A stretch of 64,000 bases of DNA from a virus. The position numbers were made by a program, and so were the translations under genes. Where the stretch lies: positions 1-64,000 of the IMG/VR virus record IMGVR_UViG_3300048113_001121. The stretch is one strand, 5' to 3'. Positions within the stretch are counted from its first letter, which is position 1; every line of letters begins with the position of its first letter. This document shows positions 1 through 64,000 of this stretch, one piece after another. The notes under the pieces were generated by a model. That model saw only the letters and a program-made list of their open reading frames with translations. It was not told the origin of the DNA and did not search any database.

Positions 1-1792
1 AATTAACTTCACCACTCACATTAAGGTTAGAATTAGATGCGATGGCACTCGTAGTTGGTTCATTAATGTTAAGACTTGAAGTATTTAAATTATTCACAGA
101 GAAATTATCTCGTTGAGTGGGTGGGGGGCCTTCCCCACCTTCATTATTTTCATTTGTATTACCCTCACCTGTAACAGGTTGAACCTCCGTATTATTTGAA
201 CGTTCAGTAGGCGTTGCGGTCGAACCAGGAAAAAGGTCTTTAAGTTTGTCCATAAAATCCCTTTTAAAATCAAATTCCCCAAATTTTATAGCCGCCATAT
301 CGAACGCTTCTTGAATAAACCCATACGCAGCATCCGCAAAATCATCGGCCTGGTCTGGACTTACTTTTAATTGACTTAATCCCAAAGAAAACGCTTCGAC
401 AACTTTATCAGGTATTTGAAAAAATTCTTGTGCCCTTCTTCCTTTACCTCTTTCACCTTTATCGTTCTCACCTTTAAGAGAGTCAATTACATTGGTACTA
501 GACGTTACTAAACCTTCCGCGATATCTGTAAAACCGTCACCTTGTGCTAATTGTAGTCTAGTCATATTCGTTAGAACTGATTGAGCCGCGGCTATTTCAT
601 TGAGATATCCCATCGATTTTTTAGCAACATCTAGTTCATTCATCGCATCTTTAGCTACAACTTTTTCTAATGCCGTGTAATCATTAGCTGTCATATCATT
701 GAAACCTTGACCAATTTGTCTAAGTGTCCCATCAGGCATAGTAATATCAATATTACCGTCTTTATTAATCTTACCAAGATTAGAAATTAACTCTTTTTGT
801 TCATCACTTACACCACTAAGATTACCTAATATATCTAATTTCTTATTTTTTTGAGCTGCCTTCATAGCTAATTCGGTCATCTCTTGGTAACCCATTCCAG
901 CTAAATCCGCGGCCTCTCTAAGTCGATACATCTCAGTAACAGGGATATCAAATTCACCCGTTTCTTCGTTAAAACTCACTGATGCTGCGGCCATACCAAC
1001 AACACTATCTTGTAGACCTTCCATATCCGTTTGAGCCATGTGAAGTAACTGAAATGGGTCACCTAGTTTACCAATGGCACCACCTAACATTTGGAAACCT
1101 GCGGCGGTTTCAATCGCGGCTTCAGGGGACATTAATTTATCAGCTAAACTAACAGTTGTACCCATATCAATTCTTAAAGATTGAGCTTGTGCGACCATAT
1201 TAGAAAGACCTTTCACACCATCTTTAAAATTATATGATGTCATTAACTTTAAATTCTTGTTAACACCACCCATAAATTCTGAGACATTTAAACCATATGA
1301 CCGAGCCTGTTTTGTCATACCTTCCATTGTTTCCAATGTTTTGTCGGTTGTATAACCTAATGTATCAAATGAAGTCGCCATAGTAGCTAATTCCGCGGCA
1401 GACATATTAGCGGTAAAACCTAAGATTTGAAATGCCTCAATTTGTTTGTCAGAGAAAAATGTTAATCTCATCATGGACTCATTTAGAGCCCCATATAATT
1501 TAATATTATCTTCAACACCTTTTCCAACTAATAAAGTATTTTCTGCGGCGGCAGCGGATGCTTTTTGTATTGCGTCACCAACAATCCTTGTGGACCCCAT
1601 AGTCTCTCTAGCGGTATTTGCAGCTACAGTATTATAACCCGCCACGGAGTTAATTACTCCTTGTATATCGGTTAAACTATTTTTAAGATTTTTAGTGAAA
1701 TTAAGAAGAGAAATATCAGCCAGTTTAATATTACTGGCAATATTACCCGTTACCTTCTCCATATCAGAATTGTTGGTCTGAAACATAAACAT
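1..1792 (-). CDS. Tape-measure-like tail protein (partial, runs off left edge)
   Basis: This frame stays open from an ATG at 1792 to the window edge, about 597 codons, so the C-terminus is missing. A second ATG two codons downstream is an alternative start. The visible part is rich in Ala, Gly, Met and long helical stretches, with many residues typical of tail tape-measure proteins (for example METMEGMTKQ and GFQMLGGAIG). A Pro/Thr/Asn/Gly-rich linker lies near the truncated end. It follows the tube gene and two chaperone-like genes on the same strand, which is the usual order tube, chaperones, tape measure. The family fixes tail length and occupies the tube lumen. The assignment rests on composition and position, not on a specific motif. 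T4 gp29 is the functional counterpart, but I cannot show homology by eye. Confidence 0.7.
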   Translation of the reverse strand, partial: MFMFQTNNSDMEKVTGNIASNIKLADISLLNFTKNLKNSLTDIQGVINSVAGYNTVAANTARETMGSTRIVGDAIQKASAAAAENTLLVGKGVEDNIKLYGALNESMMRLTFFSDKQIEAFQILGFTANMSAAELATMATSFDTLGYTTDKTLETMEGMTKQARSYGLNVSEFMGGVNKNLKLMTSYNFKDGVKGLSNMVAQAQSLRIDMGTTVSLADKLMSPEAAIETAAGFQMLGGAIGKLGDPFQLLHMAQTDMEGLQDSVVGMAAASVSFNEETGEFDIPVTEMYRLREAADLAGMGYQEMTELAMKAAQKNKKLDILGNLSGVSDEQKELISNLGKINKDGNIDITMPDGTLRQIGQGFNDMTANDYTALEKVVAKDAMNELDVAKKSMGYLNEIAAAQSVLTNMTRLQLAQGDGFTDIAEGLVTSSTNVIDSLKGENDKGERGKGRRAQEFFQIPDKVVEAFSLGLSQLKVSPDQADDFADAAYGFIQEAFDMAAIKFGEFDFKRDFMDKLKDLFPGSTATPTERSNNTEVQPVTGEGNTNENNEGGEGPPPTQRDNFSVNNLNTSSLNINEPTTSAIASNSNLNVSGEVN

Positions 1793-1808
1793 ATAAAATA
1801 TCTTTTAT

Positions 1809-1816
1809 TATAAATA
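1809..1816 (-). promoter_or_regulatory. Late-promoter-like motif before tape-measure gene
   Basis: The sense strand reads TATTTATA, the reverse complement of the T4 late consensus TATAAATA, 16 bases before the ATG at 1792 and followed by an A-rich tract. The same arrangement precedes many virion genes in this window. Function is inferred. Confidence 0.4.
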
Positions 1817-1820
1817 TCGT

Positions 1821-1982
1821 TTATCTAGATTTCTGTCGTTGTTTTTCTATCTGTTCGTTTTTTTCTTGGAATTCAGAAGAAAGTTTATCAATAAAAAACT
1901 TTCTCTCAAAGGTGGGCATTAATTGTAGGTCTGAGTAAGACATATTAACATGTTTACTTAGATAATAGAACTCATCGAGCAT
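1821..1982 (-). CDS. Small tail-assembly-chaperone-like protein (second ORF)
   Basis: From ATG 1982 this encodes 53 residues: a helical protein with a YSDLQLMPTFERKFFIDKL segment and a charged Glu/Lys/Gln tail. The ATG is 13 bases after the stop of the upstream gp26-like gene and has AGGA a few bases before it, an unusual SD-like sequence for this genome. The frame is also open upstream to a TTG at 2027, overlapping the upstream gene in the +1 frame, so a frameshift fusion is possible. Tube, chaperone, overlapping short ORF, tape measure is the classic layout of tail assembly chaperone pairs (lambda G/GT). T4 gp51 is another possible counterpart. Function is inferred from position. Confidence 0.55.
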   Translation of the reverse strand: MLDEFYYLSKHVNMSYSDLQLMPTFERKFFIDKLSSEFQEKNEQIEKQRQKSR

Positions 1983-1995
1983 AATTTTCCTATAG

Positions 1996-2745
1996 TTAGA
2001 AGAAAGGACGAAAAAACTCTGCCCCAAAAGTGATACGCATAGTCACTTTTTCTCCTGACGGGGCTGTAGTAGTTCTATTAAGGTCCAACTTAGGTTCACA
2101 ATCTTTCATTGTGTTTCTAATAAATTTTGAATCCATAATAGGTAGCGTACTTATAAAGGTTGATATTTTTTCTCTATTTTCATCCCCATCTATGGAAATG
2201 ATTAACTTTTCTAACCGTTTAGTAACAAGAGGTACCGTTACTCCGTCAGGGTATAAATCAGGTAATTCAGATAACTCATTAGTATCTTGAATATTTAAAA
2301 GTCGACATACAACATTGACACCTGTTTTTGGTAAATTAAATTCAAATAAGCCCTTTTCATTAGGTTTTATCTTAGTTTTTTCAATGTTTAATTCATCTAA
2401 AGCCACCTTAAAATTAAAATCCTTACCTGTTTTTGGGTCTTTTAATACAAAGTTATAGTCAGAACCAAACGCAGTATTTCTTAAAAATATTAATACAGCC
2501 TCGGCGTCCCCATCTAATAATTCGTTAACATTAAAATCAGGTTCGTAAATTTTATTTTTTAGTAATGTCATCACTAAGTTTTTACTTCCTGAATTAGATA
2601 ATAATAAGTTTTCATCCTGAGCGGTTAAATAACCGACTTTAAGTGATTTTTTCTTATTAGTGTAAAAAATACCTTGCGATGGTAATGGTACCACATCGTG
2701 TGGTAAATTCATATTTGCTTGTCCGTATTGTTTTCCTTGGTCCAT
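1996..2745 (-). CDS. gp26-like baseplate / tail chaperone protein
   Basis: A 249-residue protein starting MDQGKQYGQANMNLP. It has the pattern LPSQGIFY (residues 22-29) followed by LTAQDENLLL (about 41-50), typical of the T4 gp26 / T4_baseplate family (short beta N-terminus, then an E-L-L-L helix). FLRNTAFGSDY (about 88-98) follows. Family members act in baseplate hub assembly in T4. In many other myoviruses the equivalent slot before the tape measure holds a tail assembly chaperone. A terminator-like hairpin separates it from the tube gene upstream, and a short overlapping ORF follows. Family assignment is moderate; exact role is open. Confidence 0.65.
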   Translation of the reverse strand: MDQGKQYGQANMNLPHDVVPLPSQGIFYTNKKKSLKVGYLTAQDENLLLSNSGSKNLVMTLLKNKIYEPDFNVNELLDGDAEAVLIFLRNTAFGSDYNFVLKDPKTGKDFNFKVALDELNIEKTKIKPNEKGLFEFNLPKTGVNVVCRLLNIQDTNELSELPDLYPDGVTVPLVTKRLEKLIISIDGDENREKISTFISTLPIMDSKFIRNTMKDCEPKLDLNRTTTAPSGEKVTMRITFGAEFFRPFF

Positions 2746-2763
2746 AATAGTTTATTTAAATAA

Positions 2764-2797
2764 AAAACCATAGAAGTTCAATGACCTCTATGGTTTT
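2764..2797 (-). terminator. Hairpin terminator between tube gene and gp26-like gene
   Basis: Two 14-base arms (2764-2777 and 2784-2797) pair with a single mismatch around a 6-base loop. On the minus strand the stem is followed by a T-rich run. It lies just after the gp19-like gene and would terminate or attenuate its transcript. The flanking A and T runs would let it work in both directions. Confidence 0.75.
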
Positions 2798-2839
2798 AAA
2801 TATACAATTGATTGGTTTATTATCAATACTTGTTTTATA

Positions 2840-3328
2840 TTAGTATACCAAAATACATCTATCAGGACGTAATGTAGCTGTAATAGTAGCTAACGCATCA
2901 TCACTATATCCTAAACTATCGAAATTAACATCAGTTAAAAATGTTCCTTGTAGAATCCATTTTTCAACCGCCACACCTGTTGGGTCTAACATCTCTAGGT
3001 CTAAGTCTTTCTTATAACCTGCAGCATATCCCATACGTCCTGTTACGGACTCTGAATGTAATCTAACCCACTCCATTAACGCTTGTGACGCTGATGGTCC
3101 AATTGGGTCACGGAATGTAACGTTTATCGTGTTCCACACGAATCTACCTGCTACGTATGTAGAGGTGTTTAAAAAAGGAATCTCTGTTGACCCGATTTGG
3201 ATGTTAGGTCTTGATGTAGACTCAACATACCAAGAATTAATACCCAATGAAGATGGAAACGATAGTATAAATCGGTTCTTCCTTTTTGGTTCATAGGGAA
3301 CGGGCATTTTCATTAATAAGTCTGCCAT
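2840..3328 (-). CDS. 19: Tail tube protein, gp19-like
   Basis: A 162-residue protein, the length of T4 gp19 (163 aa). It opens with a short N-terminus, then KRKNRFILSFPSSLGINSWYV, and has the TSRPNI segment followed by a FRDPIGPSASQALMEWVRLH stretch (about 93-112). This matches the T4 gp19 / P2 FII tube fold, where a beta-barrel hexamer stacks to form the inner tail tube. It ends with ITATLRPDRCILVY, like other tube proteins whose last strand is a T-L-R/K pattern. It sits downstream of the sheath gene on the same strand, with an HAD-like gene between. Start chosen at the first ATG. Confidence 0.88.
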   Translation of the reverse strand: MADLLMKMPVPYEPKRKNRFILSFPSSLGINSWYVESTSRPNIQIGSTEIPFLNTSTYVAGRFVWNTINVTFRDPIGPSASQALMEWVRLHSESVTGRMGYAAGYKKDLDLEMLDPTGVAVEKWILQGTFLTDVNFDSLGYSDDALATITATLRPDRCILVY

Positions 3329-3364
3329 TGTATTTTGGTTTTATATTTCTTTAGTTTATTTAAT

Positions 3365-3372
3365 TATAAATA
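3365..3372 (-). promoter_or_regulatory. Late-promoter-like motif before tail tube gene
   Basis: Sense-strand TATTTATA followed by an A/T-rich tract, 36 bases before the gp19 start. It lies in the 120-base gap between the HAD-like gene and gp19, which shows no other ORF or hairpin. Confidence 0.4.
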
Positions 3373-3448
3373 TCCAGTTTAAAAGTTTTTCTATTTACTT
3401 TTATTTTTTTTTCAGTAATCTACTAGAGCAAATAAAATATAATAATAA

Positions 3449-4300
3449 TTATACTTCTTTTTTATCTCCTCCTTTAGTTAAATACATTTTAACTGGTTTA
3501 TCTTTATATTCTTTATCTAAAAATGCTTTAATCTTTTCTACATTGCCTGGGTCATCGTCAGAAAACCCAATCATAGGTATGAAATTATTTTTTATATCAT
3601 TTTTAAGAAAGGCTTTTTTACCAATTCTTTCACTCATTTCTTTCACATACGCGATAAAACTCCTTAAAGCTTTAATTTTACCCTCTTCAGGGTCAGCAGC
3701 GTTACCTTCACCATATGTTACAGGATGGTATTTATTTAAATCCAAATAATCATTAATCATTACGGACGAATCCTTTTCCTCGTCACCCGACATATTACGA
3801 TACTTTTTAAGATTGTCAATTAAAGACTCCTTGCTAATACCGTTATGGTTAGTCACAATCATATTATAAATCGCTTCACGTAATACCGATGGTGTGTGAC
3901 CTCTTGCAGTGATTATTGAAAAAATTGACCCCCCGTTTATCGCTTCAACAAAATCATTCCACGATGGACCTGGTTTTGCTAATAGGGAGTCCACTATAAA
4001 GGCGTTATCACCCTTAACTCCGAAATTTCTGTAAGGGTCATCGGCATACCCTACAATCATTTTACCCTTATATTCAAAAGGTTCTTTACCAATCATACCT
4101 CGATAGTCGGCGAAGTCTTCTGTTGACATTCCCACCTCCTCGTCCTCATCGGACAAAAGTATGATTTGTGTCGGCATAGTCGCAATATTATCATCCCAAT
4201 CAAAAGCATAATACTTTAAATCGGGATTACCTTCAGGGTCAAACCCTTCTTGTAATTTTTTTTCGTGATAAAATTCTCTAATAACCTTCTTTAAACTCAT
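3449..4300 (-). CDS. HAD-superfamily phosphatase-like protein
   Basis: A 283-residue protein with HAD motifs in order: motif I YYAFDWDDNIAT (Asp nucleophile in DWDDN, about residues 33-37), motif II SIITARGHTP (about 127-136), and an acidic motif IV, IGFSDDDPGNVEKI, near the C-terminus. HAD proteins are usually phosphohydrolases acting through a phospho-Asp intermediate. The substrate cannot be read here; a nucleotidase or a polynucleotide 3'-phosphatase are possibilities. The N-terminus is basic (MSLKKVIREFYHEKKLQEG) and contains LQE-G, resembling a gp21-type cleavage site, so packaging into the head is a speculative option. It is embedded between sheath and tube genes, an odd place for an enzyme. 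Confidence 0.75.
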   Translation of the reverse strand: MSLKKVIREFYHEKKLQEGFDPEGNPDLKYYAFDWDDNIATMPTQIILLSDEDEEVGMSTEDFADYRGMIGKEPFEYKGKMIVGYADDPYRNFGVKGDNAFIVDSLLAKPGPSWNDFVEAINGGSIFSIITARGHTPSVLREAIYNMIVTNHNGISKESLIDNLKKYRNMSGDEEKDSSVMINDYLDLNKYHPVTYGEGNAADPEEGKIKALRSFIAYVKEMSERIGKKAFLKNDIKNNFIPMIGFSDDDPGNVEKIKAFLDKEYKDKPVKMYLTKGGDKKEV

Positions 4301-4308
4301 CTTTCTAC

Positions 4309-4452
4309 TTAGTTTTTCTTATTAATTTTTACCATTAGTCTCTCTAATTGTGACTCAGATATAACAATATTCTGAGGTTTTTTAGAAAAAGACTTTTTTC
4401 CGTCAGACTTTACGTTTAACGACTCGTTAAGTGTTTTTTTCTTGAATTCCAT
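4309..4452 (-). CDS. Small ISESQL-motif protein
   Basis: A 47-codon ORF, shorter than usual gene-calling limits. The product is Lys-rich with NESLNVKSDGKK, then IVISESQLERLMVKI at the C-terminus. The same I-x-E-S/N-Q/E-L pattern occurs in the proteins at 48653 and 56843, which supports a real coding sequence. It lies between sheath and HAD-like genes on the same strand, and its stop is 8 bases before the HAD-like start. Function is unknown; the shared peptide could be a targeting or docking tag. Confidence 0.6.
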   Translation of the reverse strand: MEFKKKTLNESLNVKSDGKKSFSKKPQNIVISESQLERLMVKINKKN

Positions 4453-4481
4453 TTTATTTTTGTTTAAACGTTTAATTGGCT

Positions 4482-4508
4482 AAGAGGAGGGAATTAACCC
4501 TCCTCCTT
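4482..4508 (-). terminator. Hairpin after sheath gene
   Basis: A GC-rich stem (AGGAGGG paired with CCCTCCT around a 6-base AATTAA loop, extended by a few more pairs with one bulge) lies 20 bases past the gp18 stop. No long T run follows on the minus strand, so it may be an mRNA-stabilising hairpin or a 5' leader element of the small downstream gene rather than a strong terminator. Confidence 0.55.
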
Positions 4509-4510
4509 AA

Positions 4511-4518
4511 TATAAATA
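4511..4518 (-). promoter_or_regulatory. Late-promoter-like motif after sheath gene
   Basis: Sense-strand TATTTATATTAA just past the gp18 stop and directly before the GC-rich hairpin. It could start transcription of the 47-codon gene and the HAD-like gene, placing the hairpin in the 5' leader. Confidence 0.35.
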
Positions 4519-4528
4519 TAGTTAGTTA

Positions 4529-7500
4529 TTAAATATCTTCAAAAGATGCTCCTGTAGGAGTAATCAAGAATTCAATATCTATAAATTCAAGTGCTCTTGT
4601 TGGTTTCAAGTAAATTTTACCTGTTAACGTATTAGAGTCTAAATCTTCAGGTGTATTTGAAACTGTAACTCTAAAGTCAATCAAACCTCTGTCTCTTCTA
4701 ATACTATCTAAGATAGGATTAACTGAGTCTAAGAACTCTTGTCTAACTTGTTCATCGTTTTGTTCGAATAATAATCTTACCGCTACTGCCGAAATTAACT
4801 TACGTGCTTGTAGTAATAATCTTCTAACATTTATTCTATCAAGTGCAGATTCTTTAATCTGTAAAGTTTTGTTACCCCAAATAACTGTACCAACATCAGA
4901 GAAGGTTGCTATCGGGTTTAATCTACCTTGATAAAGTGTATCTCTATCTTCTTGTGTTAGTTTTTTACGTGCTTTAACAGAATTAACTAAACCTCTCGTG
5001 TAACCCGCTGATGCGAACCATGGGAAAGCGATGTTGTCTGTTAATGCTAAGTTTCTAACAACTTCACCTGTTGGTGGAAGATAAATCTGTGTATTATTAA
5101 CCGTATCTCTTGTAAGAATCCATGGGTAATAAGTTGCAGTGTAGTTAGAGTCAATTCCTGTATCCTCTAAATTATCTACCGCCTCTTCAGGATAAATGAA
5201 GTCCGTATCGAAATTCCCTAAAGAAGGTGTAAACATATTATAATCAGGTGTTGTACAAATATAAACTGAATCCGCTCTGTCCTGTTCAATCATGTCAATT
5301 GCTGACTCAACTAAATTTGAGTTGTTAACATAATCAATACCAGGTGTAGTAAACACGTTAATGTTAACTGATTCAGGATTATTGAATGTGTACTGACCCC
5401 ATAAGTAAGCGTAATAATCAGTGTTAGCCCAAGTTAATTTATCTGGACCTACAATTTGTTTAAATGCTCCCCACCCTGTTGCGGTTGGATAAGTTATTGA
5501 TGGTGCAGCACCTGCTCTAAATCCAGCAGCTCCTAATTGGTACCTGTCACCATTAGTTCTATATTGCCTGTAAATGTCCCATCCGTCAAAACCTCCTGAT
5601 GGTACAACAGTGAACTTACGTGCATTTAATCTATAATATGGGTTACTTTCACTTTGAGGTTCCCCGTCAAAACTAGCGTCACCAACTTCAAAAGCGGTTT
5701 CACCTGAAGTAACATAGTTAGATGAAATTAAAATAACCGTTGCTCCTGAATCCATATGGTAACCTTTAGTTAGGTAAGACCATGGTTGTGAATCAGTAGC
5801 GGTCGCTAAATTAGTAGGATTTTGTTTTCCTTTATATGATAAGAAATCCGCATCTATACCTGCGGTGTTAGAAACACCTAAGTATGTTCTTCTTACTCTA
5901 TCACCTGAACTTCTTGTTTCATTGTCTGTACCTGAAGCCGCACCAAATGGTGGGTTCCAAATAACTTCACCCGGTGTGTCATATTTTGTTTTATATTCTA
6001 AGAATGGTGATTTAACCCCTGAATACTGTCTAGTTTGATATCCTCTAAACCCACAAGGTAGTGAATCCATAGGTGCATCTTCATTCATTTCTAACATTAT
6101 AAATCTTGACCTTAATTCAAATTCACCATTAGATGTACCAATTTTCTTAGCTACAAAACTATTTTGGTTGATATCCATCGTACAGTTAGTGAATTTCTCT
6201 AAAACTACAGGATTTGCGTCTGTATCGAAGAAATCACGTACTACAACATCAAAGGTTCCATTATTAAATGAGATATTCATAATTGAAACTTTTACCTCTC
6301 TGTTTGCAGCATTACCGTCAGATATTGTTATAACTTTAAACATATCATAAACTTGGTTACCTCTCAGTTCTGAAACAAAATATGGAGTTTCAGGTGTTTG
6401 ATATTGTTCTAAATACCAACCAATACTTGTGTTAGTTCCTAAATCTTGTCTCGCACTTGGTAAATCAGTTAGTGTACAATTTAAACCACGAACACGACCT
6501 AATCTATAACCAGTATTTAATAAGTTATAATATTCTTCTTCTACGAATAAAGGTACTTCAGATTTTGGTTTTGCAAAATTCGATTTTCCGAATACCTTTG
6601 ATAGGTAATTGGAATTAGATACGTTAAATGATGTTTGGAAAAAGAAATTATCTCCATTTGCAGTTGTTGCTGAAAGACCAAATGTAGAGAAAGGGTTAGT
6701 ATTAACCTCCGAGTAAACACCCGTACAATCCATGTTAACATCAGTTAATCCTGATACTTCATATACAGGACCATCATCAGAAGTATATGTATCGATACCT
6801 CGTGAACGTAAAGTTGCTACTACCACATCATGATAATCATTATACGGTGTACCTGTATAATTAGTTACGTAAACTTGAGCGGTCCCTTGATATTCGAGAC
6901 CAACCGTATTTACTAACGTGGTTACACCAAAGCCGAAACCTGTACCATTATAAACACCATTAGATTCTGTAAATAATGCGTAATACCATGGGTCGTTTAC
7001 TGAGTCAGTTAATTCTATTGATTCAAACTGTATATTTTCAACACCTAAAACATTTACGTTACTTACGTAATTAGGTGTAGTAGTTACTCCTGTAATATTA
7101 TCATATGTGGTCGAATCGACTGCTCCCCAAAAATAGGAGGTTTGTCCCGAATTTGCGTTGTTTACAATTTCAGAATAGAAATAACCTTCCATATCTGATT
7201 GTAAAGTTGATTCACCGCCAGTATATGTTGTATATGAATCTGTTATCACACCTTGAATTGAAGCGGGTAGACCACCATAATTGGTGATAGCCACACTTGT
7301 AGATGTTCCTGAAACTCCGGAGAATGACACTGTAAATGGTCCAGTTTGTCCCGTAGCGGTCGTTCCTGAACTATCTAAGTTACCGATAGTTGTTATTGAC
7401 CATGAAGGTCCTGCGTCATACCCTGATAATCCAAGTACCCTTGTTACAAACAATTGATTTGATTGTTGTAGATAAGACTTAGCTATATAAGCCGCCTCAT

Positions 7501-7723
7501 ACTTAGGTATCTGAGTATTTACAAATTTAGTTGGATTTGTACCACCAAAATAGGATTGGAACTCATCGTAATTAGTAATGAAAATCGGCTCGAATGCTGG
7601 TCCCGAAATTGTTTCACCTACTAACCCAAGAGTTGTTACTCCTACACTTTGTGCTACAAAACTTAAATCTCTTTCTGATGTATAAACACCCGGAGATACG
7701 AATACTTTGTTAGATGTCGCCAT
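4529..7723 (-). CDS. 18: Contractile tail sheath protein, gp18-like
   Basis: A 1064-residue protein, much longer than T4 gp18 (659 aa). The N-terminus has the sheath hallmark VFVSPGVYTSERDLSFVAQS (about 7-26), followed by VGLVGETISGPAFEP-type sequence and FGGTNPTKF. The C-terminal third carries the conserved sheath core: LPPTGEVVRNLALTDN, PWFASAGYTRG, ARKKLTQEDRDTLYQGRLNP, the VIWGNKTL segment and the final FRVTVSNTPEDLD and PTRALEFIDIEF strands. The extra length sits in the middle (roughly 120-650), where sheath proteins carry variable surface domains. The protein surrounds the tube and contracts on infection. TATAAATA lies 24 bases before the ATG. Confidence 0.93.
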   Translation of the reverse strand: MATSNKVFVSPGVYTSERDLSFVAQSVGVTTLGLVGETISGPAFEPIFITNYDEFQSYFGGTNPTKFVNTQIPKYEAAYIAKSYLQQSNQLFVTRVLGLSGYDAGPSWSITTIGNLDSSGTTATGQTGPFTVSFSGVSGTSTSVAITNYGGLPASIQGVITDSYTTYTGGESTLQSDMEGYFYSEIVNNANSGQTSYFWGAVDSTTYDNITGVTTTPNYVSNVNVLGVENIQFESIELTDSVNDPWYYALFTESNGVYNGTGFGFGVTTLVNTVGLEYQGTAQVYVTNYTGTPYNDYHDVVVATLRSRGIDTYTSDDGPVYEVSGLTDVNMDCTGVYSEVNTNPFSTFGLSATTANGDNFFFQTSFNVSNSNYLSKVFGKSNFAKPKSEVPLFVEEEYYNLLNTGYRLGRVRGLNCTLTDLPSARQDLGTNTSIGWYLEQYQTPETPYFVSELRGNQVYDMFKVITISDGNAANREVKVSIMNISFNNGTFDVVVRDFFDTDANPVVLEKFTNCTMDINQNSFVAKKIGTSNGEFELRSRFIMLEMNEDAPMDSLPCGFRGYQTRQYSGVKSPFLEYKTKYDTPGEVIWNPPFGAASGTDNETRSSGDRVRRTYLGVSNTAGIDADFLSYKGKQNPTNLATATDSQPWSYLTKGYHMDSGATVILISSNYVTSGETAFEVGDASFDGEPQSESNPYYRLNARKFTVVPSGGFDGWDIYRQYRTNGDRYQLGAAGFRAGAAPSITYPTATGWGAFKQIVGPDKLTWANTDYYAYLWGQYTFNNPESVNINVFTTPGIDYVNNSNLVESAIDMIEQDRADSVYICTTPDYNMFTPSLGNFDTDFIYPEEAVDNLEDTGIDSNYTATYYPWILTRDTVNNTQIYLPPTGEVVRNLALTDNIAFPWFASAGYTRGLVNSVKARKKLTQEDRDTLYQGRLNPIATFSDVGTVIWGNKTLQIKESALDRINVRRLLLQARKLISAVAVRLLFEQNDEQVRQEFLDSVNPILDSIRRDRGLIDFRVTVSNTPEDLDSNTLTGKIYLKPTRALEFIDIEFLITPTGASFEDI

Positions 7724-7747
7724 TGTGTAATTTTTTTCTTAAGTTTT

Positions 7748-7763
7748 TATTTATAGATAAATA
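7748..7763 (-). promoter_or_regulatory. Late promoter of sheath gene
   Basis: On the minus strand TATTTATC is immediately followed by TATAAATA (7755-7748), the exact T4 late consensus, 24 bases before the gp18 ATG. This is one of the best matches in the window. Confidence 0.6.
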
Positions 7764-7857
7764 TTAGCAAAAAGATGAAAAAACTATTACATAAAGAGTA
7801 TATTTATATAGAGTAGGAAAAAATTCTACCTTTTTTCTACTTTTTAAAAAAACATGG

Positions 7858-8007
7858 ATGAGTAAAATAAAAAACATAAAAATTTCACCTGAGTCACATA
7901 AGACTTTAAAACTATACTGCGAAAAACACGGTTTAAAGATTTATAAATTCTTAGAAAAGTTAATTGAGGATAATTGTAAAGAAGTTAGAGATATCTACGG
8001 AGAGTAA
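7858..8007 (+). CDS. Small ribbon-helix-helix-like protein
   Basis: A 49-residue ORF on the plus strand inside an otherwise minus-strand tail module. The sequence KIKNIKISPESHKTLKLYCE, followed by a GLKIYKFLEKLIEDN helix, follows the beta-strand, helix, helix pattern of Arc/CopG-type ribbon-helix-helix DNA-binding proteins. Its stop abuts the gp15-like stop with no gap. An ATG four bases upstream is out of frame and closes at once, so 7858 is the start. TATTTATA occurs about 50 bases upstream. It may be a small transcriptional regulator; the fold call is by eye. Confidence 0.6.
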   Translation: MSKIKNIKISPESHKTLKLYCEKHGLKIYKFLEKLIEDNCKEVRDIYGE

Positions 8008-9048
8008 TTATAGAAGTCTAGCTTTAGATTTTAATACTGACTGTTTGGTTATATCTATTTTAACTACATCAATCTTAATCTCATCATTAGTTGATACCTT
8101 TATTGTTGCGATATCATCACCAATATAGTTATCATTAATATAAACGGAATAACTATCTACATTAGACGTTTCTAATATTGTTAAATCAATTTCATATCTG
8201 TAAGTTTCAGTTAAAGATTCTAAACCACTAACAAAAATAATGTCTAAATCAAAATCACTTGGATTCGAAGGTAATTTCTCAACTCTCTTACCAGTATTAA
8301 GTAAATCAACCTCAAATATAGTTGCGGTTCTAGATATTGCAGGAGACACCTCAAACTCTTCTTCATCTAATAAGAATCCCATCATTAAGAATTCGTAGTT
8401 TTGTACGTAGTATTTTCTTTTCTCAAGTTCTAAAACGGATTCGTCAGATGAACTGTTTAATATCATTGGTATATAGTGACCCTTTATTTCTGTATACGCT
8501 TGTCTAGATGAAAATTTCTGTAATACCTTTTTATTAAAGTCATTTAACTCTCTCATTCTATTACAGAATATTTTTACATTGTAAGTAATATCTACAGGAA
8601 CGGGTTGAGGTATTTTATATATGTCCATTCCTTTTCTTTGTCCGTCCCACGTTGGTACTTTAGCGTAATAGAATTGTCTTCTATTTGGTATTGTATATTG
8701 TAATGATGGATTTGTCCCAAACTTAACATCGGGGTTTCTAACCGTGGCAACAAAAGGGGGTTTAATATTTTTATCTAAATCCTGAAAATTCCAAGTCTCA
8801 GTAAACTGAGCCCAATTTTGTGTGGTTATAATTAAATCTATATTTTTTATATTCTTCCCGTTTACTGAAATACCTAATTCGTCTCTAACAAAATCTAACA
8901 TACCCCTATCTAAATCTGCATGTAAAATGGATTTTGGTAAATAGGTACCATCTTCTTGAATTTGTTCAAGTAGTTCCTCTCTTCTCTGATGTAAAATTTT
9001 ATCAGGAGTTAAAGGTAAATATTTTTTTACATTTTTAGGTAGTCCCAT
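8008..9048 (-). CDS. 15: Tail completion / sheath stabiliser, gp15-like
   Basis: A 346-residue protein. The segment PVPVDITYNVKIFCNRMREL (about 150-170), then NKKVLQKFSSRQAYTEIKGHYIPMIL and a later YEFLMMGFLLDEEEFEVSPAISR, parallels T4 gp15 (PIKMIYELSIF, then a helix, then WSLTFEVNGWMYPP). Gp15 caps the completed tail and joins sheath and tube to the neck. It is longer than T4 gp15 (272 aa) through a C-terminal beta-rich extension. The gene is coupled to the upstream zinc-ribbon gene by a one-base stop/start overlap (TAATG) and lies between gp14-like and gp18-like genes, as in T4. Confidence 0.78.
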   Translation of the reverse strand: MGLPKNVKKYLPLTPDKILHQRREELLEQIQEDGTYLPKSILHADLDRGMLDFVRDELGISVNGKNIKNIDLIITTQNWAQFTETWNFQDLDKNIKPPFVATVRNPDVKFGTNPSLQYTIPNRRQFYYAKVPTWDGQRKGMDIYKIPQPVPVDITYNVKIFCNRMRELNDFNKKVLQKFSSRQAYTEIKGHYIPMILNSSSDESVLELEKRKYYVQNYEFLMMGFLLDEEEFEVSPAISRTATIFEVDLLNTGKRVEKLPSNPSDFDLDIIFVSGLESLTETYRYEIDLTILETSNVDSYSVYINDNYIGDDIATIKVSTNDEIKIDVVKIDITKQSVLKSKARLL

Positions 9049-9608
9049 TATTTTACAGTTTCACTTATAAAAAATACTTTATTCTTAGAGTTAATCATTT
9101 CAACCTCGTTAGCATTGTAAATTGGTTCCTCACCATCTTTTCTAACGAATGAGTCATACTTATACGGATTATACGTTATCACATTCTCATTTGGCTCATC
9201 AGGTAAGTTTTCACACGGAAACGTACAAAAATCCATTAAAGTTCCAATCACAAAGGCATGTACATTTTTTCTCATTTCATCTCTTACTTTTTCTTTACCT
9301 CCTTGTCGTACTCTAAATTCAACATCTTTTAATTTAACATAATCGGCATACATTACAATTTTATTTTTATATGATACTGAAAATGTGTGTTTATGTAAGT
9401 TATAGTATACCATAACTTTTTTACCTATATAATTAACTTCTTGATTATCGTTACCACATTTATGACAGATATACGGGTCGTGGCCACCGTCACTTAAATC
9501 CCAAGACCACCCACAATCATCACACACAACTTTTTCACCTTCAATACCTTCACACATATGTGACATACGGGTTTTAATAAAATTTATTTCTTTTAGTAAT
9601 TTTTTCAT
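9048..9608 (-). CDS. Zinc-ribbon protein of neck/tail cluster
   Basis: A 186-residue protein. An N-terminal zinc ribbon is clear: CDDCGWSWD and CHKCGND, a pair of C-x-x-C knuckles (about residues 29-52). The following domain reads KKVMVYYNLHKHTFSVSYKN, then a V-R-x-G-G-K-E-K-V region and KNVHAFVIGTL. I recall this Y-Y-N-L-H-K ... K-N-V-H-A-F pattern from uncharacterised phage proteins, but know no function for it. It overlaps gp14-like by four bases and gp15-like by one, so it is co-translated with neck genes. It may be a structural or assembly factor; no enzymatic motif is visible. Confidence 0.7.
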   Translation of the reverse strand: MKKLLKEINFIKTRMSHMCEGIEGEKVVCDDCGWSWDLSDGGHDPYICHKCGNDNQEVNYIGKKVMVYYNLHKHTFSVSYKNKIVMYADYVKLKDVEFRVRQGGKEKVRDEMRKNVHAFVIGTLMDFCTFPCENLPDEPNENVITYNPYKYDSFVRKDGEEPIYNANEVEMINSKNKVFFISETVK

Positions 9609-10120
9609 ATTCCTCTAAATTCCCCGTCATTAACAGGTGCTGCAATTATACTTCGGTAAAATGGTTTATATCCACCATAAGTATGTTTATTGTCGCTAAC
9701 AACACGACCATCATTAACAACAGAGTAATACCTTACTCGGTCCTCAGTTTCATAATAACCTAAATAATCGCCATAATCGATGTCAATATTTAACTCGTCT
9801 AACGCGTCTTGGTAAACACCAACCTTTAAGTTACCTGGTTCTAATTGTGATAAATTAGCATTAGAATAATTTTGATTTTCAGGTGTCTCGATAGTTACGT
9901 ATCCTTTAAATTCAACAGGAGGTAAAAACTGTATTCCGTCCTCTAAAGATTCTCCATACACATCATCGGTTTTAGTTTTTTGTCTATCGACCTTATATAG
10001 AACAACGGTGAAATGCATATCACCTTCAAGCCATTCACGACCCATATTTTGTTCTAATCCAAAATCCTCGGAACCGAAAAACTTTTCTAAACGCGTTATT
10101 GGTATCTTTCTATTACTCAT
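9605..10120 (-). CDS. 14: Neck protein, gp14-like
   Basis: A 171-residue protein, shorter than T4 gp14 (256 aa). After a short N-terminus, MHFTVVLYKVDRQKTKTDDVYGES parallels the T4 gp14 stretch around [20 protein letters not shown], and GDYLGYYETEDRVRYYSVVND parallels [20 protein letters not shown]. Gp14 forms part of the neck joining head and tail. Its position directly before the gp15-like gene fits. Similarity is weak and judged by eye, so the family call is moderate. It ends in an ATGA overlap with the zinc-ribbon gene. Confidence 0.6.
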   Translation of the reverse strand: MSNRKIPITRLEKFFGSEDFGLEQNMGREWLEGDMHFTVVLYKVDRQKTKTDDVYGESLEDGIQFLPPVEFKGYVTIETPENQNYSNANLSQLEPGNLKVGVYQDALDELNIDIDYGDYLGYYETEDRVRYYSVVNDGRVVSDNKHTYGGYKPFYRSIIAAPVNDGEFRGI

Positions 10121-10125
10121 ATATT

Positions 10126-10159
10126 GATAAATAGTTAGTTTATAGTTATATTATAAATA
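10126..10159. promoter_or_regulatory. Divergent late-promoter-like region (gp14 / helicase)
   Basis: The 46-base gap between divergent starts holds GATAAATA (10126-10133; TATTTATC toward gp14) and TATAAATA (10152-10159), which is in T4 orientation toward the helicase but only 7 bases from its ATG. Its reverse complement TATTTATA faces gp14. Either transcript would have almost no leader. Confidence 0.4.
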
Positions 10160-10166
10160 TTAGATT

Positions 10167-11930
10167 ATGGAAAGTAATAAAGATAAATTATCTAAGATAC
10201 CTGAAGTTAGGGCGCAACGTACATTAGAAGTATACGATGGGTTCAATAATTATATACAATCTATTCAAAAAAAATTTAAAGAACAAAAACATTTTAAATT
10301 AACAAGGGCTCAAGCCGACTACATCAATAGTTATCATGAGTTAGTCCCTAAAATAGCCAGAAAGTGGGTGGACTTAGATAGTTACTTCGGTAAGAAGATG
10401 ATGGAAGATAAACTTCTTACAAAAGTACCTGAAAAAGTTTACATTGAAAAACTTTTGGTCGAAAAAGATAAATCTTTTCACATATGGGGTAAAATATTTG
10501 AAAATGAAAAATTACATTCATTTTGGTTACCTCGTGTTGCACTAATAAAATCACAGGAAATTGAAAAGGTTCAAATAGATTATACTAAATACTCTCATAG
10601 ACCTCCGTTAGAACATCAAATAGAATCTATTGAAAAATTAGCGAGTCATAAGAAATATATCTTAGCTGATGATATGGGGTTAGGTAAGACTACCTCAACC
10701 GTCATTGCTGCTTTAGAGTCGGGAGCCGAAAGAGTATTAATTGTTTGTCCAGCATCTTTAAAAATTAATTGGAAACGTGAAATTCAAAATTATACCGAAA
10801 AAAGCATATCAATAGTCGAAGGTAAGAAATGGGAAAGTGCCGATTTTGTTATTATTAACTATGACATATTAAAGAATTTTCATGATATAAAAAACAAAGA
10901 AGAATCAATAATATTGCAAGAAGGGTTTGATTTAGTTGTTGTCGATGAGGCACATTACATTCAAAATGTTCAAGCAAAAAGAACTAAATTAATTAACGAC
11001 ATAATAAATTCAATAGGTAAGGTATGGTTACTAACGGGTACTCCAATGACATCAAGACCAATTAATTATTATAATTTATTAAATTTAGTAGAATCACCTG
11101 TGGCTTATAATTGGATGGCGTACGTAATTAGGTACTGCGAAGGTTATCAATTTAATGTGGGTAATCGTAAAGTGTGGAACGTAAATGGGGCGTCTAACTT
11201 ATTAGAGTTAAGAGATAGAACCAAAACGCATGTTCTTAGAAGATTAAAACAGGATATTTTAGATTTACCTGATAAGATTATCACTCCCGTTTATTTAAAT
11301 TTAAAATCTAAAGAGTATATGGCACTTATGGGTGAATACTACGATTGGATGGAGGATGATAGGGAGAAAAAATCATTAACCGTACAATTTTCTATGTTAA
11401 TGAAAGTCAGACAAATAATTGCCGAAAATAAAATAAAAGAAACTTGTGAGTTAGTTGAAAACATTATTGAACAAGGAAAGAAAGTAATTGTCTTTACCAA
11501 CTTTACTGACACACTAAATAGAATTGCGGACCACTTTGGTAAAAAGGCAGTTAAATTAGACGGTAAGATGAGTAAAGTTGCTCGTCAAAACTCTGTAGAC
11601 CAATTTCAAGAAAATGATAAAATAAAAGTTTTTGTTGGTAACTTAAAAGCTGCAGGTGTTGGTATAACTCTTACCGCAGCAGAGGCAGTAGTTATGAATG
11701 ATTTATCATTTGTTCCTTCTGACCATTCACAAGCCGAAGACAGAGCGTATAGATACGGACAAAAATCTAATGTTTCTGTATTCTACCCAATTTTTGAAAA
11801 CTCAATAGAAGGTATCATATATGATATTTTATCTAATAAGAAAAATATTTTTGAAACGGTTATGGGTGATAATGAGGAGAGAGGGGACATAATGGAACAA
11901 ATTATTAATGAAATATCAGTTAGAAGATAA
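10167..11930 (+). CDS. SNF2-family DNA helicase / translocase
   Basis: A 587-residue SF2 enzyme. Motif I is ADDMGLGKTT (residues 167-176), Ia is IVCPASLKINW (about 192-202), motif II is VVVDEAH (about 257-263), motif III is WLLTGTPMTSRP. The C-terminal RecA lobe has VFTNFTDTLNRI, KLDGKMSK and motif VI QAEDRAYRYGQ. This arrangement is typical of small SNF2/SMARCAL1-like ATPases that translocate on duplex DNA or anneal/remodel forks. An N-terminal ~130 residues carry no recognised domain. T4 has UvsW in a related fork-remodelling role, but UvsW is not SNF2 type. It likely acts in phage replication or recombination, heading a plus-strand block with the SOD fusion and gp13. Confidence 0.92.
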   Translation: MESNKDKLSKIPEVRAQRTLEVYDGFNNYIQSIQKKFKEQKHFKLTRAQADYINSYHELVPKIARKWVDLDSYFGKKMMEDKLLTKVPEKVYIEKLLVEKDKSFHIWGKIFENEKLHSFWLPRVALIKSQEIEKVQIDYTKYSHRPPLEHQIESIEKLASHKKYILADDMGLGKTTSTVIAALESGAERVLIVCPASLKINWKREIQNYTEKSISIVEGKKWESADFVIINYDILKNFHDIKNKEESIILQEGFDLVVVDEAHYIQNVQAKRTKLINDIINSIGKVWLLTGTPMTSRPINYYNLLNLVESPVAYNWMAYVIRYCEGYQFNVGNRKVWNVNGASNLLELRDRTKTHVLRRLKQDILDLPDKIITPVYLNLKSKEYMALMGEYYDWMEDDREKKSLTVQFSMLMKVRQIIAENKIKETCELVENIIEQGKKVIVFTNFTDTLNRIADHFGKKAVKLDGKMSKVARQNSVDQFQENDKIKVFVGNLKAAGVGITLTAAEAVVMNDLSFVPSDHSQAEDRAYRYGQKSNVSVFYPIFENSIEGIIYDILSNKKNIFETVMGDNEERGDIMEQIINEISVRR

Positions 11931-11948
11931 AAAATTATAATTAACCAT

Positions 11949-11956
11949 TATTTATA
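11949..11956 (+). promoter_or_regulatory. Late-promoter-like motif before SOD fusion
   Basis: TATTTATAATAAAAAA begins 20 bases before the ATG, in the 38-base gap after the helicase. It matches the motif seen before virion genes. Confidence 0.4.
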
Positions 11957-11968
11957 ATAAAAAAATAA

Positions 11969-13531
11969 ATGAAGTTCAAAAGATTAATAAATAAAATCTC
12001 AACGATTGAACATAAAATTAATAGCCGAGAAAAGTTAACAGAAGTTAACGTTAATATCTCGCACACTCCCAAACAAATTTTAACAGAAATGAAAAAAATT
12101 GGTATAGAAACATTACCGTACTCTTATTCTGCCTTAGAGAGATTTATAGATTCAGAAACTATGGATACTCACTATAACAAACATTATAAAGGATACGTTA
12201 AGAAATTAAATAATGCATTGTCGAGTAGAGTTGACGGTAACATTGAATTAGAACAATTAATAAGAGGTATTTCACGATACAATAAAACAATTAGAGACAA
12301 TGCGGGCGGAGCATTTAACCACGCACTTTTTTGGAAAATAATGTCACCCAAAAAACAAAGAGCTCAAGGTGAAATTTATGACAAAATAATTAAGGATTTT
12401 GGTAATTTTCCTAAATTCAAAAAAATATTTAGTAATGAGGCAATAAAAAACTTTGGTTCAGGATGGACTTGGTTAGTCTTAACTAAGAATGGTAAATTAA
12501 AAATAATGTCCACCCCAAATCAAGACAACCCATTAATGAATGTGGTTAAAAATGGTGGATACCCATTATTGTGTTTAGATACATGGGAACATGCTTATTA
12601 CTTGAAATACCGTAATAAGAGAGATGAATATGTTAGAAATTTTTGGACAATAATCAATTGGGATTATGTTAATGAATTATATTTAAATCAAACATCAAAA
12701 AAACTAACTGAAACGAAGATAGTTAAAAGTATTATTTCTGAAGGTGCGAGTGCAGGATGTAATAGAAATCAAGTACAGACGTACCGCAGATTATTTAATA
12801 CTAATCCTGAGATAAAAAAACGTTTTATGTATACGATAATGGATATACTAAAAGAAGTATTTTCAGAATATTGGTATGAAAAAAACAAATACTCTAAAGG
12901 TCAAATGTCAGGGATTTATGATTATGAACAAAAAGGTCGCTCAGTGATTAATAAGTTAAATACCAACTACACAGCTTTTTGTACATTAGTGAGTGACACA
13001 AATAAATATTTAAGAAAATATGGTATTGATGCAATTAATTTTAATGATAAAAATCACAAACAACAACTAACTGAAGTTGATAGACTTAACAAATATTTGA
13101 TAGAATTAAGGTACTCTATTTTTAACGCAGATTCACCAACGTTTAAAACTCTAATGTCTGGTTTAGATAAAACAAATAAGTTTGGAGATAAAAGAGAGGT
13201 TGACGCTGTTGTAAGTTTAAAAAAAATATTTAACACTTCTGATGTCAAAAAAGTTGGGGAACTAGGTGACGTAGATGATATGATTAAAGGTATAGACGCA
13301 GTCGTCACATTACCTGAAGGTACTAAAACAATACAAATTAAACCATTTAATCGTATTAATAAAAAAGACGGTAAAGTTATTGTTTACGGTACAGGAAACG
13401 TTAAACCCTATAAAACGGATTATTTAGTTTTTCATAGTGATAAGTTAGGAACTGAAGTTTTTGAGAATAAAAATACTAAAATAGTTAACGGAAGATACGT
13501 TTTTAACGAGTCATCACAATATATTAATTAA
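11969..13531 (+). CDS. Mn-type superoxide dismutase with long C-terminal extension
   Basis: A 520-residue protein whose residues about 48-240 are an unmistakable Fe/Mn superoxide dismutase. LPYSYSALERFI, THYNKHYKGYVKKLNNAL, NAGGAFNHALFW, NFGSGWTWLVL, STPNQDNPLM and DTWEHAYYLKYRNKRDEYV align with E. coli SodA. All four metal ligands are present: His68, His118, Asp204, His208. Gly114 and Gln185 match the Mn-type second-sphere pattern. SOD disproportionates superoxide. A basic N-terminus (1-47) precedes it. The 280-residue C-terminal part has no SOD homology; near its end it has a D ... TIQIKPF pattern that could be a PD-(D/E)xK-like nuclease fold. The gene sits between the helicase and neck gp13 and has a late-type motif, so it may be made late. 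The fusion is unusual. Confidence 0.9.
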   Translation: MKFKRLINKISTIEHKINSREKLTEVNVNISHTPKQILTEMKKIGIETLPYSYSALERFIDSETMDTHYNKHYKGYVKKLNNALSSRVDGNIELEQLIRGISRYNKTIRDNAGGAFNHALFWKIMSPKKQRAQGEIYDKIIKDFGNFPKFKKIFSNEAIKNFGSGWTWLVLTKNGKLKIMSTPNQDNPLMNVVKNGGYPLLCLDTWEHAYYLKYRNKRDEYVRNFWTIINWDYVNELYLNQTSKKLTETKIVKSIISEGASAGCNRNQVQTYRRLFNTNPEIKKRFMYTIMDILKEVFSEYWYEKNKYSKGQMSGIYDYEQKGRSVINKLNTNYTAFCTLVSDTNKYLRKYGIDAINFNDKNHKQQLTEVDRLNKYLIELRYSIFNADSPTFKTLMSGLDKTNKFGDKREVDAVVSLKKIFNTSDVKKVGELGDVDDMIKGIDAVVTLPEGTKTIQIKPFNRINKKDGKVIVYGTGNVKPYKTDYLVFHSDKLGTEVFENKNTKIVNGRYVFNESSQYIN

Positions 13532-13550
13532 AGAAATGTAGTTTTCTGAA

Positions 13551-13558
13551 TATTTATT
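13551..13558 (+). promoter_or_regulatory. Late-promoter-like motif before gp13
   Basis: TATTTATTAAGAAAA lies 14 bases before the gp13-like ATG, in the gap after the SOD fusion gene. Confidence 0.35.
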
Positions 13559-13572
13559 AAGAAAACACACAT

Positions 13573-14685
13573 ATGTCAGTAATAGTTGAACCACAAAGAA
13601 CAAAACTTTATACCCGTGTAAAACACCTATTAGGTGCACCAATACGTAGTATTGAAATAGAAGATGAAATGATGGACTCTTTATTAGAGTTATCTATTCA
13701 GGATTACGCTCAATATGTGAATGATTGGTTAATAGAGTCTCAATGGACATCACTTTACGGTATGAACTTAGATGAACAATCTGTCACAAGAGCATTCACT
13801 ACTCGTTCATTAGACTGGGAAACTCAATACACCTATTCTTATTCTAAAATAGTTGGACTTCAAGCCGGTGGAGACTCAGTACTCAAAAAAGATTATATCG
13901 ACTTAAAAACAAACCAACAAATTTATGAAATACCAGCAGGTAGAGAATTAAATGAATTATTATGGTTTTCAAGAGCAGAATTAGACGCAGCCTTTTTCGA
14001 CCCATTTATGGGTGGATTTGGAGGTATGGGTGGTGTAGGTTTAGGTGGTGGTGCCGGATTTTCACAAATGGGACAAACAGGTAATTACATGATAACACCC
14101 GCTTTTGACATTTTACTTAGAATGCAAGACATAAATTTAAAACGAAGACTTATTGGTGGTGAATTAACGTATAGAGTAACTGCGTTACCTGAAGGAAAAA
14201 AAGCCGTACATCTTTATAATGTCCCTGGAGGTAAATTTGATTTTGGTACAATAGAAAATAACGAATATAGAGTATGGTATTGGTATTACGAAACTAATGA
14301 TAGGGAAGATTGTTTAGCTAAAAACCCTGATGTAGTGAGACTACCTTCTGATATTCCAATTGATGAAATGTTATGGGCAGAACTAAATAATCCAGCACAA
14401 GCTTGGGTTAGAAAGTGGTTTGTTGCTTATGTTAAAGAAACTTTAGGACGTGTAAGAGGTAAATTTAGTGGTAATTTAAAAACTCCAGATTCTGAAGTAA
14501 CAATGGATTACGATTCTTTACTCACTGAAGCTAAAGACGAAAAGAGTAAATTAATGGAAGAATTAATGAATCGATTAGAAAGGTTAAGACCTGATAAGAT
14601 GATGGAAAGAGAAGCTAATTTAGCTGAAAATTTAAATAAATCATTACAATACAGAGCGTTACCGAGACAAATGTACGTAATTTAA
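13573..14685 (+). CDS. 13: Neck protein, gp13-like
   Basis: A 370-residue protein (T4 gp13 is 309 aa). The N-terminus TRVKHLLGAPIRSIEIEDEM followed by a helix matches T4 gp13 RRLGAPIINVELTPDQI. The C-terminus also matches: AQAWVRKWFVAYVKETLGRV, a short linker, then TMDYDSLLTEAKDEKSKLMEEL parallels gp13 RWVKDYATALAKELNG and [21 protein letters not shown]. A Gly-rich loop (about 149-165) sits mid-protein. Gp13 and gp14 close the filled head and accept the tail. It is separated from gp14 and gp15 by the helicase/SOD block and lies on the opposite strand, a rearrangement relative to T4. Confidence 0.88.
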   Translation: MSVIVEPQRTKLYTRVKHLLGAPIRSIEIEDEMMDSLLELSIQDYAQYVNDWLIESQWTSLYGMNLDEQSVTRAFTTRSLDWETQYTYSYSKIVGLQAGGDSVLKKDYIDLKTNQQIYEIPAGRELNELLWFSRAELDAAFFDPFMGGFGGMGGVGLGGGAGFSQMGQTGNYMITPAFDILLRMQDINLKRRLIGGELTYRVTALPEGKKAVHLYNVPGGKFDFGTIENNEYRVWYWYYETNDREDCLAKNPDVVRLPSDIPIDEMLWAELNNPAQAWVRKWFVAYVKETLGRVRGKFSGNLKTPDSEVTMDYDSLLTEAKDEKSKLMEELMNRLERLRPDKMMEREANLAENLNKSLQYRALPRQMYVI

Positions 14686-14687
14686 CT

Positions 14688-15026
14688 ATGGGAATTATAA
14701 AAACACGACCGATTAAAAAAATTATTAATGGTAAAGAAACTATTTTTTCTGAAACTATTATGGTAATTAATATGCCTTTTTATAAGACAAATGGTGAGAG
14801 CGCTATTGTGGTTAAAAATAGTAATTCAGAATGTGTCATTTTATTAGATGAAACCACCACAGAACATATTACCGTAAAATCTATGTCAGACTCTATAGTA
14901 AAAACAGACAAACTAATCGATGAACAATATGAAGAAATTAGACTCGAAAAGTTTGCCTCTGTTGAACTAAGATATATAAATAACTACTGGTACGTTATGT
15001 CTTCTGATGGTCTAAAGAATTCATAA
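14688..15026 (+). CDS. Small virion-like protein of unknown function
   Basis: A 112-residue protein starting two bases after gp13. It is beta-rich with FASVELRYINNYWYVMSSDGL at the end, a pattern seen at the C-termini of phage fibre and tail-tip proteins (variants of V-x-L-x-Y-x-N-x-W-Y-V-x-S-S-D-G). Its 3' end overlaps the convergent DNA polymerase gene by 32 bases, so late expression would produce RNA antisense to the polymerase 3' end. I do not recognise a family with certainty. Confidence 0.6.
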   Translation: MGIIKTRPIKKIINGKETIFSETIMVINMPFYKTNGESAIVVKNSNSECVILLDETTTEHITVKSMSDSIVKTDKLIDEQYEEIRLEKFASVELRYINNYWYVMSSDGLKNS

Positions 15027-17826
15027 TATTCATATTTTTATTAACGTATTCCATATCCACTAATTTAGTTGTATTCTCAAGATACATGTAATATGGGTTT
15101 ATGTTAACGTCATCCCAAAACCTAATTTCGGGGTCAGATAATGTTAATACTTCATCTAAATTATCCTGACTACCTTCTTTCATGGGGAATCCTCTAACCA
15201 ACTTAGTTTGTGATTTAGTAAAAAACGGTCTATCATCTGGATTATCCACTAATATTTCACTACGAATTTCAGGAGAAAACACTACCAACAAAGGTTCAAT
15301 ACGTTTATTAAATGCTGCCATATAACGAGGAATATTGTATTCACCTAATTTGTCAGGTGTTTCACTAATATATTTATCATCAATTAAATAACAATTCAAT
15401 ACGATTTCTGTAGAATCTGGAGGCATTGGCTTACCATTATTTATTGCATATTCTCTCTTTTCTGCCGCAGTTGCATTCCACTTATTCTTTTTTTGAACAT
15501 CACCGTGAGATTTTCGTTCACCATTATTGACATAATAGATAGTATCACCTAATCCCACATTTAAGTTATGTTTTATAGCTAATTCCATATGTGCCTGTCG
15601 AGACATTAAAGACCCTGATTTGGTTCGTTTTTTTACGTGTAATTTATAATCACTTATACTTTGTTTAACACGAGATTTATTGGCGATTTTAGAAATCGGT
15701 ATCTCCAAGTTATAAATTTTATTTACATACTCATAATAAAAGTCTAAAAACTCATGACCTTTACCGTCCAATAATAGACGTAACCCTTGGTCCAAAAACT
15801 CTGCGACATACGTTTGAAGCTTTTTAGATTTAATACTATTACCTGTTAATTTAACCTTACCTGTATCAGTGAGTAGTGCGTAGTTTTTACGTGCAACATT
15901 TATAGTAGACGGCCATACACCGTCAGTATCTAACCCCATTTCACCTCTCATGAAAATATCATTATACTCCGCTACGTCCGCCTCAGTACCAATATACTCT
16001 TTACCTTCTTCAACCAACCCGTTTAATCCTTTACCGATATATGTGTGTTTTTCACGTTCAGGTGGAGATGAAAAGTTTACACCATCCGTATCCATCACTA
16101 ATGGTTTGTAACCTCTCTTCATAAACCACATTATCATTTGTCTAAGATATTGTCTACCCGTACAGGTAATTTGTTCTCCCATATCCATATCACCCCACGG
16201 AAATACGTGTGGAGCGGATAATGACCCGAAAAATGCGTTAATGAATATTTTAATTGGTAATTGTTTACGATTATACTTTTTAGATTGTTCTGGGTCTGAA
16301 ACGTATAAATCTGAAGCCAATTTTTTATAAGTGATACGAGTATCTCTAAAATACTTTAACATACTCTTCATGGCTCCCGTTACATCACATTTAGGGAAGA
16401 TATCATGAACTAACTGTATCGATGGGTATAGTGATGAGTAATCGAGTTTTAAAACGTCTGTAGAGTACCCTACTGCCATCAATCTTGACAATCCACCTGT
16501 AAATGGTCGTTTTTCACCTTTCTTAGGAATTGCTAAGTTATGTTTATATGACCAAGCGGCCATAATCATTTTCCATAATGTTGCGGTACCCATTGTTGAT
16601 AGCCTCTCATATGTGGTAGGTACTAATTTAGATAGAAGGAAGTTTGCTTGATTAAACTCCTCGTCTACAACCATAGTCTCCCATATATCATCATAGAGAT
16701 ACCTTTCAATAATGTAGTTCCCATTTACCTTTTCATAGTGTCCTGGAAATCTTTCCATTAGGTTTTCAGTACCTATTGAACCAACTTCTTTGTAACCACC
16801 TGTCTTTGGGTTGAAATAATAATCTTTGTTGTCAAAATAAATTTTACCAATTTTATCTCCTTCAACATAAACACGGTTTTCTTTTTCCGCCCCAATAAAT
16901 TGAGTTATGTATTTAAGACCCCAACTTTTAATGTCTGAGTTAATTGCTTGTGTTCTTCTAACTGCATGTGCGATATCAATGATATTGTAACCCCACATCA
17001 TTGTTTGAGTGTATGGTTCCATTTCATTCGCTAACTTCAACATACCCTCCTTCTGTCTTAACTTTTGTTTGGGATTTAATGTTTTAGATATTTTTTTGAC
17101 ATCTAACCCTAATATTTCCGCTCTACGAAGAATAAAAGGAAAATCGAAAAAGGCTGAGTTATAACCACCAATCAAGGTCGGTTTTATACTTGCGATTGTA
17201 TCAAAAAATTCAATAATAACTTTACGTTCCTCTTCATCGTTTTCACAAGCGATAACCTTTTCGAAACCTTTATTATCTTTCATCCCTATAAGGAATATTT
17301 TACTATCCTCAGGAGATAGTCCTGTAGTCTCAATATCAAATACAAAACGATGTACCTCATCGTATTCATCGAAACCTTTAAAAAGTCTTTTATTTTTTTG
17401 TATTAAATATTGTTCGGCAGGTGCTAGAATCATTATGTAGTCTGAATTACCACGACCCCATGGGTCTAATCCACCACCTTTAAAAAAGTTTACTAAATTA
17501 CTATATGATTTAGTTGTCTTAACTAAATACTTTAAACCCTGTTCCATTCGGGTATCATTATGAGTATCTAATGTCTCAATAATTATTCCATGTGTAGACA
17601 TAGCTTGTTTTTGAGCTGCCTTAGAACCGCCATAAAAGTTGAGTCCTTGTAGGTTACCTACCCATGCAAATGGAATAAATGTGTCTGATTTTATTGATTT
17701 ACCCTGTATTGGGTCTTGAATTACTTTGAATATTTTTCCTGACGCGTAATCATATTCTAACGCTACAATATATTTTTCAGGGTCCTCTCCATTGAGGAAC
17801 GTTTCAATTTGTTCTTGTGATACCAT
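14995..17826 (-). CDS. 43: Family B DNA polymerase, gp43-like
   Basis: A 943-residue replicative polymerase close in length to T4 gp43 (898 aa). Exonuclease motifs are present: Exo I FVFDIETTGL (161-170) and Exo II IGGYNSAFFDFPFIL. Palm motif A is LKLDYSSLYPSIQ, motif B is LPIKIFINAFFGSLSA and motif C is LVMDTDGVNFSSP, where Gly replaces the usual Ser of DTDS. It synthesises phage DNA with proofreading. It has a promoter 70-100 bases upstream and a leader hairpin at 17858-17876 reminiscent of the T4 gp43 autoregulatory operator. The Cys-rich gene upstream is on the same strand. Confidence 0.95.
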   Translation of the reverse strand: MVSQEQIETFLNGEDPEKYIVALEYDYASGKIFKVIQDPIQGKSIKSDTFIPFAWVGNLQGLNFYGGSKAAQKQAMSTHGIIIETLDTHNDTRMEQGLKYLVKTTKSYSNLVNFFKGGGLDPWGRGNSDYIMILAPAEQYLIQKNKRLFKGFDEYDEVHRFVFDIETTGLSPEDSKIFLIGMKDNKGFEKVIACENDEEERKVIIEFFDTIASIKPTLIGGYNSAFFDFPFILRRAEILGLDVKKISKTLNPKQKLRQKEGMLKLANEMEPYTQTMMWGYNIIDIAHAVRRTQAINSDIKSWGLKYITQFIGAEKENRVYVEGDKIGKIYFDNKDYYFNPKTGGYKEVGSIGTENLMERFPGHYEKVNGNYIIERYLYDDIWETMVVDEEFNQANFLLSKLVPTTYERLSTMGTATLWKMIMAAWSYKHNLAIPKKGEKRPFTGGLSRLMAVGYSTDVLKLDYSSLYPSIQLVHDIFPKCDVTGAMKSMLKYFRDTRITYKKLASDLYVSDPEQSKKYNRKQLPIKIFINAFFGSLSAPHVFPWGDMDMGEQITCTGRQYLRQMIMWFMKRGYKPLVMDTDGVNFSSPPEREKHTYIGKGLNGLVEEGKEYIGTEADVAEYNDIFMRGEMGLDTDGVWPSTINVARKNYALLTDTGKVKLTGNSIKSKKLQTYVAEFLDQGLRLLLDGKGHEFLDFYYEYVNKIYNLEIPISKIANKSRVKQSISDYKLHVKKRTKSGSLMSRQAHMELAIKHNLNVGLGDTIYYVNNGERKSHGDVQKKNKWNATAAEKREYAINNGKPMPPDSTEIVLNCYLIDDKYISETPDKLGEYNIPRYMAAFNKRIEPLLVVFSPEIRSEILVDNPDDRPFFTKSQTKLVRGFPMKEGSQDNLDEVLTLSDPEIRFWDDVNINPYYMYLENTTKLVDMEYVNKNMNIMNSLDHQKT

Positions 17827-17857
17827 ATTATTTGTTTTTTCGTTTGAGACATTTTAC

Positions 17858-17876
17858 TCACATCGTATTGATGTGA
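17858..17876 (-). promoter_or_regulatory. Leader hairpin of DNA polymerase mRNA (possible operator)
   Basis: A perfect 7-bp stem TCACATC / GATGTGA with a 5-base loop, 31 bases upstream of the polymerase ATG. T4-type polymerases bind a leader hairpin to repress their own translation. Here the hairpin is further from the start than in T4, so autoregulation is a hypothesis. Confidence 0.4.
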
Positions 17877-17895
17877 TTACTCTTTAACACTTAAA

Positions 17896-17928
17896 CAAAT
17901 TATAGGTAATGATTATAGAATTGTCAAA
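17896..17928 (-). promoter_or_regulatory. Strong early-type promoter of DNA polymerase
   Basis: On the minus strand TTGACA (17927-17922), a 17-base spacer and TATAAT (17904-17899) form an exact sigma70 consensus. The same bases can be read as a near-Bacteroidota promoter, TTTG-N20-TATAATTTG. It starts immediately past the 3' end of the Cys-rich gene and would give a leader of about 65 bases containing the hairpin. No late motif is seen here, fitting early expression. Confidence 0.7.
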
Positions 17929-18384
17929 CTATTTTGTGTTTCTTTCTTGCCATTCGTAAGATACTGAATCTTCATCTATCGGACCACCTTTAGCCCAAGT
18001 ATAACAAGTTCTAGCTGAGTGACATTTGAAGTTGTGCATCCAACAGTAACCTAAACGACCATCATCATCTGATGTAACTCCAGGCATACATTCATCCATT
18101 CGTTTTGATATGTCAAATGCAACACAATTACCACATAAAGATTTTTTAGCTGCCTCTTCAGTAGTATCCCAATGTTTCGATAAGTCTTGCCAATAATCAC
18201 CAGGTTCATCTACATTTAATGGTCCATATTTTATATGTTCTGACTTTATAGATGAGTCTCGATTTTTCGTATTTAATTCTAAATCTTGAGTGGCTTTTGG
18301 ACAGTCCATTTCTGATTCGCCTAATAATCTACGATTTAATCTTTCGATTACTAAATTTTTTTGCCTCCTTATACTATTACTCAT
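17929..18384 (-). CDS. Cys-rich metalloprotein-like protein (HiPIP-like pattern)
   Basis: A 151-residue protein. Residues about 28-60 read CPKATQDLELNTKNRD then KYGPLNVDEPG. The C-terminal half has LCGNCVAFD, DECMPG, GYCWMHNFKC and ARTCYTWAKGGPI. This cysteine spacing resembles small Fe-S proteins of the high-potential iron-sulfur type (C-x-x-C ... C ... C-x-x-W). I recall the layout from other T4-like phages, where its role is unknown; redox or virion function are both possible. It lies directly upstream of the polymerase promoter on the same strand. Confidence 0.7.
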   Translation of the reverse strand: MSNSIRRQKNLVIERLNRRLLGESEMDCPKATQDLELNTKNRDSSIKSEHIKYGPLNVDEPGDYWQDLSKHWDTTEEAAKKSLCGNCVAFDISKRMDECMPGVTSDDDGRLGYCWMHNFKCHSARTCYTWAKGGPIDEDSVSYEWQERNTK

Positions 18385-18415
18385 AGATTATAATAAGTTA
18401 ATTTATTTTACCATT

Positions 18416-20191
18416 TTAGTCACATGGTATTATGCTTGTAACCATTCCATTAGTTACAATAAGTATATCAGTACTACCATCAACAGCTATACGACCGTTA
18501 TCGAACGGGAATTCACCATTAGGGTCTGTAAATATTGGGTTATTTTGTGCTGGAGTAGTATTAGTCTCGTCTTTAAATTTAGCGAAGTAATACGTTTCAG
18601 TTTTAACCGCCGCACATTGTGTTACTCCTGATGCACCTATAAATGAAGGTAACGCCGCAGGACATGAAATATCCATATCCCATACTGTATTACTATAAAA
18701 TCCAATACTTTCTAGTCTTAGGTCAGATGCAAGAGTATTTGTTTTCGGTATCACCATAAGGTTCCATGTTCTTGGGTCACCAGCATCAGTACCTGTGTTC
18801 GCCACATAATCCCCATTTTGGAATGTTGCGTTGGCAGTACCGTTTACTACCCAAGCTTCGTTAGCATCTAAATAATATTGGGTTAATTCATATGATACTC
18901 CCGCAGTAATACTTGTAGGTGCCTCGGTTGGTGAACTTGTTCCAACATATGTGAAGTTTCCGGTACCTGGACTTGTTGACTTGACTGGGTTTGTTACTGC
19001 AAGATTTGGACTAAACAATGTATTGTAGGTTGCTAAGTTATGACGTACTCTAATACCATCTGGAATTGAACGAGGCCCGAAATAAATAACAACCGCACCT
19101 GTGTCAGTACCAACACTAAAGTCAACAAGATACTTACCTTGTGTACCTATAGGTATACTTGGGGCTCTATTACACGGTTGTAAAGGTATTGCTGGCTCAG
19201 TTGGTGTCGGAGTTGGTGTTGAAGTACTAGTTGGTGTCGGGCTGACATCTCCACCTCCACCTGTTGTTGGTGTTGGAGTCGGAGTCGTAGTATTAGTTGG
19301 TGTTGGAGTCACATTTTTATCATCTGTAGTTGGTGTCGGAGTTGGTGTTGAAGTACTAGTTGGTGTTGGGCTGACATCTCCACCCCCACCTGTAGTTGGT
19401 GTCGGAGTTGGTGTTGAAGTACTAGTTGGTGTTGGGCTGACATCTCCACCTCCACCTGTTGTCGGTGTTGGTGTTGGGGTTGAGGTATTAGTTGGTGTCG
19501 GGCTTGGAGCTATATCACATATACAATTTCCATTTGTATTTGCTGACCCACCACATGATGGACTATTGTTTATTACACTCAGAGCACAAATTGTTTTTGA
19601 ATCGTATCGGTCGAGTATGATTTGTGTAGTTATACCCTCACAATCTACTACTGTAAATGTTGTACCAGATTCACATTCCATACCTCCATATAAGGACCAC
19701 GTATTACAACATGGATTCGTTGGTGTTGGTGTCGGGGTTGATGTGTTAGTTGGGGTATTAGTTGGAGTAGACGTGGGAGGAAGACCTGTTGTTACTGTCG
19801 GTGTCGGTGTTACAGTATTAGTTGGCGTATTTGTCGGTGTTACAGTATTAGTTGGAGTATTTGTCGGTGTTACAGTATTAGTTGGCGTATTTGTTGGGGT
19901 AGACGTGGGAGGAAGTCCTGCCGTTACTGTTGGTGTTGGTGTTTGAGTTGGCGTACTAGTGGGTGTTGGGGTGACAAAAGATACTGTTGCAATAACATCA
20001 CACGGAGAATCACTTGCACATATATATACGTTATGAGTATCAACATCAACAAATGAATACCCATCAATTAATTGTTGTCTAGTTACCGTAGCAATTAGAT
20101 TTCCAGCATCTATTGAGGTATGATAAATATTAATCACCGAGATATTTGTCCCGACCGTTAATCCTGTTAATGTTACTGTTCTATTCGCCAT
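18416..20191 (-). CDS. Large adhesin/fibre-like protein with Pro-Thr repeats
   Basis: A 591-residue protein. N-terminal beta domain (1-70) begins MANRTVTLTGLTVGTNISV. Two long Pro-Thr-rich linkers (about 73-165 and 228-332) are built from TPTPTNTPTNT-type and GGGGDVSPTPTSTSTPTPTP repeats. Between them is a Cys-rich module with CCNTWSLYGGMECESG and CGGSANTNGNCICD, probably disulfide-bonded. The C-terminal ~250 residues are beta-rich, with an YFGPRSIPDGIRV segment like bacterial adhesin or lectin domains, ending in IIPCD. It is probably a virion surface or fibre protein contacting the host; no enzymatic motif is seen. Confidence 0.65.
   Translation of the reverse strand: MANRTVTLTGLTVGTNISVINIYHTSIDAGNLIATVTRQQLIDGYSFVDVDTHNVYICASDSPCDVIATVSFVTPTPTSTPTQTPTPTVTAGLPPTSTPTNTPTNTVTPTNTPTNTVTPTNTPTNTVTPTPTVTTGLPPTSTPTNTPTNTSTPTPTPTNPCCNTWSLYGGMECESGTTFTVVDCEGITTQIILDRYDSKTICALSVINNSPSCGGSANTNGNCICDIAPSPTPTNTSTPTPTPTTGGGGDVSPTPTSTSTPTPTPTTGGGGDVSPTPTSTSTPTPTPTTDDKNVTPTPTNTTTPTPTPTTGGGGDVSPTPTSTSTPTPTPTEPAIPLQPCNRAPSIPIGTQGKYLVDFSVGTDTGAVVIYFGPRSIPDGIRVRHNLATYNTLFSPNLAVTNPVKSTSPGTGNFTYVGTSSPTEAPTSITAGVSYELTQYYLDANEAWVVNGTANATFQNGDYVANTGTDAGDPRTWNLMVIPKTNTLASDLRLESIGFYSNTVWDMDISCPAALPSFIGASGVTQCAAVKTETYYFAKFKDETNTTPAQNNPIFTDPNGEFPFDNGRIAVDGSTDILIVTNGMVTSIIPCD
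19196..19975 (-). repeat. Pro-Thr coding repeats
   Basis: Short GT-rich tandem units encoding TPTPTP, TNTPTNT and SPTPTSTSTPTP segments, in two blocks (about 19196-19510 and 19700-19975) either side of the Cys-rich module. The longest near-identical units are about 60-70 bases and include a GGGGDVSPTPT segment. Such DNA can gain or lose units by slippage. Confidence 0.75.
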
Positions 20192-20198
20192 CTTAAAT

Positions 20199-20206
20199 TA
20201 TAAATA
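20199..20206 (-). promoter_or_regulatory. Late-promoter-like motif before adhesin gene
   Basis: Sense-strand TATTTATA 7 bases before the ATG at 20191. The remaining 79 bases up to the next gene show nothing else. Confidence 0.35.
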
Positions 20207-20285
20207 TAGTTGATTTTATTATTCTTGTCATATTATTATAAATATATCCACTTTTAGTAATCTTATTATATTTTTATTTACCTTT

Positions 20286-20639
20286 TTAAATTATATTAAT
20301 ATACAAATTTTCTCTTATTGGAGCAATTAACTTACCCATTGAGTTATGTATATGGAACTCACCAATGAACCTACCTTTAGTGTTCGTATCCTTTTTACGC
20401 CACTTATAATAAATATAATATTCATAAGGAGCATCGGGGTTATTTTGTATTTTTTCAGTTATATACGCATTTTCCATTAAAATTTTAGGAATACCATTCG
20501 ATTCATTTTTCATCGAAAATCTAATTGTTGCGGTATCTAAATCCGTATCAAATATTTTATATGCGTCTGTTCGCCCATCTCTGACGACCTGCATTTTCAA
20601 TATTGGTAACTCACTATTTTGTCTTATAAAAAATTCCAT
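20286..20639 (-). CDS. Small beta protein, paralogue of the protease N-terminal module
   Basis: A 117-residue protein starting MEFFIRQNSELPILKMQVV. It is a clear paralogue of the first ~115 residues of the 685-residue protein upstream, sharing MEFFIR, DGR, I-x-F-S-M, EYYxYY, IGEF and a final INI strand. It therefore looks like a stand-alone copy of an attachment or assembly module. Such N-terminal modules anchor fibres in virions. TATTTATT lies 6 bases before its ATG. Function is unknown. Confidence 0.7.
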   Translation of the reverse strand: MEFFIRQNSELPILKMQVVRDGRTDAYKIFDTDLDTATIRFSMKNESNGIPKILMENAYITEKIQNNPDAPYEYYIYYKWRKKDTNTKGRFIGEFHIHNSMGKLIAPIRENLYINII

Positions 20640-20645
20640 ACTATC

Positions 20646-20653
20646 AATAAATA
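20646..20653 (-). promoter_or_regulatory. Late-promoter-like motif before small paralogue
   Basis: Sense-strand TATTTATT 6 bases before the ATG at 20639, in the 33-base gap to the protease-fibre gene. Confidence 0.3.
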
Positions 20654-20672
20654 GTTTTTATATTTAATTAGG

Positions 20673-22730
20673 TTATTGATTACTTCCGTAACATTCCATA
20701 CTAATCTCATTAGATGTTATTTTATACTCATAACACTCACTACTACCTGATGGTAAGTTACTAACTAAAACATATAATGGAAAGTCGTTATATGTTAATC
20801 CGGTACCGTAAATTTCCCATGGACCACCAACACAGTCTCTAAACTGTACAGTAAAGGTAAATGAAGGGGAAGACATATTGGACTCAATAGATAACTCACA
20901 ATATGGTTCTTCAGGAGTATCTTGACATATCATATGTTGACCATACGTGGACGCGTAACTATATCCATCTGCAATTCTTTCAGGTCTAAATTCAAGATTA
21001 ATAAAAGTAATTCCAAAATTAGCACAATATGACATAATAGTATGACAATCAGAATTTGGTATGTTACAAGGAAAGTTTGGGCAATCAGAAATATATGTAC
21101 CATCGAATGTACCTAAAGGAATGGTCCATGTACCATAGTCCCATGTGTGGAATCCAAGAACAGCATGACCCACTTCATGAGCATGTAAAAAATTATCAAA
21201 TAAATTACCTGTAACTCCCGACATAACATAAGGTAAGTCTACGTTAACATTATATGCAACTGCAACATTATTAATTGTATTATCAATATCAGGATAATAA
21301 ATTCCTAAGAAATTAGATATCCCTTGTAACCCCGTATTATTAAAACTTCTTCGATTTATCTGATAAATGAAGTTATAGTCAATACCCGGTAATAAAGTAT
21401 TATGGTTATTTTTATAATAAGTACCAATAGTATCTCGATATTGTACTTCATTAGGATTTCCCGCAACATTCCATGGTTCTGAGGTTTGAGTAGTCCATTC
21501 TACGATACCTTTAACTTTAAAAGTGAAATCACCATTAAAACTTGGTTCATAGAAGGCATTAAGGAATAAATTCATCGATTCAATATAAAGTTGTGAATTA
21601 CCACCATTTTGCTGTATTCTATTATATGAATTAAACGGTAAATCATATATCATATCGACACAATAATATTGTGACCCACTTAAGGACTGTGACATTACCG
21701 ACTCTCTGAATTGATTAATTTCTCTTTCTTTAGGGTTTACAGTACTACCACAATTAAAATTAGGACCTTCGATAAATGATTTAAACGCAGTATAAAGTTT
21801 ATCTGTCGTTTCAGTTAATAAAACTGTAGTACTATTCTTTTCGTATAAACAATAAACCGTAGTTTCACTAATACCTAAACTACCAATACTCTTATTACCG
21901 TCTTTAATTCGATAAGTTCTAAGTATTGGGCTAACTGACTCTATTATAGAATTTTCACCCTGACTTGACAATGTTATTTCAGGATTAGAATACTCAGTTT
22001 TTTCTAATCTCATTATCGCCATAGTTCCATCCCAATTAGGAATTGCCATTTCAAAGGACTCGTAATTATTATCGTAGATATTTTTTAGAGTTTCTGAATT
22101 GTAAGTAAATTCTGATAGGTTTTCACCTGTAGAATTAAATGTAAATAAACCTATAGGTGTATCACCTGAGTTAGTAAATTCACAATTTAACTCACAACTT
22201 AACGAATAATTAGGTGTTTGAGATATTGTGGGGGTGGGGGTAGGGGTAATACTTGAAGGTGATGGTGTAGGGGGTATCGGTGTATTAGACGGTGTAGGGG
22301 GTATTCCTCCTCCAGATGAGCCTCCTCCAGATGAACCTCCACCATACGGTTTACAACATAGTTCAGGCTTGCTAATTGAATCTGTTATATTTATAAATAA
22401 TTTTTTTCTTCTTGGTAAAATTATTTCACCCTGACTATTTGATATTTTAAATTCACCTATATAACCACCGATATGTCTTGTTTCGTGAGAAGTTAATTGG
22501 TAATAAACATAGTACTCCACTTCTTCAGTGTCTATCGTTGATGGTTTAACCATAACTGAGGCAGGTTTATTCATAATGTAATAAACATTAGTTTCTTCAT
22601 TCCACATACTAAAAGTGATAGTCGAGTCTTTAGTTAAGTTATCAAACTCTCTAAAGTCAACTCTACCATCTTTTACTATTTGTACCTTTATAATAGGTAA
22701 CGTACTATTTTTTCTTATAAAAAATTCCAT
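20673..22730 (-). CDS. Fibre-like protein with metzincin-type zinc protease domain
   Basis: A 685-residue modular protein. Residues 1-115 are the MEFFIR module shared with the next gene. A Gly/Ser then Pro-Thr linker (about 130-173) follows. The C-terminal part is a protease-like domain: HEVGHAVLGFH at 518-528 keeps all three zinc-binding His (518, 522, 528) and catalytic Glu519, and TIMSYC (564-569) is a typical metzincin Met-turn. The usual Gly at motif position 8 is Leu525, with Gly one residue later. Metzincins of the reprolysin/pappalysin type cleave extracellular proteins. A beta domain follows the protease. It probably helps the virion get through host surface layers, but activity is inferred. 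It is tandem with the adhesin-like genes and overlaps the next gene by one base. Confidence 0.85.
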   Translation of the reverse strand: MEFFIRKNSTLPIIKVQIVKDGRVDFREFDNLTKDSTITFSMWNEETNVYYIMNKPASVMVKPSTIDTEEVEYYVYYQLTSHETRHIGGYIGEFKISNSQGEIILPRRKKLFINITDSISKPELCCKPYGGGSSGGGSSGGGIPPTPSNTPIPPTPSPSSITPTPTPTISQTPNYSLSCELNCEFTNSGDTPIGLFTFNSTGENLSEFTYNSETLKNIYDNNYESFEMAIPNWDGTMAIMRLEKTEYSNPEITLSSQGENSIIESVSPILRTYRIKDGNKSIGSLGISETTVYCLYEKNSTTVLLTETTDKLYTAFKSFIEGPNFNCGSTVNPKEREINQFRESVMSQSLSGSQYYCVDMIYDLPFNSYNRIQQNGGNSQLYIESMNLFLNAFYEPSFNGDFTFKVKGIVEWTTQTSEPWNVAGNPNEVQYRDTIGTYYKNNHNTLLPGIDYNFIYQINRRSFNNTGLQGISNFLGIYYPDIDNTINNVAVAYNVNVDLPYVMSGVTGNLFDNFLHAHEVGHAVLGFHTWDYGTWTIPLGTFDGTYISDCPNFPCNIPNSDCHTIMSYCANFGITFINLEFRPERIADGYSYASTYGQHMICQDTPEEPYCELSIESNMSSPSFTFTVQFRDCVGGPWEIYGTGLTYNDFPLYVLVSNLPSGSSECYEYKITSNEISMECYGSNQ

Positions 22731-24841
22731 TATGTTATTACGTTAAAGTTAGGGTTACAATCTGTTTCGGATATATCAAAACCGAAATCACAAGTTATTT
22801 CATCAGTTACAAAATCAAAATCACATACTGCCTCTTCCGCATCAAAATCAAAGTAACATCCCAATAAACAAGGGAAACAGTTACTACACCAAAAGTCATA
22901 TAAATTATATCTACCTTTTAGTTCTCTATAATTATGTTGAACTTGCGGAGTTGATAATGGTTCGGTATACATCCTAAACTGAGATATCCCACCCATAAAA
23001 GTTCCCCCAAAATTAGGTTCAAGTAAGATATCAGTGGTTAAACCAGATAATGAAGTACCCGATAAAGTTTGGTTTGGCATCGATTCTGGGTCCTGTATAT
23101 ACTTTCCTTCTGTGGCGGTACATGCGCTAAACATTAAACTCTCTCTAAGTCCTTGGGTACCTCCGCCCCAACTTACATTAAATGGTACTCCAAGTTGTTT
23201 TTCTTTTTGAGTATTTAATTCACGAGGTATAATTTCTTCAAAATCCTCAATAACCATAAATAGGTAACCATTAACATATAATTTTAATAACCCTCTTCTT
23301 CTGTCTTTATTACGTAACCATTTTCTATTTAATTCAATTAAACTTTCCTTTTTCTCTTTTTTACTACCTATATGTGTTTGTGGTGGCATTATTAAATTGT
23401 ACGCGGCACCATTTATTGCTGACGGGTAAACCACATCTCTTATATCACCTAAACCTCCCCAATTAATTAAATCACAGTCCTCTAATGTTTGATACCTCTC
23501 AAATACGGCAGAAAACATTACCCATCTTTCTTCAGTATTAGCAGTTAAACAAACTAATGAGTCGTACCCACAATCATCATATATTCCCCTAACTGAACAA
23601 ATCTCATTAATACAATAACCTGAAGAATATGTTAATCCTGTTGTTCCACAGCTACCTGTTGTAACACAGTCACCTGTTAATTTAATGTATTTAACACATA
23701 AGTGTGGGTTTTTAGGGTCCCCCGATAATCTTATTGACATTGCATTTGAAAGTGCATCAACCCCTGGGTCCACCGGTGGGTTAACTATTGTAGTATCATA
23801 TGCTCCGCAAGGTCCCGTATTATGTTTAACTGTGGTACCTGTAGTTGGAAAAACTTTAAAACAATCTGAATTGGTTACTCCTGTGTCGGCACAAGCACAT
23901 GTTCTTATACAATCATCTAATCCGGTGGTAACTCTTTTATATGTCCATTCTGTACTACTTTTACCTGAGGTATCAACATTAAACCCGCAATTATAGTTAT
24001 AACAACCTAAACCGTCTGAACCTTGATTACCTCTTTTAGATTCTACTTTACCTGAAGCAGGGTGGTAATATTTATTTTCAGCCCTCGTACCAAAATAAAA
24101 GAACATACCCGCATTTTCAGGGTAGACATCATTTAAATAAACTTCAGAAGGTTGTATATTAAATTCTTCTCTTTGCCTTGGTTTAATCACAGTCTCCATA
24201 GTCCATCCTTTATTTACTCTTTCAGGAAAAACTTCGTAATCATAACCAAATAATTTATAAAAACCTTGATAAAATCCTCCGTATAACTCATTATAGTAAC
24301 CTATCGAATCAAAATTATTTTTAGATACTATATTATAAATTGTTTTTGAATTACCCGAAAACCTATGGTTTGGATAATCGGCATATGAAGTTACTGGATG
24401 AAATTTCATTCTACGGTCATAGTAATGTGGGTTCCATTTTTCAAAATCATTAATACCCATTGTAAATGTTATGGTTTCACCTGTCATTTTATCATATAAC
24501 CCGTTATCGGTTGCAACCAAACCTATATCACACAAAGTAGTCGCCGATTCACAGAATAAATCAACATTTTTAGGGTTATAATAATTTTCAGACACTAAAG
24601 TATTTCCGGTATAATTAACATTCCACAACAATTTCATTTTTTGGTTAGATATATTTGATGATAAATCAATATACACGGGTAACCTATCTCCATCGTCTTC
24701 CGCAATAAGTTTTTTAGAAAATACTACCTCCTCATCATAATCTCTTTCATCTGAAGCGATTGTAAGGTCAAAGTAACTACTACTATCTAAACGGATATCG
24801 TATCGATTAAAATTATAATTATTAATATTCTGACTTGCCAT
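22730..24841 (-). CDS. Large structural protein, LamG-like (tail/fibre)
   Basis: A 703-residue protein with beta-rich sequence and several Cys. KGWTMETVIKPRQREEF (about 210-226) and RRGLLKLYVNGYLFMVIEDF then GGTQGLRESLMFS and GGISQFRMYTEPLS resemble concanavalin/LamG-type jelly-roll domains, whose second halves have L-x-L-Y-V-N-G and I-x-x-F-R-x-Y-x-x-x-L patterns. The C-terminus is Cys-rich, with CxFDFDAEEAVCDFDF-type repeats. It is likely a virion surface protein of the same cluster as the protease and Pro-Thr protein. Its ATG lies back to back with the plus-strand block at 24898. Confidence 0.7.
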   Translation of the reverse strand: MASQNINNYNFNRYDIRLDSSSYFDLTIASDERDYDEEVVFSKKLIAEDDGDRLPVYIDLSSNISNQKMKLLWNVNYTGNTLVSENYYNPKNVDLFCESATTLCDIGLVATDNGLYDKMTGETITFTMGINDFEKWNPHYYDRRMKFHPVTSYADYPNHRFSGNSKTIYNIVSKNNFDSIGYYNELYGGFYQGFYKLFGYDYEVFPERVNKGWTMETVIKPRQREEFNIQPSEVYLNDVYPENAGMFFYFGTRAENKYYHPASGKVESKRGNQGSDGLGCYNYNCGFNVDTSGKSSTEWTYKRVTTGLDDCIRTCACADTGVTNSDCFKVFPTTGTTVKHNTGPCGAYDTTIVNPPVDPGVDALSNAMSIRLSGDPKNPHLCVKYIKLTGDCVTTGSCGTTGLTYSSGYCINEICSVRGIYDDCGYDSLVCLTANTEERWVMFSAVFERYQTLEDCDLINWGGLGDIRDVVYPSAINGAAYNLIMPPQTHIGSKKEKKESLIELNRKWLRNKDRRRGLLKLYVNGYLFMVIEDFEEIIPRELNTQKEKQLGVPFNVSWGGGTQGLRESLMFSACTATEGKYIQDPESMPNQTLSGTSLSGLTTDILLEPNFGGTFMGGISQFRMYTEPLSTPQVQHNYRELKGRYNLYDFWCSNCFPCLLGCYFDFDAEEAVCDFDFVTDEITCDFGFDISETDCNPNFNVIT

Positions 24842-24875
24842 GAATGGTTTTTATAGATAAATACTTTGTTCGTAG

Positions 24876-24883
24876 TATTTATA
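24876..24883 (+). promoter_or_regulatory. Late-promoter-like motif setting the start of the next gene
   Basis: TATTTATATTAAAAAAG, 14 bases before ATG 24898. The same spacing and sequence recur before 47193. It argues against an in-frame upstream ATG at 24844, which lies before the motif. Confidence 0.45.
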
Positions 24884-24897
24884 TTAAAAAAGAATCT

Positions 24898-25650
24898 ATG
24901 AAGTCGTATCTTTATAAAACAAAGGAGGGTGCTGAGAAAGCCTCAAAGGAATTGGGTTGTGAGGGTTCTCACAAACATAAAAGAAAAACATTTATGCCGT
25001 GTAAAACACATAAAGAGTTTTTAGATGTTACTCAGACCTCAAAACCTGAAGGAGAAATGGATGAGATAATTGACTATGACGGTACTATGTTAAATTCTAA
25101 AATACCGATTTTAGACCCTAATGTTAGTGCGGATGGTAATACAACTATGGATAAGACTGTTGCGATGGCTCGTATTACACAAGACCCGTTAACAAGAGGG
25201 TATAGAACATATTATGGTGAGAGTATCGAAAAACGAGAAGTTAGTGAAGAAGATATGGAAGACGCTTTTGGTTATGACGAAACCAAATTTATGGATGCCG
25301 ATGAAACTATAGATTTCTTTATGGATGAATTAGGTTTTGATGAAGACGACGCTAAAGGTAGGTCTGAAGAAATGGGTAAAGACCCTAAATTAGATGATAG
25401 TTCAGAGTTTAAAGATAAGAAAAATTTTGTCATGAAAGGTCGACTTACAGAAAAAGGAAAAGTTTTAAGTAAAGAAGACTTAATTAAGATGGCTGACGAT
25501 ATGTTAGTTAGTAAATCTGAAGATAAAGATTTAAAAATTGACCGTAAACTTTCACCAATATTAGTTAGAAATATAAAGGCATTAAAAAAATTGGCATTAT
25601 TAGATGGTATATCAACATCCGAATTAGTTAAAATTTTAAAAAATGAATAA
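24898..25650 (+). CDS. Acidic protein with phage SHK-type N-terminal motif
   Basis: From ATG 24898 this encodes 250 residues, MKSYLYKTKEGAEKASKELG first. The segment GCEGSHKHKRKTFMPCKTHKEF follows the K-x-x-A-E-x-x-A-K-x-L-G-x-x-G-S-H pattern that I recall as a short module at the ends of diverse phage proteins. The middle is very acidic (DEDDAKGRSEEMGKDPKL), and the end is helical (LVRNIKALKKLALLDGISTS). The in-frame upstream ATG at 24844 would add 18 residues but precedes the promoter-like motif. Function is unknown; a virion or assembly protein is plausible. Confidence 0.65.
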   Translation: MKSYLYKTKEGAEKASKELGCEGSHKHKRKTFMPCKTHKEFLDVTQTSKPEGEMDEIIDYDGTMLNSKIPILDPNVSADGNTTMDKTVAMARITQDPLTRGYRTYYGESIEKREVSEEDMEDAFGYDETKFMDADETIDFFMDELGFDEDDAKGRSEEMGKDPKLDDSSEFKDKKNFVMKGRLTEKGKVLSKEDLIKMADDMLVSKSEDKDLKIDRKLSPILVRNIKALKKLALLDGISTSELVKILKNE

Positions 25651-26107
25651 GGAATTATATAACAGAAAAGTTAAAGTACCTGAATCACTTTGTAATCACC
25701 TATCTCAGTGTTTTGATTCTGTTGACGCCGATAGTAATGTCGAAGGGTTTAATAGAAACCAAGACTTAAGAAAAAGTGGTGTGGCCACTTACCAACAAAT
25801 TAAAAGAATTAAAAATTGGTTTGAAGGTTATGAGGGTAATAAAGAAGATTCACCATACATTTTAAATGGTGGTGAAAGAATGGAAAAATGGTGTGATAGT
25901 GTTTTAGACCATTGGAGAAAAACATTAGATATCGGTAAAAAGGCCAAATCAGAAGGTGGTATGGAAAATGAATATATAAAATATCATACTAAAGATGGAA
26001 TAGTTGTTAGTCCTAATCAAAAACATGAGAAAGGTATTAACAAATTTGACACGTCTGTAACTGAACAAATAAAACAAATAAACGATATAATGAAAACATT
26101 AATATAA
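25643..26107 (+). CDS. Hypothetical protein, virion cluster
   Basis: A 154-residue protein overlapping the preceding gene by 8 bases. It is mostly helical: NKELYNRKVKVPESLCNHLSQ, then QQIKRIKNWFEGYEG and MEKWCDSVLDHWRKTLDIGKKAK. I recall similar E-L-Y-x-R-K-V-x-V-P openings in uncharacterised phage proteins of this type. Stop and next start overlap (TAATG), so it is part of a translationally linked string of small genes. No catalytic motif is visible. Confidence 0.65.
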   Translation: MNKELYNRKVKVPESLCNHLSQCFDSVDADSNVEGFNRNQDLRKSGVATYQQIKRIKNWFEGYEGNKEDSPYILNGGERMEKWCDSVLDHWRKTLDIGKKAKSEGGMENEYIKYHTKDGIVVSPNQKHEKGINKFDTSVTEQIKQINDIMKTLI

Positions 26108-26406
26108 TGGCAACACAAAATGACAAATTAGACTTCGCACAACCAGCTAACTCATTATCTGAATACGCTGAAGCGGAAAGAGCAAAGTTATTCCCTAAGA
26201 ATGATTTTTCACCAAAAAGTGACCTTTACTCACCTCAACATCCCGATGCGATGGCAGATGGTGATAATATTGGTAGAGGAACTGCTCAATTTTTAGATGT
26301 CTACAACGAAACTGCTGGTACTTCAACAGATATACAAGCAAGGGTTGAAAACACAAAAATTGATAAATATAGTCCTAATAAACCCTACCCTAACTTCGAC
26401 TTGTAA
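26107..26406 (+). CDS. Hypothetical small protein
   Basis: A 99-residue low-complexity protein rich in Asp, Ser, Pro and Asn, with GRGTAQFLDVYNETAGTSTD in the second half and YSPNKPYPNFDL at the end. It has few hydrophobic core residues, suggesting a disordered or extended virion component. It overlaps both neighbours by one base in stop/start arrangement. Function is unknown. Confidence 0.6.
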   Translation: MATQNDKLDFAQPANSLSEYAEAERAKLFPKNDFSPKSDLYSPQHPDAMADGDNIGRGTAQFLDVYNETAGTSTDIQARVENTKIDKYSPNKPYPNFDL

Positions 26407-26789
26407 TGAAATTACTTACCACGGTTAAAGGTCTTATAAATGAAATTGCGTCTCTTAGTGATATTGAAAAATCAATTAGAGACCGAAAAGTTGTAGTTAT
26501 TAATTACGATGGTAAGGAACCCGGTGGTAAGGGATATAGAACAATAGAACCTGTTTGTGTGGGTAGAAGTAAGGGTGGTAATAATATGGTACTCAGAGCA
26601 TGGGATACTGAAGGTGCGTCACATACCGCAACTATAGGTGAAAAACCATTACCCGGATGGAGGTTATTCAGAGTTGATAAAATATTTACTTATAAGTTAA
26701 CTAATGATACCTTTAATGAACCTAGACCTAACTACAACCCTAACGGTGATAACAGTATGTCTAGTGTAATTTTAAACGCAAAATTTTAA
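26406..26789 (+). CDS. WYL-like small beta-barrel protein
   Basis: A 127-residue protein. After an N-terminal helix (MKLLTTVKGLINEIA), SIRDRKVVVINYDG, YRTIEPVCVGRSKGG, NMVLRAWDTEG and GWRLFRVDKIFTY follow the WYL-domain order: I-x-Y strand, E-P strand, variable loop, L-x-A-W/Y strand, R-x-F-x-x-D-R/K-I. WYL domains are SH3-like folds that bind nucleic acid or nucleotide ligands and often sit in regulators. This one is stand-alone, without a helix-turn-helix. A regulatory or structural role is possible; the assignment is by pattern. Confidence 0.65.
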   Translation: MKLLTTVKGLINEIASLSDIEKSIRDRKVVVINYDGKEPGGKGYRTIEPVCVGRSKGGNNMVLRAWDTEGASHTATIGEKPLPGWRLFRVDKIFTYKLTNDTFNEPRPNYNPNGDNSMSSVILNAKF

Positions 26790-26800
26790 TATAAAATAAT

Positions 26801-27412
26801 ATGAGTGACTTAATGCAAAAATTAGCAGTTTCTAAAAAAATAATGGATAAACACAATGGAACACCTAGGAATCAAGGTGGAGGGTCACTACCTATGTCCG
26901 AAAATATAAACGCGACATATAATGTGCCTCAAGATATGATACAACAACAAGTACCTCAACAACAAGTACCTCAACAGGCTCAACCAATTAGTAATGGTGA
27001 ACCTGTAAGTGAAAATGCGATTAAAAATTCTAAATTACCGGATGAAATAAAAAAATTAATGTTAGAAAATCCTATAGTTCAGCCACAGTCTAATGGTCCA
27101 GTATTAACTGACGAATTAATACAAGGAGCCACACGACTAATGAATAATAATACACCTCCTCAAACAGGTCCTTTACAAAATGAAGGTAATACTGTTATCT
27201 CTAATTCTTCAACAATACCAAACAATGGGGATTTAAAACAAATGATTAGAGATGTAGTTCGTGACACAGTTAGAGATGTTGTTAGAGAAGAATTAAAAAG
27301 TTCGGGTATTGTTACTGAAGGAAACCAAAAAGTTAATGAAACATTATCTCTTAGAGTAGGTAAACATGTGTTTGAAGGAAAAGTCCTTAAAGTAAAAAAA
27401 GTAAAACAATAA
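26801..27412 (+). CDS. Hypothetical Gln/Pro-rich protein
   Basis: A 203-residue protein with a disordered Gln/Pro/Asn-rich centre (QQQVPQQQVPQQAQ at about 47-60). It has a short conserved-looking helix pair, MIRDVVRDTVRDVVREELK (about 147-165), and a basic end LRVGKHVFEGKVLKVKKVK. The repeated R-D-V/T-V-R-D/E helix could form a coiled coil. It closes the string of small genes before the glycosyltransferase block. Function is unknown; a virion or head-interior protein is a guess. Confidence 0.6.
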   Translation: MSDLMQKLAVSKKIMDKHNGTPRNQGGGSLPMSENINATYNVPQDMIQQQVPQQQVPQQAQPISNGEPVSENAIKNSKLPDEIKKLMLENPIVQPQSNGPVLTDELIQGATRLMNNNTPPQTGPLQNEGNTVISNSSTIPNNGDLKQMIRDVVRDTVRDVVREELKSSGIVTEGNQKVNETLSLRVGKHVFEGKVLKVKKVKQ

Positions 27413-27467
27413 CAATACCTTTTCTTATTAAAAATCTTTTACTATATTTTGATTAAAATTAAATTAT

Positions 27468-28676
27468 ATGTCAAAGATAAGAGTATTAGTCCTACCATCC
27501 GATAGAACAGGTGTCGGTAAATTTCGTTCAGTTGAACCTCACATTTTTCTACAAAATCAAAATCCTGATGACTTTCATGTAGATATAGATTACGACCCAA
27601 AAATTAATGATGATAACTTTTGGAAAGGTTATGATATGGTTCATTTTCATAGAACAATCACTAAAGATTATGATAGTACACCGGCCTTAATCGATAAATT
27701 ACATAAATGGGGCATAGTAACAGTTGCCGATATTGATGATTATTGGTTACCAACTAAAGAACATCCCGCACATGCTATGATTCAAAATAATAAGTTGAAT
27801 CTAAAAATTAGAGCAAACTTAAAAGCTGCTCAATATGTGACAACAACTACAGAGATTTTTGCTCAAGAAATAAAAAAGTTTAATAAAAATGTTTTTGTTT
27901 TACCAAACGCGATTAACCCTAATGAACCTCAGTTTAAACATAAGACAGAACCCTCAGATAAATTAAGATTTGGGTGGTTAGGTGGTTCTTCACATTTACA
28001 CGATTTAAAAATATTAGATAATTGTTTTAGTAAATTAGGTAACTTAAAAGAAAAATATGAGTTATATTTATGTGGTTTTGATACAAGAGGCTCAGTAACT
28101 GAAATTGACCAAAAAACAGGTAATCAAAAACAAAGAGATATTAAACCAGAAGAAACGGTATGGGCGGAGTATGAAAAAATATTCACAAAAAACTATCAGG
28201 ATGTACCTGAAGAATATAAAAAATACCTTTTAACGTATAATCAACAACCTTACAACGATGAAAAATATTATCATAGAGTTTGGACACAACCCGTCACTTC
28301 GTACGCTAAAAACTACGCAAAATTTGACGTATCTTTAGCTCCGATTAAAAATCATATCTTTAATAGAATGAAATCTCAATTAAAAGTAATTGAAGCGGGG
28401 TTTTATAAAAAGGCAATTATAGCCTCAAATATTGGACCTTATACCATCGATTTAAAACACGCACTTAAATATGGTGAATTTGTTGATGGTAATGCATTAT
28501 TAGTAAATGAAGGTAGAAATCATTCAGATTGGGCAAAATATATTAAGAAATTGGTTAATAACCCAACATGGGCTGAAGATTTAGGTGAAAGGTTATATGA
28601 AACAGTAAAAGACACTTATGATTTAAATGTAGTAACAAAAACGAGAGCAGAAATATATAAAACAATAACAAAATGA
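27468..28676 (+). CDS. Glycosyltransferase, GT-B type (GT4-like)
   Basis: A 402-residue protein. The N-terminal Rossmann half has VLVLPSDRTGVGKFRSVEP and a VHFHR strand, and IDDYWLPTKEHPAH at mid-length. The C-terminal half starts LRFGWLGGSSHLHDLKILDN, a typical nucleotide-sugar binding loop of GT4 enzymes, and later has LKVIEAGFYKKAIIASNIGPYT, matching the E-x-x-x-x-x-x-P/A-V-I-x-S region. It transfers a sugar from an activated donor; the acceptor is unknown. It opens the sugar block and overlaps the next gene by four bases. Confidence 0.85.
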   Translation: MSKIRVLVLPSDRTGVGKFRSVEPHIFLQNQNPDDFHVDIDYDPKINDDNFWKGYDMVHFHRTITKDYDSTPALIDKLHKWGIVTVADIDDYWLPTKEHPAHAMIQNNKLNLKIRANLKAAQYVTTTTEIFAQEIKKFNKNVFVLPNAINPNEPQFKHKTEPSDKLRFGWLGGSSHLHDLKILDNCFSKLGNLKEKYELYLCGFDTRGSVTEIDQKTGNQKQRDIKPEETVWAEYEKIFTKNYQDVPEEYKKYLLTYNQQPYNDEKYYHRVWTQPVTSYAKNYAKFDVSLAPIKNHIFNRMKSQLKVIEAGFYKKAIIASNIGPYTIDLKHALKYGEFVDGNALLVNEGRNHSDWAKYIKKLVNNPTWAEDLGERLYETVKDTYDLNVVTKTRAEIYKTITK

Positions 28677-29374
28677 TAGATTTACCATTAAACAAACTTT
28701 TATTTTTCGATTTAGAAACTGTAGGTATTGAAAAAGACTTACCGACACTTAAGAAAAATAAACCAGAATTAGCAAGATTATTTGAGAGTTACTTAGATTG
28801 GTTTATTAGGAAATATCCTGACCAAGAAGGTAAAACACCTGAAGAGATTTTTATTAATAAGGCCGCATTAGTTGCTGAGTTCTCTAAAATTATAGTAGCA
28901 TCTTTTTCTTTTATAACTCCAAGTGATGAGGTACATACTCAAACATTTGCCGAAGATGACGAGAAAGAATTATTACTTAAGGTTAGAGACTTATTAAATA
29001 AAGTTCAAAAATTAGATTTTCACTTATGTGGACATAATATTAAATTTTTTGATATACCAACCTTAGGTAAAAGATTTTTAACTAATAATATTTTACCACC
29101 AAAAATATTACCTTCATACGAAACTAAACCGTGGGAGGTAAAGGCTCTTGACACTAAAGATATTTGGCAGTTTGGTAACAATTTTGGGATATCATCGTTA
29201 GATTTAATGTGTGTGTCAATGGGTATTGAAAGTCCTAAAACGGGGGAAGTAAGTGGTAATTTAGTACACGACACATATTGGAACGCAAATGGATTATCGC
29301 CAATAGCGGAATACTGTGAAAAGGATGTAAATGTACTTGTCGAATTAATTAGAAAAATTTACAATTTAAAATAA
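28673..29374 (+). CDS. 3'-5' exonuclease, DnaQ-like (polB exo2 type)
   Basis: A 233-residue RNase H-fold exonuclease. Motif Exo I is FFDLETVG (residues 11-18), Exo II is LCGHNIKFFDIPTL, Exo III is YCEKDVNVL near the C-terminus, giving the DEDD set. The arrangement matches predicted polB-like 3'-5' exonucleases that stand alone. It likely degrades single-stranded DNA or host nucleic acid, or proofreads in trans. It overlaps the glycosyltransferase gene by four bases and precedes dUTPase, so a nucleotide/DNA metabolism pair sits inside the sugar cluster. Confidence 0.85.
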   Translation: MIDLPLNKLLFFDLETVGIEKDLPTLKKNKPELARLFESYLDWFIRKYPDQEGKTPEEIFINKAALVAEFSKIIVASFSFITPSDEVHTQTFAEDDEKELLLKVRDLLNKVQKLDFHLCGHNIKFFDIPTLGKRFLTNNILPPKILPSYETKPWEVKALDTKDIWQFGNNFGISSLDLMCVSMGIESPKTGEVSGNLVHDTYWNANGLSPIAEYCEKDVNVLVELIRKIYNLK

Positions 29375-29377
29375 GAT

Positions 29378-29977
29378 ATGTTTAAAAAATTTAATGAATT
29401 AAAAAATGATATGTCTAAATTAAAAGACATACAAAAGCAACTTAGTGATGTGGATATGTCTGACCCTAAAGCGATGTTAGAGTCTTTCGGTGTTGATTAT
29501 GATGAGTTAGAAAAATCATTTACTCACACAGGATTTGAACCAACACAAATAGACTATACTTTTAAGTCCGTTAATCCTGAACCTAAATATCACTATGGTA
29601 GTGATTCGGGGTTCGACTTACGAGCTAATGAAAAAGTGACATTAGAACCATTTGGTAGAGCTTTAATCCCAACAGGCTTATACATTGATGTACCACAAAG
29701 GAGTGAGGTACAAGTAAGACCTAAAAGTGGTTTAGCTATTAAGAAAGGTTTAACCGTCCTTAACACACCAGGTACTGTGGACGAAGGATACACAGGGGAA
29801 ATAAAAGTTATATTAATTAATCTTAGTAATGAAACTCAAGTAATCGAATTTGGAGATAAAATTGCACAAGCGGTAATATGTCCCGTAATTCAAGGTCGAG
29901 ACGTTAAGTTAAATAGAGTTAAAGAAATTAAAGAAAAAGACCGTAACTCAAACGGATTTGGTTCTACAGGAAATTAA
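29378..29977 (+). CDS. dut: dUTP diphosphatase
   Basis: A 199-residue protein. The dUTPase core (about 68-199) has all five motifs: SDSGFDLRA (1), RPKSGLAIKKG (2), GTVDEGYTGE (3), GDKIAQAVI (4), and RNSNGFGSTG at the C-terminus (5). It hydrolyses dUTP to dUMP and pyrophosphate, limiting uracil in DNA. A ~65-residue N-terminal extension is helical and charged (MSKLKDIQKQLSDVDMSDPK), an addition not typical of the ~150-residue trimeric enzymes. Motif 3 keeps the catalytic Asp. Confidence 0.95.
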   Translation: MFKKFNELKNDMSKLKDIQKQLSDVDMSDPKAMLESFGVDYDELEKSFTHTGFEPTQIDYTFKSVNPEPKYHYGSDSGFDLRANEKVTLEPFGRALIPTGLYIDVPQRSEVQVRPKSGLAIKKGLTVLNTPGTVDEGYTGEIKVILINLSNETQVIEFGDKIAQAVICPVIQGRDVKLNRVKEIKEKDRNSNGFGSTGN

Positions 29978-29987
29978 ATAAAATTTT

Positions 29988-31388
29988 ATGATAACAATTG
30001 GATATTGTACTAAAAAAATTGACCCTAAGTTTAAAGAATATATAGAACAGTCTTGCGGTGTTCATAAAATGGAGGTCATACCTTTTGAAAATCCAGGTAC
30101 CCATTCATTAAGTGAGGCTTATAATATAATTTTAGAAAAGGCAAGTAACGATATAGTAGTATTATGTCACGATGACCTTTACTTCGAAAAGAAGAATTGG
30201 GGAAATAAGGTACTTAAACATTTTAAAAGAAATCCTGAATATGGTATTTTAGGGGTCGCAGGTACTAAATTTTTTCCTAAGTCGGCAAGATGGTGGGAAA
30301 TTACCGAAGAGATGTTAGGTATAGTTAACCACCAACAAGGTGAAAAAAAATGGACTAACCAATATAGTGAATCAAAGGGTAGTAAATTAGATGAAACCGT
30401 CATTGTTGATGGTCTTTTCATCGCTTTAGATAAAACTAAAATAAAACATACTTTTGATGAATCTTTTAATGGATTTCATTTTTATGATTTAGGTTTTAGT
30501 TTTAAAAATCACATTAGTGGAGTTAAGATTGGAGTATTTTATGATGTGAGAATAACCCACCTTTCAATAGGTCAGACAAATAATGAATGGGAAAATAATA
30601 GGTTAAAATTCTTAAGTATGTACGAGGATAAATTACCTATACTTTTACCTACTAAATTTAATAAAAAACCAATAAAGAAAGGTGAACCCTTAGTAACTTT
30701 AGCGATGCCAATTTATAATTATGCTAAAAGGTTAAATCCTACTTTACAATCCGTTTATAACCAAGATTATACTAATTTCGAAATTACTTTAGTTAATGAT
30801 GGTTCAGATGATGAGTACTGTTTAATGAAATTAGATTCATTAGAAGGTCAGGAAGGTATACGAATTATACATAAAGAGAATACTGGAGTTTCTGACACTC
30901 GAAACGTGGCGGTTAGAGAAGGTAAAGGTGAATACATTTTACCTTTAGATGCTGATGATATGATTTATCCTGGTTACCTTAAAACAGGTGTTAACATTAT
31001 AAAGAAAAACCCTAAAATAAGTCCTGTTTATTGCGATACTGTTCATGTTGGTGAAATGCAGGGGTTAGAAAAAAGACCTGAGTGGTCAAAAGAAAGACTT
31101 TTACAGGGTCCATTTATAGTTAATAGTTCTATGTATTCCCGTGAAGCTTATAATTCAATAGAGGGTTACAGTACAGAAATGAAAGGATGGGTAGATTATG
31201 ACTTATGGGTACAAATGATGGATGCCGGATTTATTGGTAAAAGAATCCCTAAGGGACTATTTATTTATTTCCACCATGAAAGTGAAGGTAAGGGGTCAGT
31301 CTCTACATCTGCACGACAAAATATGGGGGAATTACATAAAACAGTCTTGGAAAGACATAAAAAAAGAAAAAACAACAGTAATGAGTAG
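29988..31388 (+). CDS. Two-domain glycosyltransferase (GT-A, GT2-like)
   Basis: A 466-residue protein with two nucleotide-sugar transferase domains. Residues about 1-225 form a GT-A-like unit with DIVVLCHDDLYFEKKNWG (DD motif) and FHFYDLGFSF. Residues about 230-460 are a classic GT2 domain: VTLAMPIYNYAKRLNPTLQS, ITLVNDGSDDEYC, NTGVSDTRNVAVREGKGEYILPLDADDMI (DxD) and WVDYDLWVQMMDAGF. GT2 enzymes build polysaccharide chains. Two fused transferases suggest a bifunctional, possibly processive enzyme. Its stop overlaps the next small gene (ATGAGTAG). Confidence 0.9.
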   Translation: MITIGYCTKKIDPKFKEYIEQSCGVHKMEVIPFENPGTHSLSEAYNIILEKASNDIVVLCHDDLYFEKKNWGNKVLKHFKRNPEYGILGVAGTKFFPKSARWWEITEEMLGIVNHQQGEKKWTNQYSESKGSKLDETVIVDGLFIALDKTKIKHTFDESFNGFHFYDLGFSFKNHISGVKIGVFYDVRITHLSIGQTNNEWENNRLKFLSMYEDKLPILLPTKFNKKPIKKGEPLVTLAMPIYNYAKRLNPTLQSVYNQDYTNFEITLVNDGSDDEYCLMKLDSLEGQEGIRIIHKENTGVSDTRNVAVREGKGEYILPLDADDMIYPGYLKTGVNIIKKNPKISPVYCDTVHVGEMQGLEKRPEWSKERLLQGPFIVNSSMYSREAYNSIEGYSTEMKGWVDYDLWVQMMDAGFIGKRIPKGLFIYFHHESEGKGSVSTSARQNMGELHKTVLERHKKRKNNSNE

Positions 31389-31527
31389 TATTGACCAACA
31401 AAATAACGGTAACCCTCACACACATGAAACTAGAAATTCGTTCAATCAAAAAGTGGCAAAATTATCTATGTTAGGTAGAAGTAAAAAGGTACAGTGGAGT
31501 GATAAACGAAGATATCGAAACATATAA
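31381..31527 (+). CDS. Small basic protein overlapping the glycosyltransferase end
   Basis: A 48-residue gene whose ATG lies 5 bases before the TAG of the glycosyltransferase, in a different frame. The product reads MSSIDQQNNGNPHTHETRNS, then KVAKLSMLGRSKKVQWSDKRR, basic and probably nucleic-acid or capsid associated. The frame is open further upstream to 31222, but that part lies wholly inside the glycosyltransferase and is probably a shadow. Its stop overlaps the next start. Function is unknown. Confidence 0.55.
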   Translation: MSSIDQQNNGNPHTHETRNSFNQKVAKLSMLGRSKKVQWSDKRRYRNI

Positions 31528-32357
31528 TGAAAAATAATCCTAATATCGAAGCTTTTGATGAATTTGGTTTTATCTTATGGTACTACCTACCAGTCGCTTA
31601 TCATCAATATTTAGAAGGTAATCTAAAATCGACTGCAAGTAAAATTGGTAGTGGACCCGTGTTTTATTTTTCTCCGAACCATACTGAGGTTAATAAACAT
31701 TTTGACCCACCACTTTTACATCATTACTTAACTACAGAACATAAAAATGTGTGCTACGGTTTAAATAGCCCTAAGTTTACTAATGATAAATGGACACCTC
31801 CACCACTCAAAGAGTTCTATAAAAATGATAAGTATAAGTATGATAAACCAATTTTAACTATACATAATAAAAACACTAAAGAATGGGGTCGTCACCCTCA
31901 TAATTACTTTAATAGTGAAATATTAGAAAAAATGTTTATCACTTTTGAAAATGATTATCAAATAATTTATATAAGACCGCCTGATAAATCTGATGACTAC
32001 AAATTACAAATAGATACCGGACAAGGAACTTTAGATATTGGTGATAAAGAAGTTTTAAAAAGACATCCTTCGGTTATTAATATTGAAACATTGTTACATG
32101 AAACAGATAAAACTTATAATGAAGTTCAATTTATGGTATTAGCAAATTCAGAACATCACTTGACTCCGGCTGGTGACGCGGTTATTCCCTCATACTTTGG
32201 TGGTGATGTTTTTATTTATAATTGTCCTCGTTGTATATCCGCTTCAAGAGGTGTTTGGAAAACTGGTTCATGGATGGAAAAATTATCGGGCTCTAAAATA
32301 TATGGATTTAATAATTATAATCAGTTATTAATTAACTCAAAAGATAAGTGGTTATAA
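31527..32357 (+). CDS. Hypothetical protein of sugar cluster
   Basis: A 276-residue protein of mixed alpha/beta composition, with WYYLPVAYHQYLEGN near the start and, later, TIHNKNTKEWGRHPHNYF, YQIIYIRPP and FMVLANSEHHLTPAGDAVIPSYFGGDV. The alternating strand pattern and a C-terminal GGDVFIYNCPRCISAS segment resemble GT-B glycosyltransferase C-lobes, but no diagnostic motif is clear. The cluster context (transferases on both sides) suggests glycan synthesis or modification. It ends one base before a convergent gene. Confidence 0.5.
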   Translation: MKNNPNIEAFDEFGFILWYYLPVAYHQYLEGNLKSTASKIGSGPVFYFSPNHTEVNKHFDPPLLHHYLTTEHKNVCYGLNSPKFTNDKWTPPPLKEFYKNDKYKYDKPILTIHNKNTKEWGRHPHNYFNSEILEKMFITFENDYQIIYIRPPDKSDDYKLQIDTGQGTLDIGDKEVLKRHPSVINIETLLHETDKTYNEVQFMVLANSEHHLTPAGDAVIPSYFGGDVFIYNCPRCISASRGVWKTGSWMEKLSGSKIYGFNNYNQLLINSKDKWL

Positions 32358-32358
32358 T

Positions 32359-33072
32359 TTATCTTTGATGTAGTAACATCCCATAATATTTAGGTTTACA
32401 TTCCCCTAACCACCATTGCATTTCAGAAAAACTACTCATATTGGTGCCGTAAATGTCCGTAGACAAACTACCTAAGTATTGGTCTATTAATATATCTTGC
32501 ATACCTTCCACAGTGGTAAAATCCCCAAACTTGGTTCTTTTAGGTGTGGTGTAAACATCATATCTTTGTTTAATTAAATTTGTTGTCTCGGTGTCATCAC
32601 AGGTTAATAAAATTTTACCTTCAACTTTATCCATTATCTTAAAAAGATTATCTTTTTTAAAATGTCTACCCCATGAGTTATATTCGTGAGGAAAACTTCT
32701 AAAAGTTCTAACACTAACCGCACTATAATCGCCCAACCTATCTTTCTCTTCTTTAATTTTATTTGTAATGTAATCGATAGGTTCTAAAGTTTTAATCACT
32801 TCAATATATCTTTTCTTAAGGTCGGATGGTAAGTTATCTTTACCTCCTTCATTATGTGTGTTCATTTTATGGTGAATAAATTTACAGTCAGATACACTAT
32901 TTATCGCACTACCATTAAAGATATTTTTATATAAATCATTAAATTCACATCTAACTCCACCACCACTTTTAGGTACATTCCATAAAAGATTTATATCTCC
33001 ATACTCCACTATGGATGATATGATACATTTCATTCTATTAGAAATACCACCATATGGATTACAGTTAATCAT
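32359..33072 (-). CDS. Fucosyltransferase-like glycosyltransferase
   Basis: A 237-residue protein. MINCNPYGGISNRMKCIISS at the start and YSAVSVRTFRSFPHEYNSWG (HxR-like loop replaced by VSVRTFRS) resemble GT-B fucosyltransferases of the NodZ/O-fucosyltransferase group, which start with G-G-x-x-N-R/Q and carry a conserved Arg binding GDP-fucose. TDIYGTNMSSFSEMQWWLG (near the C-terminus) matches their S-x-F-S motif. Donor sugar is unproven. It overlaps the next upstream gene by eight bases in a minus-strand group of five. Confidence 0.65.
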   Translation of the reverse strand: MINCNPYGGISNRMKCIISSIVEYGDINLLWNVPKSGGGVRCEFNDLYKNIFNGSAINSVSDCKFIHHKMNTHNEGGKDNLPSDLKKRYIEVIKTLEPIDYITNKIKEEKDRLGDYSAVSVRTFRSFPHEYNSWGRHFKKDNLFKIMDKVEGKILLTCDDTETTNLIKQRYDVYTTPKRTKFGDFTTVEGMQDILIDQYLGSLSTDIYGTNMSSFSEMQWWLGECKPKYYGMLLHQR

Positions 33073-33748
33073 AAAATTGTTTAATTGGTTTTATTAATAA
33101 TGGAAGTTTATCATTCGTAAAAATAACATATTCCACATCCTTCCATCTTTGAAATTCAGTATACCCTATATCAGTAATATCTGTAAACTTACTTTCCACA
33201 AAATTTAAAAAATTTCTCTGATAGTCGGTAAAAGATTCACTCGATTTATTTGGGGTATTTAAATCAAAAAGTCTATTATGTTTTTCTAATGTAGGTAAAA
33301 CTAAAGAATTTTTAAATAACCCGTTAGATACCGACGCGTGATTATTATCCCAATATGATGCAACAAAACTATGATTTTTTATTTTTTGTAAAAAATAACT
33401 TACCGTATTTTTAAGATTAGGTATATAATCATCTTCAATCAAAAAAGAATAATCATATTCACCATATGTTTCCATAATCCCTTTTTCCCAAGCACCATAA
33501 GAACCACCTACATTTTCCCTAGTAAATAAATTTCCTTGTAAACTACTTTTTTCTATAAATTTATTTATCGTATCAATACAATATTGGTCATATTCAATAT
33601 TAGTTTTGTTAATTACAAATGTAAAACCATCAATATCATCAGGATTACTAGATAAAAATTCAATATGTTTATTTAATAACATTTTAAAATCAGTGTGTAT
33701 TCCCGCTCTTCTTCTACCACAATATATGCTTACTATATAATTTACCAT
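33065..33748 (-). CDS. Glycosyltransferase-like protein (GT-A with DD motif)
   Basis: A 227-residue protein. It starts MVNYIVSIYCGRRRAGIHTD, a first strand like GT-A enzymes. FTRENVGGSYGAWEKGI followed by YDYSFLIEDDYIPN places an acidic E-D-D motif at the metal-binding position. The second half (FTDITDIGYTEFQRWKDVEY) is less typical. It is probably a GT-A sugar transferase; it belongs to the minus-strand group between the fucosyltransferase-like and GT-D-like genes. Confidence 0.6.
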   Translation of the reverse strand: MVNYIVSIYCGRRRAGIHTDFKMLLNKHIEFLSSNPDDIDGFTFVINKTNIEYDQYCIDTINKFIEKSSLQGNLFTRENVGGSYGAWEKGIMETYGEYDYSFLIEDDYIPNLKNTVSYFLQKIKNHSFVASYWDNNHASVSNGLFKNSLVLPTLEKHNRLFDLNTPNKSSESFTDYQRNFLNFVESKFTDITDIGYTEFQRWKDVEYVIFTNDKLPLLIKPIKQFYD

Positions 33749-33754
33749 AGTTTT

Positions 33755-34432
33755 TTATAATTTATTATTTTTATATTCTCGATGGTATGACCTACCTATA
33801 TGACCAACAAAAGGGTCCCATATTGAACCAAAATCAATCATAGTACACTTATCGCCAATCTCATCATAAAGTTCATCTACAATAACATTAGTCGCCATAG
33901 AAGATGATAAACCGAAGACTACGTCATCGTATCTTTCCGTCATTTTTATCATATCACTTTTAATTCTTTCTTTATCTAAAAAACAATTAACAGATGGTAC
34001 ACTAATAAAATCAGTATATTTAATATCTAATTTCTTTAATTTATCACTTGATACAATAACAAAGTTTCTACTTTCTAATGATTTAACTAATGGTTTTAAT
34101 TGTCCACTTAGAGCCGAGTCTTCCCATATACCCGCATTAACCCAATCAATATTTATATTATTGTTTTTTATAAATGGTAGTAAAATATTAAGTATATTTT
34201 TTATCTGTCCGTGGTCTAAATTCCATATTGCTTTATAATAACCCTTATCGTTATTTAATGCATTATTAAGAGATTCCCTCATTTCAGGAAAATATTTATG
34301 ACCATCACAATTTTGACCGTTTTTACCAATAGTACAAAACCATTCTCCGTCTCCCCATCGAGTAAATGAAAAATTATCCTTACTATTTATTTTTTCTATA
34401 TAATACTCAATTGGGTTATTTTTTATATTCAT
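33755..34432 (-). CDS. GT-D fold glycosyltransferase
   Basis: A 225-residue protein. SFTRWGDGEW at residues 22-31 and MIDFGSIWDPFVGHIGRSYH near the C-terminus match the GT-D family (R-x-G-D-G-E, and I-D-x-G-S/H-x-x-D-P), the fold of DUF1792-type transferases. FGLSSSMATNVIVDELYDE supplies the phosphate-binding segment. These enzymes add sugars to protein-linked glycans. It may extend the same glycan as its neighbours. Confidence 0.75.
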   Translation of the reverse strand: MNIKNNPIEYYIEKINSKDNFSFTRWGDGEWFCTIGKNGQNCDGHKYFPEMRESLNNALNNDKGYYKAIWNLDHGQIKNILNILLPFIKNNNINIDWVNAGIWEDSALSGQLKPLVKSLESRNFVIVSSDKLKKLDIKYTDFISVPSVNCFLDKERIKSDMIKMTERYDDVVFGLSSSMATNVIVDELYDEIGDKCTMIDFGSIWDPFVGHIGRSYHREYKNNKL

Positions 34433-34444
34433 AGTCCCTTATTT

Positions 34445-35476
34445 TTAATACCCTAACATTGATGTGTCATATTTATCATATAATTCAGTTTGTTGACCTA
34501 TCGATTTAGAGGGTTTAATGTTAATTTTTGGTAAGTCTAAATTTAAATCACCGATAAAATCTCTTATAATTTTTAATTGATTTTCTAAATCAAAACAAAG
34601 GTCTTCATATTTTATAACCAAATCGGCCTCTTTACAAGACTTAATCGATTCATTTATATAATACTTTATCTTACCGTCTAAATCGTTAATACCGATATTT
34701 CCATACTTATTATGGGGTATGTACTTTTTCTTCACTGCCATATCAATTGGGTGTCTCATAATATATACAGTTTTACATTTAGGAAAATCTTTTCTAAGTA
34801 CATCATTTATAAACATAAAATGCCCATGTTTAATCGCAAATTTATCAGGATTTTTTAATCTTTTTTTTACAAAATTAATTACTCTTTTAAAATCTTTTTT
34901 TCTCCATGAAGCGTCAAATTCTTGCACAAAACTACCTTTACCAAAATCTAATGAATCCGCACCAATTTCTCTACCTACGTAAAATCCGAAACCTTCAAAT
35001 ATTTCGGCAACTACTCTACTTCCAGTACCACCAAAACCACCTATAAAAATCTTACTAACAGGTTCTTTAATATATTTCATATGAAGGTACTTTTCACCTC
35101 TAACTATTTTAACCTCACCAGTTTCTACAAAACCTAATGACTCATATAATTTTTTGGCGAAATTGTTTTCAAAAACCCATAAAGTTGCGTAATTTTTATT
35201 TTCTAAATATAAATTATAGGCTTGTCTAGCATATCCTTTTTTACGAAAATCAGGGTGTATATCACACCCAACCTCATCACCATTAGTTCTAATATAACCA
35301 ACAGGTTCTTCATTAACCTCAATTATAAACCATAAAGGATTATAAGATTCAAACCATGATTTACATTCATCACTTGTAAATTCTGAATCATTTTCTAAAA
35401 ATTTTCTAGTTGACTCATCATTCCTAACTTCAATTAAAAAGTTTAAATCATCTACAGTTAGTTTTCTTAATATCAT
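34445..35476 (-). CDS. GNAT acetyltransferase fused to sulfotransferase-like domain
   Basis: A 343-residue fusion. Residues about 1-138 are a GNAT N-acetyltransferase: LRKLTVDDLNFLIEVRND, then VGYIRTNGDEVGCDIHPDFRKKGYARQAYNLYLE (acetyl-CoA loop RKKGYA), then NNFAKKLYESLGF. Residues about 145-343 resemble P-loop sulfotransferases: KIFIGGFGGTGSRVVAEIF (5'-phosphosulfate loop) and KTVYIMRHPIDMAVKK (3'-phosphate motif). It could add acetyl and sulfate groups to one sugar. It lies immediately downstream of the DegT aminotransferase gene, whose amino-sugar product is a natural GNAT substrate. Both domains look intact; the fusion is unusual. Confidence 0.8.
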   Translation of the reverse strand: MILRKLTVDDLNFLIEVRNDESTRKFLENDSEFTSDECKSWFESYNPLWFIIEVNEEPVGYIRTNGDEVGCDIHPDFRKKGYARQAYNLYLENKNYATLWVFENNFAKKLYESLGFVETGEVKIVRGEKYLHMKYIKEPVSKIFIGGFGGTGSRVVAEIFEGFGFYVGREIGADSLDFGKGSFVQEFDASWRKKDFKRVINFVKKRLKNPDKFAIKHGHFMFINDVLRKDFPKCKTVYIMRHPIDMAVKKKYIPHNKYGNIGINDLDGKIKYYINESIKSCKEADLVIKYEDLCFDLENQLKIIRDFIGDLNLDLPKINIKPSKSIGQQTELYDKYDTSMLGY

Positions 35477-36658
35477 TTACCACCCTTTTTTAATTGTATC
35501 TACGATATATTGTCGGTCTTCAGGGGTTACCCACCAACCAACTGGTATAGATACCATCTTACCAATAGTTTTATCTAAATTAGGTAAACTACAAACAAAT
35601 TCTCTAACACACGTATGCTTATCATTTCTTTCGTGTACCTGAGAAACCGATATTCCATGGTCACCCATATGTTTATAGAATCTATCCCTATCATTAACAA
35701 GTACAGAATAAATCCAAAAAGAGGAATCAAATCCATCTTCTCTTTTTAATAATGTAAGTCCCTCGACATCTTTAAGATTTTCATCGTAAAATTTAGCGTT
35801 AGATTTATGTTTTTCAATTATCTCGTCAGCATGTTTTAAATTTTCAATACCTACAGTCGCACAGACATCATTCATATGGAATTTATAACCCCATTCCTCA
35901 ATATCCGCTTCACATCTAAAATCTTTTCTATCACCATCACGGTCAATACCGTACCACCTTATTAGTCTAGCTCTATCGTTTAACTTCTTATGTGGAGAAA
36001 GTAGTAACCCACCATCAATAGATGTTATATGTTTTATGGCCTGTAATGAAAACATGGTTAAATTACCATGTGTACCAATACTTTTTCCTTTATATGTTGA
36101 ACCAAAAGAGTGTGCTCCATCCTCTATCACCGCAGGTTTAAAACCATACATACGATGTGCTCTTTCTTGTATTTCTTTTATTTTATCTAAATCGTTTGGA
36201 TAACCTCCCCAATGAACTAACATAATAACTTTAGTTTTTGGTGTGATTTTTCTTGCTAAGTCATCTAAATCCATATTTAAAGTTTCAGGGTCAATATCCA
36301 CCCATTTGATGTTTAAATTATTTGCCAATACAGGCCAATTAGATGCGGTACAAGTTAATGGGGTGGCTAAAACCTCGTCCCCTTCTTCTAAACCTGGCCA
36401 TTTTGAATCGTAACCAATAACACCCTCATAAACTACCTGATTTGTTGATGGTTTTTTTAATAAATGTAAAGCTAAATGAAGTGCTGATGTACCTGCATTT
36501 ACCGTTGATACGTAGTCGTGATTAAAATGAGTTTTCATCATTTCTTCTAATTCATTTACTTTAGGTCCTTGACCAATATATCCGCTATTGATTACTTTAG
36601 TTACCTCTTCAGCCGCTGTTGGAGCCATGAATACCTTGAATAAGTCTATTTTTTTCAT
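35477..36658 (-). CDS. DegT/DnrJ/EryC1 sugar aminotransferase
   Basis: A 393-residue PLP enzyme. The cofactor region is clear: STVNAGTSALHLALHLL, EDGAHSFGSTYKGKSIGTHG and MFSLQAIKHITSIDGGLLL, where the Lys of AIKHIT is the Schiff-base residue. FHMNDVCATVGIENL follows, as in the family. These enzymes transaminate nucleotide-linked ketosugars, giving amino sugars such as UDP-linked 4-amino sugars. The stop is one base from the GNAT-sulfotransferase start, so the two form an operon. Its ATG faces the UDP-glucose dehydrogenase-like gene across a 103-base divergent gap in which I see only AT-rich sequence. Confidence 0.9.
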   Translation of the reverse strand: MKKIDLFKVFMAPTAAEEVTKVINSGYIGQGPKVNELEEMMKTHFNHDYVSTVNAGTSALHLALHLLKKPSTNQVVYEGVIGYDSKWPGLEEGDEVLATPLTCTASNWPVLANNLNIKWVDIDPETLNMDLDDLARKITPKTKVIMLVHWGGYPNDLDKIKEIQERAHRMYGFKPAVIEDGAHSFGSTYKGKSIGTHGNLTMFSLQAIKHITSIDGGLLLSPHKKLNDRARLIRWYGIDRDGDRKDFRCEADIEEWGYKFHMNDVCATVGIENLKHADEIIEKHKSNAKFYDENLKDVEGLTLLKREDGFDSSFWIYSVLVNDRDRFYKHMGDHGISVSQVHERNDKHTCVREFVCSLPNLDKTIGKMVSIPVGWWVTPEDRQYIVDTIKKGW

Positions 36659-36761
36659 ATTATGTTGTTTTATATACTATAAGTTATTAATTTACTTATA
36701 AAAATAAACAAACAATTTAGATTTTTAAATAGTCTACTACATTTAGGATAAAATTATAATT

Positions 36762-37577
36762 ATGAGCATAGTAGGTATAGTTGGAAATGGGTTTGTGGGA
36801 GAATCACAAATTTTTGCATTTTCACCAACAAATGAAATAAGAGTGTATGATATCGACCCTCTAAAGTCGACACATACTAAAGAAGAAACCCATAAATCTG
36901 ATTTTATATTTGTATGTGTACCAACACCTATGAGTGTTGACGGAAGACAAGATTTATCTTTTATAGAAAAAGTTTTTGAAGAATCCGTTGAGGGACCAAT
37001 ATACATTATTAAATCGACCGTGTTACCCGGAACCACAGAAAAATTACAAGAAAAATATCCTCACTTAAGTATAATATTTTCACCTGAATTTTTAACTGAG
37101 AGAACTGCTAAATTAGATATGTTAACTCAAGCTAGAATAATTTTTGGTGGAGATAGAAAAATTACCAATAAGGTTGAGAAACTATTTTCAAACAGGTTTA
37201 TGAATCGTCACTTTATACATACTGATTCAAAAACCGCCGAATTTATAAAGTATATGAATAATACTTTTTTTGCAACTAAAGTGTCATTAATGAATGAGTA
37301 CCATAGATTAGCTAATTTAGTTGGAGTTAATTGGGATGATGCAATGTACGGGTTTTCATCGGATGGTCGTATTGGTGACTCCCACTTACATGTACCAGGA
37401 CCTGACGGTAAATTAGGTTTTGGTGGTACCTGTTTTCCTAAAGATATTAACGCATTAATCTCCATGGCTAATGATGTCGGTGTTAATATGAATGTGTTAG
37501 GTGCCGCCTGGAAAACTAATTTAGAAGTTAGACCTGAGCAAGATTGGAATAAACTAAAAGGTAGGGCAATAAGTTAA
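36762..37577 (+). CDS. UDP-sugar dehydrogenase-like (UGD family, short)
   Basis: A 271-residue protein. NAD-binding GIVGNGFVG (5-13), FVCVPTP (50-56), FSPEFLTERTAKLD (106-119), FIKYMNNTFFATKVS (161-175) and GFGGTCFPKDINAL (219-232, catalytic Cys224) are family signatures. Lys163 is the likely catalytic lysine. Typical enzymes exceed 380 residues; the C-terminal UDP-binding domain is absent, so activity is uncertain or needs a partner. Full-length homologues oxidise UDP-glucose or UDP-ManNAc to uronic acids. It is followed one base later by the epimerase gene. Confidence 0.88.
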   Translation: MSIVGIVGNGFVGESQIFAFSPTNEIRVYDIDPLKSTHTKEETHKSDFIFVCVPTPMSVDGRQDLSFIEKVFEESVEGPIYIIKSTVLPGTTEKLQEKYPHLSIIFSPEFLTERTAKLDMLTQARIIFGGDRKITNKVEKLFSNRFMNRHFIHTDSKTAEFIKYMNNTFFATKVSLMNEYHRLANLVGVNWDDAMYGFSSDGRIGDSHLHVPGPDGKLGFGGTCFPKDINALISMANDVGVNMNVLGAAWKTNLEVRPEQDWNKLKGRAIS

Positions 37578-37578
37578 T

Positions 37579-38661
37579 ATGAAAAATGTAGTAGTTTTAG
37601 GTGGGGGAGGATTCATTGGTGGTCACCTCTCAAAAAGATTAAAAGATAATGGTAATAATGTAACCATATGTGACATAAAAAATCATGAGTTCTTTAATCA
37701 TACGGAGATATGTGATAATTTTATCAAAGGAGATTTAAGAGACCCTAAAATAGTGGAACAAGTTATTACGGATGGTATTGATGAGGTTTATCAATTAGCC
37801 GCAGATATGGGTGGTGCGGGTTATATTTTTACGGGTGATAATGATGCGAATGTAATGCATAATTCGGCATTAATTAATTTAAATGTGGTACATGAATGTA
37901 CTAAAAAGAAAGTTGGTAAAGTATTTTATTCTTCTTCGGCGTGTATGTATCCTGAACATAATCAATTAGACCCTAAAAATCCAAACTGTGAAGAGTCTTC
38001 AGCTTATCCAGCTAATCCCGATTCTGAATATGGGTGGGAAAAGTTATTTTCAGAAAGACTATTTTTATCGTTTAATAGAAATTATGAATTAGATGTTAGA
38101 ATTGCACGTTTTCATAATATTTTTGGACCTATGGGTACGTGGACAGGAGGTAAAGAAAAGGCTCCCGCAGCAATGTGTCGTAAAGTCGCAGAAACTGAAA
38201 ATACATTAGAAGTGTGGGGAGACGGTAATCAAACACGTTCTTTTCTTTTTATAGATGAATGTATAACCGCAATATTTAAATTAATGGAGTCCGATTTTAT
38301 TGGTCCCGTTAATATTGGTTCTGAAGAAATGGTAACAATAAATCAGTTGGGCCAAATGGCTATTGATATCTCGGAAAAAGATGTTAAAATTAGTAATATA
38401 TATGGTCAAGAATTTATTGATAAATATGGGTTCAAATGTCCTTTAGGTGTAAGAGGTAGAAACTCTGACAATAAACTTTATAGAAATAAAATAGGGTGGG
38501 AAGTTTCCCAACCTTTAATAAATGGAATGAAAAAAACATATCAGTGGATTAATGAGCAAGTAAACAATAAGACTTATATATACGAAAGTCCCGATAAAGG
38601 GAATACAATATATCGTAGAGAATTTGGTGAACCACCAAACACTCGTGAAAAAACGAAATAA
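37579..38661 (+). CDS. GDP-mannose 3,5-epimerase-like SDR
   Basis: A 360-residue extended SDR. It has VVLGGGGFIGG (5-15), YQLAADMGGAGYI (71-83), YSSSACMYPE (117-126), YGWEK (151-155, Tyr and Lys of the catalytic pair) and FHNIFGPMGTWTGGKEKAPA, VWGDGNQTRSFLFIDEC. The AADMGG, GTWxGGxEKAPAAxCRK and GDGxQTRSFxFIDEC strings are diagnostic of plant GDP-mannose 3,5-epimerase, which makes GDP-L-galactose and GDP-L-gulose. This points to an L-galactose or L-gulose type sugar in the phage glycan, though the substrate is inferred. Confidence 0.88.
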   Translation: MKNVVVLGGGGFIGGHLSKRLKDNGNNVTICDIKNHEFFNHTEICDNFIKGDLRDPKIVEQVITDGIDEVYQLAADMGGAGYIFTGDNDANVMHNSALINLNVVHECTKKKVGKVFYSSSACMYPEHNQLDPKNPNCEESSAYPANPDSEYGWEKLFSERLFLSFNRNYELDVRIARFHNIFGPMGTWTGGKEKAPAAMCRKVAETENTLEVWGDGNQTRSFLFIDECITAIFKLMESDFIGPVNIGSEEMVTINQLGQMAIDISEKDVKISNIYGQEFIDKYGFKCPLGVRGRNSDNKLYRNKIGWEVSQPLINGMKKTYQWINEQVNNKTYIYESPDKGNTIYRREFGEPPNTREKTK

Positions 38662-38679
38662 ATACACAATACTGAAATA

Positions 38680-39387
38680 ATGGCAAGAAAAGGAGAATCG
38701 GGTACACGAAAATTACCAAGAAAAGATTTAATAAATAAAATAATTAATAAAAATCCTAAACAAAAATTTTTATCAGAAAGTCAAAAAGAATATCACGAAA
38801 TATTAAAGGAGAGTGAAATAACAATATGTACAGGACCTGCGGGGGTGGGTAAATCATATATCGCAATGAAAGCTGCGGTAGAACTTTTAATGGACCAAAA
38901 TAACTCTTATGAAAAAATAATCATTGTTAGACCGGCAGTTGAAGCTGAGGAAAAATTAGGAGCATTACCTGGTAATTTAGAAGAAAAACTAGACCCATAT
39001 ATTTTTCCATCGTATTACTTATTAAATAAAATTATAGGTAAAGAGGCTAGAGAAAAATTAAAAGAAAATGATATTATAGAGGTTTTCGCTTTAGCTTATA
39101 TGAGAGGTATGAATATTGATAACTCAATATTAATCTTTGAAGAGGCTCAGAATTCAACACCTTCTCAGATGAAATTACTATTAACTAGAATAGGTTTTAA
39201 TAGTAAATTTTTCATATCAGGCGATATTGACCAAACGGATAGATATAAAGATAAAACACAATCGGGGTTATACGATGCGACAATTAGATTTAAAAATTTA
39301 GACAAAGTTGGCACATATGATTTTAAAACAGACGATATCATCAGAAATCCTTTGATTAGTAAATTATTAGATAGATACGACACATGA
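38680..39387 (+). CDS. phoH: PhoH-like ATPase
   Basis: A 235-residue protein with Walker A TGPAGVGKSYIA (51-62), a Walker B-like LIFEEAQNSTPSQMKLLLTR, and FISGDIDQTDR (sensor 1 region). IIIVRPAVEAEEKLGALPG is the PhoH signature. PhoH proteins are frequent in marine and T4-like phages; RNA helicase/nuclease roles are proposed but unsettled. It overlaps the HAD-like gene by four bases. It lies between sugar genes and the late sigma region. Confidence 0.93.
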   Translation: MARKGESGTRKLPRKDLINKIINKNPKQKFLSESQKEYHEILKESEITICTGPAGVGKSYIAMKAAVELLMDQNNSYEKIIIVRPAVEAEEKLGALPGNLEEKLDPYIFPSYYLLNKIIGKEAREKLKENDIIEVFALAYMRGMNIDNSILIFEEAQNSTPSQMKLLLTRIGFNSKFFISGDIDQTDRYKDKTQSGLYDATIRFKNLDKVGTYDFKTDDIIRNPLISKLLDRYDT

Positions 39388-40034
39388 GAGTAGCATTTGA
39401 TTTAAATGGTGTAATTAGAGACACTTTCACAAAGGCAGAACAATTATATCAAAAACATTATATTGATGAATTTGAGGACGAAAATAATTCTGTTTATAAT
39501 GAAGAGACTGAAGAATTTGATAAAGTATTATCTGTCGATGACTTTAAATACGAATTAGATTTACCTGTAAAAAATTTAGACGATTTAATCAATCATTTTA
39601 AATTTAAAGATAAAGAAGATTTATTTGAATTCTTTTATATCGATTTTGCTATGCAAATTTTTGGTCACTCACCATCTATAGATGGACCAACTTTTAATAT
39701 TTTAAATGAAATATACGAAACTTTAAGAGACGACCATGAAGTACTAATAGTATCTGATGAAATCGGTAAGTCAAAACCAGCTACACTATTTTTTTTATCC
39801 AAGTATGGTTGTTTGGTTGAGAAAATAAAATTTTATTCTAACATTACAATAGATAGTATGTGGGATGAAGTTGATATACTAATTACTTCCAACCCAAATC
39901 ATATTATAAACCAACCGAAAAATAAAACAGTTATTAAATGTACAACATCGTATAATGAAGATATTAATTCAGAATACACCATCAACGATATTGGAGAATT
40001 TAAAGAACTATATAAACAATTAAAATTAAAATAA
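39384..40034 (+). CDS. HAD-like protein, nucleotidase-like
   Basis: A 216-residue protein. VAFDLNGVIRDTF (residues 3-15) resembles the HAD motif I pattern D-x-x-G-x-x-x-D (Asp5 and Asn7 instead of D-x-D), and VLIVSDEIGKSKPATLFFLSKYG gives motif II (Ser) and a following Lys. ILITSNPNHI near the C-terminus stands for motif IV, with Asn replacing the usual Asp pair. The changes may weaken phosphatase activity. A phosphatase or 5'-nucleotidase-type role is inferred. Its stop overlaps the next start. Confidence 0.65.
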   Translation: MRVAFDLNGVIRDTFTKAEQLYQKHYIDEFEDENNSVYNEETEEFDKVLSVDDFKYELDLPVKNLDDLINHFKFKDKEDLFEFFYIDFAMQIFGHSPSIDGPTFNILNEIYETLRDDHEVLIVSDEIGKSKPATLFFLSKYGCLVEKIKFYSNITIDSMWDEVDILITSNPNHIINQPKNKTVIKCTTSYNEDINSEYTINDIGEFKELYKQLKLK

Positions 40035-40351
40035 TGTTACAATTTTTAGAAGAAAACTATTATGTTGACTTTATTGCTTTAGAAAAAGAGGTTAATATAC
40101 CTAAAAATGAAGACGGTAAAGAATTAACCACTGAAAAAGAAACTGAAAAAATCTCTGAAGATAAATTTGCTCAACACATAAGTGTAGTGAAATTTGAAAC
40201 AATAAAAATGATGTTAGAGGTCGTTTTAACTGAAAGAGAGGAAATAGACGATAACTTAGGTATACGTGCGGGAACTTCAAAGTCTTTAAGTATTCCCTTT
40301 AAAATTGCTTTTAATACATTATTAAGACACGGAATAATAAAATATATATAA
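40034..40351 (+). CDS. Hypothetical helical protein
   Basis: A 105-residue protein linked by TAATG to the preceding HAD-like gene. It has an acidic linker ETEKISEDKFAQ and a helical C-terminal half (VKFETIKMMLEVVLTERE, FKIAFNTLLRHGIIKYI). No motif is recognised. It ends three bases before a glycosyltransferase gene. Conservation with neighbours cannot be assessed here. Confidence 0.55.
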   Translation: MLQFLEENYYVDFIALEKEVNIPKNEDGKELTTEKETEKISEDKFAQHISVVKFETIKMMLEVVLTEREEIDDNLGIRAGTSKSLSIPFKIAFNTLLRHGIIKYI

Positions 40352-40354
40352 ATT

Positions 40355-41419
40355 ATGGATACAGAATTATTAAAAAAAGTTGAACTATCGGTTCAACGAT
40401 TAACGGATAAATCAGTAAGGATTTATTTTTTAACACAAGACACTAAAGGGAACGCTAAGGCTTCCGTAAGACAAACTTATGAAATCGCCTTAACCCTAAA
40501 AAATAATGGATTTAATCCAATAATCATTCATGAAACAAAAGAATATACGGGAGTTTCTGAATGGTTAGGTGAAGAGTATATGGAATTACCTCATGAAAGT
40601 ATTGAAGGTGAAGATTTAAAGATTTCTCCTGAAGATTTTATTGTTGTACCTGAAATATATGGTCACGTATTAGAACAACTTGCTAATCTACCTTGTGGTA
40701 AAATCATCTCATGTCAGGCTTATGACCATATGTTAGAGACTTTACAACCTGGTACAACTTGGTCACAATATGGTTTCCTAAAGGCGATAACTACTAGTGA
40801 AAAACAAACAGAACTTGTTAAGGGCGTTATGAAGAATATCACATTTGATATTATACCACCTTTTATTTCTGAAAAGTTCTCAGCGAAAGAAGTACCATCA
40901 AAACCAATCATTTCAATTCATACTCGTGACCAAAGGGACACTATGAAAATAATAAAAACTTTTTATTTAAAGTACCCACAATTTAGATGGGTTACATTTA
41001 GAGACATGAGAGGTCTTAATCAAGAACAGTTCGCAGAATACTTAAAAGATTCTTTTGTTTCTGTATGGGTAGATGATACATCATCAGTAGGGACATTCCC
41101 GATAGAATCAATGGCGAGTCGAACACCAGTAATCGGTAAAGTTCCAAATCTAAAACCTGATTGGATGGCAGAAAACAATGGTGTTTGGACATACGAATTA
41201 AATCAAATGACTGATATAATAGCTGAGTTCACTCAAAATTGGTTAGAGGATAATATTAATGATGATTTATATAAGGCGGGTATTGAAACCTCCGATAAAT
41301 TTAAAAATAGAGAAGAATTCGAATCAAATGTAGTTGGAACATTTTCAGGTTACTTAGAGACTAGAAAAACTATATTCGAAACACAATTAGATAAACTAAA
41401 AGTAGAAGAAGAAAATTAA
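40355..41419 (+). CDS. Glycosyltransferase-like protein (GT-B)
   Basis: A 354-residue protein. VRIYFLTQDTKGNAKASVRQ then ALTLKNNGFNPIIIHE forms a GT-B N-lobe with a KGNAKASVRQTYE donor/acceptor loop. The C-lobe has PIISIHTRDQRDTMKIIKTF, FVSVWVDDTSSVGTFPIESMASRTPVIGKV, matching the E-S/A-M-A-x-x-x-P-V-I pattern of GT4-type enzymes. Sugar transfer is likely; the acceptor is unknown. It is followed by a GT-A gene and may act as a pair with it. Confidence 0.75.
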   Translation: MDTELLKKVELSVQRLTDKSVRIYFLTQDTKGNAKASVRQTYEIALTLKNNGFNPIIIHETKEYTGVSEWLGEEYMELPHESIEGEDLKISPEDFIVVPEIYGHVLEQLANLPCGKIISCQAYDHMLETLQPGTTWSQYGFLKAITTSEKQTELVKGVMKNITFDIIPPFISEKFSAKEVPSKPIISIHTRDQRDTMKIIKTFYLKYPQFRWVTFRDMRGLNQEQFAEYLKDSFVSVWVDDTSSVGTFPIESMASRTPVIGKVPNLKPDWMAENNGVWTYELNQMTDIIAEFTQNWLEDNINDDLYKAGIETSDKFKNREEFESNVVGTFSGYLETRKTIFETQLDKLKVEEEN

Positions 41420-41424
41420 TAATT

Positions 41425-42231
41425 ATGGAAAATAAATTAAACGTATCAGTTATACTACCTATTAATTCTTCAAAAGTGAAAAACTTTGTTGAGTTCTTTA
41501 ATAGTTGTATACTTTCAATAATAAAACAATCGACACCAATCGATGAGTTAGTTATTGTACATAGTGATGAAGAGTCACTAAAAGAAGTAGTTCAAAACTT
41601 TGACTATAGTGGTCTAACAGTAAACTTAGTTGAAAATACAGGTGATGTTGATTTCTCATCTCAAGTAAACTTAGGAGTTGAAAACGCTAAAAATGAATGG
41701 ATTTCTTTATTAGAGTTTGATGATGAATATGCGTCAATATGGTTTAAAAATGTTAAACGATATATAGAAGCTTATCCAAAAGTATCAGGATTCTTACCAT
41801 TAGTATTAGACGTAGATGAAAAAGGTGTTTTTGCTGGATTCACAAATGAGGCAACCTTTGCAGCTAATATGAATAGTGAGATTGGTTACTTAACTAATGA
41901 AGTTTTATTAAACTATCAAAATTTTCAAACAAGCGGAGTCGTACTTAAAAAATCAGTTTTTAAAGACTTTGGTGGATTTAAAAAATCCATGAAATTAACT
42001 TTTGTATATGAGTTCCTACTAAGGTTAAGTTATAATTCAGTAGAAATAATGACAATACCTAGAATTGGTTACAAACACATGAACATGAGAGAGGGTTCAA
42101 TTTTTTGGAATTACAAATTTGGTGAGCAAAAAATATCTGAAGACGAAGTTGCGTTTTGGATTGACTCGGCGAAAAAAGAACATTTTTTTATTGAAGATAG
42201 GGACATAAACTATCAAGCAATAGATGTTTAA
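41425..42231 (+). CDS. Glycosyltransferase family 2-like protein
   Basis: A 268-residue GT-A protein: VSVILPINSSKVKNFVEFFN, ELVIVHSDEESLK, QVNLGVENAKNEWISLLEFDDEY (D-D at the metal site) and SGVVLKKSVFKDFGGFKKS are GT2 features. A basic region near the C-terminus (FWNYKFGEQKISED) follows. It follows the GT-B gene by five bases and ends in a TAATG overlap with the late sigma factor gene, so a glycan enzyme and a transcription factor are translationally coupled. Confidence 0.75.
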   Translation: MENKLNVSVILPINSSKVKNFVEFFNSCILSIIKQSTPIDELVIVHSDEESLKEVVQNFDYSGLTVNLVENTGDVDFSSQVNLGVENAKNEWISLLEFDDEYASIWFKNVKRYIEAYPKVSGFLPLVLDVDEKGVFAGFTNEATFAANMNSEIGYLTNEVLLNYQNFQTSGVVLKKSVFKDFGGFKKSMKLTFVYEFLLRLSYNSVEIMTIPRIGYKHMNMREGSIFWNYKFGEQKISEDEVAFWIDSAKKEHFFIEDRDINYQAIDV

Positions 42232-43034
42232 TGTTTTTAGAACCAAAAAGTGCTACTACAACTAATAACGATTCAAATAAAGTGGTTGTTTCAGGTAATA
42301 CTGAAACTCCTGAAGTGATTGAAAAGAAAAAAAGAGGTAGAAAACCAACAACTAATAATTATTTCGCGGAAAGAGAAGAGAGGGCAGTTAGATTATTTTT
42401 AACTGCCTCTACTTTTACTGAAAAAAATAAAATCTATGATGAATATCTAAGAGCACCTTTAGATAAAATGATTGAATCAATCATTAGAAGATATAAACTT
42501 TATAGAAAGGGGATGGAATTTCGTGAAATTAATCATGACACCCACTCTTTTTTAATTACAAAGGTTGAAAAATTTAAACCTGAAAAAGGTAAAAAAGCAT
42601 ACTCTTATTTTGGTACGATATGTAAAAACTACCTAATGGGTATGATTATAAAAGACCAAAAAGAACAAAATAGGAAAATATCATATGAAGATATAACTAC
42701 TAAATTAGAAAGTAGGCCTGATATGATTTACTATCTTGAAAATGAAAAGATAGAGGCAACGGATGTGATTAAAAGATTCATAAAAGAACTTAATGATTAT
42801 ATAGAAAATACCGATTTAAATAATAACGAATTAAAGTTAGGATACGCTTTGATGGAGTTATTTGAGAATTATAACAATATTTTTATAGGAACGGATAATA
42901 ATAAATTTAATAAAAATATAATACTACTATCTCTACGTGATATGACAAATATGTCTACTAAGGAAATAAGGACATCAATGAGAAAGTATAAGAAATTATA
43001 TTATGAGTTGACAAATAAATTACATAATCTATAA
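42231..43034 (+). CDS. 55: Late sigma factor, gp55-like
   Basis: A 267-residue protein, longer than T4 gp55 (185 aa). The core (about 60-170) has IESIIRRYKLYRKG, THSFLITKVEKFKPEKGKKA, YSYFGTICKNYLMGMIIKDQ, KEQNRKISYED; this follows T4 gp55 [39 protein letters not shown]-type sequence. Gp55 directs RNA polymerase to TATAAATA late promoters, which occur in this window. An N-terminal extension carries EKKKRGRKPTTN, an AT-hook-like peptide that may contact the minor groove of AT-rich DNA. A gp55 role is supported by similarity and by the promoters. Confidence 0.82.
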   Translation: MFLEPKSATTTNNDSNKVVVSGNTETPEVIEKKKRGRKPTTNNYFAEREERAVRLFLTASTFTEKNKIYDEYLRAPLDKMIESIIRRYKLYRKGMEFREINHDTHSFLITKVEKFKPEKGKKAYSYFGTICKNYLMGMIIKDQKEQNRKISYEDITTKLESRPDMIYYLENEKIEATDVIKRFIKELNDYIENTDLNNNELKLGYALMELFENYNNIFIGTDNNKFNKNIILLSLRDMTNMSTKEIRTSMRKYKKLYYELTNKLHNL

Positions 43035-43045
43035 AAAAATTATTC

Positions 43046-43059
43046 TATAAATATTTATA
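43046..43059 (+). promoter_or_regulatory. Overlapping late-promoter motifs before virion genes
   Basis: TATAAATA (43046-43053) and TATTTATA (43052-43059) overlap in the 30-base gap after the late sigma gene, 5-11 bases before the next ATG. The first is the exact T4 late consensus. A TTGACA-N16-TATAAA pair (43008-43035) lies just upstream and could be an early promoter. Confidence 0.55.
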
Positions 43060-43064
43060 ACATT

Positions 43065-43439
43065 ATGGCAAGACCTAAAAAAAAAGAAATAGTATTAAGT
43101 AAAGACTCAGTTCTTTCACTTATGCAAGAAATTTACAACGAACTTGTAGAACAAAGAGCGACCGCTATAAGAATACAAAATAAAATGTTGGCGATGTTAA
43201 AGGACCCTGAGGATATGACCGTTATTGGACCTGTTATCAAAGAACAACAAAAAATCGTAAATGATACTATAGAAAAGAAACTATCACTTTCTAAGTTACA
43301 GTCAACAATATGGGAAAAAACTAATAATACCTCAAGCGAGGAATTTAGTTTATCTGAAATTGATGATGACACATTACAAACCTTAATACAACAAGATTTA
43401 AGCAGTGGTGACAAGAAGGACGGTTATAAACTTGATTAA
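43065..43439 (+). CDS. Hypothetical helical protein with basic N-terminus
   Basis: A 124-residue protein opening with MARPKKKEIV, followed by a long helix LSKDSVLSLMQEIYNELVEQ and an acidic C-terminal half (SEIDDDTLQTLIQQDL). It lies downstream of the late promoter and upstream of the 654-residue virion protein. A coiled coil is likely. No family is recognised; assembly factor or tail component are both possible. Confidence 0.6.
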   Translation: MARPKKKEIVLSKDSVLSLMQEIYNELVEQRATAIRIQNKMLAMLKDPEDMTVIGPVIKEQQKIVNDTIEKKLSLSKLQSTIWEKTNNTSSEEFSLSEIDDDTLQTLIQQDLSSGDKKDGYKLD

Positions 43440-43450
43440 AAATAACCATT

Positions 43451-45415
43451 ATGTCGATAAAAGATAAGTTTAAACAGGCTAGTTCTAAAGTAGATGCATA
43501 CAAATCCACTATTAATACTGCGGTTAATCAAAAAAAACTACAAAAAATATCTGATGGTTTAGATAGTAACTTTCAAAACGCAAAAAGTGACGCCCTAAAG
43601 CAATTAAACGCTATGGGTGATATCAAACAAAGAGCTCAACAAGAAATTGAAAACGTATTTGATGAATTAACTAAGTTATTCAAAAAAACTATGCCTAGTG
43701 GTAAAAATACAGGTTCTTCCACTATCGACTTCCTAATAAAACAAGTTTTAATGGCTAGTGAAAATACTAAATCCAGAATGGGTGAGATTGTTGCTGAGGA
43801 GGTATTGAAAGTTGCGGGTTGTTCAGAAGAGCAGGAGTTTAATACTCAACCACTTTACATACCAGTTAACGATATCGATTTAAGGGAATTATTAAAAAAC
43901 GACCCATCATCCAAGCCATGGACATTTAGATATGAAAAAGACTCCATAAATGTCGGTTCTCAACCATTTTCAATGGATAAAGAACTTTATAATAGACTTC
44001 AGAATGAGGGTGTACCATTTACGGCCGAATACGGTAGTAGTTACATTGGTGCATCAGGAGCCGGTATTTTTGATATAAAGTATGTTACACAATACCCCGA
44101 CCCTAATACTGGAACACCTATTTTTGGTGATTTTTACGAGGTAACATTAGCCAATAGATTAAATGGAGATAATTTAGGTGATTTCTTAAGAGATTATTAC
44201 GGTTCTATAGATATAGTTAATTTTAATATGATATCGGTAGAAATCATGAATATGTTAACTAACATTATTGATATTTCGGGTGGGATTTCTGTTAATCAAA
44301 AAGAAGAACAGACTAAGTTTGAAAAAATATTACAAAGAATATTAGGTCTTTGTTTTGATAGTAATAGAGAAATTGATGTTCAGGGTACCGCTAAGTTAGG
44401 GCAGTTAGATAATATAGACCCATCGTTTTTTGAGATGTCTCCACTTGATTTAAAAAATATTGAGATTGAAGTTAATAATATGATTCAAGGAGTTACCGAG
44501 TTCACTGACTGTAATAATGTCAAATTACCCGTCAATACTGAGTCACTATTAGATTCAATGGCTCAACTCATTAATGACGATGTTGGTAATGCCGGTCAAA
44601 ACGCAGATAACTTAATGGGTTTAGTCAACAATATGGCTAAAGACCAAGATTGGAAACTCAATATACCATCGGGTATTGATTTAAATTTAAATGTCGCGAT
44701 TAATAATGATTTTTTAAAGATTATCCCAAAAGCCGTGATGTTCGCTATCTTAAGACCAAAAATGTTATTAGGGTTACAAATTGTAATGAAGTCAGTTAAT
44801 CCAAATTTTGCGAATATATTGGCACTAAGTAATTTAGAGTCATTTATTAAAACGTTTGGTAAATTTATGACAGAAATGTTAAGTAAAATTGCTGCGATAT
44901 TTGTTGAAGAATTATTCATTTTATTAAAAAAGAACTTAAGATTATTGGTAGAAACATTACTTGTTGAAATAGTTAAAGAAGCCAAAAATAAACAAGCTGC
45001 TATGATTGCCGGAGTTATATTTTTAATAATTCAATTAGTTCAGGGTTTTATTGATTATCGAGAATGTAAAAGTTTAGTTGATGAAATATTAAAATTATTG
45101 AATTTAGCCGCCGCAGCCACAGGTATATCGTTACCTTCTTTCGCTTTGGCGGCTAGTTCATTATTAGGTGGATTCTCTCCGACAAGAGCAATGACAGAAG
45201 TGACGGAAAGACTTCAATCAATAGGTATACCGACAGGTGACCTTCCAAGTGGAGCAGTAAATATTGCCATGCCAGCAATGTTTCAACAAATAAAAGGTAC
45301 TTACCAAGAGCAATTAGCTAATGGTAAAGTTGAAGTCTTTATACCACCATTAGCGGTGCCACCTGTGATAGCAGGAGCGACCGCACCATCAAAGGCTTCA
45401 GGAAAATCGTATTAA
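43451..45415 (+). CDS. Large virion protein with hydrophobic C-terminal helices
   Basis: A 654-residue protein: an N-terminal coiled region (IKDKFKQASSKVDAYKST), a beta-rich middle and a strongly hydrophobic helical zone about residues 430-560, including AVMFAILRPKMLLGLQIVM and AAMIAGVIFLIIQLVQGFI. The tail is Ala/Gly/Pro-rich. Its position directly before the gp5-like hub gene and after a late promoter suggests a baseplate or tail-lumen protein, perhaps interacting with host membrane. Similarity to a T4 gene could not be established. The hydrophobic stretch could be a membrane-active segment. Confidence 0.65.
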   Translation: MSIKDKFKQASSKVDAYKSTINTAVNQKKLQKISDGLDSNFQNAKSDALKQLNAMGDIKQRAQQEIENVFDELTKLFKKTMPSGKNTGSSTIDFLIKQVLMASENTKSRMGEIVAEEVLKVAGCSEEQEFNTQPLYIPVNDIDLRELLKNDPSSKPWTFRYEKDSINVGSQPFSMDKELYNRLQNEGVPFTAEYGSSYIGASGAGIFDIKYVTQYPDPNTGTPIFGDFYEVTLANRLNGDNLGDFLRDYYGSIDIVNFNMISVEIMNMLTNIIDISGGISVNQKEEQTKFEKILQRILGLCFDSNREIDVQGTAKLGQLDNIDPSFFEMSPLDLKNIEIEVNNMIQGVTEFTDCNNVKLPVNTESLLDSMAQLINDDVGNAGQNADNLMGLVNNMAKDQDWKLNIPSGIDLNLNVAINNDFLKIIPKAVMFAILRPKMLLGLQIVMKSVNPNFANILALSNLESFIKTFGKFMTEMLSKIAAIFVEELFILLKKNLRLLVETLLVEIVKEAKNKQAAMIAGVIFLIIQLVQGFIDYRECKSLVDEILKLLNLAAAATGISLPSFALAASSLLGGFSPTRAMTEVTERLQSIGIPTGDLPSGAVNIAMPAMFQQIKGTYQEQLANGKVEVFIPPLAVPPVIAGATAPSKASGKSY

Positions 45416-45416
45416 T

Positions 45417-45614
45417 ATGGATGAAAATAAAATAACAAAAATACTATTAGAGTATAAAAACAGTTCCAATAAAGATTTAATCGAAGCGATGGATTTTGTA
45501 CAAAATGATTTTGAGGAAACTAAAACTAATATTATTAAATTAACTCGTCATTTAGATAGTACTGAAATAATTTATAATAAAATTTTAAACGAGTATAAAA
45601 AAAGAACTAAGTAA
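45417..45614 (+). CDS. Hypothetical small helical protein
   Basis: A 65-residue protein, two bases after the virion protein and overlapping the next gene by one base. It is a single charged helix pair (LLEYKNSSNKDLIEAMDFVQ, then LTRHLDSTEIIYNKILNEYK), compatible with a small assembly chaperone or coiled-coil linker. No family recognised. Confidence 0.55.
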   Translation: MDENKITKILLEYKNSSNKDLIEAMDFVQNDFEETKTNIIKLTRHLDSTEIIYNKILNEYKKRTK

Positions 45615-47170
45615 TGGCTGATATACCATATAATAATAGAATAATATATGTAGGTGAATGTATTGATAATATTGACCCTATGGGATTGGGTCGTATTCGT
45701 GCCGTACTAAAAACTGAAAACACTGCAGATAGGGAAAAAAGTGTTGCCGATACTGTAGGTGTAACAGAAAAATGGACATCTAGAGACCCATTTGTTATTA
45801 GACCTCTATTACCTGTCTTCATAAATACTGCACCTAAAAATGGTGAATTTGTTCATTTAATTTACTCTAACTCTGACGATAAGTCTAATAAAGATAAGTT
45901 TTATATTTCAGGTGTTTTTTCCTCTTTAACGAACGTAAAACAAGAACCTTATAATTCGGCGGTTAGTAACAGTAATTTAGGTAGTAGAAATAAACAACAG
46001 AAACAACTACGTAACCCAAACACAGGAATCGTATTTGAATCATCTAATAAGGGTGTCTATTCTGAGCCAGACGACATATCTATTGATGGTAGAGGAAGTG
46101 CCGATATTGTTGTTAAAGAAAATACCGTATTATTAAGGGCTGGTAAATATAATGGTCAACCTATCCCAAATGTTTACCCTGTTGGTAATGATAATAGGTC
46201 ATTCTTACAACTTAGTAAATTTAATAAAAAGACGGTATACGGTGAAGCCGAAAAACTTTATAAGTTTAAGTATAGACATAAACCAATTAGAATTTTAGTA
46301 GAATATAACGTTGTAAATCCTGATAATAATTCAAACGCCTATACAGGAGGAATTTATATTTATACTTTAACCCCTAACGAAAGAAATGGTAGTCAAAGTT
46401 TTGATTTAACTACAGATGTAGAGGGTACTAAGAATCTATACCAAAAGTTTGATTTTTTAGCCCTATCCGTTAATGATTTGACACGTTTAATTAATAAAAT
46501 AATTAATGGTGTTGCAGAAAAATTGGTACCTGATTTATCGACTATAACAACATCAGTTACACCTTTAGGTCCTTTTAGATTAAGAGGTGGTGGTGATTCA
46601 ACATACCCTATTTATTTTAGACCTCAGCCAAGTCTATATAATAAATTAAATTCTGACACATCACAAACAAATGAGAAATTATTTATAGCTAATTTAATGT
46701 CTGGCGTTAAAGTTAAACAATCGGACTTAGTAGGTGGTTATGGGTTAATATATGACCAATCAAAAAGAGGGGATGTCCCTTTTACTCCTGAAAAAAATGA
46801 GATAATACCTGAAAAGGAAATATTATTAAATAATACCGCATCTATAATGGGTGGGGACTTTGTTTATTTACTTTCACATAAATCATCAAAAAATGATACA
46901 GGTAAAATAAATTTATCTGACACTTTATACGGTATTGAGGAATATACCCTTTCAGATGAGATTGAACCTAAAACATCTTCAGTTGTTAGAGGAGAAGAAT
47001 TAATTGAGTTATTAAATTTAATGGTACAATTTCTTATTGGACATGTTCATCCGTATCATGGTATGGTTCCTGATGGCACATCAACTAACGGAGTTACCAT
47101 GGAAAAGTTACAAAAAGAACTTAGAGACGCAAATCAAAAGATACTAAATAAGTATATTCGTATAAACTAA
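45614..47170 (+). CDS. 5: gp5-like baseplate hub/spike protein (OB-fold)
   Basis: A 518-residue protein. The N-terminal YVGECIDNIDPMGLGRIRAVL matches T4 gp5 VGVVEDRMDPLKLGRVRVRV, and DPFVIRPLLPVFINTAPKNGEFVHLIYSN matches the rest of the gp5/VgrG OB-fold. No lysozyme domain is present, unlike T4 gp5. Long beta-rich middle and C-terminal regions follow, with GHVHPYHGMVPDGT (His-rich turn) and a helical end. The protein likely forms the central spike hub at the tail tip. It is in a cluster with other baseplate genes. Confidence 0.82.
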   Translation: MADIPYNNRIIYVGECIDNIDPMGLGRIRAVLKTENTADREKSVADTVGVTEKWTSRDPFVIRPLLPVFINTAPKNGEFVHLIYSNSDDKSNKDKFYISGVFSSLTNVKQEPYNSAVSNSNLGSRNKQQKQLRNPNTGIVFESSNKGVYSEPDDISIDGRGSADIVVKENTVLLRAGKYNGQPIPNVYPVGNDNRSFLQLSKFNKKTVYGEAEKLYKFKYRHKPIRILVEYNVVNPDNNSNAYTGGIYIYTLTPNERNGSQSFDLTTDVEGTKNLYQKFDFLALSVNDLTRLINKIINGVAEKLVPDLSTITTSVTPLGPFRLRGGGDSTYPIYFRPQPSLYNKLNSDTSQTNEKLFIANLMSGVKVKQSDLVGGYGLIYDQSKRGDVPFTPEKNEIIPEKEILLNNTASIMGGDFVYLLSHKSSKNDTGKINLSDTLYGIEEYTLSDEIEPKTSSVVRGEELIELLNLMVQFLIGHVHPYHGMVPDGTSTNGVTMEKLQKELRDANQKILNKYIRIN

Positions 47171-47171
47171 G

Positions 47172-47179
47172 TATTTATA
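47172..47179 (+). promoter_or_regulatory. Late-promoter-like motif before 487-aa virion gene
   Basis: TATTTATATTAAAAAG, 13 bases before ATG 47193, nearly identical to the motif before 24898. Confidence 0.45.
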
Positions 47180-47192
47180 TTAAAAAGAGTTT

Positions 47193-48656
47193 ATGTCTAC
47201 TTATAAATCATATTTTAATAGAAACACAACTATTGTTTCAAATTCATACGCAAATACAGGTAGAAACCCTATATGCGAACTATTCTTTGGTGGGGTAGAT
47301 AATGTAATTACTCCAAAAGGGTTTAGTCGTTTTTTATTCGATATTGAATTATCAGGAATAACTGAACAAATCAAACATGGTATTATCTCTACTGGTTGTT
47401 CAAAAAGTATGAAACATATTCTCAATATGACTAATACTTCATCATTTGATTTGGAATTATTAAATGATACATGGTCTAATGGAAGAAGAAGAGCAACTTC
47501 TTTTGATTTAGTATTATTTAGAATACCTAAAGTTTCAGGAACCACAGGAGATATTCAATCGTGGGATGAAGGTGTTGGATACGATTATTACGATTTTACT
47601 GAATTACCTACAGACAAAGCCTACTCAAGTAGACCAACTAATTGGTACGAATCTCAAACTATTTCAAATTGGTCAGTACCGGGGGTATACGATAATTTAA
47701 ATACCAATTCAAGTACAGGGTTAAATTTCTCAGGTTTAACTATTATTGATACTCAACATTTTGAATTTGGTAATGAAGATATTAAATTTGATATGACTCA
47801 AGAGATAAATGATATATTAACGGGGGCGACTACTGGAGTTACAGGATGGGGAATCGCCTTTTATCCTCAAGTTGAAAATATTACAGGATTAACTGAAAAC
47901 TACTCGGTAGGGTTTTTTACTACGAATACACAAACATTTTATGAACCATACTTAGAAACTACATATGATGATTTAATAGAGGATGATAGAAATATTTTTT
48001 ATGAAAATAAAGAAAATAAATTATATCTATACAGTTACCAATTCGGTAATCCTCAAAATTTTGATGAATTACCATCTGTAGATATTACAGATATGAATGG
48101 TTCAATATTATATTTAGATTTACCAACCTGTCAAATAACTAATGGGGTATATGAAGTTATAGTACCACCATTAACATCATCAAGTATACCATGTATGATG
48201 TACGATACTTGGAAAAATTTAAAGATTAATGGAGTTAATATTTCTAATCAAACTAATGAATTTGTAGTTAATGACTTATCGGAGTTATATCAAATTGGTT
48301 CAACAACGAATGACCCTTCATTATATGGTTTTGATTTTTTCGGAATTAAACAAGATGAAAAGATATTAGGACCAGATGTACGTAAAGTTAACGTCATAAT
48401 TAAAAAAGCGTATACTACGAATGAAGTACTTAATAAAGTTAACGCCTATTATAGGGTATATGTTAGAGAAGGTAAAACTGAAGTTCAAGTTCAAGATTGG
48501 ACACAGTTAAATAGAACACCAGATAGTCACTATTTTATTTTTAATACTGAAGACAAAATACCTAACGAATATTTCATCGATATAAAAGTATTGACGGATA
48601 GAGAGATTAATACCTATAAAAGAGAATTAAAATTTCAAATAGTTAATAGAAAATGA
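47193..48656 (+). CDS. Virion structural protein (tail/baseplate) of unknown family
   Basis: A 487-residue beta-rich protein. TGRNPICELFFGG then SRFLFDIELS and SFDLVLFRIPKVSGTTG resemble the R-x-L-x-F-D-x-S of DNRLRE-type phage structural domains. Many Thr/Asn/Tyr-rich strands follow (DFTELPTDKAYSSRPTNW). Preceded by a late-type motif and followed by a small gene overlapping it by four bases. It is probably a baseplate wedge or fibre-attachment protein. Function is inferred from context. Confidence 0.6.
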   Translation: MSTYKSYFNRNTTIVSNSYANTGRNPICELFFGGVDNVITPKGFSRFLFDIELSGITEQIKHGIISTGCSKSMKHILNMTNTSSFDLELLNDTWSNGRRRATSFDLVLFRIPKVSGTTGDIQSWDEGVGYDYYDFTELPTDKAYSSRPTNWYESQTISNWSVPGVYDNLNTNSSTGLNFSGLTIIDTQHFEFGNEDIKFDMTQEINDILTGATTGVTGWGIAFYPQVENITGLTENYSVGFFTTNTQTFYEPYLETTYDDLIEDDRNIFYENKENKLYLYSYQFGNPQNFDELPSVDITDMNGSILYLDLPTCQITNGVYEVIVPPLTSSSIPCMMYDTWKNLKINGVNISNQTNEFVVNDLSELYQIGSTTNDPSLYGFDFFGIKQDEKILGPDVRKVNVIIKKAYTTNEVLNKVNAYYRVYVREGKTEVQVQDWTQLNRTPDSHYFIFNTEDKIPNEYFIDIKVLTDREINTYKRELKFQIVNRK

Positions 48657-48910
48657 AAAAGGTAACAATCACTGAAAACGAACTGATAGAAATAATCACT
48701 AGAGTAATTAGTGAAAAGAAAAAATCTAAAAAGAAAAAAAAGAAGAGCACTACTTTATGTGCAAGAGGTAAAAACGCGGCGAAAGCTAAATATGATGTTT
48801 ACCCATCAGCTTACGCTAACGGTTACGCCGTCCAAGTGTGTAAAGGTAAGATGCCTGGTTTAGACGGTAAAAAAAGATGTTCAGGTAAATATTGTTCGGG
48901 TAAAAAATAA
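48653..48910 (+). CDS. Small basic Cys-containing protein with ITENEL motif
   Basis: An 85-residue protein: MKKVTITENELIEIITRVIS, then a long Lys run (KKKSKKKKKKS), then LCARGKNAAKAKYDVYPSAY and CKGKMPGLDGKKRCSGKYC. The N-terminal I-T-E-N-E-L pattern recurs at 4309 and 56457. I recall the Y-P-S-A-Y-A-N-x-Y-A and C-x-G-K tail from uncharacterised proteins of other T4-like phages. Four Cys may bind a metal. It overlaps the virion gene by four bases. A capsid or DNA-associated role is plausible. Confidence 0.65.
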   Translation: MKKVTITENELIEIITRVISEKKKSKKKKKKSTTLCARGKNAAKAKYDVYPSAYANGYAVQVCKGKMPGLDGKKRCSGKYCSGKK

Positions 48911-48922
48911 TTTGTATATTTG
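48892..48922 (+). promoter_or_regulatory. Bacteroidota-type promoter
   Basis: TTG (48892-48894), a 20-base gap and TATATTTG (48915-48922) match the Bacteroidota -33 TTG / -7 TAnnTTTG consensus, starting inside the end of the Cys-containing gene. It would start a transcript about 10-15 bases before ATG 48942. No other copy as exact was noticed, so this is a candidate. Confidence 0.5.
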
Positions 48923-48941
48923 TTATATATAAAAAAAAATA

Positions 48942-49139
48942 ATGTATCGAAATACAACTTATCATTTTGTTAAAATTGTTAATGGGGAAGAAAAACTCAT
49001 TATAGAAACCGAGTCTTCTTGTTTAGAAAGGGCTTTAGATTATTTCTACCTAATGGTACCTAAGGCCTATGGGGATAAGAGTTATACTATTAGAATTAAA
49101 AAAGATAATATTAGAAACGTTGCCAGTGAATGGGACTAA
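48942..49139 (+). CDS. Hypothetical small protein
   Basis: A 65-residue protein, MYRNTTYHFVKIVNGEEKLI first. A compact beta-alpha-beta small domain is likely (strand HFVKIV, helix CLERALDYFYLMV, strand SYTIRIK). It has its own Bacteroidota-type promoter and ends in a 4-base convergent overlap with the next gene. No family recognised. An early or middle regulatory role is possible. Confidence 0.6.
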   Translation: MYRNTTYHFVKIVNGEEKLIIETESSCLERALDYFYLMVPKAYGDKSYTIRIKKDNIRNVASEWD

Positions 49140-49681
49140 GTAGTTTTTGATATAACCCATTTATACCCTACATCTCCACCATTTAATAACCAATTAACAT
49201 ACTCCATATCTTTTTGTGGTTTTCCTTTAAACGTTTCATTTAAAGTGATTGTTTCTTTTTTACTGTCAAAAAATTGTTTTAATTCTAATAGTTGGTTTTT
49301 AGAAATTACGTTATTCTCAACTATCTTTTGAGTGACTCTATTAATTCCTTTAGAGTATGATAAACCCTTTTTCATTTGGCTAATTACCGGCGAAGGGACT
49401 CTAATATAATCATTATTTTCTATAATAACGATTTTAAGGTCACCAGAACCTTTAATTACTCTGTGGTATGTCTCTTTATTAATAATATATTTTTGTCCAA
49501 CCTTAAGGTCCTGGGGTAACTCCTCATCCATTTGAAGCTTCCAACCGTCACTTGATTCTACAAATATAATACGGTCGTACTCATCTTTGTGCCATTTTAA
49601 CTCTTCAGAGTTAACGGATTCATTAAAAACTCTACGTTTTTTATTATGTGATAGTTGTGTGTCTGAATATATCATTACCAA
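49136..49681 (-). CDS. Hypothetical protein, possible cupin-like fold
   Basis: A 181-residue protein. WKLQMDEELPQDLKVGQKYI and ETYHRVIKGSGDLKIVIIE resemble a cupin G-x-x-x-x-x-H ... G-x-G-x-x-x-V-x-x pattern, but the metal set is not clear. VISKNQLLELKQF resembles the ESQL-type peptide in other proteins here. C-terminal VNWLLNGGDVGYKWV is a compact end. It overlaps the large Cys/Lys-rich gene by 7 bases. Function is unknown. Confidence 0.5.
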   Translation of the reverse strand: MVMIYSDTQLSHNKKRRVFNESVNSEELKWHKDEYDRIIFVESSDGWKLQMDEELPQDLKVGQKYIINKETYHRVIKGSGDLKIVIIENNDYIRVPSPVISQMKKGLSYSKGINRVTQKIVENNVISKNQLLELKQFFDSKKETITLNETFKGKPQKDMEYVNWLLNGGDVGYKWVISKTT

Positions 49682-51267
49682 AATCTACCTGAGACATTTT
49701 TACCAAAATCTTTATGTGCTCTACACGCCCAATAACCCGCCTTAGTTTTGTCTTTTTTCTTAGCACACTGATGTCTAGCCGCAAATGATTTACGAGCACC
49801 TGGGTCGTTCCATTTAGCTGTCATAACAGGTGACCCATAAGAAACTTTTATAACTTTACCCGTTTTGGGGTTTTTAACGTACACATACCACTTTTTAGGT
49901 CCACCTGACTTAGGTTTGTTTAAACTAACATCTTTACCTTTATATTCGGCCTCATCTATTTCATTGGCATATGTTCCATCCCAACTAAAGGATTGTTCGT
50001 TTACCATTGGAAAATCAAATGGTAATCTTTCACCCTTATAATTAAAAAATTTACCTCTATCTGATTCTAATAACTCGATTTCTTCTTCTGACCATTCATT
50101 ATGACCATCATTATATAACTTACGACCCTCATTAATCACATCAAAGTATTTGGGGCTACCATATCTAAAAACATTTTCAGTTAATGAAATACGATTATCA
50201 ATATGATATTGTAATTCTTCAGATATTACGGTCTTTTCTTTAGTGTATGACTTTAAAACCGATTCAATTAATTTAGTATCATCGACTAAATCCTCATCCT
50301 CTTTTTCGGGTTCACTTAACGGTATGGATACATCGTCAAAAGAATCTAACGTTTTTGGTTGTAATGGTGGGTCTAATAAAAATCTTTGATTAATCCAACT
50401 TCTTAATTCATTTTCAACAAAAAATTCAGGAACAGGTTTATCATCTGGCTCGTTTGATGCTATTTCTGAAATATGATAAGCGAATTTTAGTTTGTTTTCA
50501 TTATTCATTAAATTCATTAACCCATCACTTATAAAAAATATTTGACTAAACGGGTCCACAGGATTAATATCTCCTTCAGCAAAACTAAATACCTTCATAA
50601 TTGCCTTCGCCCACCAAGATTTATAGGATGACGTTTCTTTTAATGTTGGACCTATTAGTTTATTAAGTGCTCTAACTGCAGATGTAAACATTCCCGCTAC
50701 GGCAATTTGTGGTATAAACCAAGGCATTAAACGTATAAATGCTTTAAATCCACCTTCACCTACATGTTTAGCTAATCTTTTATTTTTAGCTCCGTTAACG
50801 ATACTTCTTAATTGTCCAAAAGTAATGGGTCCTTGAGCGTTACAGAATTTTTTAGCGTCACAAATACTTTTAACTACTTTACTTGAAACATTAACGTCGC
50901 CCCCTAATTCCTCTAATACTAAGTTAACTAACTTATCTATTGATTCATTTTTCTTTTTATAATTCTTCACTTTAATTCTTGTTGGTTTTTGACCTTTCCC
51001 TGTTTGAGTATCTTTCTTTTCTTTTTCTCGTTTCCTACGACAAGCCGAGTCTTTATCTTTCTGAGACATTTTACCTGCAACACCAGCACCTCGACATACG
51101 GGATACGCTCCTTTGTCTGCGTCTCCACGACCACATGGCGGGTGACCACCACCTTTTTTCTTTTTACATATATTAACCCATGGACCCTTTGGTTGTGAGG
51201 AACCTTTCTTTTTTTTCTTCTTTCCAAACCAAACGGCTAAATCTTCTGTTAAAATATATTCACTCAT
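49675..51267 (-). CDS. Large protein with DUF5872-like N-terminus and C-terminal Cys/His module
   Basis: A 530-residue protein. The first ~110 residues read LAVWFGKKKKKKGSSQPKG, PWVNICKKKKGGGHPPCGRG and KGAYPVCRGAGVAGKMSQKD, a Cys-rich basic module that I match to DUF5872 from memory. Residues about 115-320 are helical. The C-terminal ~80 residues read WYVYVKNPKTGKVIKVSYGS, DPGARKSFAARHQCAKKKDK, YWACRAHK, a conserved Cys/His pattern that I recall in many T4-like phage proteins. It may bind nucleic acid or be a structural protein of the head; neither is established. It diverges from the small basic gene at 51348. Confidence 0.65.
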   Translation of the reverse strand: MSEYILTEDLAVWFGKKKKKKGSSQPKGPWVNICKKKKGGGHPPCGRGDADKGAYPVCRGAGVAGKMSQKDKDSACRRKREKEKKDTQTGKGQKPTRIKVKNYKKKNESIDKLVNLVLEELGGDVNVSSKVVKSICDAKKFCNAQGPITFGQLRSIVNGAKNKRLAKHVGEGGFKAFIRLMPWFIPQIAVAGMFTSAVRALNKLIGPTLKETSSYKSWWAKAIMKVFSFAEGDINPVDPFSQIFFISDGLMNLMNNENKLKFAYHISEIASNEPDDKPVPEFFVENELRSWINQRFLLDPPLQPKTLDSFDDVSIPLSEPEKEDEDLVDDTKLIESVLKSYTKEKTVISEELQYHIDNRISLTENVFRYGSPKYFDVINEGRKLYNDGHNEWSEEEIELLESDRGKFFNYKGERLPFDFPMVNEQSFSWDGTYANEIDEAEYKGKDVSLNKPKSGGPKKWYVYVKNPKTGKVIKVSYGSPVMTAKWNDPGARKSFAARHQCAKKKDKTKAGYWACRAHKDFGKNVSGRFW

Positions 51268-51347
51268 ACTTGATTATTACTATAATTTTATTATCTATTA
51301 AATAAATATAACGAGAAATAAACTTATTCATTAAATAAAAAAACAAA

Positions 51348-51749
51348 ATGGCTAAAGCTAAAAAGACAACGTCTGACGAGACAAAAAAACCAACAGCTAG
51401 AAAAACTAGAACTAAAAAAACTGAAACTAAACCTGTAGAGGAAAAAGTGAGTGAAGTTTTAGAAGGTCAAGGTACCGAACAATCTGTTGATGAACAACCA
51501 AAACCTATTGGAACATTATTTGACACTATAAACTATAGTAATCTTCAAGATTTAGATAAGTTTGTACAGAACTTAAATGGTGACCAATCATTGTACTGTG
51601 TGGTACACGCGGCTAAATCGGCACACAAACGAGGTGCATTTAGTATTGAAGAGTCTGAAGTGATTTCAAGAGCTATCAGAGTGTTAACTACACCTCCTGA
51701 GGATAAAGAAAAATCAGTTCCTGACCCTGAAGTACACAAAGCAGATTAA
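51348..51749 (+). CDS. Small basic/acidic protein
   Basis: A 133-residue protein. The N-terminal ~35 residues are a Lys/Thr-rich, DNA-binding-like tail (MAKAKKTTSDETKKPTARKT). The second half folds as a helix-rich unit, NLQDLDKFVQNLNGDQSLYC then RGAFSIEESEVISRAIRVLT. It is followed by a strong terminator. The upstream gap has only AT-rich sequence, with AAATAAATATAACG about 40 bases before the ATG. Function unknown; a nucleoid-like or virion DNA-binding role is possible. Confidence 0.65.
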   Translation: MAKAKKTTSDETKKPTARKTRTKKTETKPVEEKVSEVLEGQGTEQSVDEQPKPIGTLFDTINYSNLQDLDKFVQNLNGDQSLYCVVHAAKSAHKRGAFSIEESEVISRAIRVLTTPPEDKEKSVPDPEVHKAD

Positions 51750-51756
51750 TTAAATT

Positions 51757-51780
51757 AAAAAGGGACATTGTCCCTTTTTT
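51757..51780 (+). terminator. Rho-independent terminator
   Basis: A perfect 10-bp stem AAAAAGGGAC / GTCCCTTTTT with a 3-base loop and T run, 8 bases after the 133-residue gene. It insulates that gene from the next. Confidence 0.9.
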
Positions 51781-51799
51781 TATGCAAAAAAAATACATT

Positions 51800-52000
51800 A
51801 TGACTAGAAGTGAAATAAGTACAAAAATTGTGAAAAATGAAATGATTATGATGAGGGCACGTAATAATGGTCATAAACCAAATGATGGTGATAAATTTCA
51901 ACCATTAAGAATTGAAAATGAAATTTTAAGATGTATGTATTTTGGGGAAGACTCCCCTCATTGTATTAGAAACTATACAAATAAAAAAGGGGACCAATAA
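51800..52000 (+). CDS. Hypothetical small protein
   Basis: From ATG 51800 (MTRSEISTKIVKNEMIMMRA) the product is 66 residues. An in-frame ATG at 51782 lies directly after the terminator T run, so 51800 is more likely. Lys/Met-rich N-terminal half, then LRIENEILRCMYFGEDSPHC. Its TAA lies in the loop of the downstream terminator (51986-52010). Function unknown. Confidence 0.55.
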   Translation: MTRSEISTKIVKNEMIMMRARNNGHKPNDGDKFQPLRIENEILRCMYFGEDSPHCIRNYTNKKGDQ

Positions 52001-52010
52001 GGTCCCCTTT
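51986..52010. terminator. Bidirectional terminator between small gene and gp23
   Basis: A perfect 10-bp stem AAAGGGGACC / GGTCCCCTTT with loop AATAA, flanked by A and T runs on both sides. It serves the plus-strand gene (whose TAA is in the loop) and the minus-strand gp23 gene ending at 52031. Confidence 0.9.
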
Positions 52011-52030
52011 AATATTCCTATTAAGATATA

Positions 52031-53773
52031 TTATCTTAAAGAGTTCAAGTCAAATGTTCTAACACCATCAACTACGATTCTACCATAGAAACGGTTATTA
52101 ACCATTTTCTTAGCGTATCTCGTCATAATACCCTTTATCGGAGTAAAGTTGAACGGGTTATACATTGTAGGTGTCAACTGTAATGGTACATACGGTGCGT
52201 AAACGTACCCTGTATCCAATAATGAAGAACCTTTATGTCCCAATAAAACAGTGTTTGGTGGGAAGTAAGGGTCTCTGTACACTTGGTATCTACCTGATAA
52301 TGTACCTACTCTTTCAATACCCATGTTGTATTGGTCTTGGTCTGGAGCCGCATTTGATACGTGGAAGTATTCCAAGTCATCAAAGATAGCTGAAATTTCC
52401 GAAGAAACAACAATCCAGTTAGCTCCACCTCTTAATGTAGATTTGTGAATTTGAGCTGAGATTTGGTTAATCGCAGTAATCAATGTCTGATTCCAGTCTT
52501 TTTGGTTATAGTTAACTGAACCATTAGACACTCTCTTCCATCCGTTGTAATCCCAACGTAATGTCCAAGCCGCACCTTTTCTTAAGTCTCTTAAGATTTC
52601 ACGGTCAATTTCAGCAGCCACTTGTTCTGATAATAAAGCTGTTAATTCAGCCTCAGCATCAATGTTATGGAATGCAGAAACATCTTGTGCTAATTCTGGA
52701 GACCATTGTGCTCTTAGTTTTCTTTCTGTAACCGATACAGTAACTGCATCAAGGTCAAAAGAAACTTCACCCATTTGGTCTTCGAATTCTAAGTCAGCAT
52801 ATACTCTGTAAGTCGCACCAACCGTAGGGTTAGCCGCGAATGTAGTACCTGTATAACCATCGATTGAACAGTTAGCACATCCAACAACAGGTGTTGAAGT
52901 ATCAACTGATAAATAAATTACACCGTCAGCAGTACAAATATCATCATACTTACCACCTGGTCCTGTATAGTTTCCTGGAGGGAAGTTAGTTTGAGATTCG
53001 TTACCGTATTGAACGATACCTTTACCGTACTTCTGTGTTACCACGTTAAAGTTAAAGTAATCACCACCTATTTGTACTTCTAATGATGCTAAGAAATCCT
53101 CAGTATCTTGTTCGTTACCTGTAGGTCCGATTAATTTACCTTGACCTGCAGATGCAAATCCTGATAATGCAACTAAAAGTGTTCTTTGGTTACCTGCATA
53201 ATCACCTGCAGCCGCAACTACTAATGATGAACCATCCCATTTTACTAATGTGGTATTAGCAGCAATTCCTGAAAACGCTCCTTTAGAGTAATCGAATAAC
53301 CCAGCTGGGTCTGAATTCGGTGCAGAACCTTCGTAAAATCTATCATAAAGGTTTTTACCTGAACCGTAGTTTACTGACGTACCAGAAGGACCATTAGGTG
53401 CTCCGAAAGGTGCAACATGTGTTCCATCAGCATTTCTGTTCTGAATTTTAGGTACAAAGTAGAATAATTTACCGATTGGTAAGTTCATCGCTTGTACTGA
53501 TACGATATCATTAGCTAATAATTTAGAGAATACTCTTCTAATGATAGGGAAGACTACTGTTTCAAATGAACCTGAGTTATCTGAAGCAGATGCTTCGTTA
53601 ATTAAGTGAGACGCTTGGTTTTCATATAATTGTGCCATGTTCTCTTTTACGTGACCTTTAAGACCCTCTAGGAATCCTAATTTGTCCCATTTGTTGATTG
53701 TGTCTTCTTTGATAACTTTAAGGTGTTTTAACCCAATATTACCAACAAGACCTGATTCTAATAATGCTCCCAT
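52031..53773 (-). CDS. 23: Major capsid protein, gp23-like
   Basis: A 580-residue HK97-fold capsid protein (T4 gp23 521 aa). It has the T4-type beginning (NKWDKLGFLEGLKGHVKEN), then VVFPIIRRVFSKLLANDIVSVQ, and the classic ELAQDVSAFHNIDAEAELTALLSEQVAAEIDREIL, SRGGANWIV-like GGANWIVVSSEI and the end TRYAKKMVNNRFYGRIVV. A prohead protease site is visible at INE-A (residues 58-61), where gp21 would cut between Glu60 and Ala61. It lies after gp22-like and ends at the bidirectional terminator. It forms the capsid shell. Confidence 0.95.
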   Translation of the reverse strand: MGALLESGLVGNIGLKHLKVIKEDTINKWDKLGFLEGLKGHVKENMAQLYENQASHLINEASASDNSGSFETVVFPIIRRVFSKLLANDIVSVQAMNLPIGKLFYFVPKIQNRNADGTHVAPFGAPNGPSGTSVNYGSGKNLYDRFYEGSAPNSDPAGLFDYSKGAFSGIAANTTLVKWDGSSLVVAAAGDYAGNQRTLLVALSGFASAGQGKLIGPTGNEQDTEDFLASLEVQIGGDYFNFNVVTQKYGKGIVQYGNESQTNFPPGNYTGPGGKYDDICTADGVIYLSVDTSTPVVGCANCSIDGYTGTTFAANPTVGATYRVYADLEFEDQMGEVSFDLDAVTVSVTERKLRAQWSPELAQDVSAFHNIDAEAELTALLSEQVAAEIDREILRDLRKGAAWTLRWDYNGWKRVSNGSVNYNQKDWNQTLITAINQISAQIHKSTLRGGANWIVVSSEISAIFDDLEYFHVSNAAPDQDQYNMGIERVGTLSGRYQVYRDPYFPPNTVLLGHKGSSLLDTGYVYAPYVPLQLTPTMYNPFNFTPIKGIMTRYAKKMVNNRFYGRIVVDGVRTFDLNSLR

Positions 53774-53797
53774 TTTAGTATTTGTTTTTTTTAAATT

Positions 53798-55330
53798 TTA
53801 TTTTTGAAGTTTACCCATTAAATCCTTCATTCTCATGAACTGAGGATTTTCGTAAGTTTTACTTTCGATAAGATTTGTAGCAGAACCTTTAGATGGTGAT
53901 TTCTGTACTTTAGATGCAACTGATTCAGTTACAACTGCAGAACTTCCTTTCGAGTCTAAATCTTCTTTTACAGTCTTATAAAGACTTTTCGATTCCTTGA
54001 TTGTTTCAGCAGAATCAAAACGTCTTAAAATGTTTATTTTTTCTTGTTTTGTTGTCGAATGCTCAGTAAACAGTCGAGTAGCGTATGCTAGATTTGAATT
54101 GAAAACAGCAACTTCATTAAGTTTTTCTTTAAAGATGTTAAGTGCCTTACGGTACTCTTCATTTTTTTCTCTTAATTGTTTTACTTCTTTCTCAAGTGAT
54201 TCATTGTACCTTGCTCTATTAGGAATAGAATGTGGTTTTGAAAGTCCTTTAGATTTATCAGAAGATGCTTTCTGTCCAGCAGCGTGACTTCTCACCATAC
54301 CTTCTTTAGCCTCTTCGTAATCTTTGTGAGATTTTGAATCATCACCTTTTTTACCTCCGAACTCTTCATTAGATTCTTCATAATCCTTGTGAGATTTTGA
54401 GTCGTCTCCTTTTTTACCTCCATACTCTTCGTAATGTTCCTCTTTGTGATGTTCTTCAGCATCGTGGTGTGCGTCTTTTTTCAACTTCTCAATTTGTGAG
54501 TAGTCGTCTTCAGCTGCGTCACCATAATAGTTTCCGTCATCCTCTCCGAGTTCAATTTCATAAACTACTTCGTCTCCTTCGTTAGATTCTTCATAATCCT
54601 TGTGAGATTTTGAATCGTCACCTTTCTTACCTCCGTATTCTTCATTTGATTCTTCATAATCTTTGTGAGATTTTGAATCATCGCCTTTCTTACCTCCGAA
54701 TTCTTCGTTAGATTCTTCGTAGTCCTTATGAGATTTAGAGTCGTCACCTTTCTTACCTCCGAATTCCTCCATTTGAATTTGATATTCAACATCAGCCTCA
54801 TCATCTTTAAGTGTGATTTCGTCACCGTCTTGTGTAACAACGATTCCGTCTTCTTCACCCATAGCTTTAAAGACCTTAAGGATTTCTTCGTCAGATGCGC
54901 CTGTAAGGTCAAGTGGTAAAAGAATTTCTTCTTCGTCATCCACTTCTAACTCATCACCTGGTAAATCCATCATAAGCATATCATCAGTATCAATTTCCAT
55001 ATCATCCTCATCCTCATCGGATTCGTCTTCAATGTCCATGTCAACATCTAGTTCCATGTCGTCTTCAATGTCAAGTTCGTCTTGTTCTTTTGTTTCGTGC
55101 TTTACAGATTTCTCCATATCGTCACCTTCTTCCATTTTTTCACCTTCCATTGCTTCAACAGACACTTCGTCTTCAATCTCTTCTTCATTTAGAGATTCTT
55201 TTACTAATTCACTGATTTCTTCCTTCATAGTAGAAGCAAGTATTCCTTTTGCATTCTCCGTAACGGCTTCCTTCAAATTTTCCATTTGTAGTAGCGCTTC
55301 TTCAACTAAGTTTTGTTTTTTTTGTGCCAT
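53798..55330 (-). CDS. 22: Prohead scaffold, gp22-like, with internal repeats
   Basis: A 510-residue acidic, helical protein upstream of gp23, longer than T4 gp22 (269 aa). The N-terminus (LVEEALLQMENLKEAVTENA) and a later coiled-coil stretch (LEKEVKQLREKNEEYRKALN) fit a core scaffold. Very acidic region at about 50-140. Five copies of a 21-residue unit with core GGKKGDDSKSHKDYEES occur at 189-251 (three) and 302-343 (two). The scaffold guides head assembly and is digested by gp21; LKE-A near the start is a possible cut site. TATAAATA lies 25 bases upstream of its ATG. Confidence 0.85.
   Translation of the reverse strand: MAQKKQNLVEEALLQMENLKEAVTENAKGILASTMKEEISELVKESLNEEEIEDEVSVEAMEGEKMEEGDDMEKSVKHETKEQDELDIEDDMELDVDMDIEDESDEDEDDMEIDTDDMLMMDLPGDELEVDDEEEILLPLDLTGASDEEILKVFKAMGEEDGIVVTQDGDEITLKDDEADVEYQIQMEEFGGKKGDDSKSHKDYEESNEEFGGKKGDDSKSHKDYEESNEEYGGKKGDDSKSHKDYEESNEGDEVVYEIELGEDDGNYYGDAAEDDYSQIEKLKKDAHHDAEEHHKEEHYEEYGGKKGDDSKSHKDYEESNEEFGGKKGDDSKSHKDYEEAKEGMVRSHAAGQKASSDKSKGLSKPHSIPNRARYNESLEKEVKQLREKNEEYRKALNIFKEKLNEVAVFNSNLAYATRLFTEHSTTKQEKINILRRFDSAETIKESKSLYKTVKEDLDSKGSSAVVTESVASKVQKSPSKGSATNLIESKTYENPQFMRMKDLMGKLQK
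54302..54766 (-). repeat. 63-bp coding repeats in scaffold gene
   Basis: Near-identical 63-base units: three in tandem at 54578-54766 and two at 54302-54427, separated by an acidic His-rich spacer. They encode the GGKKGDDSKSHKDYEES unit. Such near-identity suggests recent duplication or gene conversion. Confidence 0.85.
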
Positions 55331-55355
55331 TTTAGTTATTTTTTTGCAAAATGTT

Positions 55356-55363
55356 TATTTATA
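55356..55363 (-). promoter_or_regulatory. Late promoter before scaffold and capsid genes
   Basis: The minus strand reads TATAAATAAACA, exact T4 late consensus, 25 bases before the gp22 ATG; TATTTATTATA lies 9-16 bases further upstream. It would drive gp22 and gp23, the most abundant late products. Confidence 0.65.
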
Positions 55364-55424
55364 GTTTTTATAATAAATATACACGAATTAAAAAAAAATC
55401 ACTTTATAAAACAATAGGCAAAAA

Positions 55425-55447
55425 AAAATCGGGGTTTACCCGATTTT
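55425..55447 (-). terminator. Rho-independent terminator after DUF4494-like gene
   Basis: Stem AAAATCGGG / CCCGATTTT (9 bp, 5-base loop), with a T run on the minus strand. It lies 26 bases after the DUF4494-like gene and before the gp22 promoter, isolating the scaffold/capsid operon. Confidence 0.88.
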
Positions 55448-55472
55448 AATTTTATAATATGTATGTGAAGTA

Positions 55473-55682
55473 TTACTCGATTACTTCATCAATTTTACTT
55501 TCGACACATGCAGATATTCTCCAATCGTGAGTAAAACCTTCAAAGGCTTTAGTAACTTTAGCCTCAACATCTGTTACGTTAAAACCTTTAACTAATTTTT
55601 CTTCTCTGATTTTTTTAATCTTACCTGAATGCTCGTCTGGCATATCATACTGAATTTTTGCTACAAAATACTTTTCTTCCAT
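55473..55682 (-). CDS. DUF4494-like small protein
   Basis: A 69-residue protein: KYFVAKIQYDMPDEHSGKIK, then REEKLVKGFNVTDVEAKVTK. The Y-F-V-A-K-I-x-Y ... V-x-A-F-S/N-x-T-x-A-E pattern resembles DUF4494, a family I associate with Bacteroidota; the match is from memory. It follows the protease gene (24-base gap) and has a terminator after it. Function unknown; the family is a host-range hint. Confidence 0.6.
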   Translation of the reverse strand: MEEKYFVAKIQYDMPDEHSGKIKKIREEKLVKGFNVTDVEAKVTKAFEGFTHDWRISACVESKIDEVIE

Positions 55683-55706
55683 TTTATTTTTTTTTCTTAG
55701 TTTTAA

Positions 55707-56429
55707 TTAATATCCTAAATAATCGGTTAATTTTTTCATTAAGTCAAGTGATTTGTCTAAACCTTTTTCAGGTTCACCATTTACACTTCTTTGTTTTGTC
55801 TCTTCTTCAATGTTCTCATCGTACTTCATTCTATCATCTTGATTAAGGAATAAGTAAGCTCCTGGTGTTGATGGTGAAGATACTAAATCAAAACAAATTA
55901 ATTCAAAATCGTCCTGCACTTCATTCCTTTCACCTTTTTTAACTAAAGAACCTACACCACGAGATGATACCCCCATAGTGACTCCCTGTCTCATAAGATT
56001 TGCCGCTTGGTCTCCTGGACATGATACAACACCTGTTTTATGAAAACCTGGTGATGTCAATAATTTTATTTTACCCATTAGAACATTACCTTCCCACCAC
56101 ATATCAGTTATCAAGTGTGATACACGGTCTAAGTCGATAAGTGACGATTCAGGGTGATTAAGTTCTGATATCGATAATCCTTTCTTTATTGCCTCTTGGT
56201 ATTTTTCACCTTCTCTCCTTAATATTGATTCGGGATATATTCTACCGTTTCTATTTGGTGTGTCGTATTTTTGTAATACTGCGTAAAACTCAAAAGGTTT
56301 AGAATGGTCTAATTGACCGTATGATTCTTTTATAATATCGGCGTTACGTTTATCGTTTGGGTTTATAAAACCGGCATCCCACTCAATTAAAATCCCTTTA
56401 CCCGTATCATTTGGTCCTAATATTTTCAT
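55707..56429 (-). CDS. 21: Prohead core protease, gp21-like
   Basis: A 240-residue serine-type protease of the T4 gp21 family. YDTPNRNGRIYPESIL, ISELNHPESSLIDLDRVSHLI (catalytic His in NHP), TMGVSSRGVGSL (catalytic Ser in VSSRG) and DFELICFDLVSSPSTPGAY are diagnostic. It cleaves capsid, scaffold and core proteins at [IL]-x-E sites during maturation. It is followed by the DUF4494-like gene and then gp22 and gp23. TATTTATA lies 11 bases before the ATG. Confidence 0.95.
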   Translation of the reverse strand: MKILGPNDTGKGILIEWDAGFINPNDKRNADIIKESYGQLDHSKPFEFYAVLQKYDTPNRNGRIYPESILRREGEKYQEAIKKGLSISELNHPESSLIDLDRVSHLITDMWWEGNVLMGKIKLLTSPGFHKTGVVSCPGDQAANLMRQGVTMGVSSRGVGSLVKKGERNEVQDDFELICFDLVSSPSTPGAYLFLNQDDRMKYDENIEEETKQRSVNGEPEKGLDKSLDLMKKLTDYLGY

Positions 56430-56440
56430 ATCTTTTATTT

Positions 56441-56448
56441 TATAAATA
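56441..56448 (-). promoter_or_regulatory. Late-promoter-like motif before protease gene
   Basis: Sense TATTTATAAAATAAAAG, 11 bases before ATG 56429. Lies 8 bases after the end of the preceding gene. Confidence 0.4.
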
Positions 56449-56456
56449 TGCTACGT

Positions 56457-56843
56457 TTAGTATTCCATCGAGATAAAAACGTCCCATTCACTTATTCTAA
56501 TTGGAGTTACTCTTAATAATTGGTTTATTTTGTCACTAACGAATATCTTATATTCTGTTGTTAAAACAGAATCGTCACCTTCTCCTGAGAAAAAAACGTA
56601 GTTATTCGCGAAGTCTGTAACTTCCTGTCCTTTATAAATTACTTTACCAATTTCAACCCGAACACTTATATCTTCGTCTTGAATATCACCTTCTATCATA
56701 ACACTACTTGGTAAAATAAAAGTATCCCCATAACCAAATTCATATATAAATTTTTTAGGGTCTATAAGATTATTAAGATTATCTACAAGCGTATTTGCTT
56801 CAAATAATCTTAATAATTGACTTTCATTAATTACGACTTTCAT
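56457..56843 (-). CDS. Hypothetical protein with INESQL N-terminus
   Basis: A 128-residue protein: MKVVINESQLLRLFEANTLV, a beta-rich middle (SSVMIEGDIQDEDISVRVEI) and VTPIRISEWDVFISMEY at the end. The opening resembles the peptides at 4309 and 48653. It lies in the head-gene cluster between protease and the 145-residue gene. LFE-A would be a plausible gp21 site, so it may be a core or internal head protein; this is inference. Confidence 0.65.
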   Translation of the reverse strand: MKVVINESQLLRLFEANTLVDNLNNLIDPKKFIYEFGYGDTFILPSSVMIEGDIQDEDISVRVEIGKVIYKGQEVTDFANNYVFFSGEGDDSVLTTEYKIFVSDKINQLLRVTPIRISEWDVFISMEY

Positions 56844-56857
56844 TTAGTTGTTTTAAC

Positions 56858-56865
56858 TATAAATA
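56858..56865 (-). promoter_or_regulatory. Late-promoter-like motif before INESQL gene
   Basis: Sense TATTTATAGTTAAAAC, 14 bases before ATG 56843, just before the end of the upstream gene. Confidence 0.4.
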
Positions 56866-56867
56866 GA

Positions 56868-57305
56868 TTAAACAGACTGTTTTTTAGTTTTATGTAGTAT
56901 AAAATATTTTGATTTCATTAACGGATACCCATATAATGTATTAACTATTTGTTTTATCCTGTCTCTAAGTATCAACGATTTAAAGTCTATTTGTTCTTTT
57001 ACAAATAATGTTACCTCTAAATTCATAAAACTTCTTTTACCTAATTGTATACCACTACTTCTTAAATCTAAATCGACTATGTTATGTTTTTCAAATAATA
57101 ACGGGTCCACCGATTCTAATAAGTGATGTTTAATGTCCCTCTCTAACATACCTGTCGTTCTAACCCAATTATGAGCCGTCATTGTTGGTTCCACCCAACT
57201 TTGTATGAGAATATAAACTGATTTTAATTTTTTTGCATCTACTGTTCCATAACTACATTTCGCGTTTTCGTATCCCGTTAATTGGGACGTTTTTCCTTTT
57301 TTCAT
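56868..57305 (-). CDS. Hypothetical protein of head cluster
   Basis: A 145-residue basic protein. SQLTGYENAKCSYGTVDAKK then SVYILIQSWVEPTMTAHNWV and HHLLESVDPLLFEKHNIVDL form a mixed alpha/beta pattern, followed by RSFMNLEVTLFVKEQ and a basic C-terminus. It is preceded by an early-type promoter and lies divergent to bS21. Unusual for a head-cluster gene, it has no late motif, so it may be made early. No family recognised. Confidence 0.6.
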   Translation of the reverse strand: MKKGKTSQLTGYENAKCSYGTVDAKKLKSVYILIQSWVEPTMTAHNWVRTTGMLERDIKHHLLESVDPLLFEKHNIVDLDLRSSGIQLGKRSFMNLEVTLFVKEQIDFKSLILRDRIKQIVNTLYGYPLMKSKYFILHKTKKQSV

Positions 57306-57343
57306 ATAAATTCATAATATCTAATGTTTATTTGTTCGTTAAA

Positions 57344-57373
57344 AATATAACTATAAAAAGTACGATTGTCAAA
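57344..57373 (-). promoter_or_regulatory. Early-type promoter before 145-aa gene
   Basis: Minus strand TTGACA-N17-TATATT, also readable as TTTG-N20-TATATTTT, close to the Bacteroidota consensus TAnnTTTG. Transcription would start about 30 bases before ATG 57305. Confidence 0.55.
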
Positions 57374-57376
57374 ATA

Positions 57377-57404
57377 TTGATAAGTTGAATATATTTATTA
57401 TAAT
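57377..57404 (+). promoter_or_regulatory. Promoter of bS21 gene
   Basis: TTGATA-N16-TATAAT lies just before the bS21 ATG at 57414. The start site would fall only 3-5 bases before the ATG, giving a nearly leaderless mRNA. It overlaps the divergent promoter region. Confidence 0.45.
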
Positions 57405-57413
57405 AAGTCATAT

Positions 57414-57605
57414 ATGTTAATAATAGAAATAGGAAAAAAAGAAAATATCGAAAGAGCCTTAAAAAGGTATAAGAATAAAGTTTATAAGACTAAACAGTTG
57501 AATAGGCTTCGAGAGGAAAAAGAGTTTACTAAGAAGTCTACTAAGAGACGTAAACAAAAACAAAAAGCCATTTATATCCAAAAAATAAAGGATTCAGAAA
57601 TCTGA
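57414..57605 (+). CDS. rpsU: Ribosomal protein bS21
   Basis: A 63-residue basic protein: MLIIEIGKKENIERALKRYK is the bS21 start (N-x-x-x-A-L-K-R-Y/F), followed by a Lys/Arg-rich helix and RKQKQKAIYIQKIKDSEI. The length matches Bacteroidota bS21 (about 63-65 aa). Tyr54, in AIYIQK, is the position implicated in masking the anti-Shine-Dalgarno sequence in Bacteroidia ribosomes. Phage bS21 can replace the host copy on the 30S subunit and may bias translation initiation. It stands alone on the plus strand inside the minus-strand head module, with its own promoter and terminator. The stop is embedded in the terminator stem. Confidence 0.9.
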   Translation: MLIIEIGKKENIERALKRYKNKVYKTKQLNRLREEKEFTKKSTKRRKQKQKAIYIQKIKDSEI

Positions 57606-57612
57606 ACCCTTT
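57587..57612 (+). terminator. Terminator of bS21 gene
   Basis: TTCAGA / TCTGAA core stem with a lower stem of G and A pairs, one mismatch, followed by a T run. The bS21 stop codon TGA lies in the stem. Confidence 0.75.
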
Positions 57613-57638
57613 TTTTATTTTATATATGTAATTTAAAG

Positions 57639-58373
57639 TTATAAACCGTGTTCTAATTGTTTTAACTTATAAAGTGAAGTTAATGAAATTTCGGACTCAT
57701 TAATATGACTTATAGTCTGATTTACTTTTTCATGTAAATCTTCATCATTCGATTCATTAATTTTTTCAGTTAATTTTTCTAATACAATACTTTTAGAATT
57801 TACAATCTCTTCAGCTAATTCAGTTTTAGAGAGTGATAAAAGAGCCTTTAATTCTTTTTTATCTTCCTCACTGATATCACCATATTCCTTATTAAATGTG
57901 TTTGTTGCTATTTTTAACATAGAACTTAAAGGAATGTTAACTGATTCGTTAATTTTCACATCATCTTTATTTTCACCTAATAACTTTTTTATATTATTTT
58001 TACACTCTAAAACTTCTTCTAAGTTTCTAACCGAGTTATTATAAACTACAGTATCAATATCGGTATAGTTGTTATCTGAATTATTTTTTAATCCTTCAGA
58101 AACCCACATATTAATTTCTTTAATTTTTTTATCCTCAGTAGTTAATATATCTTTTATTGTTTCAATACATTCATTTACGTAGTCATCAACAATTTCTTTG
58201 GATAAACCTTTTTTATTGGAAAGTTCATCATAAAGAAAATATGCTTCAGCAAGTTTCTCGTTCTCAATTACATGATTTTTAAATGACTTCATATTGGTTT
58301 TAAAAGAATTTTTACCATATGACTTAGTCATTAAAGATTCTATATTTGATTTTATTTGTCCGAATTTATTCAT
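57639..58373 (-). CDS. Prohead core-like helical protein (gp67/68 position)
   Basis: A 244-residue highly helical, charged protein directly after portal gp20. T4 order is 20-67-68-21-22-23, so the slot corresponds to core proteins gp67/68. Features: long amphipathic helices (LFYDELSNKKG region, KSIVLEKLTEKINESNDEDL) and a LAE-A site in EKLAEAYF compatible with gp21 cleavage. No sequence similarity to T4 gp67/68 is evident by eye; the call is positional. TATTTATA lies 12 bases before the ATG. Confidence 0.5.
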   Translation of the reverse strand: MNKFGQIKSNIESLMTKSYGKNSFKTNMKSFKNHVIENEKLAEAYFLYDELSNKKGLSKEIVDDYVNECIETIKDILTTEDKKIKEINMWVSEGLKNNSDNNYTDIDTVVYNNSVRNLEEVLECKNNIKKLLGENKDDVKINESVNIPLSSMLKIATNTFNKEYGDISEEDKKELKALLSLSKTELAEEIVNSKSIVLEKLTEKINESNDEDLHEKVNQTISHINESEISLTSLYKLKQLEHGL

Positions 58374-58385
58374 AACGTTTTTTAT

Positions 58386-58393
58386 TATAAATA
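58386..58393 (-). promoter_or_regulatory. Late-promoter-like motif at the end of portal gene
   Basis: Sense TATTTATAATAAAAAA, abutting the portal stop and 12 bases before ATG 58373. Confidence 0.4.
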
Positions 58394-60250
58394 TTAGTCA
58401 TCTAGTAATGTTCTTAGTTCATCTTCAATTTTACCTAAAGAATCTCTCCCTTTCGATAAGTCAATTTCGGATATACCATTAATCATATCATTTTCTAATA
58501 TCATATTTAAATCTTTTTCTGAAGTACTTTCAGGTGTAACCTCAGCCGTAGTGTCACCACCCGTATCTGTACCACTATCACCTAAATCACTACCTAAATC
58601 ACCACCTAAATCACCACCTAAGTCGCCTCCAAAATCACTTCCACCACCACCAAATCCGGTGTCAGAAGGTTCTGTAACCTCACCTTCAGGTGCGCCACCT
58701 TCTCCAGGTTTATCACCATATAATTTATCGATGTTTGCAAATATTCCTGTTTTAGTAATTGTTTCAGGTGTTTTTTCAAGTTCCGCTCCAACAGCCTTTT
58801 CGATTCTTTGTTGTTGTAAATCTAATTTAATTTCTTCATCTGAGAAACCAAGAATATGTTTTTTAGCCCAAGAAGATGAAACAGGTTGTATACCATTACC
58901 TGGGTCAGAAACCGCATCACGGTAAAGAGCAACTTTTTGTTGCCATTGTTCAACTTTAAGTAAGTCCGCTTGTGTTGATGGGTTAGTAAGACCTAATGTA
59001 AAATTATTTAATTCGTCTTCAAAACCTAATAGATACAAATGTATTATAGCAATTTTATTTAACTCTTGAATCATAGATTTTTGAATTCTATTGATTGTAC
59101 GAGCGAATCTTATATCTTGTAACGCTAAGTTTTTACCATCACCAACAACCTCTTCAAACCCTAAAAATGCTTTAGGTACTCTAAGTGCAGTTAATAATTT
59201 CTTTTGTATATATTCAATATCAGCAATTTCTGATAAGTTTTGTGCTCCTGGTAATGTGTCGATAGGGTTAGGTGCGTTAGCGTCTCTAACGGGTATGAAG
59301 TAATCTTGGTCAACCGCCATTTGATTATATCTTAAATCGACATTACCGTTATTAGAGTCCACAATTTGGTCTCTTTTAAATTTGTTAGCAACTCTCTGTA
59401 CGTAAGGTTCGACATCTTTGTCATCCATGTTACCTACAAAAACTTTGAATACTCGTCTTTCAGGTGCTCTTGATGTTCTATAAACTAACATAGCATCTTC
59501 AGATAAAATAAGTTGTTTCCATATTCTTCTTGCCTTTTCTAACATAGAAGTACCATAAGGTAATTTACGGTCATCACCTAATAATCTAAAGTGAGCCACT
59601 TCCCACGTATTTAATACCATATCTTTATTTTGCCATAAGAATTTTAAAGCATCGTTATCGGTATCTGTACTATTTTTTTCAGGTTTAATTTTCATTCCTC
59701 GTTCTTGACGAGTAATTTCAATATTAGGTAGTTGTTGTACCCCCATAACCCCTTTCTCAGGGTCTAATTTTAGATAAACGAAGTTATCCCCATACTTACA
59801 AGTATTTCTTGTCCACATAGGTAGATTAGTACTAATATCGAGTCTATTGTTAAATAAATCCCCAAGTACTGATTTAATTCGTTTACTTTCTGAGTAAATT
59901 TGTAATATATATCCATCTTCATTCGCAGTTGTTGATTCTTCCCCATATATATCTAACGCCGCAGATATTTCGGGCGTATATTCCATACTTTCATAATCAT
60001 AAAATGAAGCTAGTCTAGTCGGTTCATAATATACCGCTTGAGTATATAAGTTGTTCTCTACCTTCTGCCATTGTTGACCAAGATAGAGTGTTTGTTGGGC
60101 TTGAAGTTTTTCTCTCTCATACTCCTTTTTATCGGGAGTCTTTAAAAGTTCTTTCTTATCAAACTTAAATACGGGAGCTTGTTGGTCTAACGTTGAGTCA
60201 GGACCAAATACCTTAGTAAGTCGTTGCCATATAGTATAATTTTCTGCCAT
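58394..60250 (-). CDS. 20: Portal protein, gp20-like
   Basis: A 618-residue portal protein (T4 gp20 524 aa). T4-type features: VYYEPTRLASFYDYESMEYTPEISAALDIYGEES, NRLDISTNLPMWTRNTCKYGDNFVYLKLDPE, MVLNTWEVAHFRLLGDDRKLPYGTSMLE and YRTSRAPERRVFKVFVGNMD-type strands. A Gly/Asp-rich low-complexity tail (about 560-590, repeats of GGDLGGDLGG) extends beyond the family core. Twelve copies form the vertex ring for DNA packaging and neck attachment. TATTTATC is 12 bases before its ATG. Confidence 0.93.
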   Translation of the reverse strand: MAENYTIWQRLTKVFGPDSTLDQQAPVFKFDKKELLKTPDKKEYEREKLQAQQTLYLGQQWQKVENNLYTQAVYYEPTRLASFYDYESMEYTPEISAALDIYGEESTTANEDGYILQIYSESKRIKSVLGDLFNNRLDISTNLPMWTRNTCKYGDNFVYLKLDPEKGVMGVQQLPNIEITRQERGMKIKPEKNSTDTDNDALKFLWQNKDMVLNTWEVAHFRLLGDDRKLPYGTSMLEKARRIWKQLILSEDAMLVYRTSRAPERRVFKVFVGNMDDKDVEPYVQRVANKFKRDQIVDSNNGNVDLRYNQMAVDQDYFIPVRDANAPNPIDTLPGAQNLSEIADIEYIQKKLLTALRVPKAFLGFEEVVGDGKNLALQDIRFARTINRIQKSMIQELNKIAIIHLYLLGFEDELNNFTLGLTNPSTQADLLKVEQWQQKVALYRDAVSDPGNGIQPVSSSWAKKHILGFSDEEIKLDLQQQRIEKAVGAELEKTPETITKTGIFANIDKLYGDKPGEGGAPEGEVTEPSDTGFGGGGSDFGGDLGGDLGGDLGSDLGDSGTDTGGDTTAEVTPESTSEKDLNMILENDMINGISEIDLSKGRDSLGKIEDELRTLLDD

Positions 60251-60262
60251 ACTTCTTTTTTA

Positions 60263-60270
60263 GATAAATA
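60263..60270 (-). promoter_or_regulatory. Late-promoter-like motif before portal gene
   Basis: Sense TATTTATCTAAAAAA, 12 bases before ATG 60250. Confidence 0.35.
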
Positions 60271-60298
60271 GTAACATTATTTGAATTAAACTAAACAT

Positions 60299-62071
60299 TT
60301 AAAATTTTCCAAATAACCAAGAATTATCTTGATAGTCTTGCCTAGTCGCTTGTCCTCTGTGTCTATTGTGGTTTATTCCCCCTGGTAATGCAGATAAACT
60401 TGGATGAAAATCGTTAGAGGTATTTTTGACGGGAGTTTCATTAACTAACCAACTTTCCATCATGGCTTTAGTTTGTTCTGTCACCTTTTCTAATTGAGTA
60501 AATGAATTTTCCCCAACATAAATCGCCATAGCTATAGCCATAATTAAATCATCATGTTGTCCTTTTTGGTGGTCGGGTCTACCGTTAATGTAAACAAAAG
60601 TGTTTAATTCATTTAATAACCTTGTTGACCTTATTTCAAAATTATGTCTTAAGGCCTCTTCAAATGATGCCACAATCTGTACTCTTTTATTATTGAAATT
60701 TAATCCAGGAATCTTATCTAAAGTTTTAGGGTTATATTTCCATTTATCAGCGGCATTAACACCTTCAACATATAAGTTTTTATATCCTAATTCTTGTAAC
60801 TTTCTTGATGTAGATACACCCATACCACCCGTAATATCAATTACAATAAATGCTGAATACATTGTCGCCCATTTAAATGCTATTTCTGCGACGACATCTG
60901 GTGGTACCTTACCTAAATACTCAAGAACTTGTTCTCTTGTTTCAAAATCTATTATAGTAAATGTTGTATAATCCTCACTATCACCACGAGAAACATCAAT
61001 ACCCATAATATATTTATGTCCTTGTATTGGCTCTTTCCATTGCCATAAAGAACCACCTATAAACTTATTTATTGGTTCTTGTATATAGTTTTGTTTAATA
61101 ATTTCAATCGTACTATTTGGGATGACGTTATCCCCTGAACCCAAGAAGTTACACTCCAATTCCTGTGAGATTTTTCTTCTATCGAATTTAAGTTTTTTAG
61201 CCATACCTTCGAACCATGAAGAATAAACTTTGTATCCATTTGCTAATTTTTCTTTAATTTCTACATAATCCCTTTCACGAGGTTTTATGTCGGTATAGTT
61301 TATTATAATTTTACTATCATCATAATCTTCTCTATTTAACATGTAATGGATAATATCATTACATTTTATAAGTTGTAGGTCTCTAGCGTAACGAGGGTCA
61401 CGATACCAATACATCTCAGTTATTTTAAAATCATTCATACCCCTTAGTGCTTGGTCATAAATGGTATAATATATCGGGTCAAACCCGTTAGGCGTAGAAA
61501 TTACGATAACTTTACCACCTGTAGAAAGTGACGCCATACATGCAGACCAAAAGTCATCATCAGCATCAATAAACGCAGCCTCGTCAAAAATAAGTATTGT
61601 TGGTGTATACCCACGAAGTGCATCTTTTGAGGTTGCAACTGCTTTAACTTCACAACCATTTGATAATTTAAAATGTCTTTGAGAATTTTTTTCGTTAGAA
61701 TAAGATATCCCAAACCATGTAGGCCATTGGTCAATAAAACTTCTAACCTTATTAGCGAATTCTTGTGATGTATCTAATTTGTTTGCAATTATTAGTACCT
61801 TTTCAGGTTTTTTCTTAGACGCAGTAACCACTTTTTTTGATGCCCAAGCTGCGGTAACTGTAGATACACCGGCCTGTCTATACTTTAAGGCAATATTTTC
61901 CTCATAAGTATCATAATCATTAATTAATGTTTTTTGGTCTGAAAATAATTCTAAAGGTACGTACTGTGATTGTGTATTATCGTAGGTTTGTAGATAAGTT
62001 TTTAACGCGTAAGGGGTATCTTTTACACACCTAGCATATTCCAATAAAACTTGCTCTCTTGATAGTCCCAT
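60299..62071 (-). CDS. 17: Terminase large subunit, gp17-like
   Basis: A 590-residue packaging motor (T4 gp17 610 aa). ATPase: KYRQAGVSTVT (63-73) occupies the Walker A slot with Val for the usual Lys after Gly, a known T4-like variant; Walker B TILIFDEAAF (158-167, Asp163 and Glu164); motif III VIVISTPNG. Nuclease: IMGIDVSRGDSEDYTTF, VIDITGGMGVS and HDDLIMAIAMAIY hold the metal-binding Asp residues. It cuts and packages concatemeric DNA. It lies upstream of portal on the same strand, as in T4. Confidence 0.93.
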   Translation of the reverse strand: MGLSREQVLLEYARCVKDTPYALKTYLQTYDNTQSQYVPLELFSDQKTLINDYDTYEENIALKYRQAGVSTVTAAWASKKVVTASKKKPEKVLIIANKLDTSQEFANKVRSFIDQWPTWFGISYSNEKNSQRHFKLSNGCEVKAVATSKDALRGYTPTILIFDEAAFIDADDDFWSACMASLSTGGKVIVISTPNGFDPIYYTIYDQALRGMNDFKITEMYWYRDPRYARDLQLIKCNDIIHYMLNREDYDDSKIIINYTDIKPRERDYVEIKEKLANGYKVYSSWFEGMAKKLKFDRRKISQELECNFLGSGDNVIPNSTIEIIKQNYIQEPINKFIGGSLWQWKEPIQGHKYIMGIDVSRGDSEDYTTFTIIDFETREQVLEYLGKVPPDVVAEIAFKWATMYSAFIVIDITGGMGVSTSRKLQELGYKNLYVEGVNAADKWKYNPKTLDKIPGLNFNNKRVQIVASFEEALRHNFEIRSTRLLNELNTFVYINGRPDHQKGQHDDLIMAIAMAIYVGENSFTQLEKVTEQTKAMMESWLVNETPVKNTSNDFHPSLSALPGGINHNRHRGQATRQDYQDNSWLFGKF

Positions 62072-62091
62072 CTATACATAATAAGTTTTTT

Positions 62092-63363
62092 TTATGATAA
62101 AGAAATACCCAACCCGTCTAAAAGACCTGAAAGGTCATCATCATCGTCATCATCGTCATCGTCATACTGTGATATTGCATCTTCATAATCTTGAGACTTT
62201 AATTCTTCTATAATCTCATCCACCATTTTAGCTACAATTTTTTTACCATCATCAGAACCAGACATAATCATTTTAGCAACATCGAAAAATTCATCAGTAG
62301 TTAATGAAGAAAATCGTGAAAATAAATAATTTTGTATTTCTCTTAAATCGTCATCGTATAATTTTTCAGGATACGAAGCCATAAATTTTTCCCAAATTAC
62401 TGGTCCTAATCGTAAATCCCATATTTCGTAAGGTAATGTATCTTGAGATGCCATAACCATATCCGCAGCTTTAGGGTCGTCAGGTAATCCTTGGGTACCT
62501 AAGACTTCGTAAACACCTTTTAGAAGTTCATGTATCAATATAGGAAAAAACAATCCTTTAGCCTTTATAGTTGGTGGGTCAGTAGTATCATCAACTTCTT
62601 CCTTACCTTCCATTCCTTGACCACTTTCAGCAGCTTTCATAACCATTTCATCTGGCATAATCCAGTATAATAAATCATTAACGGACATTAATACACCATA
62701 TAAATTTAATAGTTTTGGGTCAAGTTTTTCTAACTCATCTTTAACTAAATGATACATGTAATGACCTTTTTTAGATGCTCCTTGAATTAAAGTGTTAATA
62801 AAACGTCTTTTAGCCTTTTCTAAGTCAAACTTTTCAAAAGCGGCCATAAAATTCTCTAAATCATCTTCCGCTTCATTTTCTTCAACACCAAACTGGTCTA
62901 AAACATCTTCGTCTTCAGGTTCTTCAGAATCCTTTCTCATTTTTGACATATCAATCTGACCTGGCATAGACGTTAATTCAACATCATATTGAAATGCATC
63001 ATCAGGTAATGATAATTCTTTTTTAACGACATCAACAGCCAATTGCTCCAAATAACCTTCATTATTTGACTCAATCTGTTTTACTTGTTTAACGGCTTGC
63101 ATCAACATACCCTGTAAATTCATTAACTGATTCTGAGTTACTTCATTTACACCTGTATATCTCTTAACTTTTTCAACTACATCACGAAATCTTTTTGATG
63201 CGACTAACTGTTCAAATGAATTATCTAATTCATCATTGTCTTTCCTCGGTAACCCCGGATTATCAGACATAGGTGTCTCACCTTTTTCTAATTTTGATTG
63301 AATTCCTTGGTCCATTCTTTCAGGACCATCATATTCGATTTGTTCTTTAATTTTTTTCTTCAT
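62092..63363 (-). CDS. Acidic head-cluster protein with poly-Asp tail
   Basis: A 423-residue protein, acidic and helical, with a run of ten Asp near the C-terminus (DAISQYDDDD onward), encoded by GAT/GAC triplets. FRDVVEKVKRYTGVNEVTQ, GHYMYHLVKDELEKLDPKLL, FFPILIHELLKGVYEVLG and WDLRLGPVIWEKFMASYPEK are hydrophobic helical segments. No motif of known function. It starts within the 3' end of the upstream gene (17-base overlap) and ends 20 bases before the terminase, so the three form an operon. A small-terminase or head-completion partner is possible but unproven. Confidence 0.6.
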   Translation of the reverse strand: MKKKIKEQIEYDGPERMDQGIQSKLEKGETPMSDNPGLPRKDNDELDNSFEQLVASKRFRDVVEKVKRYTGVNEVTQNQLMNLQGMLMQAVKQVKQIESNNEGYLEQLAVDVVKKELSLPDDAFQYDVELTSMPGQIDMSKMRKDSEEPEDEDVLDQFGVEENEAEDDLENFMAAFEKFDLEKAKRRFINTLIQGASKKGHYMYHLVKDELEKLDPKLLNLYGVLMSVNDLLYWIMPDEMVMKAAESGQGMEGKEEVDDTTDPPTIKAKGLFFPILIHELLKGVYEVLGTQGLPDDPKAADMVMASQDTLPYEIWDLRLGPVIWEKFMASYPEKLYDDDLREIQNYLFSRFSSLTTDEFFDVAKMIMSGSDDGKKIVAKMVDEIIEELKSQDYEDAISQYDDDDDDDDDDLSGLLDGLGISLS

Positions 63364-64000
63364 CTTTAAATGATATATTTAGATTGTCAAATTTAAGAAA
63401 ATTTGGTAAGTCTTTATCCTCCACCTTAGCTTTAGGTGCTGGTTTGTGTTTCGGTTGGTAAGGATTTTTTCTCTTTGGTTTTGTACGAGTAGGTGTCTTC
63501 ACAGGAGCTTCTTTAGTCCCAGGTCCTTGTTCAATAATATCCATTAAATCTTTTTTAGTCATAGAAGGTTTATTTACATCTTTTATCAAAGATACAATAC
63601 TTTCTTCAATTTTTCTAATATTTTCTTTACGTTCCTTAATTTGTTTACCAACAGAACTAACACATGCATCAAATTTCTTCTCAGCGTTTTTCTTCCAAGT
63701 TTTTTTAGGTCCATACTTACCTTGTATACTATCCATACAAATGGCATACTCACTATCCTCTTCAAACATACCTAAAGTAGTCATAACAGGGCGTATAATA
63801 GTATCATCTACCTTTTTGCTCTTCTTCTTTTTCTTTTTACCCTTCTCTTCCGCAATACCCATACCGTCACCACCAGCTTTAGGATTAACTCCATAATTAG
63901 CGGGTCCGTCATCATTACCAACACTATTACCATCATAAGGGTTATAACCTGATTCTTTTTCTAATGAATTATCAGCATCTTTATCTTCTAATAGTTCATT
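63347..64000 (-). CDS. Basic Lys-rich protein (partial, start lies beyond right edge)
   Basis: The frame is open from the window edge at 64000 to a stop at 63347, so the N-terminus is missing; the ATG at 63862 is internal. Visible: an acidic/Asn-Gly stretch, then KGKKKKKKSKKVDD, EYAICMDSIQGKYGPKKTWK, KFDACVSSVGKQIKERKENI, a helix MTKKDLMDIIEQGPG, and PTRTKPKRKNPYQPKHKPAP. C-terminal LPNFLKFDNLNISF is hydrophobic. Strongly basic in the middle, likely nucleic acid or head associated. Its 3' end overlaps the next gene by 17 bases. Confidence 0.6.
   Translation of the reverse strand, partial: NELLEDKDADNSLEKESGYNPYDGNSVGNDDGPANYGVNPKAGGDGMGIAEEKGKKKKKKSKKVDDTIIRPVMTTLGMFEEDSEYAICMDSIQGKYGPKKTWKKNAEKKFDACVSSVGKQIKERKENIRKIEESIVSLIKDVNKPSMTKKDLMDIIEQGPGTKEAPVKTPTRTKPKRKNPYQPKHKPAPKAKVEDKDLPNFLKFDNLNISFKDEEKN

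What the first reader, a model, noticed from the sequence alone, without database searches (positions are those of the whole stretch)
57414..57605. bS21 with Tyr54 in an SD-poor phage: possible tuning of Bacteroidota ribosomes
The phage encodes bS21 of 63 residues with Tyr at position 54, the residue that contacts the masked anti-SD in Bacteroidia ribosomes. Most genes here lack SD sequences. Replacement of host bS21 could either keep or alter SD masking in favour of phage mRNAs. The gene is isolated on the opposite strand with its own promoter and terminator in the head module, suggesting separate timing.
Basis: partly seen in the sequence, partly recalled or inferred. Interest (0 to 1): 0.75.

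Follow-up and report, generated by a model that had tools for sequence, protein, structure and literature searches.

The report
Phage bS21 lacking host-style Shine-Dalgarno
This marine phage of Bacteroidota-type bacteria carries its own copy of ribosomal protein bS21, a phage gene class already described in 2022; what is new here is that the phage copies lack the control sequence that the host uses to sense and limit its own bS21, so the phage could supply the protein while the host's own supply is held down.

Summary
Window 57414-57605 (+) encodes a 63-residue bS21 (PF01165, 38 bits); its Tyr54 aligns without gaps with Tyr54 of F. johnsoniae bS21 (7JIL). It sits on the strand opposite to a T4-type head module. 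This gene class, its location, its Tyr54 and the 'keeps the ASD masked' reading were published by Chen et al. 2022 (PMC9723584), so it is a marine member of a known kind. 'Separate timing' is not supported: bS21 has the same TATTTAT[AT] promoter-like motif as three neighbouring head-region genes, and its terminator hairpin is shared with the convergent gene.

What I add: (1) host rpsU carries an extended Shine-Dalgarno through which bS21 limits its own synthesis (McNutt 2023). All but one of 64 distinct phage bS21 proteins lack it; the exception branches beside host rpsU. (2) About 45% of sampled Flavobacteriaceae genomes carry an extra bS21 gene; those read were SD-less, like the phage's, while SD+ rpsU lies apart in the tree.

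Best model, inferred: a late, SD-independent, ASD-masking bS21 keeps 30S subunits complete for SD-less phage mRNAs and holds host rpsU repressed. No infection or ribosome data exist for this phage.

The parts
57414..57605 (+). phage bS21 gene, 63 aa
   Evidence: PF01165 38 bits; ungapped alignment to 7JIL bS21
57573..57575 (+). codon of Tyr54, the anti-SD stacking residue
   Evidence: alignment; residue role from PMC9723584 and PMC9976891
57389..57413 (+). initiation region without Shine-Dalgarno (+0.1 kcal/mol with the 16S tail; host rpsU -17 to -21)
57392..57399 (+). TATTTATT, putative phage late-promoter element of bS21
   Evidence: motif enriched upstream of phage genes, 55 of 230 against 8.7 in shuffles; present in 29 of 34 distinct close phage bS21 genes
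57587..57622 (.). bidirectional terminator hairpin with T runs on both sides, shared by bS21 and the convergent gene
56868..57305 (-). divergent neighbour, 145 aa, unknown function, conserved beside bS21 in related phages
   Evidence: model pLDDT 87, no significant PDB fold match
57639..58373 (-). convergent neighbour, 244 aa, unknown function, conserved beside bS21; carries the same promoter-like motif at 58386-58393
58394..60250 (-). portal protein (T4 gp20 type)
   Evidence: PF07230
60299..62071 (-). terminase large subunit
   Evidence: PF03237, PHROG 2
56457..56843 (-). 128 aa gene with the same promoter-like motif at 56858-56865
55707..56429 (-). prohead protease, with the same promoter-like motif at 56441-56448
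   Evidence: PF03420; motif

Best explanation
The gene makes a phage version of Bacteroidia-type bS21. It is probably transcribed late, with the head genes, and translated without a Shine-Dalgarno. The protein would join 30S subunits that lack bS21 and, through Tyr54, keep the anti-SD tail tucked away. This keeps ribosomes in the SD-blind state that SD-less mRNAs, including nearly all phage mRNAs, need. Because bS21-replete ribosomes translate the extended-SD host rpsU mRNA poorly, phage bS21 should also hold host bS21 synthesis down, while its own synthesis escapes that feedback. Shown: the gene, Tyr54, absence of an SD in the phage copies, extended SD in most host rpsU, phage initiation sites of Bacteroidia type, a motif shared with head-region genes, purifying selection. 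Inferred: incorporation into ribosomes, exchange with host bS21, late timing, repression of host rpsU.
For: Tyr54 aligned to 7JIL and kept in 62 of 64 phage proteins. All but one of 64 distinct phage bS21 lack an SD, whereas host rpsU pairs at -17 to -21 kcal/mol. In F. johnsoniae, bS21 loss or Y54A raises rpsU translation, and loss of the bS21 C-terminus lowers initiation on SD-less mRNAs (PMC9976891). Phage genes show no SD signal and have Bacteroidia-type adenines. Shared motif with head-region genes and late co-expression in related phages (PMC9723584). A pelagiphage bS21 enters E. coli ribosomes (PMC6375957). Purifying selection.
Against: No direct data for this phage or host. SD absence is also the default for phage genes here, so it need not be an adaptation. 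Late supply may come too late to matter for host rpsU if host mRNA is already gone. Ribosomes carrying pelagiphage bS21 were about 5% active in an E. coli system. The phage C-terminal region differs from the host's at several positions.
Confidence: 0.5

Rival explanations
1. Altered mRNA choice: phage bS21 replaces host bS21 and, through its different 21-28 segment near the mRNA path (V23, K27, Q28), makes ribosomes prefer phage mRNAs. This is the hypothesis of Chen et al. 2022.
For: Phage proteins have V23 (58 of 64), K27 (63 of 64) and Q28 (58 of 64), whereas SD+ host rpsU has F23 and mostly G27 and T28; Chen et al. flag positions 21, 23, 25 and 28.
Against: SD-less chromosomal paralogues also have K or Q at 27, so part of the 'phage' signature is not phage-specific. 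Phage initiation sites look like host ones, leaving no obvious feature to select on.
Confidence: 0.25
2. Plain supply: late in infection host bS21 runs short, and the phage copy simply tops it up. Missing SD and feedback escape have no special meaning.
For: bS21 is loosely bound and exchangeable (PMC6375957); the phage TIR resembles its other genes.
Against: Tyr54 retention implies masking and hence repression of host rpsU in any case. This rival differs from the best model only in whether that effect matters.
Confidence: 0.2
3. The protein is packaged in the virion or has a role outside the ribosome, for example in head assembly.
For: Position inside the head module; packaging was raised as a possibility in PMC9723584.
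Against: Residues K40, R46 and K51 are invariant and Tyr54 nearly so across phage and host bS21, which argues for a ribosomal role. No packaging data.
Confidence: 0.05

Closest known systems
bS21-encoding Bacteroidetes myophages (Chen et al. 2022, PMC9723584)
   Same: bS21 of Bacteroidetes type with Tyr54, on the strand opposite to TerL, portal, protease and capsid genes, between two conserved hypothetical genes; PhoH, Clp protease and tRNAs present.
   Different: Apparently a marine rather than freshwater lineage; contig of 198.8 kb against complete genomes of 293-331 kb. The missing SD was not discussed in the parts of that paper read here.
Autoregulated rpsU of Flavobacteriales (McNutt et al. 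2023, PMC9976891)
   Same: Protein family, length and Tyr54.
   Different: The phage gene has no extended SD and so lacks the feedback element.
SD-less second bS21 of marine Flavobacteriaceae chromosomes (seen here, e.g. L078, L116)
   Same: No SD; K or Q at position 27; same side of the tree as phage copies.
   Different: Chromosomal, in non-phage gene contexts; mostly H23 and R24 instead of V23.
Pelagibacter phage HTVC008M bS21 (Mizuno et al. 2019, PMC6375957)
   Same: Phage-borne bS21; shown to enter E. coli ribosomes.
   Different: Proteobacterial host and bS21 type.

Membership tests
bS21 (PF01165) | profile match above the curated cut-off | tested here: met
   38 bits against 27
Bacteroidia-type bS21 | Tyr at position 54 contacting the anti-SD tail | tested here: met
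   ungapped alignment to 7JIL
Bacteroidia-type bS21 | incorporation into 30S and masking of the anti-SD | not testable with these tools
   needs ribosome purification or structure
bS21 phages of Chen et al. 2022 | bS21 on the strand opposite to the head genes, with TerL, portal and protease within about five genes | tested here: met
bS21 phages of Chen et al. 2022 | bS21 between two conserved hypothetical families | tested here: met
   145 aa and 244 aa neighbours conserved across phage contigs; identity with their families not checked
bS21 phages of Chen et al. 2022 | PhoH gene | tested here: met
   38773-39378, 214 bits
bS21 phages of Chen et al. 2022 | TerL about 70% or more similar to theirs | not tested
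   no search of their genomes was made; nearest annotated phage TerL in the collection searched is 26% identical
Autoregulated rpsU | extended SD below about -13 kcal/mol before the start codon | tested here: not met
   +0.1 kcal/mol

The most novel reading that the evidence does not exclude
Bacteroidota phages use an SD-free, Tyr54-keeping bS21 to disable the host's bS21 sensor: the phage protein fills the 30S subunits that would otherwise translate the extended-SD host rpsU, silencing host bS21 supply while the phage gene is immune to that feedback. SD-less chromosomal bS21 paralogues would be a related, host-owned form of the same escape.
Probability: 0.3. Interest if true: 0.7.

Novelty: new member of a known kind. 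Interest (0 to 1): 0.45.

Why it matters
Bacteroidota ribosomes hide the anti-SD, and in Flavobacteriales rpsU is typically the one gene that clearly uses it, as a sensor of missing bS21. McNutt et al. proposed that this sensor could counter phages that displace bS21. That phage copies lack the sensor sequence but keep the masking residue suggests how phages could blunt that counter-measure, and makes the question directly testable in F. johnsoniae with published reporter designs.

Tried and rejected
Separate timing of bS21: rejected in favour of the shared motif. Sigma70-type promoters near the gene: as many as chance gives (12 against 11.9). SD depletion in the phage genome: fewer than in mock windows, but not below composition once the same windows are shuffled. 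RNA family in the region: none. Identity of the divergent 145 aa neighbour: good model, but no significant PDB fold match (best hit YbjN, TM below 0.5) and only an uncharacterised phage protein matches well; no relative in annotated phages by sequence. bS21 in annotated phages: a single partial hit, LR756502. Three phage sequences that seemed to have Lys54 carry a one-residue insertion near the N-terminus; their Tyr aligns. The contact-residue list of the F. johnsoniae structure paper was not held.

Full report
Observation. The + strand ORF 57414-57605 encodes MLIIEIGKKENIERALKRYKNKVYKTKQLNRLREEKEFTKKSTKRRKQKQKAIYIQKIKDSEI, a bS21 by Pfam (38 bits, cut-off 27). It aligns without gaps to F. johnsoniae bS21 of structure 7JIL, Tyr54 on Tyr54. 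The record is a 198.8 kb virus contig with one bS21.

Known context. Chen et al. 2022 (PMC9723584; [quoted passage not shown] They noted Tyr54 (54 of 61, the rest aromatic), argued that masking is kept, and found bS21 transcripts together with those of structural genes. The present locus has the same arrangement: divergent 145 aa gene, bS21, convergent 244 aa gene, portal, TerL. Order and orientation are conserved across the phage contigs fetched, in which TerL identity falls to about 60%. PhoH, a ClpP-type protease and six tRNAs are also present. So the finding, including its interpretation, is largely published already.

Host-type initiation. Over 193 phage genes, the number with predicted anti-SD pairing of -6 kcal/mol or better (12) equals that of dinucleotide shuffles (12.5), so there is no SD signal; adenine is raised at -3 and -11 to -13 and slightly at -6. 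McNutt et al. 2023 (PMC9976891) list adenines at -3, -6, -12 and -13 as initiation determinants in Bacteroidia. The host is inferred to be a Bacteroidota, probably marine Flavobacteriaceae: the nearest chromosomal bS21 hits are in Lutibacter, Psychroserpens, Muricauda, Lacinutrix and relatives, and the nearest annotated phage TerL is from Flavobacterium phages, at only 26%.

The missing SD. In most host rpsU the region before the ATG pairs with the 16S tail at about -17 to -21 kcal/mol. The tail sequence was read from one host genome. McNutt et al. showed that this extended SD lets ribosomes lacking bS21 make more bS21. In 64 distinct phage bS21 proteins the best pairing is weaker than -5 kcal/mol in all but one, L324 at -9.7; the window's gene has +0.1. 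L324 branches beside SD+ host rpsU, as expected of a recent capture or of host contamination. The phage gene is therefore outside the known feedback. Since Tyr54 is kept, its product should mask the anti-SD and so repress host rpsU. McNutt et al. suggested that the host feedback could be a counter-defence; the make-up of the phage gene would blunt it. This last step is inference.

A second host bS21. In 151 genomes drawn from the family of a Lacinutrix genome, 62 had two and 6 had three bS21 genes. In genomes where two copies were read, one was an SD+ rpsU and the other SD-less in nearly all cases. The SD+ copy read in detail precedes a tyrosine recombinase gene and an hpf-like gene; SD-less ones lie in several non-phage contexts. 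In maximum-likelihood trees SD+ rpsU forms one side of a branch (95/92; 97/73 with more phages), with phage and SD-less host copies on the other, L324 apart. With 64 columns the order within that side is unresolved, so the direction of transfer is open. McNutt et al. list extra bS21 copies in other phyla but not in Bacteroidota, and a literature search for Bacteroidota paralogues found no report, within the library held.

Transcription. TATTTAT[AT] lies within 45 nt upstream of 55 of 230 genes against 8.7 in shuffles (maximum 19), with peaks 10-15 and 20-25 nt before the ATG; the reverse complement occurs in 24 of the same windows, partly because of divergent genes (the cause of the 24 was not tested). 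The motif precedes bS21 (-22), the protease (-19), the 128 aa gene (-22) and the 244 aa gene (-20), and is present in 29 of 34 distinct close phage bS21 genes. It looks like a phage late-promoter element; this is unproven. The hairpin at 57587-57612 has T runs on both strands and can end both bS21 and the convergent gene.

Selection. dN/dS is roughly 0.04-0.2 against relatives, with dS near saturation.

Verdict. Real and maintained; a new member of a known kind. The added value is the SD contrast with host rpsU and the SD-less chromosomal paralogues, which together give a sharp, testable model.

Noticed in passing
L078, L080, L085, L116, L217, L218, L220 and others (Flavobacteriaceae chromosomes): About 45% of sampled Flavobacteriaceae genomes carry a second or third bS21 gene; those read lack a Shine-Dalgarno, unlike canonical rpsU, and sit in non-phage contexts. 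I found no report of this in the library searched.
   Followed up: partly
G000 whole contig, e.g. window 57392-57399, 56441-56448, 58386-58393: A TATTTAT[AT] motif is enriched upstream of about a quarter of the phage genes, in two distance classes (10-15 and 20-25 nt before the ATG); the nearer class would imply very short leaders or leaderless mRNAs. Freshwater relatives show TATTTGTA at the same place.
   Followed up: partly
G000:C1:110121-110792 (L153 6121-6792): Phage ClpP-type protease with an apparently intact Ser/His region, a candidate for the bS21-removing protease that McNutt et al. speculated about.
   Followed up: no
window 56868-57305 (-): Conserved 145 aa protein divergent from bS21; confident predicted fold, similar to an uncharacterised myovirus protein (A0A8S5L9A5, TM 0.79) and weakly to YbjN; function unknown.
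   Followed up: partly
window 11969-13531 (+): 520 aa phage protein that begins with a full iron/manganese superoxide dismutase (PF00081, PF02777), with a long extra C-terminal part.
   Followed up: no
L324: The one viral-contig bS21 with a moderate SD (-9.7 kcal/mol) and a host-like sequence: recent capture or host contamination.
   Followed up: no
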